From Lutibacter sp. (GTDB taxonomy: Bacteria > Bacteroidota > Bacteroidia > Flavobacteriales > Flavobacteriaceae), in assembly GCA_030694935.1 (NCBI GenBank), contig JAUYUA010000047.1, forward strand, positions 1 through 56,038: a DNA stretch of 56,038 bases, read 5' to 3'. Position numbers and translations under genes: made by a program. Shown here in pieces: positions 1-56,038 of the stretch; within the stretch, counting starts at the first letter, position 1, and each line of letters begins with the position of its first letter. The notes beneath the pieces are model-generated. The model saw only the letters and a program-made list of their open reading frames with translations, was not told the DNA's origin and searched no databases.

Positions 1-756
1 GTTGGCAATTCCTAGTTCTTGAGCACGTTTTTCTTTTTCAACATTTTGAAAGGCCAATTCTTCGTTGGCAATTACCAACTCATCTGCCCGTTTTCCTTTT
101 TCATTGTTTTGAAAAGCCAGTTCTTCATTGGCAATTGCCAACTCATCAGCCCGTTTTTCTTTCTCCTCATTTTGAAAAGCCAGTTCCTTGTTGGCAATCA
201 CCAACTCATCTGCTCGTTTTCCTTTCTCATCATTTTGAAAAGCCAGTTCTTTGTTTGCAACACTTAATTCCTGCGCGCGTTTTTCTTTCTCATTATTTTG
301 AAAGGCCAGTTCTTTGTTTGCGATAGCCAACTCATCTGCTCGTTTTCCTTTTTCATCATTTTGAAACGCCAGTTCTTCATTTGCTATCGCCAGCTCATCT
401 GCCCGTTTTTCTTTCTCCTCATTTTGAAACGCCAGTTCTTTGTTGGCAATCACCAACTCATCAGCCCGTTTTCCTTTCTCATCGTTTTGAAACGCCAATT
501 CTTCGTTGGCAATTCCTAGTTCTTGAGCACGTTTTTCTTTTTCAACATTTTGAAAGGCCAATTCTTCGTTGGCAATTACCAACTCATCTGCCCGTTTTCC
601 TTTTTCATTGTTTTGAAAAGCCAGTTCTTCGTTGGCAACGCCTAATTCTTGTGACCGTTTTTCTTTCTCCTCATTTTGAAACGCCAATTCTTTGTTGGCA
701 ACGCCTAATTCTTGTGACCGTTTTTCTTTCTCCTCATTTTGAAACGCCAATTCTTT
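1..756. repeat. 63-bp tandem repeat array (12 units)
   Basis: Units begin at 1, 64, 127, 190, 253, 316, 379, 442, 505, 568, 631 and 694, with a partial edge at 757. Each starts with a variant of GTTGGCAA. Units 1-2 (1-126) are identical to units 9-10 (505-630), and unit 11 (631-693) is identical to unit 12 (694-756), which indicates recent duplication. The array encodes the coiled coil of the PAS protein on the minus strand. Confidence 0.95.
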
Positions 757-1152
757 GTTGGCTTTTCTTAAATCTATGGCCCATTTTTGAGCGGTAACAT
801 CTCGCGCAGCGGCAAAAACGCCTATAACTTTTCCCGCATCATCTTTATAAATGGAAGCATTGTAAGAGACATCGGTTAAATTTCCATTTTTATGCTTAAT
901 GGTAAGCGGATAATCGACCACAAAACCTTTTTTAAATACCTGAAGATAACCTTCCTGGGCTCTTATTGGGTCTGTAAAATAATCGGAGAAGTTGGTGTTT
1001 ATTAAGTTTTTTCTGGTAATACCCGTAACTTTTATGGAGGCTTCATTAACGTCAGTTATTTTTCCTTCCAAACTAATGGTAACAAATGGATCCAGACTGG
1101 CTTCAATTAAGCTTCGGGTGTATTTTATATTATTGGTTGTATTTGATTCCAT
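1..1152 (-). CDS. PAS-domain protein with 21-residue tandem coiled-coil repeats (C-terminus outside window)
   Basis: The minus-strand frame is open from ATG at 1152 to base 1 (384 codons) and continues beyond the window. Residues about 10-125 form a PAS domain (LIEASLDPFVTISLEGKI, then DVTAQKWAI at its end). From about residue 133 the protein is a tandem repeat of 21 residues (63 bp), consensus NEELAFQNEEKEKRADELVIA, with twelve full units in view. The heptad-compatible, charged repeat predicts a long coiled coil linking the PAS sensor to a missing output domain. In this family the output is commonly a histidine kinase or another PAS/GAF module, but that part is not visible. No signal peptide is seen, so it is likely cytoplasmic. 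The AraC-type gene at 1209-1790 lies just upstream on the same strand, 56 bp away, and may be co-transcribed. Confidence 0.9.
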   Translation of the reverse strand, partial: MESNTTNNIKYTRSLIEASLDPFVTISLEGKITDVNEASIKVTGITRKNLINTNFSDYFTDPIRAQEGYLQVFKKGFVVDYPLTIKHKNGNLTDVSYNASIYKDDAGKVIGVFAAARDVTAQKWAIDLRKANKELAFQNEEKEKRSQELGVANKELAFQNEEKEKRSQELGVANEELAFQNNEKGKRADELVIANEELAFQNVEKEKRAQELGIANEELAFQNDEKGKRADELVIANKELAFQNEEKEKRADELAIANEELAFQNDEKGKRADELAIANKELAFQNNEKEKRAQELSVANKELAFQNDEKGKRADELVIANKELAFQNEEKEKRADELAIANEELAFQNNEKGKRADELVIANEELAFQNVEKEKRAQELGIAN

Positions 1153-1208
1153 TTATGTTTTGGTCTCTTTGTAAAAGTTGGTAATATTAAATGTTTTTTT
1201 TGAGCAAT

Positions 1209-1790
1209 TTATTGATCGCTAATTTGGTTTCCAATCTCTTCAATCGGACTTCTTCTTTTATCTTTCATTTGTTTAAAATGGGAAGGCGAGAGTCCGGTCA
1301 CTTTTTTAAATTGATTGGATAAATGTGCCACACTGCTGTAGTTCATTTTCCAGGCAATTTCGGTAATGTTTAATTCACCATAAATAATTAATTCTTTGAT
1401 GCGTTCAACTTTATGGACAATAATAAACTGCTCAATGGTGGTTCCTTGTACTTCTGAAAATAAATTTGCCAGATAAGTGTAGTCATGATTTAATTTTTCA
1501 CTTAAATAGTCGGAAAAATTTACTTTGATGGCTTCTTCCGAATAATGAACCATTTCAATAATCACATTCTTTATTTTTTCAATCAACATCGCTCTTTTAT
1601 CATCCATCAATTCGAGCCCTGAGTTGAATAATTCCAGCTTTAACTGGGCTCGCTGCTCCTCATTAATGTTTTCCATGATATCCACCTCACCTAAATCAAC
1701 CACAACAAAATGAAGTTTTAGCTTCCTTAAAGCATCTTTTACAGCCATTTTACAACGGTTGCTTACCATATATTTGATATATAACTTCAC
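1209..1790 (-). CDS. AraC-type helix-turn-helix regulator, short form
   Basis: 193 aa. The C-terminal half (about residues 85-180) carries an AraC/XylS DNA-binding domain: LNHDYTYLANLFSEVQGTTIEQFI, then ELNITEIAWKMNYSSVAHLS and FKKVTGLSPSHFK, the usual double helix-turn-helix. The N-terminal ~80 residues (YIKYMVSNRCKMAVKDAL, VDLGEVDI) are typical of a small Bacteroidota group with no classical sugar-binding cupin. Its ligand is unknown. The start at 1790 keeps the whole conserved N-terminus. It sits directly upstream of the PAS repeat gene, so the two may form a signalling pair, but this is inference from position only. Confidence 0.85.
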   Translation of the reverse strand: MKLYIKYMVSNRCKMAVKDALRKLKLHFVVVDLGEVDIMENINEEQRAQLKLELFNSGLELMDDKRAMLIEKIKNVIIEMVHYSEEAIKVNFSDYLSEKLNHDYTYLANLFSEVQGTTIEQFIIVHKVERIKELIIYGELNITEIAWKMNYSSVAHLSNQFKKVTGLSPSHFKQMKDKRRSPIEEIGNQISDQ

Positions 1791-2312
1791 AATTCTAATT
1801 TTTTTTCACAAGGTACAATAAACGCTGAAAATAAATTCGTTTAATATTCTTATAAGTAATTATTTTTTGTGTTTTTATACTTTTTAACTTAAACTTTCTT
1901 TGAAATTAGAAAAAGTGATTTGTTTCTTTTTTTGGTTCACAATTATGTATAACATGCTTAAAACAGGTAAATTTTTACCTGTTATATCAAAGTTGTTTGC
2001 ATTTAACAACTCCAAATTTTTTTTATGAGTAAGAGACGTTGGCGTTTATTATTTCGGGATTTTCATTCAAATAAACGCCGTCATCTCAATATTTTACAAT
2101 TAATCAAAAAGTTACAAAAAATTATCAAAATTGTAAATAATGCTTTGGGGCCGATTTTATGCTATGCCAAGACTTTATTCGTAAAGGAGTCTTAATGCAT
2201 TATTAATCGCATTGAACTAATTAAATGTAATTTATATGAATCTCATAGGGGTTTCTAAGAAACATAATTTCAATACAGCTGCCAATCCTTTAAATTGTGC
2301 AGACTAATGTTT
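1791..2312. other. Intergenic region with a 10-bp hairpin, no convincing gene
   Basis: AT-rich spacer. GGCGTTTATT (2041-2050) and AATAAACGCC (2070-2079) form a perfect inverted repeat with a 19-nt loop. A 56-codon reading frame (2025-2195, plus strand, Lys/Arg rich) covers the hairpin, but no family is recognised and it is not called as a gene. It presumably holds the promoter of the AraC-type gene. Confidence 0.5.
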
Positions 2313-2750
2313 TTAACCTTTTTTATTACCGTTAGATTTTCCTTTTGATTTATAGTGTCCTTTTCCGGGATTGTTTCCAATGCTTTTTTGCGGTGCGCCA
2401 CGATATCCTTTTGCGTATTTAACTTTATGTTGTTTATAATAAGTGTAAGGAGCATTGCCTCGATAATCGGTCATCACCACTTTATACCCATTATACAAAT
2501 CATAATTTCTATATTGATATGGAAGAGATCTTCTATGAACCCAAGAATTTCCTGTATAATAAATAAATCTGGATGTTTGAATATCATAATAGGAATGAAC
2601 ATCCGGAAGATAATAATAACGAACATCTGAATAACCTGAAGGACCCCATTGTGGAGGCGAACCTAAGTTTACGTTTACTGAAATTTGTGCCTGCATTCCG
2701 CCGGCAAAAAATAATCCTATTCCGAGTATAATAAATTTTATTGCTTTCAT
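2313..2750 (-). CDS. Small secreted protein, unknown function
   Basis: 145 aa from the ATG at 2750. A longer frame starting at 2822 would put 24 extra residues before a clear signal peptide (MKAIKFIILGIGLFFAGGMQAQ), so the internal start is preferred. The mature part is rich in Tyr and aromatic residues (VRYYYLPDVHSYYDIQTSRF, IYYTGNSWV) and ends in a basic Gly/Lys/Ser tail (GKGHYKSKGKSNGNKKG). The pattern is that of small envelope or periplasmic proteins of flavobacteria. No catalytic motif is seen and the function is unknown. It stands alone between the AraC-type gene and a repeat-filled spacer. Confidence 0.75.
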   Translation of the reverse strand: MKAIKFIILGIGLFFAGGMQAQISVNVNLGSPPQWGPSGYSDVRYYYLPDVHSYYDIQTSRFIYYTGNSWVHRRSLPYQYRNYDLYNGYKVVMTDYRGNAPYTYYKQHKVKYAKGYRGAPQKSIGNNPGKGHYKSKGKSNGNKKG

Positions 2751-2916
2751 CTTATTTGTGTTTTTAATTATTAATGAGCTCTCTTTATAGAGATACACAA
2801 AGTTGCCCACTTTAAAACACAAATGTGTTACATAACTTTAGGCATTAGTTGTATAATTCACACATTTTTTGTTGAGTTGTTGAGTCGTTTAGTTGTTTAG
2901 TTGTTGATTTGTTTCC

Positions 2917-2951
2917 CTTCGACCCGATAGCTATCGGGTCCGCTCAGGGTG
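2917..2951. repeat. Dispersed palindromic repeat with a nested palindrome
   Basis: The perfect palindrome GACCCGATAGCTATCGGGTC (2921-2940) sits between CCCTTCGA and CCGCTCAGGGT. Those flanks, when joined, resemble the CCCTTCGACTCCGCTCAGGG element at 31733-31753. It looks like one repeat inserted in another. Confidence 0.7.
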
Positions 2952-2970
2952 AAAATTGTTGAATTGTTTA

Positions 2971-3140
2971 CGCGAATTAAGGGTTAGATTTAGTCAATAG
3001 CCGCCTGCTTTAGCTGGCGGGCAAATGTTGAATTTCAAATTGGCTTTAGCCAAAATAATAAATATGTTTTGGCTAAAGCCTTCAATAGGAGCATATTTTA
3101 ATCCGTTGACTAAAGCCAACGGCTATTCAACCCTTAATTC
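2971..3140. repeat. 170-bp palindromic element, copy 1
   Basis: Bounded by the inverted ends GAATTAAGGGTT and AACCCTTAATTC, with further inverted pairs inside (AATAGCCG/CGGCTATT, TTGGCTTTAGCC/GGCTAAAGCC). It has no coding capacity. A second copy of the same length lies 38 bp further on. The structure is MITE- or REP-like. Confidence 0.85.
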
Positions 3141-3178
3141 ACATTAAATGTTATTGGTTATTCGTTATTGGTTATTAA

Positions 3179-3348
3179 CGCGAATTAAGAGTTAAATTTA
3201 GTCAATAGCCGCCTGCTTTAGCTGGCGGGCAAATGTTGAATTTCAAATTGGCTTTAGCCAAAATAATATAAATGTTTTGACTAAAGCCTTCAATATGAAC
3301 ATATTTTAATCCGTTGGCTAAAGCCGACGGCTATTCAACCCTTAATTC
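3179..3348. repeat. 170-bp palindromic element, copy 2
   Basis: Near-identical direct copy of the element at 2971-3140, same length and same orientation, with scattered substitutions. The 38-bp spacer contains TTATTGGTTATTCG-type direct repeats. Confidence 0.85.
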
Positions 3349-3385
3349 ACATTATTAGTTATTCATTCTGAATTTTAAATGACAT

Positions 3386-3455
3386 AACATTTAACTTATA
3401 ACGTTTAACATTTCAACGTTTAACTTTTCAACATATAACTTTTCAACATTTAACT

Positions 3456-3460
<5 letters not shown>
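3386..3460. repeat. Imperfect AT-rich tandem repeat upstream of pyrG
   Basis: Several imperfect copies of a TTTAACTTTTCAACA-like unit of about 15 bp run up to the pyrG promoter. A similar run precedes fdhD (36335-36367). Confidence 0.6.
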
Positions 3461-5130
<1,670 letters not shown>

Positions 5131-5158
5131 TAAGAAACCAAATTTAATTTACATTTAG

Positions 5159-5166
5159 TACATTTG
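5159..5166 (+). promoter_or_regulatory. Putative -7 box for yidC
   Basis: TACATTTG matches TAnnTTTG, 57 bp before the yidC ATG. No clear -33 TTTG is seen. Confidence 0.4.
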
Positions 5167-5222
5167 TCGGGCTTTTTAAATTCTGATAAAAGCATTGGAC
5201 ACATTGACATTTATTTATACCC

Positions 5223-7148
5223 ATGGAAGAAAAGAAATTTGATATTAATTCACTGATAGGTTTTGTGTTATTAGGCGCTATCGTTTTATGGTGGATGTAC
5301 AGCAATCAGCCAACTCCGGAAGAAAAATTGGAAGCTGAGAAAAACAAAATAGAAAACGTAGAAAAAGCAACCGTCACTTCAACACTTACAGATTCAACCA
5401 AAAAATCTGAAATAATTACCCAAGCAACCGATTCACTTTCTTTGGTTAAAGCTCAGGGTCAGCTGGGTGTTTTTGCTTATTCCGCAACACTTCCATCAGC
5501 ACAAGAAGACGGGGAAACAGTATTGGAAAACGATTTGCTTAAATTGGTTATTTCAAATAAAGGAGGACAAATTAAGGAAGCATTGTTAAAAAATTATGTG
5601 ACTTACGATTCTTTGCCATTGTATATGATCAAAGATAACAACGCCACTTTTAACATCAACTTTGGAACTTCCGACAACAGAACATTAAACACAAAAGACC
5701 TGTTTTTTGAGCCTACAGTTACCAAATCTGGAGGAAATCAAGTGCTTTCCATGAAATTAAAAGTTTCTGAAGGCAACTTTTTGGAATATCGATATGTGAT
5801 GAAACCAACAGAATATATGGTCGATTTCACCGTACGTTCCCAAGGATTAAGCGCATCATTGGACGCAAATAAACCGGTTACCTTGGATTATAGCTTAGAA
5901 GCTTTCAGAAAAGAGAAAAGCATCAGTTATGAAAACCAACAAACTGAAATGTATTATGAAAAAGAAGATGAGAAAATAGATTATTTATCCATTGGCGACG
6001 AAGATGATGCGGAAGAATCCGGCGTAAACTGGGTTGCTTACAAACAGCATTTCTTCTCAACAATATTAATTTCGGAACAGGCTTTTTCATCTGCAAAATT
6101 AGCATCAAAAACACTTTCTATAGATCAAGATATTGATACCACATTCACAAAAGCTTTTCACTTAAAAGCGCCGTTGGCATTGCAGGCAGGTGAATTAAAT
6201 TACAATATGAATTGGTATATTGGACCAAATGATTACCAAATTCTAAAAACATACGACCGTAACATTAAAGAAATTGTAAATCTTGGTTGGGGAATTTTCG
6301 GTTATTTAAACCGATGGATTTTTATTCCGGTATTCAACTTTTTGCAATTATTCATTGGAAATTACGGATTAATCATTATTCTGCTTACCATTGTCGTTAG
6401 AATAATTATGTCGCCTTTGGTATACAAATCTTACCTTTCCAGCGCCAAAATGAAGGTTTTGAAACCTGAGATGGAAGACATTAACAAACGTTTGCCAGGA
6501 AAAGAAAACGCCATGAAACGTCAACAAGAAACAATGGCACTACAAAGCAAAGCTGGCGTTAGTCCGCTTGCAGGCTGTATTCCTGCATTGTTGCAAATGC
6601 CCGTTTTCTTTGCTTTGTTCCGCTTTTTTCCATCGAATATAGATTTACGTCAAAAAGGATTTTTATGGGCCACAGATTTATCTGCTTATGATAGTATTTT
6701 TGAATGGAAAACTCATATCCCTTTAGTATCAAGTTTATATGGTAATCATTTCAGTTTATTTCCTGTTTTAGCTTCGGTAGCCATCTTCTTTTATATGAAA
6801 ATGAGCCAAAGTCAGCAAATGGGGATGCAACAACCACAGCAGGAAGGAATGCCCGATATGCAAAAAATGATGAAAATGATGATGTATCTTTCACCGGTGA
6901 TGATGTTGGTTTTCTTTAATATGTATGCCAGCAGTTTAAGTTTGTACTATTTTGTTTCTAACTTATTAACTATCGTCATCATGTTGGTAATTAAGCATTA
7001 TATTATTGATGAGGAAAAAATTCACGCAAAAATTCAGGAGAACAAATTGAAACCTAAAAAAGAGGGCAAGTTTCGTCAACGTTTAAACCAAGCGATGTCT
7101 CAAGCGCAAGAACAACAGGCAAAACAAAAGAAAAAAAATAAAAAGTAA
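5223..7148 (+). CDS. yidC: Membrane protein insertase YidC
   Basis: 641 aa, the long Gram-negative form. It inserts and folds inner-membrane proteins, alone or with SecYEG. One N-terminal membrane helix (about 10-27, FVLLGAIVLWWMYSNQP) is followed by a large periplasmic beta-rich domain (about 60-360). The conserved YidC/Oxa1 core begins near 375 (NYGLIIILLTIVVRIIMSPL, with the conserved Arg in the groove), followed by LQMPVFFALFRFF and three more membrane segments. The C-terminal tail is highly basic (KQKKKNKK), suited to ribosome contact. An intrinsic terminator follows at 7162-7193. Confidence 0.97.
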   Translation: MEEKKFDINSLIGFVLLGAIVLWWMYSNQPTPEEKLEAEKNKIENVEKATVTSTLTDSTKKSEIITQATDSLSLVKAQGQLGVFAYSATLPSAQEDGETVLENDLLKLVISNKGGQIKEALLKNYVTYDSLPLYMIKDNNATFNINFGTSDNRTLNTKDLFFEPTVTKSGGNQVLSMKLKVSEGNFLEYRYVMKPTEYMVDFTVRSQGLSASLDANKPVTLDYSLEAFRKEKSISYENQQTEMYYEKEDEKIDYLSIGDEDDAEESGVNWVAYKQHFFSTILISEQAFSSAKLASKTLSIDQDIDTTFTKAFHLKAPLALQAGELNYNMNWYIGPNDYQILKTYDRNIKEIVNLGWGIFGYLNRWIFIPVFNFLQLFIGNYGLIIILLTIVVRIIMSPLVYKSYLSSAKMKVLKPEMEDINKRLPGKENAMKRQQETMALQSKAGVSPLAGCIPALLQMPVFFALFRFFPSNIDLRQKGFLWATDLSAYDSIFEWKTHIPLVSSLYGNHFSLFPVLASVAIFFYMKMSQSQQMGMQQPQQEGMPDMQKMMKMMMYLSPVMMLVFFNMYASSLSLYYFVSNLLTIVIMLVIKHYIIDEEKIHAKIQENKLKPKKEGKFRQRLNQAMSQAQEQQAKQKKKNKK

Positions 7149-7161
7149 AAAATGTAACATA

Positions 7162-7193
7162 AAAAGTCCTAAACATTTTTATTTAGGACTTTT
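7162..7193 (+). terminator. Intrinsic terminator after yidC
   Basis: A 12-bp stem AAAAGTCCTAAA/TTTAGGACTTTT with an 8-nt loop lies 13 bp after the yidC stop. Confidence 0.8.
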
Positions 7194-7234
7194 ATATTTA
7201 CATTAGGAACCAATACTAACAACCCCTAACCCCA

Positions 7235-7690
7235 ATGTCATCACTAAATAGCAACTATATTATTATAAAGGAGCACAACCTATTAATTGAATCTCATTCC
7301 GGCAATTTAGATTTGGATTCCTATATTAATTTTGTGACAAAAACTTCCAATGATCCTTTATTTTGTTTAAACATGAATTATTACATAGATTTAAGCAAAG
7401 TAATTGTCACTGCGTCAATAGATGATATTAAAAAATACAATGATTTCATCAAAGATAACTTTAGATGTGAAAGAAAAAGAAAGGTCGCATTGGTTACCAA
7501 CACCCCAAACCAAATGGTTTTTGCAACCTTATTTAAAAATAGCAACACGCAAAAGTTAAAAGAAATTGAAGTTTTTTCAACAAAAGAAAGAGCATTCAAT
7601 TGGCTTAACAGCAATCTGAATAAAATTGAAATTATTGATATTTTAGCAAGCTTAAGCAATACCGCTAAAAACATAAAGCAAACACATTAA
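7235..7690 (+). CDS. Hypothetical protein, paralogue A of a tandem pair
   Basis: 151 aa, cytoplasmic (no signal or membrane segment). It aligns along its whole length with the next gene: both share an opening of the type YIIIKEHNLLIESHSGNLD, then DPLF..N..Y.IDL/VHLKKV, the core VALVTNTPNQMVFATLFK and a closing EVFSTKERAFNWLN. The alternating hydrophobic strands and helices resemble small SpoIIAA/STAS-like single-domain proteins, but I cannot assign a family with certainty. The 10-bp gap to the second copy suggests one transcript. Function unknown. Confidence 0.75.
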   Translation: MSSLNSNYIIIKEHNLLIESHSGNLDLDSYINFVTKTSNDPLFCLNMNYYIDLSKVIVTASIDDIKKYNDFIKDNFRCERKRKVALVTNTPNQMVFATLFKNSNTQKLKEIEVFSTKERAFNWLNSNLNKIEIIDILASLSNTAKNIKQTH

Positions 7691-7700
7691 AATTCAATAA

Positions 7701-8132
7701 ATGTCAGGTTTGGTAAGTACTTATAAAATATTAAAGGAATACAACCTAATTGTAGAATATCATACAGGTATTTTAGATGCTGATTCGTTTATAGATTTTA
7801 AGAAGAAAATAGCTTTAGATCCTTTATTTGCACCAAATTTACATTTCTTCGTACATTTAAAAAAGGTTACTTTCAGCACAAATTTGCAAGATATTAACAC
7901 CTATGCCAATTTTTTGGCAGACAATTATAATATTTATGGAAACAGACGTGTTGCGCTTATTACAAACACGCCCAATCAAGTGGTTTTTACCACGATATTT
8001 AAAATGATGCAACAAAATAAATCCCAGTCGGTTGAAATATTTTCAACAAATGAAAACGCATTGGAGTGGTTAAACAATAAGCTTAATAAACCTGAAATTC
8101 TTAGTGTTTTGGCCTCGTTAATGATTGCTTAA
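7701..8132 (+). CDS. Hypothetical protein, paralogue B of a tandem pair
   Basis: 143 aa, clearly homologous to the preceding gene (shared VALITNTPNQVVFTTIFK and VEIFSTNENALEWLNNKL). The pair must come from tandem duplication followed by substantial divergence, since many positions between the conserved blocks differ. No signal peptide, no catalytic motif recognised. A SpoIIAA/STAS-like fold is possible but unproven. The downstream spacer is filled with dispersed repeats. Confidence 0.75.
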   Translation: MSGLVSTYKILKEYNLIVEYHTGILDADSFIDFKKKIALDPLFAPNLHFFVHLKKVTFSTNLQDINTYANFLADNYNIYGNRRVALITNTPNQVVFTTIFKMMQQNKSQSVEIFSTNENALEWLNNKLNKPEILSVLASLMIA

Positions 8133-8435
8133 TTATTCTCTTTTATTGGTTAAAAATAAAAGCAATCTTAAATTAAAATCATCATTTGGGCCTGCCGACC
8201 GTTAGGTTGGCGTTCCCCGCCGGTTGGCAGACCTGCCTGCCGGCAGGCAGGTCGGGTTTTTCACTGCAATCTTTTTTACTTCGCCGAAAAGGCAAATCAA
8301 AAAAGTATGCGTTTATCCTGAGCGTGGTCACTGAGCCTAGTCGAAGTGGAGTCGAAGGACTTCACCCCCTAACGCAAATCACAACAAAAAAATCAATTTC
8401 TGCTTAAATTAACAGCTTTTCTTAATTTTCAGAAT
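8133..8435. repeat. Spacer made of GC-rich dispersed repeats
   Basis: It contains the perfect 22-bp palindrome 8231-8252 (core CCTGCCTGCCGGCAGGCAGG). GGCGTTCCCCGCC (8209-8221) is the reverse complement of 24770-24782. At 8318-8362 there is a run of the CCTGAGC..GTCGAAG family seen elsewhere in the window. GC content is far above the flanks. The open frame across it (8186-8407) is an artefact of the repeats. Confidence 0.8.
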
Positions 8436-9392
8436 TTAGCTCCTTTTGTTCAAAAAAGCCAATACATTTTTTTCAATACGTTCCATAATATTGCTCACAT
8501 CCGATTTTACAAATGTTTCACCGGTGATTTTTTCATACAATTCAATATATCGGTCTGAAATTTCATTTATTTTTTCGTCGGTCATTTCCGGAATTTGTTG
8601 TCCTTCCAATCCCTGAAAACCGTTTGCAATTAACCACTGGCGCACAAACTCTTTCGACAGTTGTTTTTGGTCTTCGCCTTTATTTTGTCTGTCTTCGTAA
8701 CCATCAGCATAAAAATAACGAGAAGAATCGGGTGTGTGAATTTCATCAATCAGCACAATTTCACCCTCTTTTGTTTTACCGAATTCATATTTGGTATCCA
8801 CCAAAATTAAACCGCGTTTTGCAGCAATTTCGGTTCCGCGTTGAAATAAAGCCTTGGTATATTTTTCCAAAATTTCATAATCTTCTTTTAAAACAATTCC
8901 TTTTGAAATAATATCCTCTCTTGAAATATCTTCATCATGATGTCCACCTTCAGCTTTTGTGGAAGGCGTAATCGTTGGTTCTGGGAACTTATCGTTTTCT
9001 TTCATTCCTTCAGGCATTGCAACGCCGCACAAAACACGTTTTCCCAATTTATATTCTCGTGCCGCGTGACCCGATAAATAACTTCGAATAACCATTTCAA
9101 CTTTAAAAGGCGTGCATAAATGACCAACCGCCACATTTGGATCGGGAATGGCAACAATCCAATTTGGCACAATATCTTTGGTCGCTTCCATCATTTTAGC
9201 GGCAATCTGATTTAAAATCTGACCTTTAAACGGAATTTGTTTTGGCATCACCACATCAAAAGCCGAAAGTCTGTCGGAGGCAATCATCACCAAAATTTCA
9301 TCATTGATATTATAAACTTCTCTCACTTTTCCTCTGTAAAACGATTTTTGGTTTGGAAAGTTAAATTCGGTGTTGCTAATGGTATTGCTCAT
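8436..9392 (-). CDS. purC: Phosphoribosylaminoimidazole-succinocarboxamide synthase
   Basis: 318 aa. It catalyses ATP-dependent joining of CAIR and aspartate to SAICAR in de novo purine synthesis. Visible motifs: [12 protein letters not shown] at the start, [21 protein letters not shown], the [13 protein letters not shown] block, GHHDEDIS and the C-terminal [10 protein letters not shown]...[18 protein letters not shown]. The length is that of the longer ~310-residue form (yeast-like) rather than the ~240-residue E. coli form. It stands alone, with repeats on its 3' side and a 150-bp spacer to phoH. Confidence 0.96.
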
Positions 9393-9521
9393 TGCCGTGT
9401 GGATTTATGCGTTTAGTTGTTTATGTATTTAATCGTGTAATCGTTAAATTGTGTAAAAGTATATTTGTTGATTCATTGATTAATAATAGAAATCACATTT
9501 AACTTTTAACTTTTTTAAATT

Positions 9522-9542
9522 CCCCCTTCGGGGGTTAGGGGG
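9522..9542. repeat. GC-rich hairpin repeat between phoH and purC
   Basis: CCCCCTTCGGGGG followed by TTAGGGGG, the same family as 28526-28568. No T run follows it on the phoH strand, so it is listed as a repeat, not an intrinsic terminator. Confidence 0.6.
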
Positions 9543-9546
9543 CTTT

Positions 9547-10500
9547 TTATTCCTCTCTCGTATCAAGATTTTTATACGCCAAAATTATATCTTTCACCAA
9601 TCGGTGCCTAATAATATCTTTATCATCAAAATGAACAAAAGCAATGCCTTCAATATCTTTAAGCGTATTCATGGCTTCTTTTAAACCCGATATTTGTCTT
9701 TTCGGCAAATCCACTTGTCCGGGATCGCCATTGATAATAAACTTTGCATTTTTACCCATCCGCGTCAAAAACATTTTCATTTGGTTGTGGGTGGTGTTTT
9801 GCGCTTCATCCAAAATTACAAAAGCATTGTCTAACGTTCGTCCGCGCATAAATGCCAATGGCGCAATTTGGATCACTTCTTTTTCCAAATAAGAATCCAG
9901 CCTTTCATACGGAATCATATCTCTTAAAGCATCATACAAAGGTTGCATATACGGATCTAATTTTTCTTTTAAATCGCCGGGTAAAAAACCTAAATTTTCG
10001 CCAGATTCCACAGCGGGCCGGGTTAAAATAATCCTTCTTACTTCCTTTTCTTTCAATGCTTTAACCGCCAAAGCAACTGCTGTATATGTTTTTCCGGTTC
10101 CAGCCGGGCCAACGGCAAAAAGCATGTCGTTTTTACCCATTTTTTCAACCATAATGCGTTGGTTTGGCGTTTGCGCTTTAATAAGCCTTCCGCTTACCCC
10201 GTGAACTAAAACGCCATCCGCTTCTATCGAACTTTTATGCTCGCTGCCATTTGTGGTTAAAAGCCGCTCAATGGTATTTTCGTCTAATTTATTGTAACGT
10301 CCAAAATAAGCAATAATCATTTCTAACCGTTTCTCAAATTCATCTAAAATTTCCGGTTCGCCATAAACTTTAAGTTCTGTGCCTCTGGCAACAATCTTTA
10401 GTTTAGGAAAATATTTTTGTAATAGTTCTATATTGGAATTTTTATTGCCAAATAAGTCGTTTGGATAAATGTCTGTTAATACAATAATACGTTCGTTCAA
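9547..10500 (-). CDS. phoH: PhoH family ATPase
   Basis: 317 aa, usual PhoH/PhoL length. P-loop NTPase of the cytoplasm; the family is linked with RNA metabolism and phosphate-starvation responses, but the substrate is not known here. The N-terminal ~110 residues include a KH-like segment (VARGTELKVYGEPEILDEFEKRL). The ATPase domain carries Walker A GPAGTGKTYTA (about residue 132) and Walker B FVILDEAQNT, then the arginine-rich sensor region (PKRQISGL). A putative -7 box lies about 73 bp upstream. Confidence 0.93.
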   Translation of the reverse strand: MNERIIVLTDIYPNDLFGNKNSNIELLQKYFPKLKIVARGTELKVYGEPEILDEFEKRLEMIIAYFGRYNKLDENTIERLLTTNGSEHKSSIEADGVLVHGVSGRLIKAQTPNQRIMVEKMGKNDMLFAVGPAGTGKTYTAVALAVKALKEKEVRRIILTRPAVESGENLGFLPGDLKEKLDPYMQPLYDALRDMIPYERLDSYLEKEVIQIAPLAFMRGRTLDNAFVILDEAQNTTHNQMKMFLTRMGKNAKFIINGDPGQVDLPKRQISGLKEAMNTLKDIEGIAFVHFDDKDIIRHRLVKDIILAYKNLDTREE

Positions 10501-10572
10501 ATGATTAATGTGTTAAGTCTTATTAAAAAAATAGTCTTTCAGTCAACAAATAATTGATTAGATTTGCATAGC

Positions 10573-10580
10573 CAAATGTA
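10573..10580 (-). promoter_or_regulatory. Putative -7 box for phoH
   Basis: CAAATGTA on the plus strand reads TACATTTG on the phoH strand, matching TAnnTTTG. The -33 element is not obvious. Confidence 0.4.
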
Positions 10581-10682
10581 GTAAATATCAAATAACAATT
10601 ATTAAATTGTTACAAATAAGTTTTAAACATTTTTATTAAAAATTTGCTTTAAATTTCATCAAAAATTTCGTCTGAATAATCT

Positions 10683-11513
10683 ATGTCAATCATTACTTTA
10701 ACCACCGATTTTGGAATTAAAGACCACTTTGTTGGAGCGGTAAAAGGCACTATTTACAGCGAATTGCCAGATGCTAAAATTGTAGATATTTCGCATCAAA
10801 TTTCACCTTTTAACATTACCGAAACTGCGTATGTTTTAAGAAATGCCTACAAAAAATTTCCCGACGGAAGTATTCATATTGTTGGGGTTGATGCCGAATT
10901 GAACTCAGAAAATAAACACATCGCCATAGCGCTCGACAACCATTATTTTATTTGTCCGGATAACGGCGTTATTTCCTTGTTGGCTTCAGAAATCACACCC
11001 GAAAAAATTGTTGAAATAAACATTCATGAATATATAGAAAGCAGTTTTCCGGTATTGGATGTTTTTGTAAAAGTCGCCTGCCATATTGCACGCGGCGGAA
11101 AACTGGAAGTTATTGGCAGAATTATTCCTGAATTTAAAAAAATCAGTGAACTGCAGCCAACAGTTTCAGGAGATAACAATACCATTTCGGGAAATATTAT
11201 TTATGTGGACAATTATGGAAATTCCATAAGCAACATCAGCGAAAAACTGTTCAGTCAAGTAGGAAAAGGACGCGATTTTGAAGTGATTGCCAACAGATAT
11301 ACATTCCCAAAAATTTATAAAAAATACAGTGATATCGTTGATTTCTCCTTACCCAAAGAACAACGCCAAAAAGACGGAACCAGATTGGCTTTGTTTAATT
11401 CGGCCAACTTTTTAGAAATCGCCATGTACAGAAGCAACATTACTACCGTGGGTGGCGCTGTTTCACTTTTAGGTTTAAATTACCGGGCTCCAATAACCAT
11501 TAAATTTAGCTAA
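10683..11513 (+). CDS. SAM hydrolase / SAM hydroxide adenosyltransferase (DUF62 family)
   Basis: 276 aa. The family splits S-adenosylmethionine with water to adenosine and methionine; a few relatives use chloride or fluoride. Diagnostic motifs are TLTTDFGIKDHFVGAVKGTI at the N-terminus, VDISHQISPFNI, YFICPDNGVISLL and IYVDNYGNSISNI. It shares the length and motif set of the common hydrolase group; the halogenase-specific insertion is not evident. It is followed 6 bp later by a monooxygenase-like gene and then gldFG, so all may share a transcript. Confidence 0.88.
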   Translation: MSIITLTTDFGIKDHFVGAVKGTIYSELPDAKIVDISHQISPFNITETAYVLRNAYKKFPDGSIHIVGVDAELNSENKHIAIALDNHYFICPDNGVISLLASEITPEKIVEINIHEYIESSFPVLDVFVKVACHIARGGKLEVIGRIIPEFKKISELQPTVSGDNNTISGNIIYVDNYGNSISNISEKLFSQVGKGRDFEVIANRYTFPKIYKKYSDIVDFSLPKEQRQKDGTRLALFNSANFLEIAMYRSNITTVGGAVSLLGLNYRAPITIKFS

Positions 11514-11519
11514 AAATAT

Positions 11520-11816
11520 ATGTTTATACGCATTGTAAAAATGAATTTTAAAGAATCAAACATCGCGTTGTTTCTTGAAAATTTTAATCAAAATAAAGAA
11601 AAAATAAGAAATTTTAAAGGATGCCGTTTGTTGGAATTGTACAGAGACAAAAACGACACCAACACGTTTTTTACCTATAGTTACTGGGAATCGGAAGCCG
11701 ATTTGGAAGCCTACAGAAATTCCGAACTTTTTAAAGTGGTTTGGGGAAAAGCAAAAGCACTGTTCAACAACAAAGCAGAAGCTTGGAGCGTTGATAAAGT
11801 TGAAAGTCTGCCCTAA
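11520..11816 (+). CDS. Antibiotic biosynthesis monooxygenase (ABM)-like small protein
   Basis: 98 aa, a single ferredoxin-like alpha-beta domain: MFIRIVKMNF, then NKEKIRNFKGCRLLELYRDK, FFTYSYWESEADLEAYRNSE and LFKVVWGKAKALFNNKAEAWS. The family includes quinol and heme-associated monooxygenases as well as many members without known activity, so the true substrate is open. The start at 11520, 6 bp after the previous stop, gives the complete first beta strand. It probably acts as a dimer in the cytoplasm. Confidence 0.8.
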   Translation: MFIRIVKMNFKESNIALFLENFNQNKEKIRNFKGCRLLELYRDKNDTNTFFTYSYWESEADLEAYRNSELFKVVWGKAKALFNNKAEAWSVDKVESLP

Positions 11817-11877
11817 AATAGTTAGCAGTTTTCAGTTTCAGTTGGCAGTTAAAAAAATAAACGATTAAACATTTTTA

Positions 11878-12606
11878 ATGAAATCCATTTTAATAAAAGA
11901 ACTCAATTCCTTTTTCTCCTCGCCAATCGGTTATTTGGTTATTGGGGTTTATTTGGTCATTAACGGATTGTTTTTGTGGGTTTTTAAAGGAGAATTTAAC
12001 ATTTTGCACGCAGGTTTCGCCGATTTAAACAGTTACTTTTTTTTGGCGCCGTGGATTTTCATCTTTTTAATTCCGGCCATTACGATGCGCAGTTTTTCTG
12101 AAGAAATAAACACCGGAACCATAGAAATTATCAAAACCAAACCCATCACCAACTGGGAAATCATTTTAGGGAAATATTTAGGCGCGTTGATTTTAGTGAT
12201 TTTGGCTAAAATACCAACCTTAATCTATGCTTACAGCGTTTATCAATTGGGAAATCCGGTTGGAAATATTGAATTTGGAACCACTTTTGGCTCTTTTGTC
12301 GGATTGCTTTTTTTGACAAGCGCATATACTGCCATTGGTGTTTTTTCATCCACAATTTCTAAAAATCAAATCGTTTCGTTCATTATTGCAGTTATTATTT
12401 CTTTCTTTTTATTTTACGGATTTGAAGCTATTTCCACGTTAAATTTAGTTGGAAATTTTGATTTCGCCCTTAAAAGTTTCGGGATGAGCGAACATTTTAA
12501 CAGCATCAGCAAAGGCGTTATTGACACCCGCGATTTAATTTATTTTATTTCCGTGACTTCGATCTTTTTAATTTTCACCCATTTTAGAATCCAGCATGAA
12601 AAATAA
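11878..12606 (+). CDS. gldF: Gliding motility ABC transporter permease GldF
   Basis: 242 aa with six hydrophobic segments. It begins MKSILIKELNSFFSSPIGYLVIGVYLVINGLFLW, typical of GldF, and has the ABC-2 permease signature ITMRSFSEEINTGTIEIIKTKPIT. With GldG and the ATPase GldA (not in this window) it forms the ABC transporter required for gliding in Flavobacterium johnsoniae. Some gliding species lack it, so the role here is inferred from homology. It overlaps gldG by 11 bp, a sign of translational coupling. Confidence 0.93.
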   Translation: MKSILIKELNSFFSSPIGYLVIGVYLVINGLFLWVFKGEFNILHAGFADLNSYFFLAPWIFIFLIPAITMRSFSEEINTGTIEIIKTKPITNWEIILGKYLGALILVILAKIPTLIYAYSVYQLGNPVGNIEFGTTFGSFVGLLFLTSAYTAIGVFSSTISKNQIVSFIIAVIISFFLFYGFEAISTLNLVGNFDFALKSFGMSEHFNSISKGVIDTRDLIYFISVTSIFLIFTHFRIQHEK

Positions 12607-14236
12607 GTATTCTAAAATATCGGTCATTTTAATAAGTTTGATTTTATTGAATTTTATAGGCTCAAAAGTTTATAAAAGATTCGATTTTACTCAAGACAAA
12701 CGTTACACACTTTCCAAAGCCACTGAAAAAATTGTTGAAAACATTAAGGATTTGGTTGTTGTTACCGTTTATTTAAATGGCGATTTCCCTGCTGAATTTA
12801 AACGGCTTCAAACAGAAACCAAGTTGCATTTGGAAGAACTGAAAGCCCTTAATAAAAATATTCAATTTCGGTTTGTGGATCCGGCTGAAATTGCGGAAAA
12901 ATTGATTGAAAGCGGACTTGAGCCAAGCAGGTTACAAATTCAGGAAAACGGAAAATTATCTGAAATTGTGATCTTTCCGTGGGCGGTGGTTTCCCATAAA
13001 AACAAAACTGAAAACGTGTCGCTTTTAAATGATGTGTTTTCAAATTCGCAAAACCAACAATTGGAAAGCTCCATTCAAAATTTAGAATTCGCCTTTGCCA
13101 ATGCCATTCATAAAATCACTTCAGAAAAATCGAAGAAAATAGCTGTTTTAAGAGGAAATGGTGAACTCAGTGATATTTATTTGGCCGATTTTTTGCGAAA
13201 ATTGGGCGAATATTACTTTTTGGCGCCTTTTACGCTAGACAGTGTGGCGGTGCAACCGCAAAAAACATTGGCGCAAATTTCAACATTTGACCTGGCCATC
13301 ATCGCCAAACCAACCGAAAAATTTACGGAAGCAGAAAAATTTACAATGGACCAATTTGTGATGAATGGCGGTAAAACATTGTGGTTAATAGACAATGTGC
13401 AGGCAGAATTGGACAGTTTAATGCAAACCGGCGAAACGTTGGCTTATCCCAGAGATTTAGGGTTAACCGATTTGTTTTTTAATTACGGCATTAGAATCAA
13501 TCCCGATTTAATTGCCGATTTATACAGTTCAGAAATTCCTTTGGCAACAGGAAATATTGGAAACCAAACCCAATTTAACCAATTTTTATGGGAATATTTT
13601 CCTTTGGTGAATTCTCTAAATAACCATCCAATAAACAACAATATTGAAGCGGTAAACCTGAAATTCGCCAACAGCATTGATACCTTAAAAAACAACATTC
13701 AAAAAACGGTCTTGCTGCAAAGTTCGCCGCTTTCAAAATCTGTTGGTACGCCAGCCATCATTTCCTTAAGAACCATCACCCAAAAACCAAATCAGGAAGA
13801 ATATCGCAAAGGAAATAAAACGATCTCTGTGTTGCTGGAAGGGAAATTTAAATCGGCTTATTTTGGCAGAATAAAACCTTTTGAAATTTCAGAGCCAAAA
13901 GAAAACGGAACTGAAAATAAAATGGTGGTCATTGCCGACGGCGACATAATAGCCAACGAAATTGCGAAAGGAAGTCCGCTGGAATTAGGCCTTAATAAAT
14001 GGACCAATCAGCGTTACGGCAATAAAGAATTTTTGTTGAATACCGTAAATTATTTGCTGGACGATTCCGGACTGATCAACATTCGTTCAAAAACGGTTAA
14101 AATCGACTTTCTTAACAAAGAAAAAGCATTTGAAGAAGCGGGCAAATGGCAATTGATAAACATTCTTTTCCCTTTAGTCATTCTCGCATTATTTGGATTC
14201 ATTTTCAACTATTTCAGAAGAAAAAAATACCAATAA
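12596..14236 (+). CDS. gldG: Gliding motility-associated ABC transporter substrate-binding protein GldG
   Basis: 546 aa. An N-terminal membrane anchor (about 8-25, ISVILISLILLNFIGSKVY) is followed by RFDFTQDKRYTLSKAT and a large extracytoplasmic region containing a GATase-like fold (KIAVLRGNGELSD, FDLAIIAKPTEKFTEAEKF, DQFVMNGGKTLWLID). One C-terminal membrane helix (about 522-540) and a basic tail RRKKYQ end the protein. It is the partner of GldF in the transporter needed for gliding. The start codon lies inside the end of gldF. Confidence 0.93.
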   Translation: MKNKYSKISVILISLILLNFIGSKVYKRFDFTQDKRYTLSKATEKIVENIKDLVVVTVYLNGDFPAEFKRLQTETKLHLEELKALNKNIQFRFVDPAEIAEKLIESGLEPSRLQIQENGKLSEIVIFPWAVVSHKNKTENVSLLNDVFSNSQNQQLESSIQNLEFAFANAIHKITSEKSKKIAVLRGNGELSDIYLADFLRKLGEYYFLAPFTLDSVAVQPQKTLAQISTFDLAIIAKPTEKFTEAEKFTMDQFVMNGGKTLWLIDNVQAELDSLMQTGETLAYPRDLGLTDLFFNYGIRINPDLIADLYSSEIPLATGNIGNQTQFNQFLWEYFPLVNSLNNHPINNNIEAVNLKFANSIDTLKNNIQKTVLLQSSPLSKSVGTPAIISLRTITQKPNQEEYRKGNKTISVLLEGKFKSAYFGRIKPFEISEPKENGTENKMVVIADGDIIANEIAKGSPLELGLNKWTNQRYGNKEFLLNTVNYLLDDSGLINIRSKTVKIDFLNKEKAFEEAGKWQLINILFPLVILALFGFIFNYFRRKKYQ

Positions 14237-14306
14237 ATTCACGTTGATCACTTCTTAAAAAATTGTTAAAATTAAAAAAAACGCATTTTTAGGGCTTTAT
14301 AAAATC

Positions 14307-14314
14307 TATATTTG
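14307..14314 (+). promoter_or_regulatory. Putative -7 box for the DUF2911 pair
   Basis: TATATTTG matches TAnnTTTG, 24 bp before the ATG at 14338. No exact -33 TTTG is present. Confidence 0.45.
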
Positions 14315-14337
14315 ATACTTAACTAAAACTAAAAACT

Positions 14338-15186
14338 ATGATGCTAAAAAAATTATTTATGCTATTTGCAGTCGTTGGAATAACTTCAACAATTAACGCG
14401 CAAATTAAGACACCACAAGCAAGTCTGGCCGCAAAAATGGAACAAGTTGTCGGTTTAACCGATGTTAAGGTTGAATATTCAAGACCTGCGATGAAAGGAA
14501 GAACTATTTTCGGGAATTTGGTTCCTTTTGGAGAAGTTTGGAGAACCGGCGCAAACGCAAACACCAAAATTACTTTCAGCGATGACGTAACCATCGGCGG
14601 AAAAGAATTAAAAAAAGGAACTTATGCCATTTATACCATTCCAAATCAATCATCTTGGGAAGTTATTTTTTACAGCGATGCCACCAATTGGGGAAATCCG
14701 GCAAAGTGGGATGAAACCAAAGTTGCGTTAAAAACCACTGTTGAAATAACGCCAATGCCTAAAAAAATTGAGACTTTTACATTGTCGTTTGACGATTTAA
14801 GCAATAATTCAGGGGTATTGGGAATCAGCTGGGAAAATACCTACGTAGGCGTTAAATTTGAAGTACCAACCGATAAAACAACCCTTAAAAGTATAGAAAC
14901 TGCTATGGCAGGCCCAACAAAAAATGATTATTTTCAAGCAGCAACCTATTACCATACTGAAGGAAAAGATTTAAAACAAGCGTTGGAATGGATGAAAAAA
15001 GCAACTGCCGGAGATGATCCTGCATTTTGGTATTTACGCAGAATGAGTTTGATTCAAGCAGATTTGGGCGACAAAGCCGGAGCCATTGCCACAGCAAAAA
15101 AATCTTTGGCCGCTGCTGAAAAAGCCGGAAATGCCGATTATGTAAAAATGAATAAAGAATCGATTGCCGAATGGACAAAAAAATAA
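14338..15186 (+). CDS. Secreted DUF2911 protein with TPR-like C-terminus
   Basis: 282 aa. Signal peptide MMLKKLFMLFAVVGITSTINAQ (the second ATG at 14341 is an equally good start). The DUF2911 domain covers about 25-185, with the repeated family signatures VEYSRPAMKGRTIFGNLVPFGEVWRTGANANT and KKGTYAIYTIPNQSSWEVI. The last ~90 residues contain helix pairs (YFQAATYYHTEGKDLKQALEWM, AGAIATAKKSLAAAEKAG) resembling TPR units. The function of DUF2911 is unknown; the location is periplasm or outer surface. Its stop overlaps the start of the next DUF2911 gene. Confidence 0.88.
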   Translation: MMLKKLFMLFAVVGITSTINAQIKTPQASLAAKMEQVVGLTDVKVEYSRPAMKGRTIFGNLVPFGEVWRTGANANTKITFSDDVTIGGKELKKGTYAIYTIPNQSSWEVIFYSDATNWGNPAKWDETKVALKTTVEITPMPKKIETFTLSFDDLSNNSGVLGISWENTYVGVKFEVPTDKTTLKSIETAMAGPTKNDYFQAATYYHTEGKDLKQALEWMKKATAGDDPAFWYLRRMSLIQADLGDKAGAIATAKKSLAAAEKAGNADYVKMNKESIAEWTKK

Positions 15187-15680
15187 TGATGAAAAAATTT
15201 AAACTATTATTTTTGTTATTGCTGGTGACCTCCATAACCTTTGCTCAAAAAAGCCCAAGAAAACAATCAAACGGCAAGGTTGGCGATGTTGCAATTACTA
15301 TTGATTATGGCGCACCAAGCGTAAAAGAAAGAACAATTTGGGGCGAATTGGTGAAATTTGATGAAGTTTGGAGAGCGGGAGCCAATGAAAACACCACTTT
15401 TTCTTTTGACAAAGACGTTAAAATTGGAAACGCTAAAGTTAAAGCCGGAAAATATGGTTTCTTCATTATTCCAAATGAAAACAAGGAATGGACTGTAATC
15501 CTAAACAGCAAAAATGATGCTTGGGGATCTAATGGATACAATAAGGATTTAGACGTTTTAAGAATGAATGTGAAACCTGATTATATGGATAGCAACCAGG
15601 AAGAACTTGATTATGCCATTGGTGAAAAAGAAATCATCATAAAATGGGCAAAAGTTAAAATCGTAATTCCAGTTCAATAA
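15186..15680 (+). CDS. Secreted DUF2911 protein, short paralogue
   Basis: 164 aa from ATG at 15186, which overlaps the previous stop as TAATG; an ATG directly after it (15189) is possible. A frame from 15171 would add DKKI before the signal peptide and is less likely. Signal peptide MMKKFKLLFLLLLVTSITFAQ. The single DUF2911 domain shows the same signatures as its neighbour (IDYGAPSVKERTIWGELVKF, DEVWRAGANENT, KYGFFIIPNENKEWTVIL) but without the helical C-terminus. The pair is a tandem duplication with domain loss or gain. Function unknown. A strong terminator follows. Confidence 0.88.
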   Translation: MMKKFKLLFLLLLVTSITFAQKSPRKQSNGKVGDVAITIDYGAPSVKERTIWGELVKFDEVWRAGANENTTFSFDKDVKIGNAKVKAGKYGFFIIPNENKEWTVILNSKNDAWGSNGYNKDLDVLRMNVKPDYMDSNQEELDYAIGEKEIIIKWAKVKIVIPVQ

Positions 15681-15700
15681 AAAATTTTGAAAGAATATTT

Positions 15701-15740
15701 AAAAAGCCTGTCTGAAAATTAATTTTCAGACAGGCTTTTT
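15701..15740. terminator. Perfect 20-bp stem, bidirectional intrinsic terminator
   Basis: AAAAAGCCTGTCTGAAAATT is followed immediately by its exact reverse complement and more T residues. It serves the DUF2911 operon and could also end leftward transcription. Confidence 0.85.
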
Positions 15741-16204
15741 TTTGTTATTTTACAGGAAGTTCAAAGGAATTTTCTTGAATTTTTGTAAATTTATAAGTTG
15801 TTAGGTAAATTATTCTTTCCTTTTTTCCTGAGTTCCGCATTTTAACACCCAAAATCACTGTCTAATTACACTTTAATAACTATTTACCAATAAGTTATAG
15901 TTTTAATAAAATTAGAGTACGGAAGTCAGGTGAGGTTAATGTATGTTTAAAATCAATAAAAACTTAACCGCAATGAACGCAATGAAAATGCGCAAAGAAC
16001 GCAAATAACAGATTAAAATATATGGCTATCTAATTGCGTAACTTGCGAAAAAACTTTGCGTCCCGATCTATCGGGATTGCGGTTAAAAGACCTAATTAAC
16101 TTGTTTATCATAAATTAAATTTTTCTCCGTGTAACTTTGTGATTCTTGGTGTAACTTTGTGCCATAACTTTTACACAGAGTCACACAAAGAAAAAAATAA
16201 AGAC
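15741..16204. repeat. Gene-free stretch of repeat remnants
   Basis: Contents: a 24-nt block (15821-15844) that matches 16305-16328 at 23 positions; an element framed by TTAACCGCAA (from 15964) and TTGCGGTTAA (about 16077-16086) with several AACGCAAAG-like units; the nested palindrome TCCCGATCTATCGGGA (16061-16076); and at 16125-16212 an array of CTTTGTG/CACAAAG units in opposite orientation around a 9-nt centre. On the minus strand a 31-codon tail (MRNSGKKERIIYL...) ends at the terminator and may be the relic of a gene. Confidence 0.65.
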
Positions 16205-16552
16205 TCACAAAGATGAATGGCTTATTAAATTCAGATAAGAACCATTAATATATTTAAAAATTTCACCCAGATTTAATATGAAATCCCCTCTTCTTGTCGT
16301 ATTGTTTTTTCCTGAGTTTCGCATTTTACCATCGGCGGCAATCATTTTCAAACCGTGACAATTCGTCACGGTTTCATTACCTTCTGCTTTAAGTCTTTGC
16401 TTTAGTTTTCGCCAATAGGCAAGAACATCCTTACTCTCAGTAAGAATTGCTACAACATCAACAATAGAAAAATACCATTTTTCCTCATCTTCATTCCATA
16501 AAGAACGAACTTGCTTTTGTTCAAACAGTTTTAATGCGGTTTCTTTTGTCAT
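16205..16552 (-). pseudogene. Truncated BRO-N-type (phage antirepressor-like) gene
   Basis: 115 aa. Residues 1-78 read as a BRO-N domain of the Bacteroidota type (KLFEQKQVRSLWNEDEEKWY, FSIVDVVAILTES, YWRKLKQRLKAEGNETVTNC, HGLKMIAADGKMR). Homologues normally continue for well over 100 residues after DGKMR. Here the frame runs into unrelated sequence (NSGKNNTTRRGD...) and stops. The break point lies at a 24-nt sequence (16305-16328) repeated at 15821-15844, so a rearrangement between repeats probably removed the C-terminus. The BRO-N part may bind DNA, but a functional product is doubtful. Confidence 0.7.
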
Positions 16553-16611
16553 AACTTATTCAACTTTTTTTAAAGATACTATAATTTTAACTTAAAAGAA
16601 ATTTAAAAAAA

Positions 16612-18309
16612 TTATTCTTTTACTTCCGAAGCTGAAAATCCCTGAAGCAATATCGCAATACCCATTACCAGGAAGCAACCAAATAAATTCAGCCATAAAT
16701 ACGGCATCCAATCAAATTTATAACCCACAATTACAATGATTTGCGTAATTAATGCGGCCACAAAAACTGCATTGCTTTTTACGTATTTCACAAAAAATGC
16801 CAGTAAAAAGATGCCTAAAATATTTCCGTAAAAAATAGAGCCTATAATATTGACCAGCTGAATTAAATTATCGAACAAATTGGCAAAACAGGCAAAGGTG
16901 ATGGCTATTATTCCCCAAAGCAACGTAAACCATTTAGAAGCTTTCACATAATGGCGGTCGTTTTTGGGAGACTTTTCGTTTCTTTTATACAAATCGATCA
17001 CCGTTGTGCTTGCCAAGGCGTTGAGTTCTGAAGCGGTGCTGGACATAGCCGCCGATAAGATCACGGCCAACAACAAACCAATCAATCCGCGCGGTAAATT
17101 GTTCAGGATAAAATGGATAAAAACATAATCTTTATCGTTGGTTTCAACCAATTTACTTGCTTTTTTAATGATTTCTTTGGCTTGTTCCCTGTTTTCCAAT
17201 TCCAATAAATTGAGCTGCTGAATTTCCTTTACCGATTTTTCAAGTTGAAGTGTATTATTTTCATCTTCCAAAGAAATTCCATAGTTTAAATTTGCGACAG
17301 ATTTTTGCGCTTCGATTTCCAAATGTTTATTTTCCAGCGATTTATATTCCTTGGAATATATAGAATTTTTAACTGCGTTATCGGCAGCAGGATTAAAATT
17401 TAAAGGCGAACTGTTGAATTGGTAAAAAACAAAAACCATCACGCCCACCAATAAAATGAAAAATTGCATCGGCACCTTTAACAATCCGTTAAAAATAAGT
17501 CCGAGCTGCATTTCTTTCATCGATTTTCCCGATAAATAACGTTGCACCTGACTTTGGTCTGTGCCAAAATAGGAAAGTGCCAAAAAGCTTCCGCCGATAA
17601 TGCCGCTCCAAAAAGTATAGCGATTTTCCAAATTAAAAGAAAAATCCAGCACCTCCATTTTACCGCTGGCACCTGCAATTTTTAGGGCTTTGGAAAATGT
17701 GATATCGGCCGGCAAATAGCTCACTATTAAATAAAATGCCACAAACATTCCGAAAAAAATGACGGCCATTTGTTGCTTCTGCGTGACGTTCACTGCTTTT
17801 GTTCCGCCAGTTACGGTGTAAATAATCACCAACACGCCAATAATAATGTTTAAAGTATTTAAATCCCAGCCCAAAACAGCCGACAAAATAATAGCTGGCG
17901 CAAAAATGGTTATTCCGGCAGCCAAACCGCGCTGGATCAAAAACAAAATGGCGGCTATGGTTCGGGTTTTTAAGTCGAATCGGGTTTCTAAATATTCATA
18001 AGCGGTGAATACGTTTAAACGGTGGTAAATTGGAATGAAAACCAAACAAATAACCACCATGGCAATAGGCAATCCGAAATAAAATTGCACAAAACCCATG
18101 CCGCTGTGAAATGCCTGGCCGGGCGTTGACAAAAAAGTAATGGCGCTGGCTTGCGTTGCCATTACAGATAAAGCTATAGTCCATCCTTTCGCTTCATTTC
18201 CGCCTTTAATATAGTCCGTTACGTTTTTGCTTCCCTGTGTTTTCCATGCGCCATAGATCACTATAAATCCTAAGGTGCCAATAAGCACCAACCAGTCCAG
18301 CCACTGCAT
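16612..18309 (-). CDS. Sodium:solute symporter (SSS family)
   Basis: 565 aa, about 13 membrane segments, inner membrane. It begins MQWLDWLVLIGTLGFIVIYGAWKT and shows SSS hallmarks: MATQASAITFLSTPGQAFHSG, the conserved GGTKAVNVTQKQQ loop, FGTDQSQVQRYLSGKS and AMSSTASELNALASTTVIDL. The substrate cannot be told from sequence. Between about 290 and 400 there is a long hydrophilic, charged insertion (EYKSLENKHLEIEAQKS...) between two membrane segments, larger than in sugar or proline symporters. It follows a 34-aa membrane peptide and PIG-L deacetylase in a tightly packed operon, hinting at uptake of a compound released by that enzyme. Confidence 0.9.
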   Translation of the reverse strand: MQWLDWLVLIGTLGFIVIYGAWKTQGSKNVTDYIKGGNEAKGWTIALSVMATQASAITFLSTPGQAFHSGMGFVQFYFGLPIAMVVICLVFIPIYHRLNVFTAYEYLETRFDLKTRTIAAILFLIQRGLAAGITIFAPAIILSAVLGWDLNTLNIIIGVLVIIYTVTGGTKAVNVTQKQQMAVIFFGMFVAFYLIVSYLPADITFSKALKIAGASGKMEVLDFSFNLENRYTFWSGIIGGSFLALSYFGTDQSQVQRYLSGKSMKEMQLGLIFNGLLKVPMQFFILLVGVMVFVFYQFNSSPLNFNPAADNAVKNSIYSKEYKSLENKHLEIEAQKSVANLNYGISLEDENNTLQLEKSVKEIQQLNLLELENREQAKEIIKKASKLVETNDKDYVFIHFILNNLPRGLIGLLLAVILSAAMSSTASELNALASTTVIDLYKRNEKSPKNDRHYVKASKWFTLLWGIIAITFACFANLFDNLIQLVNIIGSIFYGNILGIFLLAFFVKYVKSNAVFVAALITQIIVIVGYKFDWMPYLWLNLFGCFLVMGIAILLQGFSASEVKE

Positions 18310-18310
18310 A

Positions 18311-18415
18311 TCAGGAGAAATTTTTCATGATTAGGTAAAACAGCACAATGTACATCGCGTTTACGACTAAAACCACTGTATAAACTTTTTTCCAAACGTA
18401 TTTTTGTTGTTCCAT
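18311..18415 (-). CDS. 34-aa single-pass membrane peptide
   Basis: ATG at 18415, TGA at 18311-18313. It starts MEQQKYVWKKVY, then one hydrophobic segment (TVVLVVNAMYIVLFYLIM) and the end KNFS. It is squeezed between PIG-L (stop to start separated by one base, TAAGATG) and the symporter (start one base after this stop), leaving no doubt about co-translation if expressed. It is below the usual size threshold. It may be a small subunit or regulator of the symporter; this is inference from position. Confidence 0.7.
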   Translation of the reverse strand: MEQQKYVWKKVYTVVLVVNAMYIVLFYLIMKNFS

Positions 18416-18416
18416 C

Positions 18417-20933
18417 TTAGTTTTTTAAAGGTTTTTCTGTCTTATTTTTTCCGATGGAAAGCATATTTGCAAACAATTTATAGGCACCGGAAACGCCAGA
18501 AGGCAATTCCCTGAAAAAACTCAATCCGGTATAAATAAAGTTTCCTTTGCCATATTTGGCAACCAACAAACTTCCTTTGCTTTCGAGTTCATTTTTATCG
18601 TTCATGCTTAAAATGGCTTCAAATTTCGGATCCCATTCGCTTGGAAAATACAAACCTCGCTCCTGAACCCAGCCTTCAAAATCCTTGTCTGTAATTTTAT
18701 TCGGGTAATTCAGCAGTTCGTGGACCGGATTGACCATCCGTACTTCCGCATCTTCTTCCGTAACCCTATTGTTTGATAATTTTAAAGGAAAAGGCGCTGG
18801 TGAATCAACTTTTAAACGCGAATTGGTGTTGTATTGCACTATTAAAGTTCCGCCGTTTTCCACATAACTGTGCAAGAATTTTTGATAAAATTTCGCTCTG
18901 TCATTGGTATTATACGCCCTGATTCCCAATACAATGGCGTCAAAATTTACCAATTTATCAGGCGTAATATCATCTTCATTTAACTCAACTACCGTATAGC
19001 CCATTTGACGCAACGCAGTTGGAACAGCATCTCCGGCACCTTGAATATAGCCTATTTTTTGTCCCTTTTTCTCAATGGTTAACCGAACCAATTTCGCTTC
19101 TGATGGGCTGATAACCGACTGAAACGGAATGTGACCATAATTAATTTCAACCAATTCATCGGTATATTTTTTGTCTCCAATTTGAACAACCGGATTGATA
19201 AATACTTCGGATGCCTTGGAAGGTGGTTTAATCACAAATTCGAAATTTTGCTCTTCCCCTTTTTCCTTTAAACTGAATGAAAAACTTTTTGGGGATACAT
19301 TCCAAAATTCAGGAACATCCAAAGCAACATTTCCGGTTAAATTTTCCTTGATAGCTTTTACCTTAACGTTGATTTTTTGAGCATCTTCATTGGCAAAAAT
19401 GTAGACTTTTTCTCCAAATGAAGCTGAAACTTCGGGAAGAATTTCAAAAGGTTTGTACACTTCGCCTTTTACGGGATCGTTGTATTTAAAAATCACATTT
19501 TTGGCAAAAGGAATTGTAAATCCGTTAAAATTAACCTTAAAATTCGCCACGACAATTCTTGGTGTTTCGGGCAAGCCGATTAAATTTTGGTCGGAAACCC
19601 GGTACATTCCGATACTTCCTTTTTCCCGAAGCCAATATGGCGAAGTTTGTTTAATTTCCGAAGGAATTTCAACGGATAAAGAAAGTGAATTCGCCCTATT
19701 TTGTTTTAAGACAATCACAGAATCCATTTTTGCATTTAATGGTGAAATCTCAACCGATTCCAAGGAAATAGCAACATTGCTCCTGTTTACCGCTTCAATT
19801 TTTAGGGTATTTTTTGAATTTGCGGTTGTAGAAGCGTTATTGGCCACAGCTTCCAGATACAATCCGGCGCAAGCCGCAATAATTTCCTTAATTTCTTCCG
19901 ATTTTAATTGTTTCCAATGTTCATCTTTCAGTTGCTGAATTAATTTATAGGCTTCAATTAAATTGGGAATGCTCGCGGCCGGATTTTTAAAATTATAATC
20001 CGCCACCACTTTTTGTAAAATTTTCCCGATTTCTTTTCCGCCTTCCACGCGATTCCAAGAAGTATCTATGCCATCAAAAACATTTTTATTTGCTGGAAAT
20101 TCACCTTTCAAAAACTCCAGATATTCCTTTTCTGTACCTCGCGAGCCGGTGCTTCCAAAACCTTGGGATTCGTGTTTGCTTCTGCTTAATGAAGCTATTT
20201 CACTGTTAGACAAACCTTTGCTTGGATAATAAGAACCAATTTCCAAAGTCAGCAAATTGGTTTTGTCCGCCTTATTAAAATTTTCTTCACTGCCGTAAAA
20301 CCACCAGGAAGTGTTAAAAAACAAACGTTTTGGTTGCCAAACAGCATCGTTTTTCAAATGTGTTTTGTAGGTTTTATCGGATGCCAAATCAAATGCTTCC
20401 AAACCTAACATGGCTGAAGCCGTATGATGTCCGTGCGTTGTTCCGGGAGTTTTATGGTTAAATCGGTTGATAATGACATCGGGTTTTAATTTTCTGATGG
20501 TGGCCACCACATCGTTTAAAACAGCTTCTTTATTCCACATATTTAGCGTTTCATCGGGATGTTTTGAATAGCCAAAATCGTTGGCGCGGGTAAAAAATTG
20601 CTCGCCGCCGTCCACTTTTCTTGCCGCCAATAATTCCTGCGTTCTTATTACACCAAGCAATTCGCTGAGCTCAGGTCCGATTAAATTTTGTCCGCCATCG
20701 CCTCTTGTGATGCTTAAATAAGCGGTTCGTGCTTTAACATCGTTGGCGAAATAAGAGATTAGCCGTGTATTTTCATCATCGGGATGTGCTGCGATGTACA
20801 AAACCGTTCCTAAAAAATTAAGTTTTTGAATGGATTCGTATATTTCTCCGGAAGTAGGCTTTTTGGGTGCTTGTGCAAAAGTTATGGTGATGCAAAAGAT
20901 TGAAAGGAACAAAAAGTAAGCTATTTTCTTCAT
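18417..20933 (-). CDS. Secreted PIG-L family deacetylase
   Basis: 838 aa with a signal peptide (MKKIAYFLFLSIFCITITFAQ). The PIG-L/LmbE-like domain (about 35-300) has the zinc motif AHPDDE near residue 50, then TRGDGGQNLIGPELSE and the second zinc site NRFNHKTPGTTHGHHTAS. Middle beta-rich segments (about 400-600, NPVKGEVYKPFEILPEVSASF) look like Ig-type or bacterial surface modules. The C-terminal ~210 residues resemble a GATase-like/ThuA fold (FDAIVLGIRAYNTNDRA, VENGGTLIVQYNTN, GKGNFIYTGLSFFRELP). It probably removes acetyl groups from N-acetylated sugars in the periplasm; the true substrate is unknown. First gene of an operon with the membrane peptide and symporter. Confidence 0.88.
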   Translation of the reverse strand: MKKIAYFLFLSIFCITITFAQAPKKPTSGEIYESIQKLNFLGTVLYIAAHPDDENTRLISYFANDVKARTAYLSITRGDGGQNLIGPELSELLGVIRTQELLAARKVDGGEQFFTRANDFGYSKHPDETLNMWNKEAVLNDVVATIRKLKPDVIINRFNHKTPGTTHGHHTASAMLGLEAFDLASDKTYKTHLKNDAVWQPKRLFFNTSWWFYGSEENFNKADKTNLLTLEIGSYYPSKGLSNSEIASLSRSKHESQGFGSTGSRGTEKEYLEFLKGEFPANKNVFDGIDTSWNRVEGGKEIGKILQKVVADYNFKNPAASIPNLIEAYKLIQQLKDEHWKQLKSEEIKEIIAACAGLYLEAVANNASTTANSKNTLKIEAVNRSNVAISLESVEISPLNAKMDSVIVLKQNRANSLSLSVEIPSEIKQTSPYWLREKGSIGMYRVSDQNLIGLPETPRIVVANFKVNFNGFTIPFAKNVIFKYNDPVKGEVYKPFEILPEVSASFGEKVYIFANEDAQKINVKVKAIKENLTGNVALDVPEFWNVSPKSFSFSLKEKGEEQNFEFVIKPPSKASEVFINPVVQIGDKKYTDELVEINYGHIPFQSVISPSEAKLVRLTIEKKGQKIGYIQGAGDAVPTALRQMGYTVVELNEDDITPDKLVNFDAIVLGIRAYNTNDRAKFYQKFLHSYVENGGTLIVQYNTNSRLKVDSPAPFPLKLSNNRVTEEDAEVRMVNPVHELLNYPNKITDKDFEGWVQERGLYFPSEWDPKFEAILSMNDKNELESKGSLLVAKYGKGNFIYTGLSFFRELPSGVSGAYKLFANMLSIGKNKTEKPLKN

Positions 20934-20958
20934 CTAATTTTGATTTTTTAGCAGAAAT

Positions 20959-20966
20959 CAAATATA
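20959..20966 (-). promoter_or_regulatory. Putative -7 box for the PIG-L operon
   Basis: CAAATATA on the plus strand is TATATTTG on the gene strand, 26 bp before the PIG-L ATG. Confidence 0.4.
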
Positions 20967-21178
20967 AAATTAAATTTTAGACTTCACTTTTTTTTATGAA
21001 GGTATTAATGTATTAGTATTCTGAAAAGTTAGAAAGTTATAACTTGAGAAATAAATGTTATAAACCATTGTATTCAATTTTATAAGAAAAAACTCATGTT
21101 TAATTTTAATACTAACTTACGTTCGCAAAAAAAATTAAATATTTTTGGATTAAAAATTTATATATACAAAAATTATTG

Positions 21179-21186
21179 TATGTTTG
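21179..21186 (+). promoter_or_regulatory. Putative -7 box for GntR-slipin operon
   Basis: TATGTTTG matches TAnnTTTG. Just after it, TTGTACTATACTACTATTACAA (21184-21205) has partial dyad symmetry and could be an autoregulatory operator of the GntR-type repressor; this is inference. Confidence 0.4.
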
Positions 21187-21217
21187 TACTATACTACTAT
21201 TACAATATAACAATAAA

Positions 21218-21592
21218 ATGATTAATTTTAAACTAGATCCAATATCAGGTTCTCCTTTTTACCGGCAGATTATTGACCAAATAAAATTTGGGATTGCCTC
21301 TGGAAATTTAAAGCTTGGAGAACAGTTGCCTACTGTAAGATCCTTAGCTGTTGAATTAAAAGTGAATCTTAATACGGTTGCAAAAGCCTATAAAGAATTA
21401 GAAATACAAAGTATATTAGAAACGCAACAAGGTACGGGAACTTTCATAAGTCATTTACAAATAGAAATATCAGAAAAGGAAAAAAACAAAAAATTACTGG
21501 ACATCTGTACTCAATTTACAACCATAGCCTTTAGTTATGGCTTCTCAATAAAAGACATTATAAATCAACTTCAAAAAGAAAAATTATTATGA
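21218..21592 (+). CDS. GntR-family transcriptional regulator, YtrA-like
   Basis: 124 aa from ATG at 21218 (MINFKLDPISGSPFYRQI). The earlier ATG at 21176 would overlap the -7 box and add a non-conserved leader. The winged helix covers residues 10-75 (YRQIIDQIKFGIASGNLKLGEQ, LPTVRSLAVELKVNLNTVAKAYKELE, GTGTFIS). The short C-terminal helical tail is typical of the YtrA subfamily, which lacks a large effector domain and usually regulates its own operon. The ATGA overlap with the slipin gene supports joint transcription and regulation. Confidence 0.9.
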   Translation: MINFKLDPISGSPFYRQIIDQIKFGIASGNLKLGEQLPTVRSLAVELKVNLNTVAKAYKELEIQSILETQQGTGTFISHLQIEISEKEKNKKLLDICTQFTTIAFSYGFSIKDIINQLQKEKLL

Positions 21593-22464
21593 AAACAATT
21601 ACAAAAAGTTTAGTCAATCCAATTTCATTAACATTGCTAATAATTCTATTAAGCATTTTTATTGGTTTATTTTTTTTAGACCTATTTAACATTATTATAC
21701 TTATCCCCCTAATAATTCTGTCCTTTTTAATAGCTAGTTCAATAAACATTGCGAATCAATGGGAGAAAGCCATTGTTTTACGAATGGGAAAATATAATGG
21801 CTTAAAAGGTCCGGGAATTTTTTTTATAATCCCAATTATTGACAATATTCATATTTATATTGACCAACGTGTAAGAGTAACAGATTTTAAAGCAGAACAA
21901 ACTTTAACTAAAGATACTGTTCCAGTAAATGTAGATGCCATTGTTTATTGGACCGTCTGGGATGCTGAAAAAGCAGCGCTAGAGGTACAAGAGTATGAAA
22001 AAGCGATTTCTTATATTGCTCAAACTGGACTTAGAGGAATAATAGGAAAACATGACCTCTCAGATATTTTGCAAGATAGAGATAAGATTGCTGAAGACCT
22101 TCAAAAAATATTAGACATTAATACGAATCCTTGGGGTATTACATGTCAAACAGTTGGTATTAAAGATATAGTTATTCCACAGATTTTAGCAGATGCTATG
22201 AGTAAAGAAGCACAAGCTGAAAGAGAGAGAAGAGCTAGAGTTATTCTGGGAACTGCAGAAACAGAAATAGCTGAGAAATTCAGTAAGGCAAGTGAGCAAT
22301 ATATAAATAATCCAGTAGCGTTGCATCTTCGCGGTATGAATATGCTATTTGAAGGTTTAAAAGATAAAGGTTCAATGGTAATAGTTCCAAGTTCTGCTTT
22401 AGATTCGATGAACCTTGGAGCAATGGGCGGGCTAATTTCATTGGCAAAATCAAATGAAAAATAA
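21589..22464 (+). CDS. Slipin / SPFH-domain membrane protein
   Basis: 291 aa. An N-terminal hydrophobic hairpin (about 12-52) is followed by the SPFH/band-7 domain: ANQWEKAIVLRMGKYNGLKGPGIFFIIP, DQRVRVTDFKAEQTLTKDTVPVNVDAIVYW, then the coiled segment AMSKEAQAERERRARVILG. Slipins (stomatin-like) oligomerise on the inner membrane and organise membrane microdomains; an NfeD partner often lies nearby, but none is seen here. Start overlaps the GntR stop by 4 bp (ATGA). Confidence 0.92.
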   Translation: MKTITKSLVNPISLTLLIILLSIFIGLFFLDLFNIIILIPLIILSFLIASSINIANQWEKAIVLRMGKYNGLKGPGIFFIIPIIDNIHIYIDQRVRVTDFKAEQTLTKDTVPVNVDAIVYWTVWDAEKAALEVQEYEKAISYIAQTGLRGIIGKHDLSDILQDRDKIAEDLQKILDINTNPWGITCQTVGIKDIVIPQILADAMSKEAQAERERRARVILGTAETEIAEKFSKASEQYINNPVALHLRGMNMLFEGLKDKGSMVIVPSSALDSMNLGAMGGLISLAKSNEK

Positions 22465-22518
22465 AATTTATACCCTAAATGTTTAAGCATCTAAAAACTA
22501 ATTCAAAATAAATCAGCT

Positions 22519-23355
22519 ATGAAAAATTACATTTCACTAACATTGTTTATTTCAATTTTTTTACTTCTTGGTTGTTCAGATAAACCTAAAGAAATTCAGC
22601 AAAATATTAACATTACTGCAATTAGTAAAAATTTTCCTGCTTGGTGGGAATATCATAGTAATAATATCGTACTTTCTTCTAGTTTTATTCCATTAGATGA
22701 ATCTTCAAATTTCATTAGTAAAGGTCATTTTTTTCAAAGTCTAATTTCAGGTGAATTCATCCCAATAAAAATTGATAAAAAAAATGCCACTACCTACTAC
22801 CAACTATTTAAGTTGGACAATAATTCTGACAAAGATATAAGGAGCACTATAAAAAACACATCTAAAGTTGTTTACAGTCATTATTTGATGGAAGGCGAAG
22901 CGTTTTCTACATTTAATATTACGGATTTGAATGGAGATATTTATAATAATGAAAACACAAAGGGAAAAATTATAATTCTAAAATGCTGGTTTATTCATTG
23001 TAAAGCTTGCGTAGCAGAGTTTCCTGAGTTAAATGAACTTGTTGACAAATATAAAAATCGTGAAGATATTATCTTTCTAAGTTTGGCTTTTGATACTGAG
23101 GATGAATTAAAGAGATTTTTAATAAAAAAACCTTTTAATTATAAAGTTGCTGCGGTTGAAAAAAGTTTTTTTGATGAGGAATTGAAAATAAGTGAATATC
23201 CAACACATTTTATAATTGATAATGAAGGGATAATCAAAAAAGTAGTCAATACTTCTAAAGAACTTTTTTTGGAGTTCGCAGATAAAGGGATTCTTAATTC
23301 AGATAATTCTTCAACGCGGTCTGTTCCACCGCCTCCTTCCGCTTTAACTGAGTAA
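22519..23355 (+). CDS. TlpA/AhpC-type thioredoxin-fold lipoprotein
   Basis: 278 aa. Lipoprotein signal MKNYISLTLFISIFLLLGC. The C-terminal half (about 125-255) is a thioredoxin-like domain: AFSTFNITDLNGDIYNNENT, KGKIIILKCWFIHCKACVAEFPEL (active site C-K-A-C), FLSLAFDTEDELKRFL and the cis-Pro loop EYPTHFIIDNEG. The first ~120 residues have no recognised domain. Located in the periplasm or on a membrane leaflet, it would reduce disulfides or peroxides. The last residues are a Ser/Pro tail (SVPPPPSALTE). It lies between the slipin gene and a second thioredoxin-fold gene, with 40 bp to the latter. Confidence 0.85.
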   Translation: MKNYISLTLFISIFLLLGCSDKPKEIQQNINITAISKNFPAWWEYHSNNIVLSSSFIPLDESSNFISKGHFFQSLISGEFIPIKIDKKNATTYYQLFKLDNNSDKDIRSTIKNTSKVVYSHYLMEGEAFSTFNITDLNGDIYNNENTKGKIIILKCWFIHCKACVAEFPELNELVDKYKNREDIIFLSLAFDTEDELKRFLIKKPFNYKVAAVEKSFFDEELKISEYPTHFIIDNEGIIKKVVNTSKELFLEFADKGILNSDNSSTRSVPPPPSALTE

Positions 23356-23395
23356 TACAAAACAATTGTAAACAATCAAATAAATAAAAAATACT

Positions 23396-24487
23396 ATGAA
23401 AAAAATAATGATAATTCTAAGTTTACTTACTATTTCTAACAGTTTTAGTCAAGACAAAAAATTAAATGATGAAAAAAATAATTCATTTACTTTAACAGCA
23501 AATATTGAAAATCTTAAAGACAGTTTAACGGTTGTTTTAACTAGAATGGACGCTCAAAATTTCTATGGAGTAAATGTTGATTCAACACTTTCACAAAATG
23601 GCTCTTTCAAGTTTCAAGGACAAATTGACGAACCGAGCGAATATCAAATTATGATTATCGATTATAAGGCAGAAGTGGGAAAAAGAAATTATCTCTGGCT
23701 TGAAAATGGAGAACTATCAATAAATGGGAATTTTAATGATTTTGAAAATGCTAAAATCAATGGCTCTAAACTAACTGAGTTTTACAAAAAATATTTTGCA
23801 ATTGGTGAAAAGTACAGTAACCAAATGAAAAATGGTGAAATTGACTATAAAGATTATCAAACAGTAACGCGTAAAGAAAACCTGGCGTTCCTTTTTGAAA
23901 GTCCAAATAATATAGTTTCATTATCCAACTTTTTATATTTTAAAGATAATGTATCGAAAGACAGTTTGCAATTATTTTATGCTAAACTTGATGACAATCT
24001 TCAAAATTCAAAAAATGGGATTGCCCTAAAAAATAGTTTTGAAATTGAAAAAATAAAGGTTGGAGGAAAATTTTTAGATATAAATGCAAAAGATTTAGAA
24101 GGAAATACAGTAAAACTTTCAGATTTTAATGGTAAGGTTATCATCTTAGATTTTTGGGCATATTGGTGTCACGTGTGCCACGAACAAAATCAAGAAGAAT
24201 TTCCAATACTCAAAGAAAAATACAAAAATGAAGATTTTGTAATTATCAGCTATTCTGTTGATGTTGATTACGAAACTTGGAAAAAATCAAGTGAAGCTGA
24301 TAGTATTGATTGGATAAACATTTCAAATTTAAGAGGAGTCAAAGACAAAGTTGTAGCTCAATATGGCGTCCAGGTATATCCAACAAGTTTTATTATTGAT
24401 AAAGAAGGAAACCTTTTTAAAATTATGAGAGGATATGAAAAGGGCTTGATTGAAACTGAATTAGATAAACTATTTGATATAAAATAA
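23396..24487 (+). CDS. TlpA-like redoxin with N-terminal DUF4369-like domain
   Basis: 363 aa. Signal peptide MKKIMIILSLLTISNSFSQ. Residues about 30-115 form a beta-rich DUF4369-type domain (SFTLTANIENLKDSLTVVLTRM...SLSINGNFNDFENAKI-like pattern). A helical linker leads to the thioredoxin fold at about 225-360: GKFLDINAKDLEGNTVKLSD, FNGKVIILDFWAYWCHVCHEQ (active site CHVC), IISYSVDVDYETWKKS and QVYPTSFIIDKEG. It is a periplasmic thiol-disulfide oxidoreductase. This architecture is common in Bacteroidota and recurs at 52-54 kb in this window. Confidence 0.87.
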   Translation: MKKIMIILSLLTISNSFSQDKKLNDEKNNSFTLTANIENLKDSLTVVLTRMDAQNFYGVNVDSTLSQNGSFKFQGQIDEPSEYQIMIIDYKAEVGKRNYLWLENGELSINGNFNDFENAKINGSKLTEFYKKYFAIGEKYSNQMKNGEIDYKDYQTVTRKENLAFLFESPNNIVSLSNFLYFKDNVSKDSLQLFYAKLDDNLQNSKNGIALKNSFEIEKIKVGGKFLDINAKDLEGNTVKLSDFNGKVIILDFWAYWCHVCHEQNQEEFPILKEKYKNEDFVIISYSVDVDYETWKKSSEADSIDWINISNLRGVKDKVVAQYGVQVYPTSFIIDKEGNLFKIMRGYEKGLIETELDKLFDIK

Positions 24488-24871
24488 TTAGAAATTCGCT
24501 ATCAACTCGCTATAAAATTTTATACGCAAATCAATTTTAGTACAAATCGAGAAACATTCAGTAAAAATATTGCTTTGGCTTAGAAATCTCTTTTTTTACA
24601 TTGCCCAAATTATATGAAACCATTAGAGGTACTTAATTTTTAAATATCATTTATCTAATTTTCATAATTAATTCGACTTGCGTTAGGGATTGAGCGGTTT
24701 GTTTGAGCTCTTTTTTTGTTGCTTTTCGCAACCAAAAAAAGCGAGCCGCGAAAGCCCGACCCGCCAGCCGGCGGGGAACGCCCTAAAGCATCTTTTACAA
24801 CTTAAAATTGCCGCATATTTTATATTGATAACGTGTTGATAAAAAATCTTTTTATAACAACATATTTAGAA
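24488..24871. repeat. Spacer before dnaN with GC-rich dispersed repeat
   Basis: The first ~170 bp show nothing recognisable. At about 24676-24785 a composite repeat begins at TTGCGTTAGGGA. It holds the inverted pair TTGCTTTTCGCAA and the GC-rich piece CCGCCAGCCGGCGGGGAACG, of which GGCGGGGAACGCC (24770-24782) recurs inverted at 8209-8221. Confidence 0.65.
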
Positions 24872-24879
24872 TATATTTG
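24872..24879 (+). promoter_or_regulatory. Putative -7 box for dnaN
   Basis: TATATTTG matches TAnnTTTG and lies 27 bp before the dnaN ATG. A TTTT run sits at the -33 distance instead of TTTG. Confidence 0.5.
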
Positions 24880-24906
24880 TAACTCATTCCATTAAAATAA
24901 TCATCA

Positions 24907-26025
24907 ATGAAATTTATAGTATCAAGTGGTCAATTATTAAAACAACTCCAAGTTTTGGGAGGCGTTATCAACAGCAACAACACGTTGCCAATTTTAGATA
25001 ATTTCTTGTTCGAATTAAAAGAAAACGAATTAAAAATATCGGCTTCGGATTTGGAAACAATCATGAGCACTGTTATTGAAGTGGAATCGGAATCTGAAGG
25101 ATCTGTAGCAATATCAGCACGTTTGTTGCTGGATACCCTAAAAACATTTCCAAACCAGCCTTTGACTTTCAAGACTGAGGAAAACAGCACCATTGAAATT
25201 AGCTCAAGCCACGGTAAATATGATATGGCTTATTTTGACGGCAACGAATTCCCGAAAGCGGTTACGTTGGAGTCGCCAAGCAGCACCACAATTCCGGGAG
25301 AAATTTTGGCTACAGCGATTTCTAAAACAATATTTGCCGCAGGAAACGATGATTTAAGACCTGTGATGAGCGGTGTGTTTTTTCAGTTTAATGCAAATAA
25401 TTTAACTTTTGTGGCCACAGACGCCCACAAATTGGTGAAGTATTCACGAACTGATGTTACCGCAAACCAACCTGCGGAATTCATTATGCCAAAAAAACCA
25501 TTAAACTTATTGAAGGGGATTTTAGCCGGTTCAAACAGTGATGTTACCATTGAATATAACGATTCAAATGCGAAATTTATATTTGACAATGTGGTTTTGG
25601 TTTGCCGTTTGATTGACGGAAAATACCCTAATTATGAAGCTGTTATCCCAAAAGAAAATCCGAATAAACTGATTGTTGACCGAGGCACTTTTTTAAACTC
25701 GGTAAAACGTGTGTCTATTTTCTCAAGCAAAACTACGCACCAAATTCGTTTGAAAATGGCTGGAACAGAATTAAATATTTCTGCGGAAGACATTGATTAC
25801 TCAAACAAAGCTGAAGAGCGTTTGGCTTGCGATTACCAAGGCGACGATATGCAAATTGGCTTTAATTCACGTTTTTTAACCGAAATGTTGAGCAATTTAA
25901 ACTCCAATGATGTGTTGATTGAAATGTCGATGCCAAACAGGGCCGGAATATTAACGCCAGCAGATGGCATTGAAGAAGGCGAATTTATTACCATGTTGGT
26001 GATGCCTGTGATGTTGAATAACTAG
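24907..26025 (+). CDS. dnaN: DNA polymerase III subunit beta (sliding clamp)
   Basis: 372 aa, full length. The ring-shaped dimer tethers the replicative polymerase to DNA. Three repeated clamp domains are visible: MKFIVSSGQLLKQLQVLGGVINSNNTLPIL (1-120), then FAAGNDDLRPVMSGVFFQF and FVATDAHKLVKYSR (125-245), and the third with IDGKYPNYEAVIP...RVSIFSSKTTHQIRL (250-370). The C-terminus ITMLVMPVMLN is the conserved end. dnaA and an origin are not in the window; dnaN is separate from dnaA in many Bacteroidota. Confidence 0.98.
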   Translation: MKFIVSSGQLLKQLQVLGGVINSNNTLPILDNFLFELKENELKISASDLETIMSTVIEVESESEGSVAISARLLLDTLKTFPNQPLTFKTEENSTIEISSSHGKYDMAYFDGNEFPKAVTLESPSSTTIPGEILATAISKTIFAAGNDDLRPVMSGVFFQFNANNLTFVATDAHKLVKYSRTDVTANQPAEFIMPKKPLNLLKGILAGSNSDVTIEYNDSNAKFIFDNVVLVCRLIDGKYPNYEAVIPKENPNKLIVDRGTFLNSVKRVSIFSSKTTHQIRLKMAGTELNISAEDIDYSNKAEERLACDYQGDDMQIGFNSRFLTEMLSNLNSNDVLIEMSMPNRAGILTPADGIEEGEFITMLVMPVMLNN

Positions 26026-26178
26026 TTAACACATAAATCATTGATATTCGGAATAAAGATAAAAGACCGCTCCGCTATTAGAAAAAAGAATAGAGACATT
26101 TTATTGCGAAATTAAAAATCAATATTTTAAGATTTTTAAAAAATTATCAAATTATTATTTCACTAAATAGAAAACTTT

Positions 26179-26206
26179 AAAAATCCGCTTTTAGCGGATT
26201 TTTTTG
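26179..26206 (+). terminator. Intrinsic terminator after dnaN
   Basis: AAATCCGCT/AGCGGATTT stem with a 3-nt loop and a following T run, about 155 bp after the dnaN stop and directly before the next gene. Confidence 0.75.
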
Positions 26207-26229
26207 TATTATTGTTTTAAATCCCTTTT

Positions 26230-26823
26230 ATGAATTTTTTAGCCCATTTATATCTTTCCAAGGACAACAAAAATATTTTGATAGGGAATTTTATTGCCGA
26301 TGCGGTGAAAGGCAAAAAGCACGAAAATTATCCGAAAGAAATTCAGGCAGGGATTTTATTGCACAGGCAAATAGACTATTTTACAGATACACATCCTATT
26401 GTTAGGCGAAGCAAACGCCGCTTGCATGAACGTTACGACCATTATGACGGTGTGATTGTTGATATTTTATATGATCATTTTTTAGCCAAGAATTGGTTGA
26501 ATTATTCAGAAATTCCTTTAGAGATTTACGCCAAAAATGTCTATTCATTTTTTCAGGAAAATATTGGAATATTGCCTCCAGAAATGCAAAGATTGCTTCC
26601 TTATATGATTGACTATAATTGGCTGGTTGGTTATGCTTCAATTGCCGGAATCGAAAAAACCTTGATTGGAATGAACAAACGCACCAAAGGAATTTCAAAA
26701 ATGGACTTGGCGACGGAAGATTTAATAAAACATTATGATGAATTTGAGCTGGATTTCACGGCTTTTTTCAATGATTTGATTGCATTTACTGATGAAAAAA
26801 CCAAAGAACTATTATCTATATGA
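26230..26823 (+). CDS. Acyl carrier protein phosphodiesterase-like protein (AcpH/DUF479)
   Basis: 197 aa. HD-like helical phosphodiesterase fold with the family signatures MNFLAHLYLSKDNKNILIGN, FIADAVKGKKHENYPKEIQAG, LLHRQIDYFTDTHPIVRRSK and the metal-site segment HYDGVIVDILYDHFLAKNW. In E. coli the enzyme removes the phosphopantetheine arm of holo-ACP. The activity of Bacteroidota members is assumed by homology. Its stop overlaps the start of the gamma-glutamyltransferase gene by 4 bp. Confidence 0.88.
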   Translation: MNFLAHLYLSKDNKNILIGNFIADAVKGKKHENYPKEIQAGILLHRQIDYFTDTHPIVRRSKRRLHERYDHYDGVIVDILYDHFLAKNWLNYSEIPLEIYAKNVYSFFQENIGILPPEMQRLLPYMIDYNWLVGYASIAGIEKTLIGMNKRTKGISKMDLATEDLIKHYDEFELDFTAFFNDLIAFTDEKTKELLSI

Positions 26824-28523
26824 GAAAAACTATCACACTTATCGCCTTTATTTTTCTATTTGCACAATGCAAAGTAAAAACAATAGAAACTACAGAAACC
26901 AATAAAAACACCGGATTAATTGCCGACAGCGCAATGGTGGTAAGCGCCCGCGAAGAAGCCTCAAAAATTGGCGTAGCCATTATGAAAAAAGGCGGAAATG
27001 CCTTTGACGCGATGATTGCCACAGAACTTGCTTTGGCAGTTGCTTATCCTTTTGCCGGGAATATTGGCGGCGGCGGATTTATGGTTTACAGAACCTACGA
27101 CGGCAAAACCGGAGCCTTAGATTACCGGGAAAAAGCACCACTTGCCGCTTCAAAAAATATGTATTTGGACGAAAACGGCAATATTATAGCAAATAAAAGC
27201 ACCTTGGGCGCAATGGCTGTTGGAGTTCCGGGAACGGTTGACGGATTGTTTAAAGTCCATGAAAAATTTGGCAGCTTGCCTTTTTCAGATTTGATTCAGC
27301 CGGCCATTGATTTGGCCAATAAAGGCGTTGTGGTCACTGAAAAACAAGCGGAAAGACTGGCAACTTACAGACATTTTTTTTCTGAAGTCAATGATACCAA
27401 AATAATGCTGGACAATGATTGGAAAGAAGGCGACACCATTAAATATGTGATGCTGGCAAAAACCTTGGAGAGAATCAGGGATTTGGGCAGAGACGGATTT
27501 TACAAAGGAGAAACGGCAGAGATGCTGGTAAATTATGTTCAAAAGTTGGGAGGGATTATCACCAAAAAAGATTTGGAAATCTACGAAGCAAAATGGCGCA
27601 ATCCAATAGAATTTTCTTATAAGGATTTGAAGATCATTGCTATGTCGCCACCATCAAGCGGCGGAATTTGCAACGCACAAATTTTTAAGGCGATTGAGCC
27701 GTTTGATCTTGCTTCTTTCGGCCATAATTCGTTAAAATACATTCAGCTGCTTACGGAAGCCGAAAGAAGGGCGTATGCCGACAGGTCGTTTTATTTAGGC
27801 GATCCCGATTTTGTGAAAATTCCGATTGACACTTTAATCTCATCAAAATATGTAAAAAACAGGATGGCCAATTTTTCATGGGAAAAGGCAACGCTTTCTT
27901 CAACTTTGCAGCACGGGAAAATTACCGGTTATGAAAGTGACGAGACCACGCATTATTCCATTGTTGACAAATATGGAAATTCCATTTCTGCAACCACCAC
28001 TTTAAACGGCGCTTATGGTTCTAAAGTGTTTGTTTCTGAAGGCGGTTTCTTTTTGAACAATGAAATGGACGATTTCAGCTCGAAACCAGGAACGCCAAAT
28101 ATGTTTGGATTGGTTGGCGGTGATGCGAATTCCATTGCTCCCGAAAAACGTATGTTAAGTTCTATGACGCCAACCATTGTTGAAAAAAACAATCGGTTTT
28201 ATATGTCGGTTGGCTCGCCGGGAGGTTCAACCATCATCACATCTGTATTGCAAACCATTTTAAACGTTTATGAATTCAATTTAAGCATGCAAGAAGCCGT
28301 TGATGCGCCCAGATTTCACCACCAATGGCTGCCTGATGTTGTTTCTTTTGAGCCAAAAGGTTTTGACAGTTTGCTGTTAAATCAATTACAACAAAAAGGC
28401 TATCAAATTAAACAGGAAAATTCGGTAATTTTGGGTAAAGTGGATGCGGTTTTGCGATTGCCAAACGGAAAACTGGAAGGCGGAGCCGATTATAGAGGCG
28501 ATGACAAAGCGGCTGGATTTTAG
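26820..28523 (+). CDS. ggt: Gamma-glutamyltransferase, predicted lipoprotein
   Basis: 567 aa. Transfers or hydrolyses the gamma-glutamyl group of glutathione and similar compounds. It is made as a proenzyme that cuts itself before the catalytic threonine, here Thr376 in DETTHYSIVDKYGN. Other family marks are GGNAFDAMIATELALAVAYP, FAGNIGGGGFMVYR, DYREKAPLAAS and VGSPGGSTIITSVLQTILN. The N-terminus MRKTITLIAFIFLFAQC has a lipobox (FAQC), so the enzyme is likely anchored in a membrane facing the periplasm. The ATGA overlap links it to the AcpH-like gene. Confidence 0.95.
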   Translation: MRKTITLIAFIFLFAQCKVKTIETTETNKNTGLIADSAMVVSAREEASKIGVAIMKKGGNAFDAMIATELALAVAYPFAGNIGGGGFMVYRTYDGKTGALDYREKAPLAASKNMYLDENGNIIANKSTLGAMAVGVPGTVDGLFKVHEKFGSLPFSDLIQPAIDLANKGVVVTEKQAERLATYRHFFSEVNDTKIMLDNDWKEGDTIKYVMLAKTLERIRDLGRDGFYKGETAEMLVNYVQKLGGIITKKDLEIYEAKWRNPIEFSYKDLKIIAMSPPSSGGICNAQIFKAIEPFDLASFGHNSLKYIQLLTEAERRAYADRSFYLGDPDFVKIPIDTLISSKYVKNRMANFSWEKATLSSTLQHGKITGYESDETTHYSIVDKYGNSISATTTLNGAYGSKVFVSEGGFFLNNEMDDFSSKPGTPNMFGLVGGDANSIAPEKRMLSSMTPTIVEKNNRFYMSVGSPGGSTIITSVLQTILNVYEFNLSMQEAVDAPRFHHQWLPDVVSFEPKGFDSLLLNQLQQKGYQIKQENSVILGKVDAVLRLPNGKLEGGADYRGDDKAAGF

Positions 28524-28525
28524 CC

Positions 28526-28568
28526 CCCTAACCCCTGCCTCTCCGGCAGGCAGGCCCGAAGGGGGAAC
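28526..28568. repeat. GC-rich repeat with nested palindrome
   Basis: Outer part CCCCCTAACCCC...GAAGGGGGAACT, as at 9522-9542, interrupted by CTCCGGCAGGCAGG of the family seen at 8231-8252. Confidence 0.65.
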
Positions 28569-28682
28569 TCAGTTTGATATAACAAATTGCGTCTTTTAAA
28601 GATTTGTTTCTTCAATATATTTTAAAACTATAATTTATGTTTTCAATTTTTAAACTTAGATTTACAACAAAAATATTGCGCT

Positions 28683-29238
28683 ATGAAAAATGAAATCGCC
28701 ATTCCCGATGAAATAATTACCAATAAAATATATTTAATCAGGGAACAAAAAGTAATGTTGGACAGGGATTTGGCTGATCTATATAAAGTAGAAACCAAAC
28801 AATTGAAGAGACAAGTTCGCAGAAACATAGAACGTTTTCCTGAAGATTTTATGTTTCAATTAAATAATAAAGAGTTTACAAATTGGAGGAGCCAATTTGG
28901 CACCTCCAATATTTCCGATAAAATGGGATTACGTTATGCTCCTTTCGCTTTTACTGAGCAAGCCTGTCCTGAGGAGCCGAAGGGGTGTCGCGATGTTGTC
29001 AAGCGTTTTAAGCAGCCAAACCGCCATCAAAGTAAATATTCAAATAATAAGGGTATTTACCAAATTAAGACAGATGTTTACCGATAATTTAAGCATTAAA
29101 CTTGAAATTGCCGAAATAAAAAAGAATCTCTCCAATCAAAATAAAAATATAGAATTGGTTTTCAGCTACTTGGATGAATTGTTAGAAAAGAAAGAAAATG
29201 AAATTCCAAGAACAAAAATAGGCTACAAAAAAGATTAA
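28683..29238 (+). pseudogene. ORF6N-domain (phage regulatory) gene broken by a 22-bp repeat insertion
   Basis: The first part from ATG 28683 reads as an ORF6N domain: IPDEIITNKIYLIREQKVML, DRDLADLYKVETKQLKRQVR, RNIERFPEDFMFQL and GLRYAPFAFTEQ. After TEQ the frame is lost. Homologues continue GVAMLSSVL, and exactly this continues in another frame (VAMLSSVLSSQTAIKVNIQI, then IRVFTKLRQMF to a stop at 29238). Deleting 28963-28984 restores one uninterrupted frame of about 178 residues. The inserted 22 bp, CCTGTCCTGAGGAGCCGAAGGG, belong to the dispersed palindromic family seen in the formate dehydrogenase gene. The intact protein would be a phage-type DNA-binding regulator. Confidence 0.85.
28963..28984. 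repeat. 22-bp dispersed repeat inserted in ORF6N gene
   Basis: Related to the reverse complement of the CCCTTCGACTCCGCTCAGGG element at 31733. Its removal joins GAGCAAG to GTGTCGCGATG and repairs the reading frame. Confidence 0.8.
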
Positions 29239-29244
29239 AATTAT

Positions 29245-29799
29245 ATGGCAATTAAAACTTACATCGCACTTTTAAGAGGCATCAATGTTTCGGGCCACCA
29301 TAAAATAAAAATGACCGATTTAAAGCAACTTTTTTTAGATTTAGGTTATCATGATGTTACTACATATATACAAAGCGGAAATGTAATTTTTAAGTCAAAC
29401 ATTAAGGAACCTATTCTTATTGAGAATACCATAATTTCAGCAATTTCAAAGTATTTTGGACCTGCTATTGAAGTGCTGATTTTAACCAAAAATGACTTAA
29501 TCACTATTTTTAACGCAAACCCTTTTCTTGCCAAAGATCCAACAACGGATATTTCAAAATTACATGTGACTATATTAAATAACATGCCAGATTTAGATGG
29601 AATTCCAACTGTTGAAATTCTTGTAACAAACAGTGATGACGAATTTCAATTGATTGAAAACGCCATTTATTTATATTGTCCAAATGGCTACGGAAACACC
29701 AAACTTAACAACAATTTATTTGAAAAAAAATTAAAAGTATCAGCAACTACAAGAAATTGGAAAACCATTTCAAAACTGGTGGAACTTAGCAATCTATAA
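29245..29799 (+). CDS. DUF1697 family protein
   Basis: 184 aa, cytoplasmic. Family signatures are at the start (TYIALLRGINVSGHHKIKMT, DLKQLFLDLGYHDVTTYIQS, GNVIFKS) and near the end (GYGNTKLNNNLFEKKLKVSAT, TRNWKTISKLVEL). DUF1697 proteins are common in bacteria and their biochemical role is unknown. It starts 6 bp after the ORF6N pseudogene and is followed 12 bp later by a methyltransferase gene, so the two intact genes are probably one transcript. Confidence 0.85.
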   Translation: MAIKTYIALLRGINVSGHHKIKMTDLKQLFLDLGYHDVTTYIQSGNVIFKSNIKEPILIENTIISAISKYFGPAIEVLILTKNDLITIFNANPFLAKDPTTDISKLHVTILNNMPDLDGIPTVEILVTNSDDEFQLIENAIYLYCPNGYGNTKLNNNLFEKKLKVSATTRNWKTISKLVELSNL

Positions 29800-29811
29800 A
29801 TTATCAAATCA

Positions 29812-30987
29812 TTGAATTACCATATTTTAAATAAAGAAGTTCAAGACTTTATAAATTCAAATTTGAAATCGGATTTGACAAAACTGATTTTAAAAGGAAG
29901 TCCGTTTGCATTAGTTTCCACTCAGGAAATTGCAGAACAAATCCTGGCTAAAAACAGCTGTGAAAAAAAATTGCCGACTTGGTTTAATTCAGAAAATATC
30001 TACTATCCCAACAAACTGAACATTGAACAAACCTCTTCTGAAATTACTGCCAACTATAAATCTGATTTGGTTTCAGGAGAGTCCTTAATTGACATTACCG
30101 GCGGATTTGGTGTTGACGCTTTCTTTTTTTCACATAAAATTAAGAATATAACACATTGTGAAATTGCCGAAGAATTGTCGGCCATCGTTTCACATAATTT
30201 CAAACAGTTTAAAGTTAAAAATATAGCAACATATCTTGGCGACGGCATTGAATTTTTACAAAAATCCGAAGAGAAATTTGACTGGATTTACGCCGATCCT
30301 TCCCGCAGAAATGACGCCAAGGAAAAAGTTTTCTTGTTGAAAGACTGCTTGCCTAATATTCCTGAAAACCTAGATTTATTGTTTCAAAAAACCGACAATA
30401 TACTATTAAAAGTTTCACCAATTTTAGATATCACAAGCGCCTTTAATGAGTTGAAGTTTGTAAAAGAAATTTACGTGGTTGCCGTTGAAAATGAAGTGAA
30501 GGAATTGTTATTTTTATTGAAAAAAAATTACACGCAAAATATTGATATTAAAACAATTAACTTCAACAAAGAAGAAATTCAACAATTTAATTTCAGCTTA
30601 AATGAAGATGTTTTTTCAACTTTTTCCGAACCAAAAAAATATCTTTTCGAACCTAATGCAGCCATTTTAAAATCAGGGGCTTTTCAACAAATATCGGCGC
30701 ATTTAAAAATTGATAAATTACATCAGCATTCGCATTTATACACTTCCGATAAATTAATCGATTTTCCTGGAAGGAAATTTGAAATTAAACACGCGATATC
30801 TTACGACAAAAAGAAACTGCTGCAATTAATTCCTTCAAAAAAAGCAAATATCACCACGCGAAATTTCCCCGAAACCGTTGCGCAAATCCGAAAAAAAACT
30901 GGATTGAAAGATGGCGGAAATCAATATTTATTTTTTACCACCGATTTCAACAACAAACATTTGGTGCTCATTTGTGAGAAAACGTAA
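29812..30987 (+). CDS. SAM-dependent methyltransferase with THUMP-like domain (PG_1098 type)
   Basis: 391 aa. The methyltransferase core (about 90-240) has motif I in SLIDITGGFGVDAFFFSHK and the catalytic-type motif WIYADPSRRND. The C-terminal region (KKYLFEPNAAILKSGAFQQI, GRKFEIKHAISYDKK, FPETVAQIRKKTGLKDGG) is the THUMP-like/PG_1098 arrangement of Bacteroidota, suggesting RNA as substrate; the exact site is unknown. The start is TTG at 29812: the in-frame stop of DUF1697 lies only five codons upstream and no ATG falls between them, so a rare start (TTG or an ATT) is required. Confidence 0.85.
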   Translation: MNYHILNKEVQDFINSNLKSDLTKLILKGSPFALVSTQEIAEQILAKNSCEKKLPTWFNSENIYYPNKLNIEQTSSEITANYKSDLVSGESLIDITGGFGVDAFFFSHKIKNITHCEIAEELSAIVSHNFKQFKVKNIATYLGDGIEFLQKSEEKFDWIYADPSRRNDAKEKVFLLKDCLPNIPENLDLLFQKTDNILLKVSPILDITSAFNELKFVKEIYVVAVENEVKELLFLLKKNYTQNIDIKTINFNKEEIQQFNFSLNEDVFSTFSEPKKYLFEPNAAILKSGAFQQISAHLKIDKLHQHSHLYTSDKLIDFPGRKFEIKHAISYDKKKLLQLIPSKKANITTRNFPETVAQIRKKTGLKDGGNQYLFFTTDFNNKHLVLICEKT

Positions 30988-31046
30988 AAGTTGTATTAGC
31001 AAAAATCATTAAAATTTAGTATTTTTAGCCGTTTATACTGAATAAA

Positions 31047-32750
31047 ATGGCAAATAAAAATATACGCTCGTTATCGTTTAGAAAGGAATTGGATGATAAT
31101 TTGTTCGAAAATATCGCAGATTTATCGCATAAAAACGCTCCTAATTCCGATTTTCAGGAACTGGCAAAACGATTTATGATTGATGACTCCGTGATAGCAG
31201 GCACTGCTTCTTTTTACGATTTTACCAGAGAAAGCAATCGGAACAAAAAAATTCATGTGTGCAGCGGAACGGCTTGCATGGTTGCAAATACCCAAAATAA
31301 ATTGCATCAGCATTTAGAAAAACATTTTGACAAAGAGGAAATCGGTCACGCTGCCTGCGTGGGACGTTGCCACACCAACAATGCGTTTATGTTTAACGGC
31401 AATACCTATTCGGCCAAAAATGAAGCTGAGTTAACCGATATTTTGTCACTTCGAGCCCTTCGACTTGGCTCAGGACAAGCAACGTCGAGAAGTCAAGAGA
31501 ATATTTACAACATTGCTTGCAACACCACACCAATTTTAACGTCAAAAATTGAAGATATTGAAGCGTTTTATCAATTGGCTGAAATTCATAAAAACAATCC
31601 GAAACAGGTAATTCAGGAAATTAAAACATCGAATTTACGCGGCCGAGGCGGTGCCGGATTTCCGTTTTGGTTTAAATTGGATGCCGTTATTTCGGCTCCG
31701 CTCAATAACCCTATTTCGGGTTCCGTAAAAGAACCCTTCGACTCCGCTCAGGGTAAACAAAAATACATTGTTTGCAATGCCGATGAAGGTGATCCCGGCG
31801 CTTATTCTGATATGTATTTGATGGAACATCAGGCACATAAAGTGCTTTTCGGAATGTATATGGCTGGATTGACCGTCGGCGCAAATACCGGCGTTTTATA
31901 CATCAGGGGAGAATATCCCGACTCCATTCGCATTGTTGGTGAAGCGATTGAATTTTTAAAAGAAAAAAATCTGATTGGCGATTTTAAATTCAAGATTATT
32001 CGCGGACAAGGTTCTTATGTTTGCGGGGAAGAAACTGCTTTATTAAGTTCCATTGAAGGTTTGCGTCCCGAAGTTCGTGTTCGTCCGCCCTATCCCGCCC
32101 AATATGGTTTGTATGGAAAGCCTACCGTTTTAAGCAATGTGGAAACATTTGCGAACATTCATTGGATTTTGGAAAATGGCGGAGAAGCTTATGCGGCTTT
32201 GGGAACAAAACAATCTACCGGAACAAAACTGGTTTCCTTGGACAGTTTTTTCAACTCGCCAGGAATGTATGAAATTGAAATGGGAACGCCTTTAAAAACT
32301 ATTTTTGAGGTTTTTGGGAACGGATTAAAGTCGGAAATAAAAGCATTTCAAATAGGAGGGCCTTTGGGCGGCATTGTGCCTTTTGATAAAATTAAAGATT
32401 TAACGTTGGATTTTGAATCGTTAAACAACCACGGATTTTTATTGGGCCACGCAAGTGTGGTTTCCATTCCAAAAGATTTTCCGATGATTCAGTTTCTGGA
32501 ACATTTAATGGAATTTACTGCGGATGAATCCTGCGGAAAATGTTATCCGTGCAGAATCGGTTCTTTTAGAGGCATGGAAATGCTTCAAAAAGCGCAACAT
32601 GAAAACTATAAAATTGACCGTCAGTTATTTGATGATTTGTTGGAAACTTTGGAAATAGGGTCACTTTGCGCATTAGGCGGCGGAATTCCGTTGCCGGTAA
32701 AAAACGCCTTGCAATATTTTGAGGAAGAGTTGAAACAGTATTTTAAATAG
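31047..32750 (+). CDS. NAD-linked formate dehydrogenase diaphorase subunit (NuoE/NuoF-like fusion) with in-frame repeat insertions
   Basis: 567 aa. The N-terminal NuoE-type domain (about 30-135) holds a [2Fe-2S] site, CSGTAC and CVGRC. The NuoF-type part (about 175-560) binds FMN and NAD: LRGRGGAGFPFWFKL, IVCNADEGDPGAYSDMYLME, GQGSYVCGEETALLSSIEG, then the [4Fe-4S] site ESCGKCYPCRIGS. It passes electrons from the catalytic subunit downstream to NAD. Two stretches, about residues 134-149 (LRALRLGSGQATSRSQ) and 216-236 (APLNNPISGSVKEPFDSAQG), coincide with dispersed palindromic repeats at the DNA level and look like in-frame insertions at domain edges. Intact otherwise. Confidence 0.9.
   Translation: MANKNIRSLSFRKELDDNLFENIADLSHKNAPNSDFQELAKRFMIDDSVIAGTASFYDFTRESNRNKKIHVCSGTACMVANTQNKLHQHLEKHFDKEEIGHAACVGRCHTNNAFMFNGNTYSAKNEAELTDILSLRALRLGSGQATSRSQENIYNIACNTTPILTSKIEDIEAFYQLAEIHKNNPKQVIQEIKTSNLRGRGGAGFPFWFKLDAVISAPLNNPISGSVKEPFDSAQGKQKYIVCNADEGDPGAYSDMYLMEHQAHKVLFGMYMAGLTVGANTGVLYIRGEYPDSIRIVGEAIEFLKEKNLIGDFKFKIIRGQGSYVCGEETALLSSIEGLRPEVRVRPPYPAQYGLYGKPTVLSNVETFANIHWILENGGEAYAALGTKQSTGTKLVSLDSFFNSPGMYEIEMGTPLKTIFEVFGNGLKSEIKAFQIGGPLGGIVPFDKIKDLTLDFESLNNHGFLLGHASVVSIPKDFPMIQFLEHLMEFTADESCGKCYPCRIGSFRGMEMLQKAQHENYKIDRQLFDDLLETLEIGSLCALGGGIPLPVKNALQYFEEELKQYFK
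31448..31493. repeat. Palindromic repeat inserted in frame (site 1)
   Basis: Begins ACTTCGAGCCCTTCGACTTG and ends GTCGAGAAGT, with inverted ends ACTTCGA/TCGAGAAGT. It belongs to the CCTTCGACT..GCTCAGG family and encodes the linker between the NuoE- and NuoF-like domains. Confidence 0.75.
31694..31754. repeat. Palindromic repeat inserted in frame (site 2)
   Basis: Two CTCCGCTCA boxes (from 31696 and 31742) surround hairpins AACCC/GGGTT (31707-31722) and ACCCT/AGGGT (ending 31754). The peptide interrupts the NuoF-like domain just before IVCNADEGDPG. Confidence 0.75.
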
Positions 32751-32765
32751 AGTTTAAAAAAATTA

Positions 32766-32805
32766 TTACACAAAGACACCCAGAGTAACACAAAGATTCA
32801 CAAAG
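32766..32805. repeat. Left 10-bp-unit array flanking GxxExxY gene
   Basis: Starts TTACAC and repeats ACACAAAGAC / ACCCAGAGTA / ACACAAAGAT / TCACAAAG with a 10-bp period. Inverted partner at 33185-33224: 29 of 40 positions pair. It ends 4 bp before the GxxExxY ATG. Confidence 0.8.
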
Positions 32806-32809
32806 AAAA

Positions 32810-33181
32810 ATGACTGAAAACGAAATAGCAAGTATTATTATTGGAAAAGCAATAGCTGTCCATAGAGAACTTGGGCCTGGATTGTTGGAATCAACATATC
32901 AGGAATGTCTTTTTTATGAATTAAAAAATAGCAATTTATTGGTTGCAAAAGAAATAGCATTGCCCATAATTTATAAAGATATTAAATTAGATCACGGATA
33001 CAGAATTGACTTATTAGTTGAAAATAAAGTGGTTATTGAAATAAAAACGGTAGAATTTTTAAATGATGTACATACAGCACAAATTCTGACTTATATGAAA
33101 CTGGGTAATTATAAATTAGGATTATTATTGAATTTTAATGTAAAACTTTTAAAAGAAGGCATCAAAAGATTTAAACTTTAA
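32810..33181 (+). CDS. GxxExxY protein (PD-(D/E)XK nuclease superfamily)
   Basis: 123 aa. The name-giving motif is GLLESTY in ELGPGLLESTYQECL. The nuclease-type core is visible as YRIDLLVENKVVIEIKTVE, with Asp, then Glu-x-Lys, as in PDDEXK_3 family members. The biological role of GxxExxY proteins is not established. The gene fills the space between two inverted arrays of 10-bp CACAAAG units and separates two subunit genes of formate dehydrogenase that are normally adjacent. This suggests a mobile or parasitic cassette. The ATG lies 4 bp after the left array and the stop 4 bp before the right one, so almost nothing else is inside the cassette. Confidence 0.88.
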   Translation: MTENEIASIIIGKAIAVHRELGPGLLESTYQECLFYELKNSNLLVAKEIALPIIYKDIKLDHGYRIDLLVENKVVIEIKTVEFLNDVHTAQILTYMKLGNYKLGLLLNFNVKLLKEGIKRFKL

Positions 33182-33184
33182 AAT

Positions 33185-33224
33185 CTCCGTGAATCTCTGT
33201 GATTCTTTGTGAATCTCAGTGTAA
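33185..33224. repeat. Right 10-bp-unit array flanking GxxExxY gene
   Basis: CTCCGTGAATCTCTGTGATTC continuing to CAGTGTAA, the inverted counterpart of 32766-32805. It ends 6 bp before the fdhA ATG and so replaces the leader of that gene. Confidence 0.8.
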
Positions 33225-33230
33225 CAAAAA

Positions 33231-35954
33231 ATGAAAATCATGAAAGCATTTATAAACAACATCGAACACGAATTCTTGCAAGGGGAAACCATGCTGGAAT
33301 TTGTCAGAAGAATTGAGGAAAACAAAAATGCCATTCCGACTATGTGCCAGGATGACCGATTGGAAAATTTTGGTTCGTGCAGGGTTTGTTCTGTTGATGT
33401 GGCGCGTGAAAAAGACGGTTTAACAAAAACTTTGGCTTCTTGCCACACGCCTATTTCTGAAGGATTGTATATTTATCCAAACACAGAAAAAATGAAACGC
33501 CTTCGTAAAAATATAGTCGAATTGGTATTGACCGATTATCCTGCAGATAAAGTTTTTCCATCCGCAGGAAAAAAAGCAACGCCATTTCAAGAAACTATTG
33601 CACAAATTGGAATTCCGAATATCCGTTATCCTCAAGGAAAAAATCATTTAGATATTCAGCCTGACAGGGCGCATCCTTATATAAAATCGGATTTATCGCA
33701 GTGCATCAATTGTTTTAGATGCGTAAGAGCTTGTGAAGAAATTCAGGGAGAAATGATTTTGGGAATGTCGGGTCGCGGATTCGCAACCAACATTATCAAA
33801 GGTTTCGACACCACTTTTAACGAATCGGCCTGTGTTTCTTGCGGCGCCTGCGTACAAACTTGTCCAACCGAAGCTTTGACCGATAAATATGAAACCAAAA
33901 CCTTAATTCCAGATAAAACCGTAAGAACCACCTGTACCTATTGCGGCGTTGGCTGCCAGTTGGAAGTGGCCGTTATCGATGGAAAAATCAGGGGAATTCA
34001 AGCCCCGGAAACTGCTGAAGTAAATCAGGGACATACCTGTTTAAAAGGCCGTTTTGCATTTCAGTTTTACAACCATCCTGATAGGTTGCGGGAACCTATG
34101 ATTAAAAAGAACGGCAAATTTGAAGTGGTCACTTGGGATGAAGCTTATGATTTTATAGTTTCAAAATTAATTGACATCAAAAATAAATATGGCGCAGATG
34201 CCATTGGCGGAATTTCTTCATCGCGAGCAACCAACGAAGAAAATTATTTAATGCAAAAAATGATTCGTGTAGCTGTTGGCACCAACAATATTGATGGCTG
34301 TGCACGTGTTTGCCACGCTCCTACTGCCTTCGGAATGCAAAAAGCGTTTGGAACCGGCGCTGCCACAAACTCCATAGAAGAATTAAAACTATCCGATGCA
34401 ATTTTCTTGTTTGGGGCAAACCCGATAAAAGGCCATCCGGTAACGGGCGCAAAAATTAAGCAGGCTTTTATGAAAGGCGTCACTTCCATTGTTGTTGACC
34501 CAATCAGAACGAGTTTGGCAGATTTGGCGACTTATTTTCTTCAGATCAGGCCGGGAACCAATGTGGCTGTTCTAAATATGATGTCATATTATATCATTAA
34601 AGAAGGATTGGTGAATCAGCATTTTATTGATTCTTATACGGAAAAATATGAGGAATTTAAAAGCCATGTGGAACATCTAAATATGGATGAACTGGAAACA
34701 CTTACCGGAGTTTCCAAAGAATTGGTTAAAGAGGCTGCGATTGCTTATGCATCTGCAGAGAGAGCGATGGAATTTCATGGTTTGGGGGTAACGGAACATT
34801 TTCAGGGAAGCAAAACGGTGATGTTGTTGTCTAATTTAGCGATGATGACAGGGAATGTTGGACGAAATGGCGTTGGTTTAAATCCGTTGCGCGGACAAAA
34901 TAATGTTCAGGGCTCAGCCGATATGGGCGTACAACCGCATCAGGGAGCTGGTTATATGGATGTCAGCAAACCCGATGTTCAGCAGTATTATGCACAAAAA
35001 TACGGGATTGAAAAAATGCCGGAAAGTACAGGATTGAAAATTCCGCAAATGCTGGATGCAGCCATCAACGGTAAAATTAAAGCCTTGTATATTATGGGAG
35101 AAGACACCATTATGACCGACCCGAATTCCTACCACAGCATAAAAGCTTTTGAAAAATTAGAATTGATTGTGGTGCAGGAATTATTTATGACCGCAACATC
35201 AGAAATGGCTGATGTGGTATTGCCGGCTTCCTCCTATTTTGAAAAGAACGGCACTTTTACCAACGGAGAACGTCGCGTGCAACGTGTAAATAAAGTGATT
35301 GAACCTATAGGAAACACAAAGCCTGACGGACAAATTATCATTGATGTGATGAGCCGATTGGGATACGACCAACCGACCGGCCTGACTTATGATGCCGCAA
35401 AAGTGATTGAAGAAATTGCCGATGTTATTCCTTTTATGAAAGGGTTGACTTGGGACAGATTGGGTGATAACGGACTGCAATGGCCAATTAAAGAAGACGG
35501 AACCGATACAAAAATGCTTCATATTGGTGGCAATTTCAGAAAAGGAATAGGAACTTTTCATCATTTTGATTTTGAAGAATCACCGGAAATTGTTTCTCAC
35601 GGAAAAAATTATCCGTTTATACTGACTACTGGGCGAGAACTGGAACATTACAATTCGGGCACCATGACACGCAGAACCGACAATCAGCTCATTTTGGGAG
35701 AAGACATTTTAGAAGTGCATCCAAAAGACGCAATGGCGAAAGGAATTAAAGATGGTGACATTGTTAGCCTGTTTTCCGACAGAGGTAGCGTTAACATTCC
35801 TGTAAAATACGCCAAATCGGTAAAAAGAGGCATTTTAAGAACGACTTTTCACCAACCTGAAGTATTTATCAATTTAATCACAGGAAGCGTTGGAGACAAA
35901 GACACTATGACTCCCGAATACAAAGTGGTTGCCGTTGATTTTGAAAAAATTTAA
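33231..35954 (+). CDS. fdhA: Formate dehydrogenase catalytic (molybdopterin) subunit
   Basis: 907 aa. Oxidises formate to CO2 at a molybdenum or tungsten bis-MGD site. Domains in order: [2Fe-2S] ferredoxin (about 1-85; MCQDDRLENFGSCRVCSV and SCHTP), His-Cys-type and two [4Fe-4S] clusters (CINCFRCVRACEE, CVSCGACVQTCP), a further [4Fe-4S] motif (CTYCGVGCQLEV), then the molybdopterin oxidoreductase domain with Cys361 in CARVCHAPT at the position taken by Cys or selenocysteine in this family, and the dinucleotide-binding C-terminus (FILTTGRELEHYNSGTMTRR). A start at 33240 is an alternative. Its NAD-side partner gene is upstream, beyond the GxxExxY cassette. Confidence 0.93.
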   Translation: MKIMKAFINNIEHEFLQGETMLEFVRRIEENKNAIPTMCQDDRLENFGSCRVCSVDVAREKDGLTKTLASCHTPISEGLYIYPNTEKMKRLRKNIVELVLTDYPADKVFPSAGKKATPFQETIAQIGIPNIRYPQGKNHLDIQPDRAHPYIKSDLSQCINCFRCVRACEEIQGEMILGMSGRGFATNIIKGFDTTFNESACVSCGACVQTCPTEALTDKYETKTLIPDKTVRTTCTYCGVGCQLEVAVIDGKIRGIQAPETAEVNQGHTCLKGRFAFQFYNHPDRLREPMIKKNGKFEVVTWDEAYDFIVSKLIDIKNKYGADAIGGISSSRATNEENYLMQKMIRVAVGTNNIDGCARVCHAPTAFGMQKAFGTGAATNSIEELKLSDAIFLFGANPIKGHPVTGAKIKQAFMKGVTSIVVDPIRTSLADLATYFLQIRPGTNVAVLNMMSYYIIKEGLVNQHFIDSYTEKYEEFKSHVEHLNMDELETLTGVSKELVKEAAIAYASAERAMEFHGLGVTEHFQGSKTVMLLSNLAMMTGNVGRNGVGLNPLRGQNNVQGSADMGVQPHQGAGYMDVSKPDVQQYYAQKYGIEKMPESTGLKIPQMLDAAINGKIKALYIMGEDTIMTDPNSYHSIKAFEKLELIVVQELFMTATSEMADVVLPASSYFEKNGTFTNGERRVQRVNKVIEPIGNTKPDGQIIIDVMSRLGYDQPTGLTYDAAKVIEEIADVIPFMKGLTWDRLGDNGLQWPIKEDGTDTKMLHIGGNFRKGIGTFHHFDFEESPEIVSHGKNYPFILTTGRELEHYNSGTMTRRTDNQLILGEDILEVHPKDAMAKGIKDGDIVSLFSDRGSVNIPVKYAKSVKRGILRTTFHQPEVFINLITGSVGDKDTMTPEYKVVAVDFEKI

Positions 35955-36376
35955 AATTGAGGCAATGGGCAAAAAAGGCAATAGGGAACAGTCCGAAGAC
36001 CGAAGACGGAAGACCGAAGTTCAAAAAGAGAATAAGAAATAGGCAAAATGGATTTTTGATTTACGATTTACGATATCAGATTTACAATGTTAAATATTGA
36101 GTTCACTCTGAAAAGTGGCTAATGCTAAAAAATCAGTTTTCCCCAACCCTAAAGCCCGCCTACGGCCAGCAGGCTTGCCTACCGGCAGGTAGGGGTGACT
36201 GATTTTCAGTAACTTCTCCCTTTAGGGCAGGGGTAAAAAGTTGCTGAAAATTGAATATTGGACTTAGCGGAGCGGACTCAATATTAAATGTTAGGAATTT
36301 CTTCCGTCTTCGGTCTTCGGACTTCGGACTTTTTAACTTTTAACTTTCAACTTTAAAACTTTTCAACTAATAATAA
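35955..36376. repeat. Repeat-filled spacer between fdhA and fdhD
   Basis: No gene. CCGAAGACCGAAGACGGAAG (from 35980) is mirrored by CTTCCGTCTTCGGTCTTCGG (from 36302), a 300-bp spaced inverted pair. Between them lies a GC-rich element (about 36143-36236) with GCCTACCGGCAGGTAGG and outer halves CCCTAAAG/CTTTAGGG. TTTAACTTT-like tandem units precede fdhD. Confidence 0.7.
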
Positions 36377-37153
36377 ATGCAGACATTAAATTACGAAGGT
36401 TTACAACTGACAAACGGGGTTCCGCAAAAAGTAACCGATACTTTGGTGGTTGAGGCTGCTTTGCAAATAAATATAAATAATGAACCATACACGGTGGTTA
36501 TGCGAACGCCGGGAGACGATTTTGAGTTGATAAGAGGTTTGTTATATGCGGAAGATATTTATAAGGGAAAAGAAAATTTGGTGATTGAAGTCGTTGAAAA
36601 ACGCGAAAACGGGTTTTCAATACTAAACGTTACCATCAATAAAAAAAATCTCGGTAAAGGATATTTAAACAAACGCACCTTGCTTTCTGTATCCTCATGC
36701 GGCATTTGCGGCAAACAAAAATTGGAAGACATTAATTACAGTGGCGTCAAATTAGTCAACAACGCTATTTTCGACATCACAAGATTGTCGGCAATGTTTG
36801 ATGAAATGAAATTGAAACAAGAAACATTTGAAATATCCGGAGGATCTCATGCTGCTGCCATTTTTAATAAAGATTATGAAATTATTTCTTTAAAAGAAGA
36901 TATTGGAAGACATAACGCAGTTGATAAAGTTGTAGGAGAATTGCTACATGTAAATCAATTAAAGGAATCTTTTGTGATGCTGGTAAGCGGAAGGGTTTCT
37001 TACGAAATTATTTCAAAAGCCTTTATCGCTAAAATTCCCATTGTGGTCGCTGTCTCAGCCTGTTCCACTTTAGCGGTGGATTTTGCCAAAGAATTTGGCA
37101 TTTGTTTGATTGGTTTTTCACGCGGCAACAAAGCGACTGTTTATGCTGAATAA
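36377..37153 (+). CDS. fdhD: Formate dehydrogenase accessory sulfurtransferase FdhD
   Basis: 258 aa. FdhD carries sulfur from the cysteine desulfurase IscS to the molybdenum cofactor of formate dehydrogenase, a step needed for activity. The conserved cysteine loop is present: SVSSCGICGK with Cys108 and Cys111. Other family marks are MRTPGDDFELIRGLLYAEDI, GGSHAAAIF, EDIGRHNAVDKVVGE and VSGRVSYEIISKAFIAKIPI. Its place directly after fdhA supports the formate dehydrogenase call. A 7-bp tandem repeat begins 4 bp after the stop. Confidence 0.95.
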   Translation: MQTLNYEGLQLTNGVPQKVTDTLVVEAALQININNEPYTVVMRTPGDDFELIRGLLYAEDIYKGKENLVIEVVEKRENGFSILNVTINKKNLGKGYLNKRTLLSVSSCGICGKQKLEDINYSGVKLVNNAIFDITRLSAMFDEMKLKQETFEISGGSHAAAIFNKDYEIISLKEDIGRHNAVDKVVGELLHVNQLKESFVMLVSGRVSYEIISKAFIAKIPIVVAVSACSTLAVDFAKEFGICLIGFSRGNKATVYAE

Positions 37154-37157
37154 GTTG

Positions 37158-37213
37158 GAAGACCGAAGACGGAAGACGGAAGACGGAAGACGGAAGACGG
37201 AAGACGGAAGACT
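37158..37213. repeat. 7-bp tandem repeat (8 units of GAAGACG)
   Basis: Eight units, the first GAAGACC, six GAAGACG, the last GAAGACT. The same unit appears in shorter runs on both sides of the fdhA-fdhD spacer. Confidence 0.9.
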
Positions 37214-37665
37214 GAAGTTCAGGAAGATCATTGATAACAAATACCAAAAATTCAAAATACATCCCCTACTAGTGCGAGCTCAATGTCATTCAGTTAAGGT
37301 GTTGCCGCCTCTTTTTTGTCCTTCCGAGGTACGAGGAATCTCATAATTGTTAGCTAATTTGATGTGATTCCTCCTTTGTCGGAATGACAAATATATCCTT
37401 AACTTAATGGTATTGCCCGCGAGCTTCCAGCTCGTGACTACGAAAATTAACTTTAATGGAAGCACGAGCGAGACGCTCGGGCAAGCATGGGGGTTAAACC
37501 TAAGATCCCGCTGAAAAAGCGGGATTAGTTCAACTTTCAATTTTTAGTGCGTCTTACAGACTTCTCAAAATTGAGTTTCACTAACAAACTGCACGATTTC
37601 ATAAACAAAACGCATCTTTTTAATAATATTTTGCAAAATATGTTGCATAATTAAAATCTTTATTT
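37214..37665. repeat. Gene-free stretch of dispersed repeats
   Basis: Contains an inverted pair TGTCATTC (37285) / GGAATGACA (37381), a GCGAGCTTCCAGCTCGTGAC / GCACGAGCGAGACGCTCG pair (about 37420-37485) and a hairpin ATCCCGC/GCGGGAT (37505-37525). Open frames here are by-products of the repeats. Confidence 0.65.
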
Positions 37666-37673
37666 TACATTTG
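37666..37673 (+). promoter_or_regulatory. Putative -7 box of the RNA candidate
   Basis: TACATTTG matches TAnnTTTG; GTTG (37642-37645) lies 20 nt upstream at the -33 position. Predicted start of transcription near 37680. Confidence 0.5.
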
Positions 37674-37679
37674 TGCCAT

Positions 37680-37934
37680 AAGAGCGTCCCTAAGATTGCA
37701 AATTTTTACGGAGAGGGTTTGCAATTAGTTGATTTGGGCGATAAAAATACCCGTTTTTATCCCTCAAAAATCAATTTTAGCTTTTAAAATCTCCAAAATA
37801 GTAGTTTTATTTGATAAAATTTAAGAGTATTTTAACTTTTTTATTTAAGGCTGAGGTCTTGTAAAATAAGGGAAAAATAGCTTTTCGAACCCCATTTTTC
37901 TAAAATTTTTTAGAAAAAATGTGGGATTTTTTTG
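37680..37934 (+). ncRNA. Candidate structured non-coding RNA, about 255 nt
   Basis: No reading frame of note. The 5' part folds into ATTGCAAA (37695-37702) / TTTGCAAT (37718-37725), followed at once by a long hairpin from TTGATTTGGG (37729-37738) and ATAAAAA to TTTTTAT-CCC and AAATCAA (37768-37774), 17 pairs with a 6-nt loop. The 3' end is a strong intrinsic terminator. A promoter-like box precedes it and a second promoter follows it, so it is a separate transcription unit and not just a leader. I could not match it to 6S RNA, RNase P RNA, tmRNA or SRP RNA by eye. The boundaries are inferred. Confidence 0.5.
37890..37933 (+). terminator. Terminator of the RNA candidate
   Basis: CCCCATTTTTCTAAAA pairs with TTTTAGAAAAAATGTGGG (small internal mismatch) and is followed by seven T residues. 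Confidence 0.8.
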
Positions 37935-37962
37935 TCTTTATGTTAGATTTATTATATATTTG
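37931..37962 (+). promoter_or_regulatory. Promoter of the 43-aa peptide gene
   Basis: TTTG (37931-37934) and TATATTTG (37955-37962) with a 20-nt gap. The -33 box overlaps the T run of the preceding terminator. Confidence 0.65.
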
Positions 37963-37995
37963 ATGTTCTTACTAATCATTTAATTCTTATTTAAC

Positions 37996-38127
37996 ATGAA
38001 AAAATTAAAATTAATTTTCGGATTGCTTATGGTTGCTGCTTTTGTGGCCGTTACTGTATTAAGCTATACTTCTAAAGATAGCCAAGCTATTTTAAAATCA
38101 GAATATATTATTCCTAGAAACGGATAA
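37996..38127 (+). CDS. 43-aa secreted or membrane peptide
   Basis: ATG at 37996, stop TAA at 38125. It begins MKKLKLIFGLLMVAAFVAVT, a signal-peptide or single-helix segment, and continues VLSYTSKDSQAILKSEYIIP to RNG. It has its own promoter and its own terminator (38168-38196), making a real small gene likely even though no family is recognised. If the signal is cut, the mature peptide would be only about 20-25 residues. Confidence 0.65.
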   Translation: MKKLKLIFGLLMVAAFVAVTVLSYTSKDSQAILKSEYIIPRNG

Positions 38128-38167
38128 TAGTTATTTAAAAAAACATTTAATTATTTTTAATCAATGC

Positions 38168-38198
38168 AAACCACAATAATTAATTTATTGTGGTTTTT
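38168..38198 (+). terminator. Intrinsic terminator after the 43-aa peptide
   Basis: AAACCACAATAA/TTATTGTGGTTT stem (12 bp, 5-nt loop) with trailing T residues. Confidence 0.8.
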
Positions 38199-38235
38199 GT
38201 GTTGCATTTAAGTTGCATATTCCAATTAATTGAAT

Positions 38236-38243
38236 TATATTTG
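38236..38243 (+). promoter_or_regulatory. Putative promoter -7 box for the 38265 gene
   Basis: TATATTTG, with GTTG (38212-38215) 20 nt upstream. It lies inside the longer open frame starting at 38190, which argues for the start at 38265. Confidence 0.5.
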
Positions 38244-38264
38244 ATTTCTAATAACCCCTATTCA

Positions 38265-38744
38265 ATGATGAAAAACAACAAAAGAACATCCTTGTTACTT
38301 AGTAGTTTGATGGTGATATTTATCATTATTACTCCGTATTTATTATATTTTTACAAAAGTTTTCCTGCCGATTTGGAAAATTACAAAACATTCTTTGGGG
38401 TAATAAAAGGGGGTTATTATGGTACAGTCCGGATGTATTTTCACTCCTTTTTTTCTAAATTTGTTCCATTATTGCTTTTATTTGTTTGGTTTATCACCAA
38501 CAAAAATTGGTGGGTACATGCGCTGATTATTCCTATAACCGTTTATTTATTCCAGTTAATTTCAGTCGTTAATGACAGTGAAGTTTATATGGATGAAGTT
38601 GAATTTATTTACACGGTTCCATTTTTGGTGGTTATTTTTGTCATTCTTTACTTTATCAGAAGCAAAATATCCATTTATATACAGGCGGTAGACTTAAAAA
38701 AGGAAATGGACGATAGTATGAAAACACCCAAAAAATTTGGGTAA
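38265..38744 (+). CDS. Small integral membrane protein, unknown
   Basis: 159 aa from ATG at 38265 (MMKNNKRTSLLLSSLMVIFI). Four hydrophobic segments are visible: about 11-29, 67-80 (FVPLLLLFVWFIT), 87-104 (VHALIIPITVYLFQLISV) and 120-138 (FLVVIFVILYFI). The C-terminus is charged and cytoplasmic-looking (DLKKEMDDSMKTPKKFG). No family recognised. The 75 bp of upstream open frame are excluded because the preceding terminator and the promoter box fall within them. Confidence 0.65.
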   Translation: MMKNNKRTSLLLSSLMVIFIIITPYLLYFYKSFPADLENYKTFFGVIKGGYYGTVRMYFHSFFSKFVPLLLLFVWFITNKNWWVHALIIPITVYLFQLISVVNDSEVYMDEVEFIYTVPFLVVIFVILYFIRSKISIYIQAVDLKKEMDDSMKTPKKFG

Positions 38745-38845
38745 TAACCCCAAAAATAAAAACCCCAAAATAACCCCGCAAATTTTAACAGTTATTAATT
38801 ATTATTTGTTACCCCGCAAATTTTGGCGTTTTAAAATTGGGATTC
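38745..38845. other. C-tract region (four CCCC runs)
   Basis: CCCC at 38748, 38763, 38774 and 38812 with short direct repeats AACCCCAAAA and ACCCCGCAAATTTT. The minus strand thus has four GGGG runs. Confidence 0.6.
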
Positions 38846-38989
38846 ATGGAAAAAGACATAAATTATCTTGCCTTTCAGTTAGCGCAACATGAAAAAAAGA
38901 TAGCTTCACTTGATGAAAAAATAGCTTTTTTAAATAAATTGTTGGTACTGGTTAGTGTGGTGATGTTGTTTATTTATATCTACAAATAA
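38846..38989 (+). CDS. 47-aa coiled-coil/transmembrane microprotein
   Basis: ATG at 38846, TAA at 38987. A charged amphipathic helix (MEKDINYLAFQLAQHEKKIA, SLDEKIAFLNK) leads into a hydrophobic segment (LLVLVSVVMLFIYIYK). This design, a short coiled coil followed by a membrane helix, is plausible for a small membrane-bound adaptor. No family recognised. It lies 101 bp downstream of the membrane protein gene, separated by the C-tract region. Confidence 0.55.
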   Translation: MEKDINYLAFQLAQHEKKIASLDEKIAFLNKLLVLVSVVMLFIYIYK

Positions 38990-39240
38990 TTCCCCATCCA
39001 TAAATGATTGTCACTTGTCGGGTTGCATAAATAATATCTTAAAGAAAGCCAAACAATAAAAAACCTTAATCAAATTAGAAAGGCTTTTTAACTTTCTTTT
39101 CACTTTAAACCATCAAAATTTAGTTAAGTTTACCAATTGCAATACAGATGCAGAACATCTTCCTGTTTGCTAAAGCCAGAAATAAAAGATTCCTTTCCAA
39201 AGATTTTAAAATTATAGAACAATAATTTCGCTTTTTTAAT

Positions 39241-39786
39241 ATGGCCTCTAAAAAGACACATTATTATAAATTTGCAACACTCGTTGGTATATTGATAATT
39301 GTATTAAGCACCCGCGCTTACTGTACATCGAGGGAAGTTGACAGCATACTTGAAAGAAATAAAACTATTGGCAAAAGCAATCCAATTAAGAATAATGTTT
39401 CCTTAGAGGAAAATATTGTGAACTTTGGAATGAAATTATTGGGCACACCTTACGTTGCAGCAGGTAACGGCAAGAATGGATTTGACTGTTCAGGGTTTGT
39501 TCACTATGTTTTTAAGCATTTTGAAATTCAGGTTCCGCGAAGTTCATCGCAATTTAAGAATTTTGGTGTTGAAATCGCTATTGACAGTGTAAGAAAGGGA
39601 GATATTCTGGTGTTTTTGAGTCCTAGCCGAAATGTGATTGGCCATGTGGGTATCGTTACAAATCCGAAAGGAAATGAAAGTGATTTTATCCACGCATCTT
39701 CTGGTCGTGAAATGAAGGTGATTGTTACAAATTTGAAAAAAGAGAGCTACACGCGCAGATTTGTAAAAGCAGTAAGGGTCTTGTAA
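39241..39786 (+). CDS. NlpC/P60 (C40) peptidase, exported
   Basis: 181 aa. N-terminal membrane or signal segment (about 10-27, FATLVGILIIVLSTRAYC). The NlpC/P60 domain (about 58-180) has the catalytic triad in NGFDCSGFVHYVF (Cys83), VIGHVGIVTN (His135) and FIHASSGREMKV (His151). The family cuts the D-Glu-diamino acid bond of peptidoglycan stem peptides in the periplasm. The length is that of the single-domain form without an SH3 module. It stands alone, with a terminator about 100 bp downstream. Confidence 0.93.
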   Translation: MASKKTHYYKFATLVGILIIVLSTRAYCTSREVDSILERNKTIGKSNPIKNNVSLEENIVNFGMKLLGTPYVAAGNGKNGFDCSGFVHYVFKHFEIQVPRSSSQFKNFGVEIAIDSVRKGDILVFLSPSRNVIGHVGIVTNPKGNESDFIHASSGREMKVIVTNLKKESYTRRFVKAVRVL

Positions 39787-39885
39787 ATCTTTTGATGTAA
39801 AAAAACTTCAAAAGAGTAAAGTTGCCCTGAATAATGAAAGAACAATTCTGCTATCAATAATTCAGATAAATTTATAATTGATTAA

Positions 39886-39920
39886 AAAAATGAGCGCGAT
39901 ATGCTATCTAGCTCATTTTT
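39886..39920. terminator. Bidirectional terminator between convergent genes
   Basis: AAAAATGAGC/GCTCATTTTT with a 15-nt loop, between the NlpC/P60 gene and the J-domain gene. Confidence 0.75.
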
Positions 39921-39940
39921 ATTAATTTGTTGTTAAGCTA

Positions 39941-40378
39941 TTAGGCAGCTTTTTTAGACTTTCTGTAAAGGAAAGAATTGTATAATTTTCTTTTGGCAAA
40001 ATTAGATCGCTGACCGCTATTCACGAATTTGGTAAAAAGGTTTTGGTTTACGCCAAAATATTCATACGTGGTTCCGCAAGCAAACGTAATTTCCAAGAGC
40101 ATACTTTTATGATGAAAGTTCTCAATTTTAGATTCAGCAGTTAAGCTTGCGTATTCTATTAGATTAGACTCTTTGGTTTCGGGAGCTATACTTACTAAAA
40201 AATGATAGGCATCAATAATTTTTGTACTTACGATTCCTGCTTCATGCTTTTTTTCTTCGTCCTGAAATTTATCAGGATGCCATTCTTTCACCAATCCTCT
40301 ATAAGTAGTTTTCAGTTCTTTTAGATCAATTTCTCCTTCTATCTTAAATATTTTTTTGTACTCGTTGATACGCTTCAT
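39941..40378 (-). CDS. J-domain protein with C-terminal KTSC-like domain
   Basis: 145 aa from ATG at 40378 (MKRINEYKKIFKIEGEIDLK); a longer frame from 40414 adds a weak 12-residue leader. Residues 1-65 form a J domain with the HPD motif in LVKEWHPDKF. Residues about 90-140 (LEITFACGTTYEYFGVNQNLF, TKFVNSGQRSNFAKRKLYNSF) match the KTSC fold. The J domain would recruit and stimulate DnaK, while KTSC is a small domain often found with nucleic acid-related proteins. The role is unknown. Confidence 0.88.
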   Translation of the reverse strand: MKRINEYKKIFKIEGEIDLKELKTTYRGLVKEWHPDKFQDEEKKHEAGIVSTKIIDAYHFLVSIAPETKESNLIEYASLTAESKIENFHHKSMLLEITFACGTTYEYFGVNQNLFTKFVNSGQRSNFAKRKLYNSFLYRKSKKAA

Positions 40379-40749
40379 AAATAGTGTTTTCAAATTTCGT
40401 GCAAATGTATTCATATTATCTGAATAAAGCCTTTCATTTTTAAAATTGAGATTGGAGACGGAAATTAAATCAATGATAAATTTGGTGAAAGATTTGGAAT
40501 CAGTTCAATTTTGTTGACCGATTTGTTGACCTATCATAGGTCTTGCTGAAAATATATAAATATACTTATATTCAGTGAATTAGATTGGTTTTTATTTGGC
40601 AAAACGCATAGGATTCCTTGTTTTTATGGCTAAAAGTTTGCACTTATACTCAATTACATATCCCAAAATCAGTTAGATATTTTTAACTTCAAAACAATAT
40701 TTAAAAGCAAATTGGATCCCAATAGTAGATGGTTAAAATGGCGAAACTC
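40379..40749. other. Gene-free region left of the integrase remnant
   Basis: Nothing coding. It holds a direct repeat of TTGTTGACC/TTGTTGACCG (40511-40530) running into the 15-bp palindrome GACCTATCATAGGTC (40528-40542). These could belong to the lost integrative element or be the J-domain gene's promoter region. Confidence 0.5.
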
Positions 40750-41208
40750 CTTGATTGGCATATTTTTAAATGATTTCTTGCGCAATTGTCAGCACTGGTA
40801 TTTTTGATTTGGTGTCTGTTTTATGGCGATTTTTGAAAATCCATTTTTTCACCATCAATACCTATTTCAATGTGATCTTTTTTAACCCTTTCACATCAAC
40901 ATAAGCCAATCAGGTATAACAGGAAAATGTAAAAATGTCTTTCACTAACGTTAATCGTTCTGATGAAAATCTTTTATTGTAAATTCTGTTTAGTTCATCT
41001 TCAGTAAGAAAATCTCTTTCCACTTTTTTTCATTTTTTCCTTCATGTTGGCTCTTATTGTTCCAATATTCAGGATTTATAAACAGCCCTGTAGCAAATTG
41101 TTTTCTTTTCTTATTGAAAGTTAATCTACAATATAATGGTGCTTTTCCATCATTTCTATCACTATTTCCTCCAATAACAAACAGTACTCTAAGTTTATAG
41201 CTGTTCAT
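40750..41208 (-). pseudogene. Decayed tyrosine integrase (phage integrase family)
   Basis: Intact at the N-terminus (ATG at 41208): the Arm DNA-binding domain KAPLYCRLTFNKKRKQFATG, LFINPEYWNNKSQ. At about 41010 it jumps to sequence from the catalytic core, in another frame: FLTEDELNRIYNKRFSSERL, TLVKDIFTFSCYT, stop, LAYVDVKGLKK, then after frameshifts IFKNRHKTDTKSKIPVLTIA and QEII followed by a stop. The core-binding domain is deleted, and the C-terminus with the catalytic His/Arg/Tyr is gone. The gene lies about 200 bp from the 3' end of tRNA-Val, the usual place for the integrase of a tRNA-integrating element. Confidence 0.85.
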
Positions 41209-41376
41209 AATTTGTGAATTTTAAAATGGTTTATAATTTTCAATAAAGACTGCTGCCTTTTTTAAAATAGTGTTGCCTTTTTTGATACCTATTAAAATAG
41301 AGAATTGTAGAATTTGGATATTCTGCAAAATTGAGAAATGCAGTAAAACAAGTAGTTTTGTAAAATAAATGACAAA

Positions 41377-41404
41377 AAAATCCTACTATTTCTAGTAGGA
41401 TTTT
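41377..41404 (-). terminator. Terminator of tRNA-Val
   Basis: AAAATCCTACTA/TAGTAGGATTTT with a GAAA tetraloop on the minus strand, followed by T residues. Confidence 0.8.
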
Positions 41405-41408
41405 CCTT

Positions 41409-41486
41409 TGGTGGGCAATGAGGGGTTCGAACCCCCGACCCCCTCGGTGTAAACGAGGTGCTCTGAACCAGCTGAGCTAATTGCCC
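41409..41486 (-). tRNA. tRNA-Val (anticodon TAC)
   Basis: The minus strand begins GGGCAATTAGCTCAGCTGG. Acceptor stem GGGCAAT/ATTGCCC, D stem GCTC/GAGC, anticodon stem CCTCG/CGAGG enclosing TTTACAC (anticodon TAC, valine), T loop TTCGAAC. The 3' CCA is encoded. Confidence 0.97.
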
Positions 41487-41598
41487 TAAGCGGTTGCAAA
41501 TATATAACTTGATTTTGTTTTAAACAAAGCTTTTTTATAAAAATAATAAAATATTTAACAGATTTTCTCAAAAAAATACGATTTGCTGTGAGAATCGT

Positions 41599-41628
41599 AA
41601 AAAAGCGCCGAACCAATTGGTTCAGCGC
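41599..41628 (-). terminator. Intrinsic terminator of the 41647-42450 gene
   Basis: Stem GCGC-GAACC/GGTTC-GCGC around AATT, with a T run on the minus strand. Confidence 0.75.
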
Positions 41629-41646
41629 CACTATTTTAATGAAATG

Positions 41647-42450
41647 TTATTTCTGTAGCGATGGAACATTTCTATAAATGCTGTCTCCATGTCCTGCAAA
41701 TAATTTAGCATATTTTTTGAAAAACTCCTCTCCTTTGGCTTTATCAGTCCAATGTGCATCTTCCAGCTTTGTGTTTTCGGCAAAAGCTTTCTCGATGTCA
41801 GCTAAATTGTCAAAAACGGAAACTTCCAACACATCACGACTGTTGGCACCGTACCGGTGTCTCATGGTAAAAAAACCTTTAACATAAGCATTTTTCATGG
41901 TCACATTGTCAAAATATTCCCTGTAACCGGAACCGCCAGTGCTCGATTTATTCTTCTTAACATAATAAATCAAAGGTTCTTTTGAATCGGTTTTTACCGG
42001 TTTGGTATAATTCATGGAAGCATAAATTTCATCGCTGTGTTTGGTGGCATAATAGCTGTTTTGCTTGTCGAAAAAAGCGGTTCTTTTGGCTTCATCCGGC
42101 CAGGCTTCCATCACTAATTTGTTGGTGACCTCGTTTGCCTTTTCAATATCTTCCCAGGAATTGAAAACCGACACCGATAAAATTTCAGAATCATCGGGCG
42201 TAAAAAAATGCATATAGTAACCCGAGCCAATAATTAAATTGTTTTTTGCTGTTACTTTATTGTAATATTCTTCCTCGGTTTTTCGCCAATCGGTAAAATC
42301 CACATTGGGATCGCTGCTCCTATGCAGTGTTGTAACGGTTAAAAAAACAGGTTTAAATTCGGCAGTTTGCGTTTGTTGGCCAATGGCCTTTGAAGTAAAC
42401 AAAAATAGGAATACAAATATTCCAAACGAAAAGTTTTTAATAGTCTTCAT
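41647..42450 (-). CDS. Secreted protein with duplicated ABM-like halves, unknown
   Basis: 267 aa. Signal peptide MKTIKNFSFGIFVFLFLFTSKAIGQ. Two homologous halves of about 110 residues follow. Each has a Gly-Tyr or Gly-Phe beta strand (LIIGSGYYMHFFTPDDSEIL / AYVKGFFTMRHRYGANSRD), then LSVSVFNSWEDIEKANEVTN / LEVSVFDNLADIEKAFAENT, and W.DEAKRTAFFDKQNSYYA / WTDKAKGEEFFKKYAKLFAG. This internal repeat resembles the dimeric alpha-beta barrel fold of ABM-like proteins, fused into one chain. Activity unknown. It has its own terminator and sits alone. Confidence 0.75.
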   Translation of the reverse strand: MKTIKNFSFGIFVFLFLFTSKAIGQQTQTAEFKPVFLTVTTLHRSSDPNVDFTDWRKTEEEYYNKVTAKNNLIIGSGYYMHFFTPDDSEILSVSVFNSWEDIEKANEVTNKLVMEAWPDEAKRTAFFDKQNSYYATKHSDEIYASMNYTKPVKTDSKEPLIYYVKKNKSSTGGSGYREYFDNVTMKNAYVKGFFTMRHRYGANSRDVLEVSVFDNLADIEKAFAENTKLEDAHWTDKAKGEEFFKKYAKLFAGHGDSIYRNVPSLQK

Positions 42451-42730
42451 TAGTAGATAAATTAAGTTAGTAGTCAGTAAAATCAGAAATTCAATTCAGC
42501 CATAGAAGCCAAATTAAATGGAAACAAAATAATTTAAAAAGGTTAATAATAATAAACAATGTATGAGGTTTACTTTAGCAATATGGAGTTTAAATTGCTA
42601 TAAAGGTCTGTCACTAAACAAGTAACTATGCTATAATAAGGTAAATATAATATTTTTTGGTATACAAAAACGATAAAGTCACCAAAATAATTAGTGCTTC
42701 TTCAGGATATCCGAATTAATGGATTTTTGT

Positions 42731-43948
42731 TTACACCACCTCTGCAACCACAAAAGTGCTTCCGCCAACATAAATTAAATCATTATTTTTGGCAAGCTCC
42801 AACGCAGTTTCATAAGCGGATTGCACAGAATTATAGGCTTTGCCAACCAATTGAAATTTGGCGCATTGTTGCTGAAATTCAACTTCATCCAAACCTCTTG
42901 GAATATTGGGTTTACAAAAATAATAGGTGGCATTTTTTGGAAACAATGGCAAAACCAATTTTAAATCTTTATCATTTACAACCCCCAAAACAATGTGAAG
43001 CTGCTCAAATGTTTCTTCCTGAAGTTGTTTGAGCACATATCGCAATCCTTCGGCATTGTGGGCGGTGTCGCAAATTACTTTTGGCTTATCGTTTAAAACC
43101 TGCCATCTGCCTAAAAGTCCGGTGTTTTTAACCACTTTAAGCAAACCGTTTTTTATATTTTTTTCTGAAATAACAAATCCTTTCGATTTTAAAACTTCGA
43201 TGGTTTGCAATACCGTTTTAATGTTGTGGATTTGATAAGATCCTTTTAAATCTGAAGTATAAACACTACCCTTGTTGTTTGCGGCCAAAAATAAGGCAGC
43301 TGATTTTTCTTTGGCAATTTTCTCAAAAACCGGCATTGTTTCTGCCTGATATTCACCAATAACCACCGGAACCTTATTTTTGATGATTCCTGCTTTTTCA
43401 AAAGCAATTTCGGGCAGTGTATCTCCCAAAAATTGCATGTGGTCGTAGCCTATATTCGTAATTACTGAAACTTCGGGCGTGATAATATTTGTGGAATCAA
43501 GCCTTCCTCCCAGCCCAACTTCCACAACGGCAACATCCACTTTATGTTTGGCAAAACAGTCGAAAGCCAAACCCACGGTCATTTCAAAAAATGAAAGATT
43601 GTTGGCCTCAAAAAAAGATTTGTTGTTTTTTATAAAATGCACAACCTCCATTTTTTTGATGCATTTTCCGTTGATTTTAACGCGCTCCCTAAAATCCTTT
43701 AAATGCGGTGAGGTATACAAACCAACCTTGTAGCCCGCTTCCTGCAATACAGAAGCCAGCATGTGGCTTGTGGAACCTTTTCCGTTGGTTCCTGCCACGT
43801 GAATGCTTTTAAAAGCAGATTCAGGGAAATTAAGGTGTTTGGAAAGTGCTATGCTGTTGGTTAAATCTTTTCTGAAGGCTGTTTCGCCTTGCCTTTGATA
43901 CATGGGCAATTGCAAAAACATCCACTTTAGGGTGTTTGAATAATCCAT
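42731..43948 (-). CDS. folC: Bifunctional folylpolyglutamate/dihydrofolate synthase
   Basis: 405 aa, Mur-ligase fold. Adds glutamate to dihydropteroate or folates with ATP. The P-loop is in HVAGTNGKGSTSHMLASVLQ. Other marks are GLYTSPHLKDFRERVKING, EVGLGGRLDSTNII (Mg site), TNIGYDHMQFLGDTLPEIAF and the C-terminal domain ICDTAHNAEGL, YVGGSTFVVAEVV. It lies 6 bp after the tonB-like gene, as the last gene of an exbB-exbD-tonB-folC transcript. Confidence 0.96.
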   Translation of the reverse strand: MDYSNTLKWMFLQLPMYQRQGETAFRKDLTNSIALSKHLNFPESAFKSIHVAGTNGKGSTSHMLASVLQEAGYKVGLYTSPHLKDFRERVKINGKCIKKMEVVHFIKNNKSFFEANNLSFFEMTVGLAFDCFAKHKVDVAVVEVGLGGRLDSTNIITPEVSVITNIGYDHMQFLGDTLPEIAFEKAGIIKNKVPVVIGEYQAETMPVFEKIAKEKSAALFLAANNKGSVYTSDLKGSYQIHNIKTVLQTIEVLKSKGFVISEKNIKNGLLKVVKNTGLLGRWQVLNDKPKVICDTAHNAEGLRYVLKQLQEETFEQLHIVLGVVNDKDLKLVLPLFPKNATYYFCKPNIPRGLDEVEFQQQCAKFQLVGKAYNSVQSAYETALELAKNNDLIYVGGSTFVVAEVV

Positions 43949-43954
43949 TAAAAG

Positions 43955-44803
43955 TTATTGAGACAATGAAAATCTGTATTTTATAACGCCAATTTGTTTG
44001 GAAGGCGCATTTGGATCGGGCTGCCAAGTGGTTTTTAAAGCAGCTTCTTTTGCCTGCGACAGCAAACAAGCAGCGGTATTGGTTGATCCTTTTACCCCAG
44101 GCGTTGCATTGATCACTTTTCCAGAATTGTTCACTTCAATACTCACAACCACCAATCCTTCTTCATCACAAATATAATCAGGTTTTGGCCTGCTGATGGG
44201 TTTTCGGTTGCCCAATTGGTAATCGCCACCGCCGCCTCCTGCGCCATTTCCATAGTAGCCACTTGCGTTGGGATCGCCTGTTATTTTTCCTTTGTCTCCT
44301 GCAGTATTGTCATTTCCTTGTCCGCCTGTTGCTGTTCCGCTCGAATTGCTCACGCCTCCAATTAAAGCATCCAGTTTTTTTCTTTTTTCAAGCTCTTCAG
44401 CTTGTTGTTTTGCAATGGCTTCTCGTTGTATTCTTTCTTTTCGGGCAACTTCATCGGCTATCTTCTTTGCTTCCAATTGTTTTTTTATCACAATAGCGTC
44501 TTCCCTGTCTTGCGTAAGCACTTCTTCCGCAATTTTCGGGGCAGCTTGTGTTACTTGCTCTTTAACGGCTTCTTGCTGTTCTTGAACTTCTTCTTGGGAA
44601 GCTGCTGGCCGTAATGCTTCTGTAGGCTGAATATCGCCTTGTCCAACTTCAGAAGTTCCAAAATTTAAGGCAATTCCAAATTCCTCAGGTGGATCCAAAT
44701 AGGTCAATCCGATGAAAAACAACGCAACCACTATCAAGCTCATTACCAAACTTGTTAATGCAGCGGACTTTCGTTTATAATCGGTATCTAAAAAATTTGA
44801 CAT
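43955..44803 (-). CDS. TonB-like energy transducer
   Basis: 282 aa. N-terminal membrane anchor (about 14-35, LTSLVMSLIVVALFFIGLTY). A long Ala/Glu/Gln/Lys-rich periplasm-spanning region (about 65-145, QEEVQEQQEAVKEQVTQAAP) contains a coiled coil. A Gly/Asn-rich linker (GNGAGGGGGDYQLGN) leads to a C-terminal TonB-type domain (about 205-282, DEEGLVVVSIEVNNSGKV, ATPGVKGSTNTAACL). With ExbB and ExbD it couples the proton gradient to outer-membrane transport. The linker is longer on Gly than the Pro-rich TonB of enterobacteria, as usual in Bacteroidota. Confidence 0.85.
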   Translation of the reverse strand: MSNFLDTDYKRKSAALTSLVMSLIVVALFFIGLTYLDPPEEFGIALNFGTSEVGQGDIQPTEALRPAASQEEVQEQQEAVKEQVTQAAPKIAEEVLTQDREDAIVIKKQLEAKKIADEVARKERIQREAIAKQQAEELEKRKKLDALIGGVSNSSGTATGGQGNDNTAGDKGKITGDPNASGYYGNGAGGGGGDYQLGNRKPISRPKPDYICDEEGLVVVSIEVNNSGKVINATPGVKGSTNTAACLLSQAKEAALKTTWQPDPNAPSKQIGVIKYRFSLSQ

Positions 44804-44808
44804 ACTTT

Positions 44809-45201
44809 TTATTTTGGGCGAACAGCCAATATTACTTTATATCTGTTTCGGTTTGCAATATCCATCACTTTTACTGCTTTTTCAATAGGAACACCTTCTT
44901 CAGCTCGTAAAACAATGGTTGGTTCCTCTTTACCTGCCAATAATGCAAGCAAATCTTGTTCCAAAATTTCTTCATCCACCAATTTATTGTCAATATAAAA
45001 TGCCAGATCCTTTGTAATGGTTACTGAAGTGGCTTTCTTATTTTCGGTAATGCCGCTTGCTTTTGGAAGTAAAATATCCAAAGCACTGGTGGTGACCAAC
45101 GTTGAAGTGATCATAAAAAATATAAGCAACAAAAAAACAATGTCCGTCATAGACGACATACTAAATTCCGGACTTATTTTATTTCGGCCTCTTATATCCA
45201 T
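44809..45201 (-). CDS. exbD: ExbD/TolR family biopolymer transport protein
   Basis: 130 aa. It begins with the charged MDIRGRNKISPEFSMSSMTD and one membrane helix (about 20-40, IVFLLLIFFMITSTLVTTSA); the conserved Asp of the proton path sits in SMTDIVFLLLIFF. The periplasmic domain has DILLPKASGI and IVLRAEEGVPIEKAVKVMDIA. It forms the proton channel with the ExbB-type protein encoded upstream and ends 5 bp before the tonB-like gene. Confidence 0.92.
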   Translation of the reverse strand: MDIRGRNKISPEFSMSSMTDIVFLLLIFFMITSTLVTTSALDILLPKASGITENKKATSVTITKDLAFYIDNKLVDEEILEQDLLALLAGKEEPTIVLRAEEGVPIEKAVKVMDIANRNRYKVILAVRPK

Positions 45202-45330
45202 ACTATTTTATTTAAAGATTGAAAAAATGGAAAAAATTAAATATTAGATATTAGATATTAAAAGTTAAATGTAAAGTTCTTAACTTTCTCTTCTCTTTAT
45301 CCTATTTTTTCTTTTTTAATATTGATTGCG

Positions 45331-46032
45331 TTAAACCGGTTCGTTTAGCAAATCTAAAAATTCTACCGAATGTGCTTCCATTTCATACACCACTTTATTG
45401 GTTCTAACCACCAAATGGTTGTATTGAATATAGGCGATGATTCCCACTATTAAACCTGCAACCGTGGTGGTCATCGCAGTATACAATCCGTCAGAAAGCA
45501 TTTTTATGTCTATTTGTCCGCCGGCATTCGCTATTTGGTGAATGGCGATAATCATCCCAATCACAGTTCCTAGAAACCCTAACATTGGTGCTGCGCCTGC
45601 AATGGTGGCCAACACACTTACGTTTTTCTCGAGTTTGTAAATTTCCAATCGCCCTGCATTTTCAATGGCTGTATTGATATCGGCCAAAGGTTTGCCAATA
45701 CGGGAAATCCCTTTTTCAATCAACCTTGCTGCCGGAGAATTGGCTTGGGCGCACAAAACCTTAGCAGAATCCAATTTTCCGTGAGACACATAATCCCTGA
45801 TTTGATTCATAAAATTGCTGTCGGTTTTTGAAGCTGCTTTTATGGCAAAATAACGTTCAAAATAAATATACAACGCAACAGTTAACAAAACTAAAAGTAT
45901 GGCAATGATTATTTGGCCTCCCAAACCGCCATCCATAATAAGATTGTAAACAGAAAGCGACTTTTCTTGGGGAACTGTCTCCTGTAAAACTTGAGTTGGA
46001 TCTTGTATAACTTGCGCTGGATCTTGTATCAT
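45331..46032 (-). CDS. exbB: MotA/TolQ/ExbB proton channel protein
   Basis: 233 aa with three membrane segments: about 35-58 (GGQIIIAILLVLLTVALYIYF), 145-165 (APMLGFLGTVIGMIIAIHQI) and 185-205 (TTTVAGLIVGIIAYIQYNHL). The core motif AGAAPMLGFLGTVIGMI is the family hallmark. The N-terminus contains short imperfect repeats (IQDPAQVIQDPTQVLQETVP). First gene of the exbB-exbD-tonB-folC cluster; the 129-bp gap to exbD includes an ATATTAGATATTAGAT simple repeat. Confidence 0.92.
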   Translation of the reverse strand: MIQDPAQVIQDPTQVLQETVPQEKSLSVYNLIMDGGLGGQIIIAILLVLLTVALYIYFERYFAIKAASKTDSNFMNQIRDYVSHGKLDSAKVLCAQANSPAARLIEKGISRIGKPLADINTAIENAGRLEIYKLEKNVSVLATIAGAAPMLGFLGTVIGMIIAIHQIANAGGQIDIKMLSDGLYTAMTTTVAGLIVGIIAYIQYNHLVVRTNKVVYEMEAHSVEFLDLLNEPV

Positions 46033-46155
46033 AATTAAAACGTTGTTTATTTTTTTAGTTTTAGTTTTAGTTTTATTTTCATAAACGAAAATAAAAATTT
46101 AAAATTGTATATCCTTTTTTATAAAAATATTGGTATAAATCAATCTTCTATGCCA

Positions 46156-47472
46156 TTACATATTAAAATTTCGAATTAACATAAAAGCTATTGCCCCGGA
46201 AACAAACCCTATTGCAGCCAGCCAAGCGATATTTTTTAAGTACCACATAAAATTAATTTTCTCCATTCCCATAGCCACAACACCGGCTGCAGAACCTATA
46301 ATTAACATACTTCCGCCTGTTCCTGCAGAATAGGCCACAAAATGCCAAAGTGAATCGTCAATATCATTATGAAACATTCCAATACTTGCGGCAACTAATG
46401 GAACATTATCTATCACAGAAGAACTAAACCCCAATATTAATACAACCAAATCAGGATTAGGGATAGTTACTTTAAGCCATTCGGAAAATTGAAATAACAT
46501 CCCAACGGATTCAAGGGCAGCGACAGCCATCAATATCCCAAGAAAAAATAAAACACTTGGCATTTCTATTCGCGAAAGTGATTTATGAATAGGGCTGAGT
46601 TGACTCTTTTCACTCTCTAAAGTTGTGAATTCCATTTTTTTTAGGCTTAAAATCTCAGCAAATATGGCCACAATTGCCAGTGATAACATCATACTTAAAT
46701 AAGGTGGTAAATGAGTAATCGTTTTAAAAATAGGCACAAAAACAATTGCTCCCATACCTAAATAAAACATAATATTTCCGTATTTCGAAGATGGTTTATC
46801 CTCAATAACAACCTGCTCAATATTGCCTTTGAAGATTGGCAGATATGAAGCAATAAACGCAGGTATAAAAATGGATATAACGGATGGAATAAATAAATTT
46901 GTAATTAAATTTACTGTCGTAACTTTATTGGCAATCCATAACATTGTAGTTGTAACATCGCCAATTGGTGACCAGGCACCTCCTGCATTTGCAGCAATTA
47001 CGATTAAACTTGCATACCAAATTCGGAGTTCACCTGTTTTTACTATTTTCCTGAGGATAGAAATTAATATGATGGTGGTGGTTAAATTATCTATTACTGC
47101 TGAAAGAAAGAACCCAATAATGCAAAATACCCAAATGAGTTTCCGCTTACTCTCAGTTTTTACAAATCCTTTAATCACCGAAAAACCATCAAAATGATCA
47201 ATAATTTCAACAATGGTCATAGCGCCTACCAAGAAAATTAAAATTTCCGCGGTTTTTCCAAAATGATGCAACAATGTTTCCTCAAAGTTGGCCGGAACTA
47301 ATATTTTGAGGGCTTCATCTACGGCGTAAATGTCAAATTGACCAATTGAAATTACGGCCCACATAATTACCATCATAATTAATGCAGGAATCAGCTTATC
47401 TATTTTTATGGAATGTTCCAGAGTTATAGACAAATAACCCAAAATGAAAATTAAAATTAATATACTCTCCAT
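46156..47472 (-). CDS. nhaD: Sodium:proton antiporter NhaD, copy 1
   Basis: 438 aa, about 12 membrane segments. Exchanges Na+ or Li+ for H+ at the inner membrane. NhaD marks are AEILIFLVGAMTIVEIIDHF, AVIDNLTTTIILISILRK, VIAANAGGAWSPIGDVTTTM, LWIANKV and the C-terminal SVIDNVPLVAASIGMF with HFVAYSAGTGGSMLIIGSAAG. It is a close paralogue of the next upstream gene, sharing the last ~45 residues almost exactly. The 170-bp gap to that gene may hold a separate promoter. Confidence 0.93.
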   Translation of the reverse strand: MESILILIFILGYLSITLEHSIKIDKLIPALIMMVIMWAVISIGQFDIYAVDEALKILVPANFEETLLHHFGKTAEILIFLVGAMTIVEIIDHFDGFSVIKGFVKTESKRKLIWVFCIIGFFLSAVIDNLTTTIILISILRKIVKTGELRIWYASLIVIAANAGGAWSPIGDVTTTMLWIANKVTTVNLITNLFIPSVISIFIPAFIASYLPIFKGNIEQVVIEDKPSSKYGNIMFYLGMGAIVFVPIFKTITHLPPYLSMMLSLAIVAIFAEILSLKKMEFTTLESEKSQLSPIHKSLSRIEMPSVLFFLGILMAVAALESVGMLFQFSEWLKVTIPNPDLVVLILGFSSSVIDNVPLVAASIGMFHNDIDDSLWHFVAYSAGTGGSMLIIGSAAGVVAMGMEKINFMWYLKNIAWLAAIGFVSGAIAFMLIRNFNM

Positions 47473-47643
47473 AGGTTAAATTTAATAATTTTTAATTAGT
47501 TTGAATCGTAAAATAACCAATATTAAAGTACCCATACCGGCATATAATAAATTGCATATTATTTTGGTGGACTAATGCGGCAAATTTTAATAAAAAGAAC
47601 TCTTAAACATAAAACACCAGAGATACATCTCGGGTCACTATCC

Positions 47644-49017
47644 TTAAAAAGTTAAATTCCTTATCAACATAAATGCAATTGCCCCGGTAACAAACCCTAT
47701 TGCTGCCAGCCAAGCGATATTTTTAAAGTACCACATAAAATTAATTTTTTCCATTCCCATAGCCACAACACCTGCTGCAGAACCAATAATTAACATGCTT
47801 CCGCCTGTTCCTGCAGAATAGGCCACAAAATGCCACAGATAATCATCCATTGGTTCATTAAACATTCCCATACTGGCCGCAACCAAAGGAACATTGTCAA
47901 TCACTGCTGAACCCACACCCAAAGCCATCACCACAATATCAATATTCGGCACTACTGCTTTCAAGGATTCTGCACCAATAAATAAAATTCCTAAAGATTC
48001 TAAGGCAGCCACAGCCATTAATATTCCGAAGAAAAACAATACGCTTGGCATTTCTATTCTTGACAAAGACTTGTGCACTGGGCTGTGGTATCCAACCGGA
48101 TTGGCATCTTCCGTGACAACAACACTTGAAAGCGTAAATTGAAATCGGCTATATATTTCAGCAAAAATACCCACAATTGACAATGACAGCATCATACCAA
48201 CATAAGGAGGTAAATGGGTAATTGTTTTAAATATTGGCACAAAAATAATGGCGCCCAATCCTAAATATAACATTCTTGCGCCATATTTATTTTTACTGCC
48301 TTCCAAATTATCAATAAAGCCATTGTCAACATCTCCTTGAAAAGGTTTCAAAAACGAAGCAATAAATACAGGAACCACCATACATAGTAGGGATGGAATA
48401 ATCAAATATTCCATCAATTTTGCTGCTGAAACTTTTTTGGCAATCCAAAGCATAGTTGTGGTAACATCTCCAATTGGAGACCAAGCACCACCGGCATTTG
48501 CGGCAATAACAATTAAACTCGCAAACCACAAACGCGTATTTTTATCCTGTATTATTTTTTGAAGAATGGTAATTAAAACAATGGTAGCCGTTAAATTGTC
48601 AATAATGGAGGAAAGAATAAATGCCAAAAACGCAAAAATCCACAACAATCTTTTTTTACTTTTTGTTTTAACGAAATTTTTGATGGTTGAAAATCCGTCA
48701 AAATAATCAATAATCTCAACAATGGTCATGGCACCCAACAAGAAAAACAAAATCTCAGCGGTTTTCCCCAGGTGGTGCAGCAGTGTTTCTTCCAGTAAAT
48801 GATGTCTTTCTTCCAGTGAAAACCCATTAAAACCCTCAATAAGTTTATGCGCAGAAGAATCGAACCAATTAGGAACTGTATCAATTCCAAAAGAAACCAA
48901 AGCCCATAAAATTGCCATCATAGCAAGAGCGGGAATTAGTTTATCCAGCTTTAAATTATGTTCAAGGGCGATTGCTGCGTATCCTAAAATGAAGAATATG
49001 ATAATGATTGTTTCCAT
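47644..49017 (-). CDS. nhaD: Sodium:proton antiporter NhaD, copy 2
   Basis: 457 aa, same fold and motifs as its neighbour: AEILFFLLGAMTIVEIIDYF, SIIDNLTATIVLITILQK, NAGGAWSPIGDVTTTMLWIA, AVIDNVPLVAASMGMF, YSAGTGGSMLIIGSAAGVVA. It has an extra ~20-residue segment near 50-75 (FDSSAHKLIEGFNGFSLEER) and a longer middle loop. It starts 22 bp after the dehydrogenase stop, so it is probably co-transcribed with it. Two NhaD copies fit a marine or saline life, but this is inference. Confidence 0.93.
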   Translation of the reverse strand: METIIIIFFILGYAAIALEHNLKLDKLIPALAMMAILWALVSFGIDTVPNWFDSSAHKLIEGFNGFSLEERHHLLEETLLHHLGKTAEILFFLLGAMTIVEIIDYFDGFSTIKNFVKTKSKKRLLWIFAFLAFILSSIIDNLTATIVLITILQKIIQDKNTRLWFASLIVIAANAGGAWSPIGDVTTTMLWIAKKVSAAKLMEYLIIPSLLCMVVPVFIASFLKPFQGDVDNGFIDNLEGSKNKYGARMLYLGLGAIIFVPIFKTITHLPPYVGMMLSLSIVGIFAEIYSRFQFTLSSVVVTEDANPVGYHSPVHKSLSRIEMPSVLFFFGILMAVAALESLGILFIGAESLKAVVPNIDIVVMALGVGSAVIDNVPLVAASMGMFNEPMDDYLWHFVAYSAGTGGSMLIIGSAAGVVAMGMEKINFMWYFKNIAWLAAIGFVTGAIAFMLIRNLTF

Positions 49018-49039
49018 GTATTATTGTATTATTTAAAGT

Positions 49040-50272
49040 TTAAATTAGTTGTTTTAATGCGATTTCAAAGGCTGTTTTACAAATCTGTTTTTTATCTGAA
49101 TTTCTTTTATGGGTATTTTCCAATGCTTTTTTTATGGTATTTGAAATGTCGCTAAAAATAGCGGCATCTTTCATAGGCAATTCTACGCGCGATTCCATTA
49201 AATAGGCGAAAACCCTTGCAATACCGCAATTTGAAATAAAATCGGGCAGCAAACTCACTTGTTTGTCGGCAAATTCCATAATGGATCCGAAGAAAATTTC
49301 CTTATCGGCAAAAGGAACATTTGCGCCTGGAGAAATCACTTCCAGTCCCGATGCTGCCATTTTTGTCACCTGATCTTGGGTTACCAAACGCGATGCGGCT
49401 GCAGGCACAAAAATTTCTGCCGGCAACGACCAAATTTTTTCATTGATTTCATCAAAAGGAATAATATTATCTGCAGTCAGCTGATTGCCGTTTTTTTCCA
49501 AAAATAAGGTTCTCATTTCCTTCATGGTAAATCCGGCCTCATTGATTAATCCGCCATTTCTGTCAATAATCCCCACCACTTTAGCACCCAATTGCGTCAA
49601 GTAATAAGCAGATGCAGAACCTACATTTCCAAAACCTTGCACGATGGCGCGTTTTCCTTTTATGGAACCGCCATAAATATCATAATAATGCTTTACGGCT
49701 TCGGCCACGCCATAACCGGTTAACATATCGGCAACCGTAAATTTTTTGGATAAATCGGGAGAAAAATTGGCATCTTCAATCACTTTGATCACGCCAAAAC
49801 GCAATTGGCCAATTCTGTTTATTTTTTCTGCCTCGGTAGGTTTAAAATGTCCGTTAAAAACACCTTCCTGCGGATGCCAAACACCACAATCTTCGGTCAT
49901 TGGAATCACTTCATGAATTTCATCTACATTTAGATCGCCTCCGGTACCATAATAATGTTTTAATAAAGGCGTAACGGCTTTATACCATCTTCTTAAAACT
50001 TCTTCTTTTCTTGGGTCGTTTGGGTCAAAGTTGATACCCGATTTTGCGCCTCCAATTGCCGGGCCCGATACGGTAAATTTCACTTCCATTGTTTTTGCCA
50101 ATGAAAGCACTTCATTCATATCCAGTCCTTTACGCATTCTTGTTCCTCCGCCTGCAGCACCGCCCCTTAAAGAATTGATAACGGTCCAGCCTTCAGCTTC
50201 AGTTTCTGGGTCTTTCCAATGAAAAACGATTTCGGGTTGCTTATCTTCGTACTTTTTTAATAATTTTTTCAT
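49040..50272 (-). CDS. Glu/Leu/Phe/Val dehydrogenase family protein
   Basis: 410 aa. Oxidative deamination of an amino acid with NAD(P). The first domain has SLRGGAAGGGTRMRKGLDMN, EVLSLAKTMEVKFTVSGPAIGGAKSGIN with the catalytic-type Lys, and TGGDLNVDEIHEVIP. The Rossmann domain has IVQGFGNVGSASAYYLTQLGAKVVGIIDRNG. Substrate choice (glutamate, leucine or others) is not decided here; the length suits glutamate dehydrogenase-like members. Its promoter probably includes the box at 50420-50427. Confidence 0.88.
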   Translation of the reverse strand: MKKLLKKYEDKQPEIVFHWKDPETEAEGWTVINSLRGGAAGGGTRMRKGLDMNEVLSLAKTMEVKFTVSGPAIGGAKSGINFDPNDPRKEEVLRRWYKAVTPLLKHYYGTGGDLNVDEIHEVIPMTEDCGVWHPQEGVFNGHFKPTEAEKINRIGQLRFGVIKVIEDANFSPDLSKKFTVADMLTGYGVAEAVKHYYDIYGGSIKGKRAIVQGFGNVGSASAYYLTQLGAKVVGIIDRNGGLINEAGFTMKEMRTLFLEKNGNQLTADNIIPFDEINEKIWSLPAEIFVPAAASRLVTQDQVTKMAASGLEVISPGANVPFADKEIFFGSIMEFADKQVSLLPDFISNCGIARVFAYLMESRVELPMKDAAIFSDISNTIKKALENTHKRNSDKKQICKTAFEIALKQLI

Positions 50273-50676
50273 TCTGACATTTACTAATTATGACTTTAAT
50301 TCTCTACCTGTTTTAACAAAATTTCTCTAGTGTTAAACATATAATTCCTCCAAAGGGAGATCACATTTTTGTCATAACTTAGTTGTTAGGCATAATTAAT
50401 AAAAGATGGTCAAGTGGAACAAATATAATAAAAACTTATGCAAAATTAGCGAAGATTTTCGGGAACATTTCACCTCTACTTCCCCAACTGACAAAATAAA
50501 TCATTTGATTGATTATCAGAACTTAATCTTTATAAAAGGACAAACCATCGAAAACTAATTTGCATTTAATTCCAATTTTTAGATCCATTTCAACCATTTC
50601 TCAAAAGTTGATGCAACTCTTAGGTGCAAATTTTTCCATTTTTATTAATTATGTAAAATTTAACCTAAAAAAGATT
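50273..50676. other. Divergent intergenic region
   Basis: No gene and no repeat recognised. CAAATATA (50420-50427) reads TATATTTG on the minus strand and may be the -7 box of the dehydrogenase gene. Confidence 0.5.
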
Positions 50677-50684
50677 TATATTTG
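50677..50684 (+). promoter_or_regulatory. Putative -7 box for the acyl-CoA dehydrogenase
   Basis: TATATTTG, 38 bp before the ATG at 50722. No clear TTTG at -33. Confidence 0.45.
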
Positions 50685-50721
50685 AACAAAAAATATATTT
50701 TATATAAAACTCTTATTAATT

Positions 50722-51861
50722 ATGGATTTTAATTTAACCGAAGAACAGATAATGATACGCGATGCCGCTCGCGATTTTGCGCAAACTGAGCTTTTGCCTG
50801 GGGTGATTGAACGCGATGAAAAACAACAATTTCCTGCCGAACAAATAAAAAAAATGGGGGAACTTGGGTTTTTGGGAATGATGGTTGATCCAATGTATGG
50901 CGGAAGCGGATTGGATACGGTATCTTATGTTTTGGCGATGGAAGAAATTTCAAAGATCGACGCGTCGGCTTCCGTAGTGATGTCGGTAAATAATTCTTTG
51001 GTTTGCTGGGGATTGGAAACTTTTGGGACAGAAGCGCAAAAACAAAAATATTTGGTGCCGTTAGCAACCGGCGAAATTATCGGCGCTTTTTGTTTGAGTG
51101 AGCCTGAAGCCGGTTCTGATGCCACTTCACAGCACACAACAGCTATTGATAAAGGAGATTATTATTTGTTAAACGGCACAAAAAACTGGATTACCAACGG
51201 AAGTACCGCAAGCGTTTATATTGTAATTGCCCAAACGGATGTCGCCAAAGGACATAAGGGAATCAATGCTTTAATTGTTGAAAAAGGATTGCCAGGTTTT
51301 GCGGTGGGAAATAAAGAAAATAAATTAGGGATTCGTGGATCCGACACGCATTCTTTAATGTTTACTGATGTAAAAGTTCCCAAAGAAAACAGGATTGGTG
51401 AAGACGGATTCGGATTTAAATTTGCGATGAAAACCCTTGCAGGCGGAAGAATAGGAATTGCCGCTCAAGCATTGGGAATCGCTTCCGGAGCTTATGAATT
51501 GGCTTTAAAATACGCTAAAGAACGCAAAACTTTCGGAAAAGAAATTAGCCAGCACCAAGCCATTGCCTTTAAATTGGCCGATATGGCCACTTCCATTGAA
51601 GCTTCAAGACATTTGTGCATAAAAGCTGCCTGGGAAAAAGACCAGCACTTAAATTACGATTTAAGTGGCGCGATGGCAAAATTATATGCCGCAGATACCG
51701 CCATGAACGTGACTGTTGAAGCCGTTCAAATACACGGGGGTTACGGTTTTGTAAAAGAATACCATGTGGAACGTTTAATGCGCGACGCCAAGATTACCCA
51801 AATATATGAGGGAACTTCTGAAATTCAAAAAATCGTGATTTCAAGAGCGATATTAAGTTAA
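50722..51861 (+). CDS. Acyl-CoA dehydrogenase (short-chain type)
   Basis: 379 aa, FAD-dependent first step of fatty-acid beta-oxidation. N-terminal helical domain (MDFNLTEEQIMIRDAARDFAQ), middle beta domain with the signature GAFCLSEPEAGSDATSQHTT, NWITNGSTASVYIVIAQT, and the C-terminal helical domain with KERKTFGKEISQHQAIAF, IHGGYGFVKEYHVERLMRDAKI and the catalytic base Glu363 in IYEGTSEIQ. The Glu position is that of short- and medium-chain acyl-CoA dehydrogenases. Single gene with its own terminator. Confidence 0.93.
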   Translation: MDFNLTEEQIMIRDAARDFAQTELLPGVIERDEKQQFPAEQIKKMGELGFLGMMVDPMYGGSGLDTVSYVLAMEEISKIDASASVVMSVNNSLVCWGLETFGTEAQKQKYLVPLATGEIIGAFCLSEPEAGSDATSQHTTAIDKGDYYLLNGTKNWITNGSTASVYIVIAQTDVAKGHKGINALIVEKGLPGFAVGNKENKLGIRGSDTHSLMFTDVKVPKENRIGEDGFGFKFAMKTLAGGRIGIAAQALGIASGAYELALKYAKERKTFGKEISQHQAIAFKLADMATSIEASRHLCIKAAWEKDQHLNYDLSGAMAKLYAADTAMNVTVEAVQIHGGYGFVKEYHVERLMRDAKITQIYEGTSEIQKIVISRAILS

Positions 51862-51882
51862 TCCTATCCCCAGCCCTTTCCG

Positions 51883-51900
51883 TCCCGATAGCTATCGGGA
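51883..51900. repeat. Palindrome TCCCGATAGCTATCGGGA nested in another repeat
   Basis: Same palindrome core as at 2921-2940. Flanks CCCTTTC and GAAAGGG form an outer inverted pair, as if the palindrome had entered a hairpin repeat. Confidence 0.7.
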
Positions 51901-51984
51901 GAAAGGGAGTTTGATTTGAGATTAGAATTATATTTCAAAAAAAACTTTTAGAACGGACAGTTCGCGACCTGTCCCTACAAAAAC

Positions 51985-52022
51985 AAAAAAACCCGTGAAG
52001 CTTGAGCTTCACGGGTTTTTTT
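51985..52022. terminator. Bidirectional intrinsic terminator
   Basis: 17-bp perfect stem with core CCCGTGAAGC/GCTTCACGGG, TTGA loop, A and T runs on both sides. Lies between convergent acyl-CoA dehydrogenase and TlpA genes. Confidence 0.9.
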
Positions 52023-52041
52023 GTTTAAAAATATCAGGATC

Positions 52042-53052
52042 TTAAATTCCCAATTCTGTAAATAATTCTTTTAATTTTGGATCAGATGGCCTTGCAGCAT
52101 CAGCGTCAACAATATTCCCTGCCGGATCAATTAAAATAAATCGAGGAATCGCATTGATGCCATAATCTAAAATAAACTGAGATTCAAAATTATTGTCGGC
52201 ATACAATTGCATACCTCCCAATTGCTCGGATGCAACCATTTTTTTCCAGGTTTCATAAGCTTCTGGCTTGTCAACAGAAATACTTACAATCTCAATATTT
52301 TTGCCTTCATATTCTTTTTCCAATGTTTTTAAAAACGGAATTTCGGCTTTACAAGGCGCACACCAAGTTGCCCAAATATCCAAATACACATATTTCCCTT
52401 TTAAATCGGCCAATGATGTTTTTCCGCCTTTAAAATTTTCATAGTTTACAAATACAGGTGATGCTTTTCCTTTTGCCAAACGGGTTAAGGTTTCATGCAT
52501 AGCTTCATAATTGGATTCAATATAACCAAAAAACATTTCATCGTTTCTTGCATCCATAACAACAATAAGAGAATCTAAATTTTGAGCCTTGTCTTTATAG
52601 CCTTGCAATTCTAATTTTGCTGCGGCAAGCTTAGCGTCAAAACCAGCTTTATCCAATGTAAAGTAGGTCTTAGGATTTGCGTTGTCGCTCATATAAAAGC
52701 CTCGTTTATTTTCCATGAAATTATTGGTTTCTGAGCCTTCTCCTTTATACAAAACACCATCCGACAATCTTTCTCCTTTAAATTCCAAGTTTAAATCGTA
52801 GCCATTTTTAAGAAATAAGGTAATTCTGTCGTCACCATTGGAAATCGCATGAACGCCATCGGTAACTTTTAAAGTATCAGAAAATGTGCCGTCAGCATTT
52901 ACAGAAATTTCCTTTGTGAAATCTCTTCCCTGCACGGTTAATTTTTCAGTTCCGGGAGTTTTTAGTTTTCCAGATAAAGTAACGTAATCCTTTGGTTCCG
53001 ATTTACAAGACATTATTGCAATCACTGCAAAAAGCAAAATTATTTTTTTCAT
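52042..53052 (-). CDS. DUF4369-TlpA thiol:disulfide lipoprotein
   Basis: 336 aa. Lipoprotein signal MKKIILLFAVIAIMSCKS. DUF4369-type beta domain (about 22-110, YVTLSGKLKTPGTEKLTVQG), helical linker, then a TlpA-like thioredoxin domain (about 200-336): FVNYENFKGGKTSLADLKGK, YVYLDIWATWCAPCKAEIPF (active site CAPC), EIVSISVDKPEAYETWKKM and NAIPRFILIDPAGNIVDADA. It works in the periplasm or at a membrane surface as a thiol-disulfide oxidoreductase. The upstream paralogue (18 bp away) shares the same layout but not the cysteines. Confidence 0.92.
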   Translation of the reverse strand: MKKIILLFAVIAIMSCKSEPKDYVTLSGKLKTPGTEKLTVQGRDFTKEISVNADGTFSDTLKVTDGVHAISNGDDRITLFLKNGYDLNLEFKGERLSDGVLYKGEGSETNNFMENKRGFYMSDNANPKTYFTLDKAGFDAKLAAAKLELQGYKDKAQNLDSLIVVMDARNDEMFFGYIESNYEAMHETLTRLAKGKASPVFVNYENFKGGKTSLADLKGKYVYLDIWATWCAPCKAEIPFLKTLEKEYEGKNIEIVSISVDKPEAYETWKKMVASEQLGGMQLYADNNFESQFILDYGINAIPRFILIDPAGNIVDADAARPSDPKLKELFTELGI

Positions 53053-53070
53053 TATGTTATAAATTATTGT

Positions 53071-54447
53071 TTAAATATTAAGTTCACTAAAAGTTCTTTT
53101 TAATTTGCTGCTCGACGGTCTCGGCGCATTTGAATTTACAATATTTCCTGCTGGATCAATTAAAATATAGCGAGGCGTCATTTTAATAAAATATTCCTGA
53201 ATAAAACTTGATTCCATGTCTTTATCAGCCAACAAATGAATTCCTGCAAATTTATTTTCAGCAATCACGCTTTTCCATTTGTCAATATCTGCCGCCCTGT
53301 CAACAGAAATACTTACAAATTTAATTTTTTTGCCTTTGTATTGCGTTTCAAGTTCCTTTAAAAAATTCATTTCTCTTGGGTTTGGACTTGACCACGTTGC
53401 CCAAACATTGATAAAAACATAGTTGCCTTTTAAATCATCCAAAGAAGTTTTTCCGCCAGCATAATTTTCATAATTTTTAAATTTTGGGGAAGGTTGACCT
53501 TTGGCGACCGTTTTAAATTTATTGTAACTTTCTGTAATTTCCTTTTTATGCGCCTCATTTGTGGAAGACGCCATAAATTGTTTGTAAAGCCCTTCTAAAT
53601 CTTCTGAATACGTAAACGCATATTTAACACGCTCATAAATCAAATCATTTTTCATGGTCGGTTTTTCCAATGCGCCCACAACTTGAATAAAAGCGATGTC
53701 ACTGTCAATTTGCTTTTCACGAGACAAATTTCCCGCTTCTTTTCTGTAATGATTGGTTACCAAAGTTCTGTAATCTGGCGAGAATAAAAAATCTTCCTCA
53801 TTGTCATAAGTAACCGCTTCCAACTCTTTTAAAAATCCTTCAGAAGTTTTAAAATCGGGCTTTTGCGCATAATGGCTGTGAAAAATTTGATAATTGTTAA
53901 GCCTTGTTAAATAGGTATAATTGAGATTTCGCTTTTCTTTTGCCTTAAAATCATCATCAATCCCTTTACTGTCCGAAACCAATTTTTCCAAAGTGCTTTT
54001 TATTTCTTTCACTTTTGAAACATAAGGAGCCTCGTCCAACTTGTAAATTTCATTGTTTTCACCCAAAAGGTTTTTTTCCGTTTTTTGTTTTCCGAATAAA
54101 TAATTACTTATTTCTGAACCCTTTCCGGAGAAAACTAAGGTATTGTCAAAATCATCCGCATTAAAATTAATGATCAAATTACTGCCTGGAGTGACAAAAA
54201 TTTCTGCCCTGTTTCTGCCATATTGAAAAGTGTAATTGCCAGTTTCAATAAACAAAGTGTCCAAAAATTTTCCATCTTTAGAAACCTGAATGGTTTCATT
54301 AAATTCTAAATTATTGGGCTTTCTAAAGGTAATTTCACCACCTCTGTTGTTGGTGATTTCCCCGGAAATAATAGTGAAGTCGGCCTCTTTATCACTTTTA
54401 CATGACAATATTGTAACGGCGGCTATCAATAACCATATTTTTTTCAT
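53071..54447 (-). CDS. DUF4369-TlpA-like lipoprotein lacking the redox cysteines
   Basis: 458 aa from ATG at 54447; an upstream ATG at 54492 would lie before the probable -7 box (54479-54486) and is rejected. Lipoprotein signal MKKIWLLIAAVTILSCKS. DUF4369-type domain (about 22-115), a long helical middle (about 120-320), then a thioredoxin fold (FKNYENYAGGKTSLDDLKGN, YVFINVWATWSSPNPREMNF). Where its neighbour has CAPC this protein has SSPN, so it cannot do dithiol chemistry. The cis-Pro loop (MTPRYILIDPAGNIV) is kept. A structural, binding or chaperone role is likely. It is in an operon with the active paralogue. Confidence 0.88.
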   Translation of the reverse strand: MKKIWLLIAAVTILSCKSDKEADFTIISGEITNNRGGEITFRKPNNLEFNETIQVSKDGKFLDTLFIETGNYTFQYGRNRAEIFVTPGSNLIINFNADDFDNTLVFSGKGSEISNYLFGKQKTEKNLLGENNEIYKLDEAPYVSKVKEIKSTLEKLVSDSKGIDDDFKAKEKRNLNYTYLTRLNNYQIFHSHYAQKPDFKTSEGFLKELEAVTYDNEEDFLFSPDYRTLVTNHYRKEAGNLSREKQIDSDIAFIQVVGALEKPTMKNDLIYERVKYAFTYSEDLEGLYKQFMASSTNEAHKKEITESYNKFKTVAKGQPSPKFKNYENYAGGKTSLDDLKGNYVFINVWATWSSPNPREMNFLKELETQYKGKKIKFVSISVDRAADIDKWKSVIAENKFAGIHLLADKDMESSFIQEYFIKMTPRYILIDPAGNIVNSNAPRPSSSKLKRTFSELNI

Positions 54448-54478
54448 ATTTGATGCTGTTTTTTTGTTAAATAATGCG

Positions 54479-54486
54479 CAAATATA
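54479..54486 (-). promoter_or_regulatory. Putative -7 box for the TlpA pair
   Basis: CAAATATA on the plus strand, TATATTTG on the gene strand, 32 bp before the ATG at 54447. Confidence 0.45.
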
Positions 54487-54583
54487 AAACATATTGCATC
54501 ATAAATAATTTATAATATTACTTTAACAAATTATTTGCATATTGTGCTAAGAATGCGGAATTTTGATGCACCAAAACACCACC

Positions 54584-56038
54584 ATGAACAACCTACATGA
54601 AATCAATTCAAAACCATTGGATTTTACTGCGGTAAGCGAACTAATTTTTACTGAAAAAAAGTTAAAGCTTTCTGCTGAAGCCATTGAAAAAATTGAGAAT
54701 TGCCGCTTGTATTTAGATAAAAAACTCGAAAAACATGCGGCGCCCATTTACGGCATCAACACTGGATTTGGTTCTTTGTGCAATGTGAAAATAGACAATA
54801 ACAATTTACATCAACTGCAGGAAAATTTGGTGATGAGCCACGCTTGCGGCACAGGAAGAAAGGTTGAAAAGCATATCGTTAGGCTGATGCTTTTATTGAA
54901 AATTCAGTCGTTAAGTTACGGCCATTCGGGCGTTCAGCGGGAAACTGTGGAGCGATTGATCGATTTTTACAACCACAATATTATTCCGGTGGTTTTTGAG
55001 CAAGGCTCGTTGGGCGCGTCAGGTGATTTGGCACCTTTGGCCCATTTATCATTGCCGTTAATTGGCAAAGGCGAAGTGTATTTTAACGATGAAATTGTGG
55101 CGAGCGAGGTTGTTTTAAAAAAGTTTAACTGGAACAAAATCGAATTGAAATCGAAAGAAGGACTGGCATTGTTGAACGGCACGCAATTTATGAGTGCTTA
55201 CGGCGTTCATTTAATTCTGAAATCATTTAAACTTTCTTATCTGGCCGATTTGATTGGCGCGCTTTCTTTGGATGCTTTCGACGGAAGAATCGAACCTTTT
55301 AATGAATTGATCCATTTTATCAGGCCTCATAACGGACAAATAAAAACAGCGCAACGCATTAAAGATTTTTTGGAAGACAGTGAAATAATTTCGCAACATA
55401 AAGAACACGTGCAAGATCCATATTCATTCAGGTGTATGCCGCAAGTGCACGGCGCCAGTAAAGACGCCTTAAACTATTGTAAAAAAGTGTTCGCTACGGA
55501 GATCAATTCGGTGACCGACAATCCCAACATTTTTGTTGCATCTGACGATATCATTTCAGGAGGAAATTTTCATGGACAGCCTTTGGCATTGGCTTTTGAT
55601 TTTATGGGAATCGCTATGGCAGAGCTTGGAAGCATATCAGAAAGAAGAACTTTTCAATTGATTTCCGGACAAAGGAATTTACCGCCTTTTTTGGTGAAAA
55701 ATCCGGGATTGAACAGCGGGTTGATGATTCCCCAATACACCGCCGCAAGCATCGCCAGCCAAAACAAACAATTGGCAACGCCGGCATCAGTAGATTCTAT
55801 TGTTTCGAGCAACGGACAAGAAGATCACGTGAGTATGGGTGCGAATGGCGCCACAAAAACAAAACAAATTGTTGACAATATAGAAACTATTTTGGCCATT
55901 GAACTGCTTAATGCTTCGCAGGCTTTGTATTTTAGAAATCCGCTAAAAAGCTCCGAATTTCTAGAATCGTTTTTGGAAATATACAGAAGTGAAGTTCCTT
56001 TTATTGAAAACGACATCATTTTAAGCACAGAAATTAAT
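54584..56038 (+). CDS. hutH: Histidine ammonia-lyase, C-terminus cut by window end
   Basis: 485 codons from ATG 54584 to the last base; the family is about 500 residues, so only the last few are missing. An in-frame ATG at 54566 would add MHQNTT. Removes ammonia from histidine to give urocanate, the first step of histidine breakdown. The Ala145-Ser146-Gly147 triad in GSLGASGDLAPLAHL forms the MIO cofactor. Other marks are YGINTGFGSLCN, NGTQFMSAYGV, QDPYSFRCMPQVHGASKDAL and NGQEDHVSMGANGA. Phenylalanine or tyrosine lyases share this fold; histidine is favoured by the overall pattern. Divergent from the TlpA pair. Confidence 0.93.
   Translation, partial: MNNLHEINSKPLDFTAVSELIFTEKKLKLSAEAIEKIENCRLYLDKKLEKHAAPIYGINTGFGSLCNVKIDNNNLHQLQENLVMSHACGTGRKVEKHIVRLMLLLKIQSLSYGHSGVQRETVERLIDFYNHNIIPVVFEQGSLGASGDLAPLAHLSLPLIGKGEVYFNDEIVASEVVLKKFNWNKIELKSKEGLALLNGTQFMSAYGVHLILKSFKLSYLADLIGALSLDAFDGRIEPFNELIHFIRPHNGQIKTAQRIKDFLEDSEIISQHKEHVQDPYSFRCMPQVHGASKDALNYCKKVFATEINSVTDNPNIFVASDDIISGGNFHGQPLALAFDFMGIAMAELGSISERRTFQLISGQRNLPPFLVKNPGLNSGLMIPQYTAASIASQNKQLATPASVDSIVSSNGQEDHVSMGANGATKTKQIVDNIETILAIELLNASQALYFRNPLKSSEFLESFLEIYRSEVPFIENDIILSTEIN

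Follow-up and report, generated by a model that had tools for sequence, protein, structure and literature searches.

A GxxExxY nuclease-fold gene between inverted arrays interrupts a Lutibacter formate dehydrogenase operon and may form a minimal mobile unit

The window analysed here is a 56,038-nucleotide stretch of DNA from Lutibacter sp. (contig JAUYUA010000047.1), in which a small gene flanked by two inverted arrays of short units lies between two subunit genes of a formate dehydrogenase operon. Its relevant features are as follows.

15963..16086, no strand assigned: gene-less palindrome of CGCAAAG/CGCAATG-type units, outer ends TTAACCGC and GCGGTTAA
16125..16212, no strand assigned: gene-less CACAAAG palindrome, with units facing outward from the centre, the polarity opposite to that of the gene-bearing unit
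31047..32750, + strand: fdhB-like gene for a NuoE/NuoF-type subunit, cut off from its partner
32763..32806, + strand: left array of inward CACAAAG-type units, outer end TTATTA
32810..33181, + strand: GxxExxY gene, 123 aa, predicted PD-(D/E)XK nuclease fold (profile matches, structure model)
33184..33227, - strand: right array, the inverted partner of the left array, doubling as the probable fdhA leader
33240..35954, + strand: fdhA molybdopterin subunit gene (listed ORF start 33231)

The GxxExxY gene is flanked by genes for a NuoE/NuoF-like subunit and for a molybdopterin oxidoreductase whose N-terminus is NuoG-like; an FdhD gene is found downstream. CACAAAG units start at 32769, 32789 and 32799 in the left array, with CCCAGAG at 32779, and the units of the right array start, in reverse-strand reading, at 33185, 33195, 33205 and 33215. 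The segments 32763–32806 and 33184–33227 form an inverted pair of 44 nt with 73% complementarity. With up to three mismatches CACAAAGNNNCACAAAG occurs 21 times in the window where 7.97 are expected, a number reached in none of 100 shuffles; some of these matches fall in the palindrome at 16125–16212. Within 32763–33227 there is no second ORF of at least 80 aa besides the GxxExxY gene; a 99-aa reverse frame at 33149–33448 merely overlaps the right array. No intrinsic terminator was found at 32600–33400, an Rfam scan of the window returned one tRNA (41412–41486) and nothing else, and promoter-like matches at the locus are not counted as functional evidence.

The protein matches PF13366 (PDDEXK_3) with 143.5 bits (cut-off 22) and TIGR04256 (GxxExxY) with 147.3 bits (cut-off 35), both over nearly its full length, and PDDEXK_3 is its only Pfam match. 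Together with a structure model, these matches assign it a PD-(D/E)XK fold. Among 15 diverse members of the family G24, E27, Y30 and D67 are invariant and E77 and K79 nearly so, and all six are invariant in 48 closer members. The protein is under strong purifying selection, with dN/dS values of 0.05–0.17 for five genes at the fdh site. A profile search of PDB sequences gave no matches up to an E value of 1, PADLOC gave only weak Cas4-type matches (Cas4 E 0.0023), and PHROGs only weak Cas4/CRISPR-type ones. PF13366 is present in 101 of 198 genomes, about half of the Bacteroidota sample, and in the literature searched the name GxxExxY turns up in two papers, in passages whose subject is neither arrays nor function. 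The first-pass annotation had described a GxxExxY gene between inverted arrays that splits a formate dehydrogenase operon, and the profile matches, the 44-nt arms flanking 32810–33181 and the identity of the two neighbouring genes confirm that this arrangement is real.

Comparison with relatives points to insertion of the unit. In 16 of the 30 relatives examined, the closest by fdhA among them, the fdhB–fdhA gap is just 6–11 nt, so that the empty site with adjoining subunit genes proposed as a check does exist; the fdhB-like protein ends in ..YFK here and in ..YFTTN in the empty-site relatives. The fdhA gene itself probably starts at 33240 rather than 33231, because most close relatives align from residue 2–4 and the empty sites begin at that ATG. 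The right array would therefore supply the fdhA leader, as had been proposed, with its last unit ending approximately 18 nt upstream of the corrected start. Divergence of the gene and divergence of its flanks disagree, and this discordance and the empty sites both speak against the unit having simply been inherited vertically along with the operon. The history of the fdh site is nevertheless not a single clean gain, since a gene of 84% identity occupies the same site in another genus with its units differently arranged. Insertion between fdhB and fdhA is supported by the empty sites; no target-site duplication was seen by eye between filled and empty fdh sites, where the flanks are much changed. 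Retention of the gene at this site without arrays had been named as evidence against mobility; persistence at the fdh site is indeed seen, but the arrays are kept too.

The association of gene and arrays extends well beyond this locus. A survey of GxxExxY genes for flanking arrays, as the first-pass annotation had suggested, covered 166 loci: 137 kept from 158 matches, after removal of those that were N-truncated, duplicate, flanked by fewer than 60 bases or scored below 60, and further loci from the phylum sample. The 80 named loci are the best matches and not a random draw. At least two inward units (CRCNRAG/T) are present on both sides in 69 of the 166 loci, compared to none of 181 neighbouring control ORFs, none of 29 PF05635 genes and none of 21 GIY-YIG genes, the last of which have no periodic flanks. 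In the other 97 loci at least one side has fewer than two inward units, and 28 of the 166 have none on either side. The shuffles and the control ORFs speak against chance arrays, and the data support the conclusion that the arrays and the GxxExxY gene belong together. Moreover, the two arms match within a locus: own arms score 13.17 and mismatched arms 8.33, 78 of 166 loci exceed the 95% level of mismatched pairs, and complementarity is nearly perfect in loci L234 and L240. The 10-bp period, originally read as one helical turn, fails as a general rule because a spacing of 9 bp is as frequent as 10; start-to-start distances in the 217 arms that have two or more units are 10 (113 times), 9 (109), 11 (41), 8 (29) and 12 (23), and the 10-bp regularity is local.

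The array word is tied more closely to the nuclease subfamily than to the genome. With subfamilies defined by average linkage at one cut and ties left out, words ending in AG prevail in 88 loci of the main subfamily and AT words in two, with 16 and 31 respectively in the other clusters; L104 is a main-subfamily gene with AT words. Arm similarity rises with protein identity (Mantel r 0.386 among pairs below 85% identity, reached in 0 of 500 permutations), although these Mantel values, like the Fisher values, ignore phylogeny. Among the 31 GxxExxY stretches from 15 array-rich relatives (without the fragment loci L129 and L131), nine carry two-unit CRCRRAG arrays and all nine belong to the main subfamily. 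A stronger claim, that same-genome paralogues are no more alike in their arrays than background, is weakened by arm similarities of 8.60 for such paralogues and 8.17 for other pairs (below 60% identity).

Arrays are also found away from the gene. The palindrome at 15963–16086 has the polarity of the gene-bearing unit, with a short spacer in place of the gene. This genome has 54 two-unit array matches, three of them in the stretch around the GxxExxY gene, and its dispersed copies are 84–94% identical. The 15 array-rich relatives all carry PF13366, as do all 23 genomes of the phylum sample with at least 11 array matches. This genome-level correlation is unspecific, because RAYT-like matches occur in all 15 relatives and a gene's own arms inflate the counts; in genome G290, 13 of 19 array matches surround one gene. 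Arrays equally common away from such genes had been put forward as evidence against mobility, and while many arrays do lie away from genes, they are abundant only in gene-bearing genomes; on the whole the refuting conditions that had been set give a mixed picture.

Among 31 near-identical gene pairs (identity at least 0.895), 24 share a site; copies thus stay in place more often than they move, and we infer that movement of the unit seems to be rare. The seven pairs at different sites all belong to one protein cluster of this genus and apparently lie in polysaccharide loci, where shuffling is common. Homology in the six different-site pairs tested extends from 19–74 bp before the start to 21–104 bp past the stop, and some copies at different sites thus share array, gene and array; two further different-site pairs, L232/L231 and L195/L225, have no clean end at both arrays.

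We favour, with a probability of roughly 0.55, the explanation that left array, GxxExxY gene and right array together constitute a minimal mobile element, similar to REP/RAYT systems but built on an unrelated enzyme. The gene would encode a small PD-(D/E)XK nuclease, and the mirrored arrays would be the ends of the element and presumably the places where the nuclease binds or cuts. The nuclease may cut or nick its own class of array; repair or replication by the host would then deposit the unit, or array pairs without the gene, at other intergenic sites, and in this way each nuclease subfamily would keep an array population of its own word. Array recognition, cutting, this route of movement and any homing are all inferred. 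Filled and empty fdh alleles and gene/flank discordance are present here; homing would further require a sequence-specific endonuclease that invades the empty allele.

Three other explanations deserve consideration. The arrays could be operators through which a host-adapted nuclease, in defence or stress for example, controls its own expression, the dispersed copies being extra binding sites and nothing moving. The positions of the arrays, immediately upstream of the start codon and downstream of the stop codon, the strong purifying selection and the many copies that stay at one site are as this predicts, yet mirrored arms with outer ends, gain of the unit at a site empty in relatives, the 84–94% identity of dispersed copies within this genome, array-to-array homology at different sites and the weak, exclusively Cas4-type PADLOC matches all count against it, and we regard it as unlikely. 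About equally unlikely is that RAYT transposases spread the arrays as REP-like repeats, with the GxxExxY gene a passenger among them. Dispersed gene-less palindromes are expected on such an account, and the RAYT profile NF047646 is matched at E ≤0.001 in 15 of 15 array-rich relatives and 43 of 100 genomes overall (above the curated cut-off, in 8 of 15 and 16 of 100). However, RAYTs are disfavoured as movers of the arrays, since none of 20 RAYT stretches (18 from array-rich genomes, 45.9 kb) held a two-unit CRCRRAG array, a result that indicates no linkage rather than avoidance, given that only about 0.8 would be expected at this genome's density. Of the five stretches in which the RAYT frame was located, inverted flanks of another kind are present in three (arm scores 18.5–36.5) and units on both sides in none, and within one genome the word is linked to the GxxExxY subfamily.

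Marginally the least probable of the three, and in our judgement unlikely, is one that acts at the RNA level: the arms would pair in the transcript to make a long stem, with the gene in its loop, that is excised from the operon mRNA like the intervening sequences of 23S rRNA. The complementarity of arms within a locus, near-perfect in some, fits this, as do spacers that match in register in 50 of 87 cases and out of register in 19 of 45 (random expectation 0.36), two gene-less palindromes with strong predicted RNA folding (z −4.06 and −5.07), and the parallel plan of PF05635, the family of the rRNA intervening sequences. The arms in the window pair at just 73%, however, and unit letters that are kept despite differing spacers fit protein recognition; pairing in RNA also leaves the dispersed gene-less arrays and the subfamily-linked words unexplained. 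By location the unit is not itself a 23S rRNA intervening sequence: it sits between fdhB and fdhA.

The proposed mobile element has parallels among known systems. In REP/RAYT pairs (REPtrons, REPINs; PMC3116915, PMC8266576), inverted repeats lie at the gene, gene-less copies are dispersed between genes, repeat abundance tracks gene presence and repeat class tracks the protein. The GxxExxY unit resembles this in its inverted repeats, its dispersed copies, an array abundance that goes along with the gene and a word that tracks the subfamily. It differs in that RAYT is an HUH (Y1) tyrosine transposase and not a PD-(D/E)XK nuclease, in having arrays of 7-letter units spaced 8–12 bp where REPs are 20–50 nt palindromes preceded by GTAG (no GTAG consensus appears in the 12-base stretch that precedes the outermost unit), and in a gene that is often multi-copy, with some copies at different sites. 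Like insertion sequences and MITEs it has one gene between terminal inverted repeats and gene-less palindromes with the same words, but there is no DDE or HUH transposase inside and its ends are periodic arrays. Unlike a casposon it lacks a second gene of the size given above between its arms, and no Cas1 was found among seven window proteins scanned; unlike Cas4 and similar small PD-(D/E)XK nucleases, it has no CRISPR genes around it.

If the pairing of nuclease and arrays is right, it gives the PF13366 family a testable function, explains a class of dispersed palindromes, and adds a second REPtron-like partnership built on an unrelated enzyme. As every subfamily comes with a word of its own, exchanging arrays between two proteins from the same genome would be a direct test of recognition. 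A broader view, which we hold tentatively and at somewhat less than even odds, is that these units belong to an as yet unnamed class in which a lone PD-(D/E)XK nuclease needs no transposase or integrase to maintain and spread both itself and the inverted arrays specific to its subfamily, in parallel to a four-helix-bundle (Avd-like) class; the protein family would set the period (9–10 or 7) and the letters would drift with the protein. PF05635 four-helix-bundle genes of the same genomes, whose fold is unrelated, do have inverted arrays too, with 16 of 29 loci exceeding the 95% level for mismatched arms and a period of 7 (self-match 0.473 at lag 7) as opposed to 9–12 for GxxExxY.

The gene at 32810–33181 encodes a full-length GxxExxY protein by profile matches (PF13366/TIGR04256). 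It is flanked by a CACAAAG-type left array and an inverted right partner, with an fdhB-like gene on one side and an fdhA-like gene on the other, and the first-pass annotation of a cassette of inverted arrays inside the fdh operon is borne out. The fdhB-like protein (31047–32750) contains the segments RALRLGSGQAT and KEPFDSAQGKQ, and the product of an ORF6N gene (28683–29087) contains ACPEEPKGCRD; by eye, these resemble repeats inserted in coding DNA.

It had also been suggested that other GxxExxY genes be examined for flanking arrays, and such arrays are common. We pooled 166 distinct GxxExxY loci from the genus, order, phylum and named genomes, scored CRCNRAG (AG) or CRCNRAT (AT) words within 80 bp as inward units, and used 181 ORFs of the same stretches as controls. 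At least two inward units are present on both sides at 69 of the 166 loci and at none of the controls, at least one on both sides at 89 and 4, respectively, and no units at all at 28 and 141. CRCNRAG words at the GxxExxY loci are predominantly inward (473, versus 99 outward), with 19 inward at the controls. Array units were also seen at loci from records labelled Planctomycetota (L190), Anaerolineales (L237) and Ignavibacteria (L236), the last having them on a single side. Left flanks match the reverse complement of the right flank better at their own locus (13.17) than at other loci (8.33). When all loci then collected were scanned for reading frames of 70–320 aa with long enough flanks, 55 had an arm score (left flank against inverted right flank) of at least 16, comprising 42 GxxExxY genes, 9 of the four-helix-bundle family PF05635 and 4 others; the loci had been chosen for GxxExxY and PF05635 among others, so the neighbouring frames serve as the control.

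The array word goes with the nuclease. Arm similarity rises with protein identity, from 7.9 (30–50%) through 8.59 (50–60%) and 9.73 (60–70%) to 11.83 (70–85%), and the two are correlated (Mantel r 0.386; 0 of 500 permutations). Excluding ties, AG words prevail at 88 loci of the main GxxExxY subfamily and AT words at 2, whereas in the other clusters the numbers are 16 and 31; L104 (G088) carries a main-subfamily gene and yet AT words. The split is evident among copies within the genome of the window (AG/AT counts of 7/0, 0/3 and 0/4 at L001, L002 and L003) and likewise in G002, G009, G023, G029, G050, G061 and G066, but no clear split was seen among the copies of G064, G088 or G098. Same-genome pairs below 60% identity have an arm similarity of 8.60 (n = 44), slightly above the 8.17 of other such pairs and below the 10.07 of pairs at 60–85% identity.

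Arrays also occur away from the genes. The genome of the window contains 54 two-unit CRCRRAG hits, compared to 2 in a reversed control, and 3 of these fall in the stretch around its GxxExxY gene. A composite repeat of ∼505 bp (15826–16331), with copies 84–94% identical within this genome and 83–96% in G009, includes two gene-less palindromes of different words:

15963–16086, gene-less palindrome
16125–16212, gene-less palindrome

Compared with the gene-bearing unit, all 15 gene-less CACAAAG pairs picked by eye among those listed for this genome are inside-out, as would result from the abutting of two outer ends; pairs of opposite polarity occur in some other genomes. At least five hits were found in 15 of 100 relatives, all 15 with PF13366 (39/100 overall), and none of the 61 relatives without PF13366 has more than one. 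Related genomes are not independent, and the 15 represent four genera. In a sample of 198 Bacteroidota, PF13366 is present in 23/23 genomes with at least 11 hits (101/198 overall) and in 27/28 with at least eight, the exception being G112 (10 hits versus 3 in the control); such counts are inflated by the gene's own arms, as in G290, where 13 of 19 hits form an unusually long cluster (C39:425152–426113) around one GxxExxY gene (425569–425916).

These correlations would be accounted for about as well if the partner of the arrays were a RAYT-like gene, as in the known REP/RAYT pairs (PMC3116915, PMC8266576). Because all 15 array-rich relatives match the RAYT profile at E 0.001 or better (43/100 overall; eight of the 15 above cut-off), RAYT-like presence tracks the arrays about as closely as GxxExxY does (Fisher 6e-7 and 1e-7, respectively). 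However, none of 20 RAYT stretches, 18 of them from array-rich genomes, contains a two-unit array, and in none of the five with the reading frame located do units lie on both sides of the gene; by comparison, 9 of 31 GxxExxY stretches from the array-rich relatives contain two-unit arrays, all nine with main-subfamily genes. Linkage to the arrays thus differs between GxxExxY and RAYT-like genes. Two RAYT-type genes, at L370 and L302, have different inverted flanks of their own (arm scores 36.5 and 16), with the L302 gene scoring under the Pfam cut-off for Y1_Tnp.

The fdhB-fdhA site was examined around fdhA at the loci of 30 relatives, and the empty site sought in close relatives was found: 16 loci, including that of G004, whose fdhA is 99% identical, have adjoining fdhB and fdhA genes separated by 6–11 nt. 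The unit is present at eight, counting the genome of the window, two have longer unit-free gaps (58 and 132 nt), and four could not be assigned by the script. The gene is 88–98% identical with CACAAAG arms in G009, G029, G034 and G023, and only ∼60% identical with CGCAAAG-type arms in G002 and G005. G014 has a related copy where its contig begins, G001 has a broken copy, and G127, of another genus of the family, has an 84% identical gene with its units arranged differently (L293). From these gene and arm types and gaps, the site has at least two different units as occupants, while genomes closely related to those with a unit have none there; this may reflect a single old gain followed by losses, or arrival more than once. 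In G029 and in G034 (L067, L068), the sequence matching fdhA includes one TAA stop.

Divergences of gene and flank conflict at this site, albeit roughly since dS values of so short a gene are imprecise: dS is 0.569 for the GxxExxY gene and 0.267 for fdhA between the genome of the window and G009, and 0.174 and 0.573 with G029. Identity to G029 is 84.5% just upstream of the left array, 96.5%, 100% and 99% over the array and the gene's first half, and 94% and lower beyond. Such a profile is what would be expected if element sequence had been transferred or converted, and not inherited along with the operon, for the left half of the element only.

Among 31 pairs of genes with at least 0.895 identity and comparable flanks, 24 are at the same site and 7, forming two related groups in the genus of the window, at different sites. 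In the six different-site pairs tested, homology begins 19–74 bp before the start codon and ends 21–104 bp past the stop, reaching into both arrays and then ending; in two more distant pairs it ends less cleanly. An alternative is that the seven pairs reflect shuffling of polysaccharide loci, which, judging from neighbouring protein starts, we take their surroundings to be. Movement of the unit itself appears likely but rare, because most near-identical pairs share a site and few are at different sites with array-to-array homology.

In the open literature searched, which leaves out subscription journals and preprints, the passages that name GxxExxY are silent on arrays. Among the entries listed there on PDDEXK_3, on repeat-flanked four-helix-bundle genes, on dispersed palindromes, on intervening sequences and on Cas4-like mobile elements, no title or opening of an abstract describes this pairing of nuclease and arrays.

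PF05635 genes, found in 44 of 60 genomes, have flanking arrays of a different period, with self-match of 0.473 at lag 7 (versus ∼0.30); GxxExxY flanks have a maximum at lags of 9–12 (0.31–0.34 versus ∼0.28), and controls are flat. The family is described as akin to the DGR protein Avd (PMC10053308) and to the protein of rRNA intervening sequences (PMC4990558). Inverted 7-bp-period arrays whose letters vary by locus are seen at PF05635 loci L133–L162 (for example L147, L144, L134 and L149). In the window, the fdhD gene (36377–37153) is framed by inverted 7-bp-period arrays at 36300–36368 and 37157–37217 (arm score 22; TCTTCGG before, GGAAGAC after) without a PF05635 gene.
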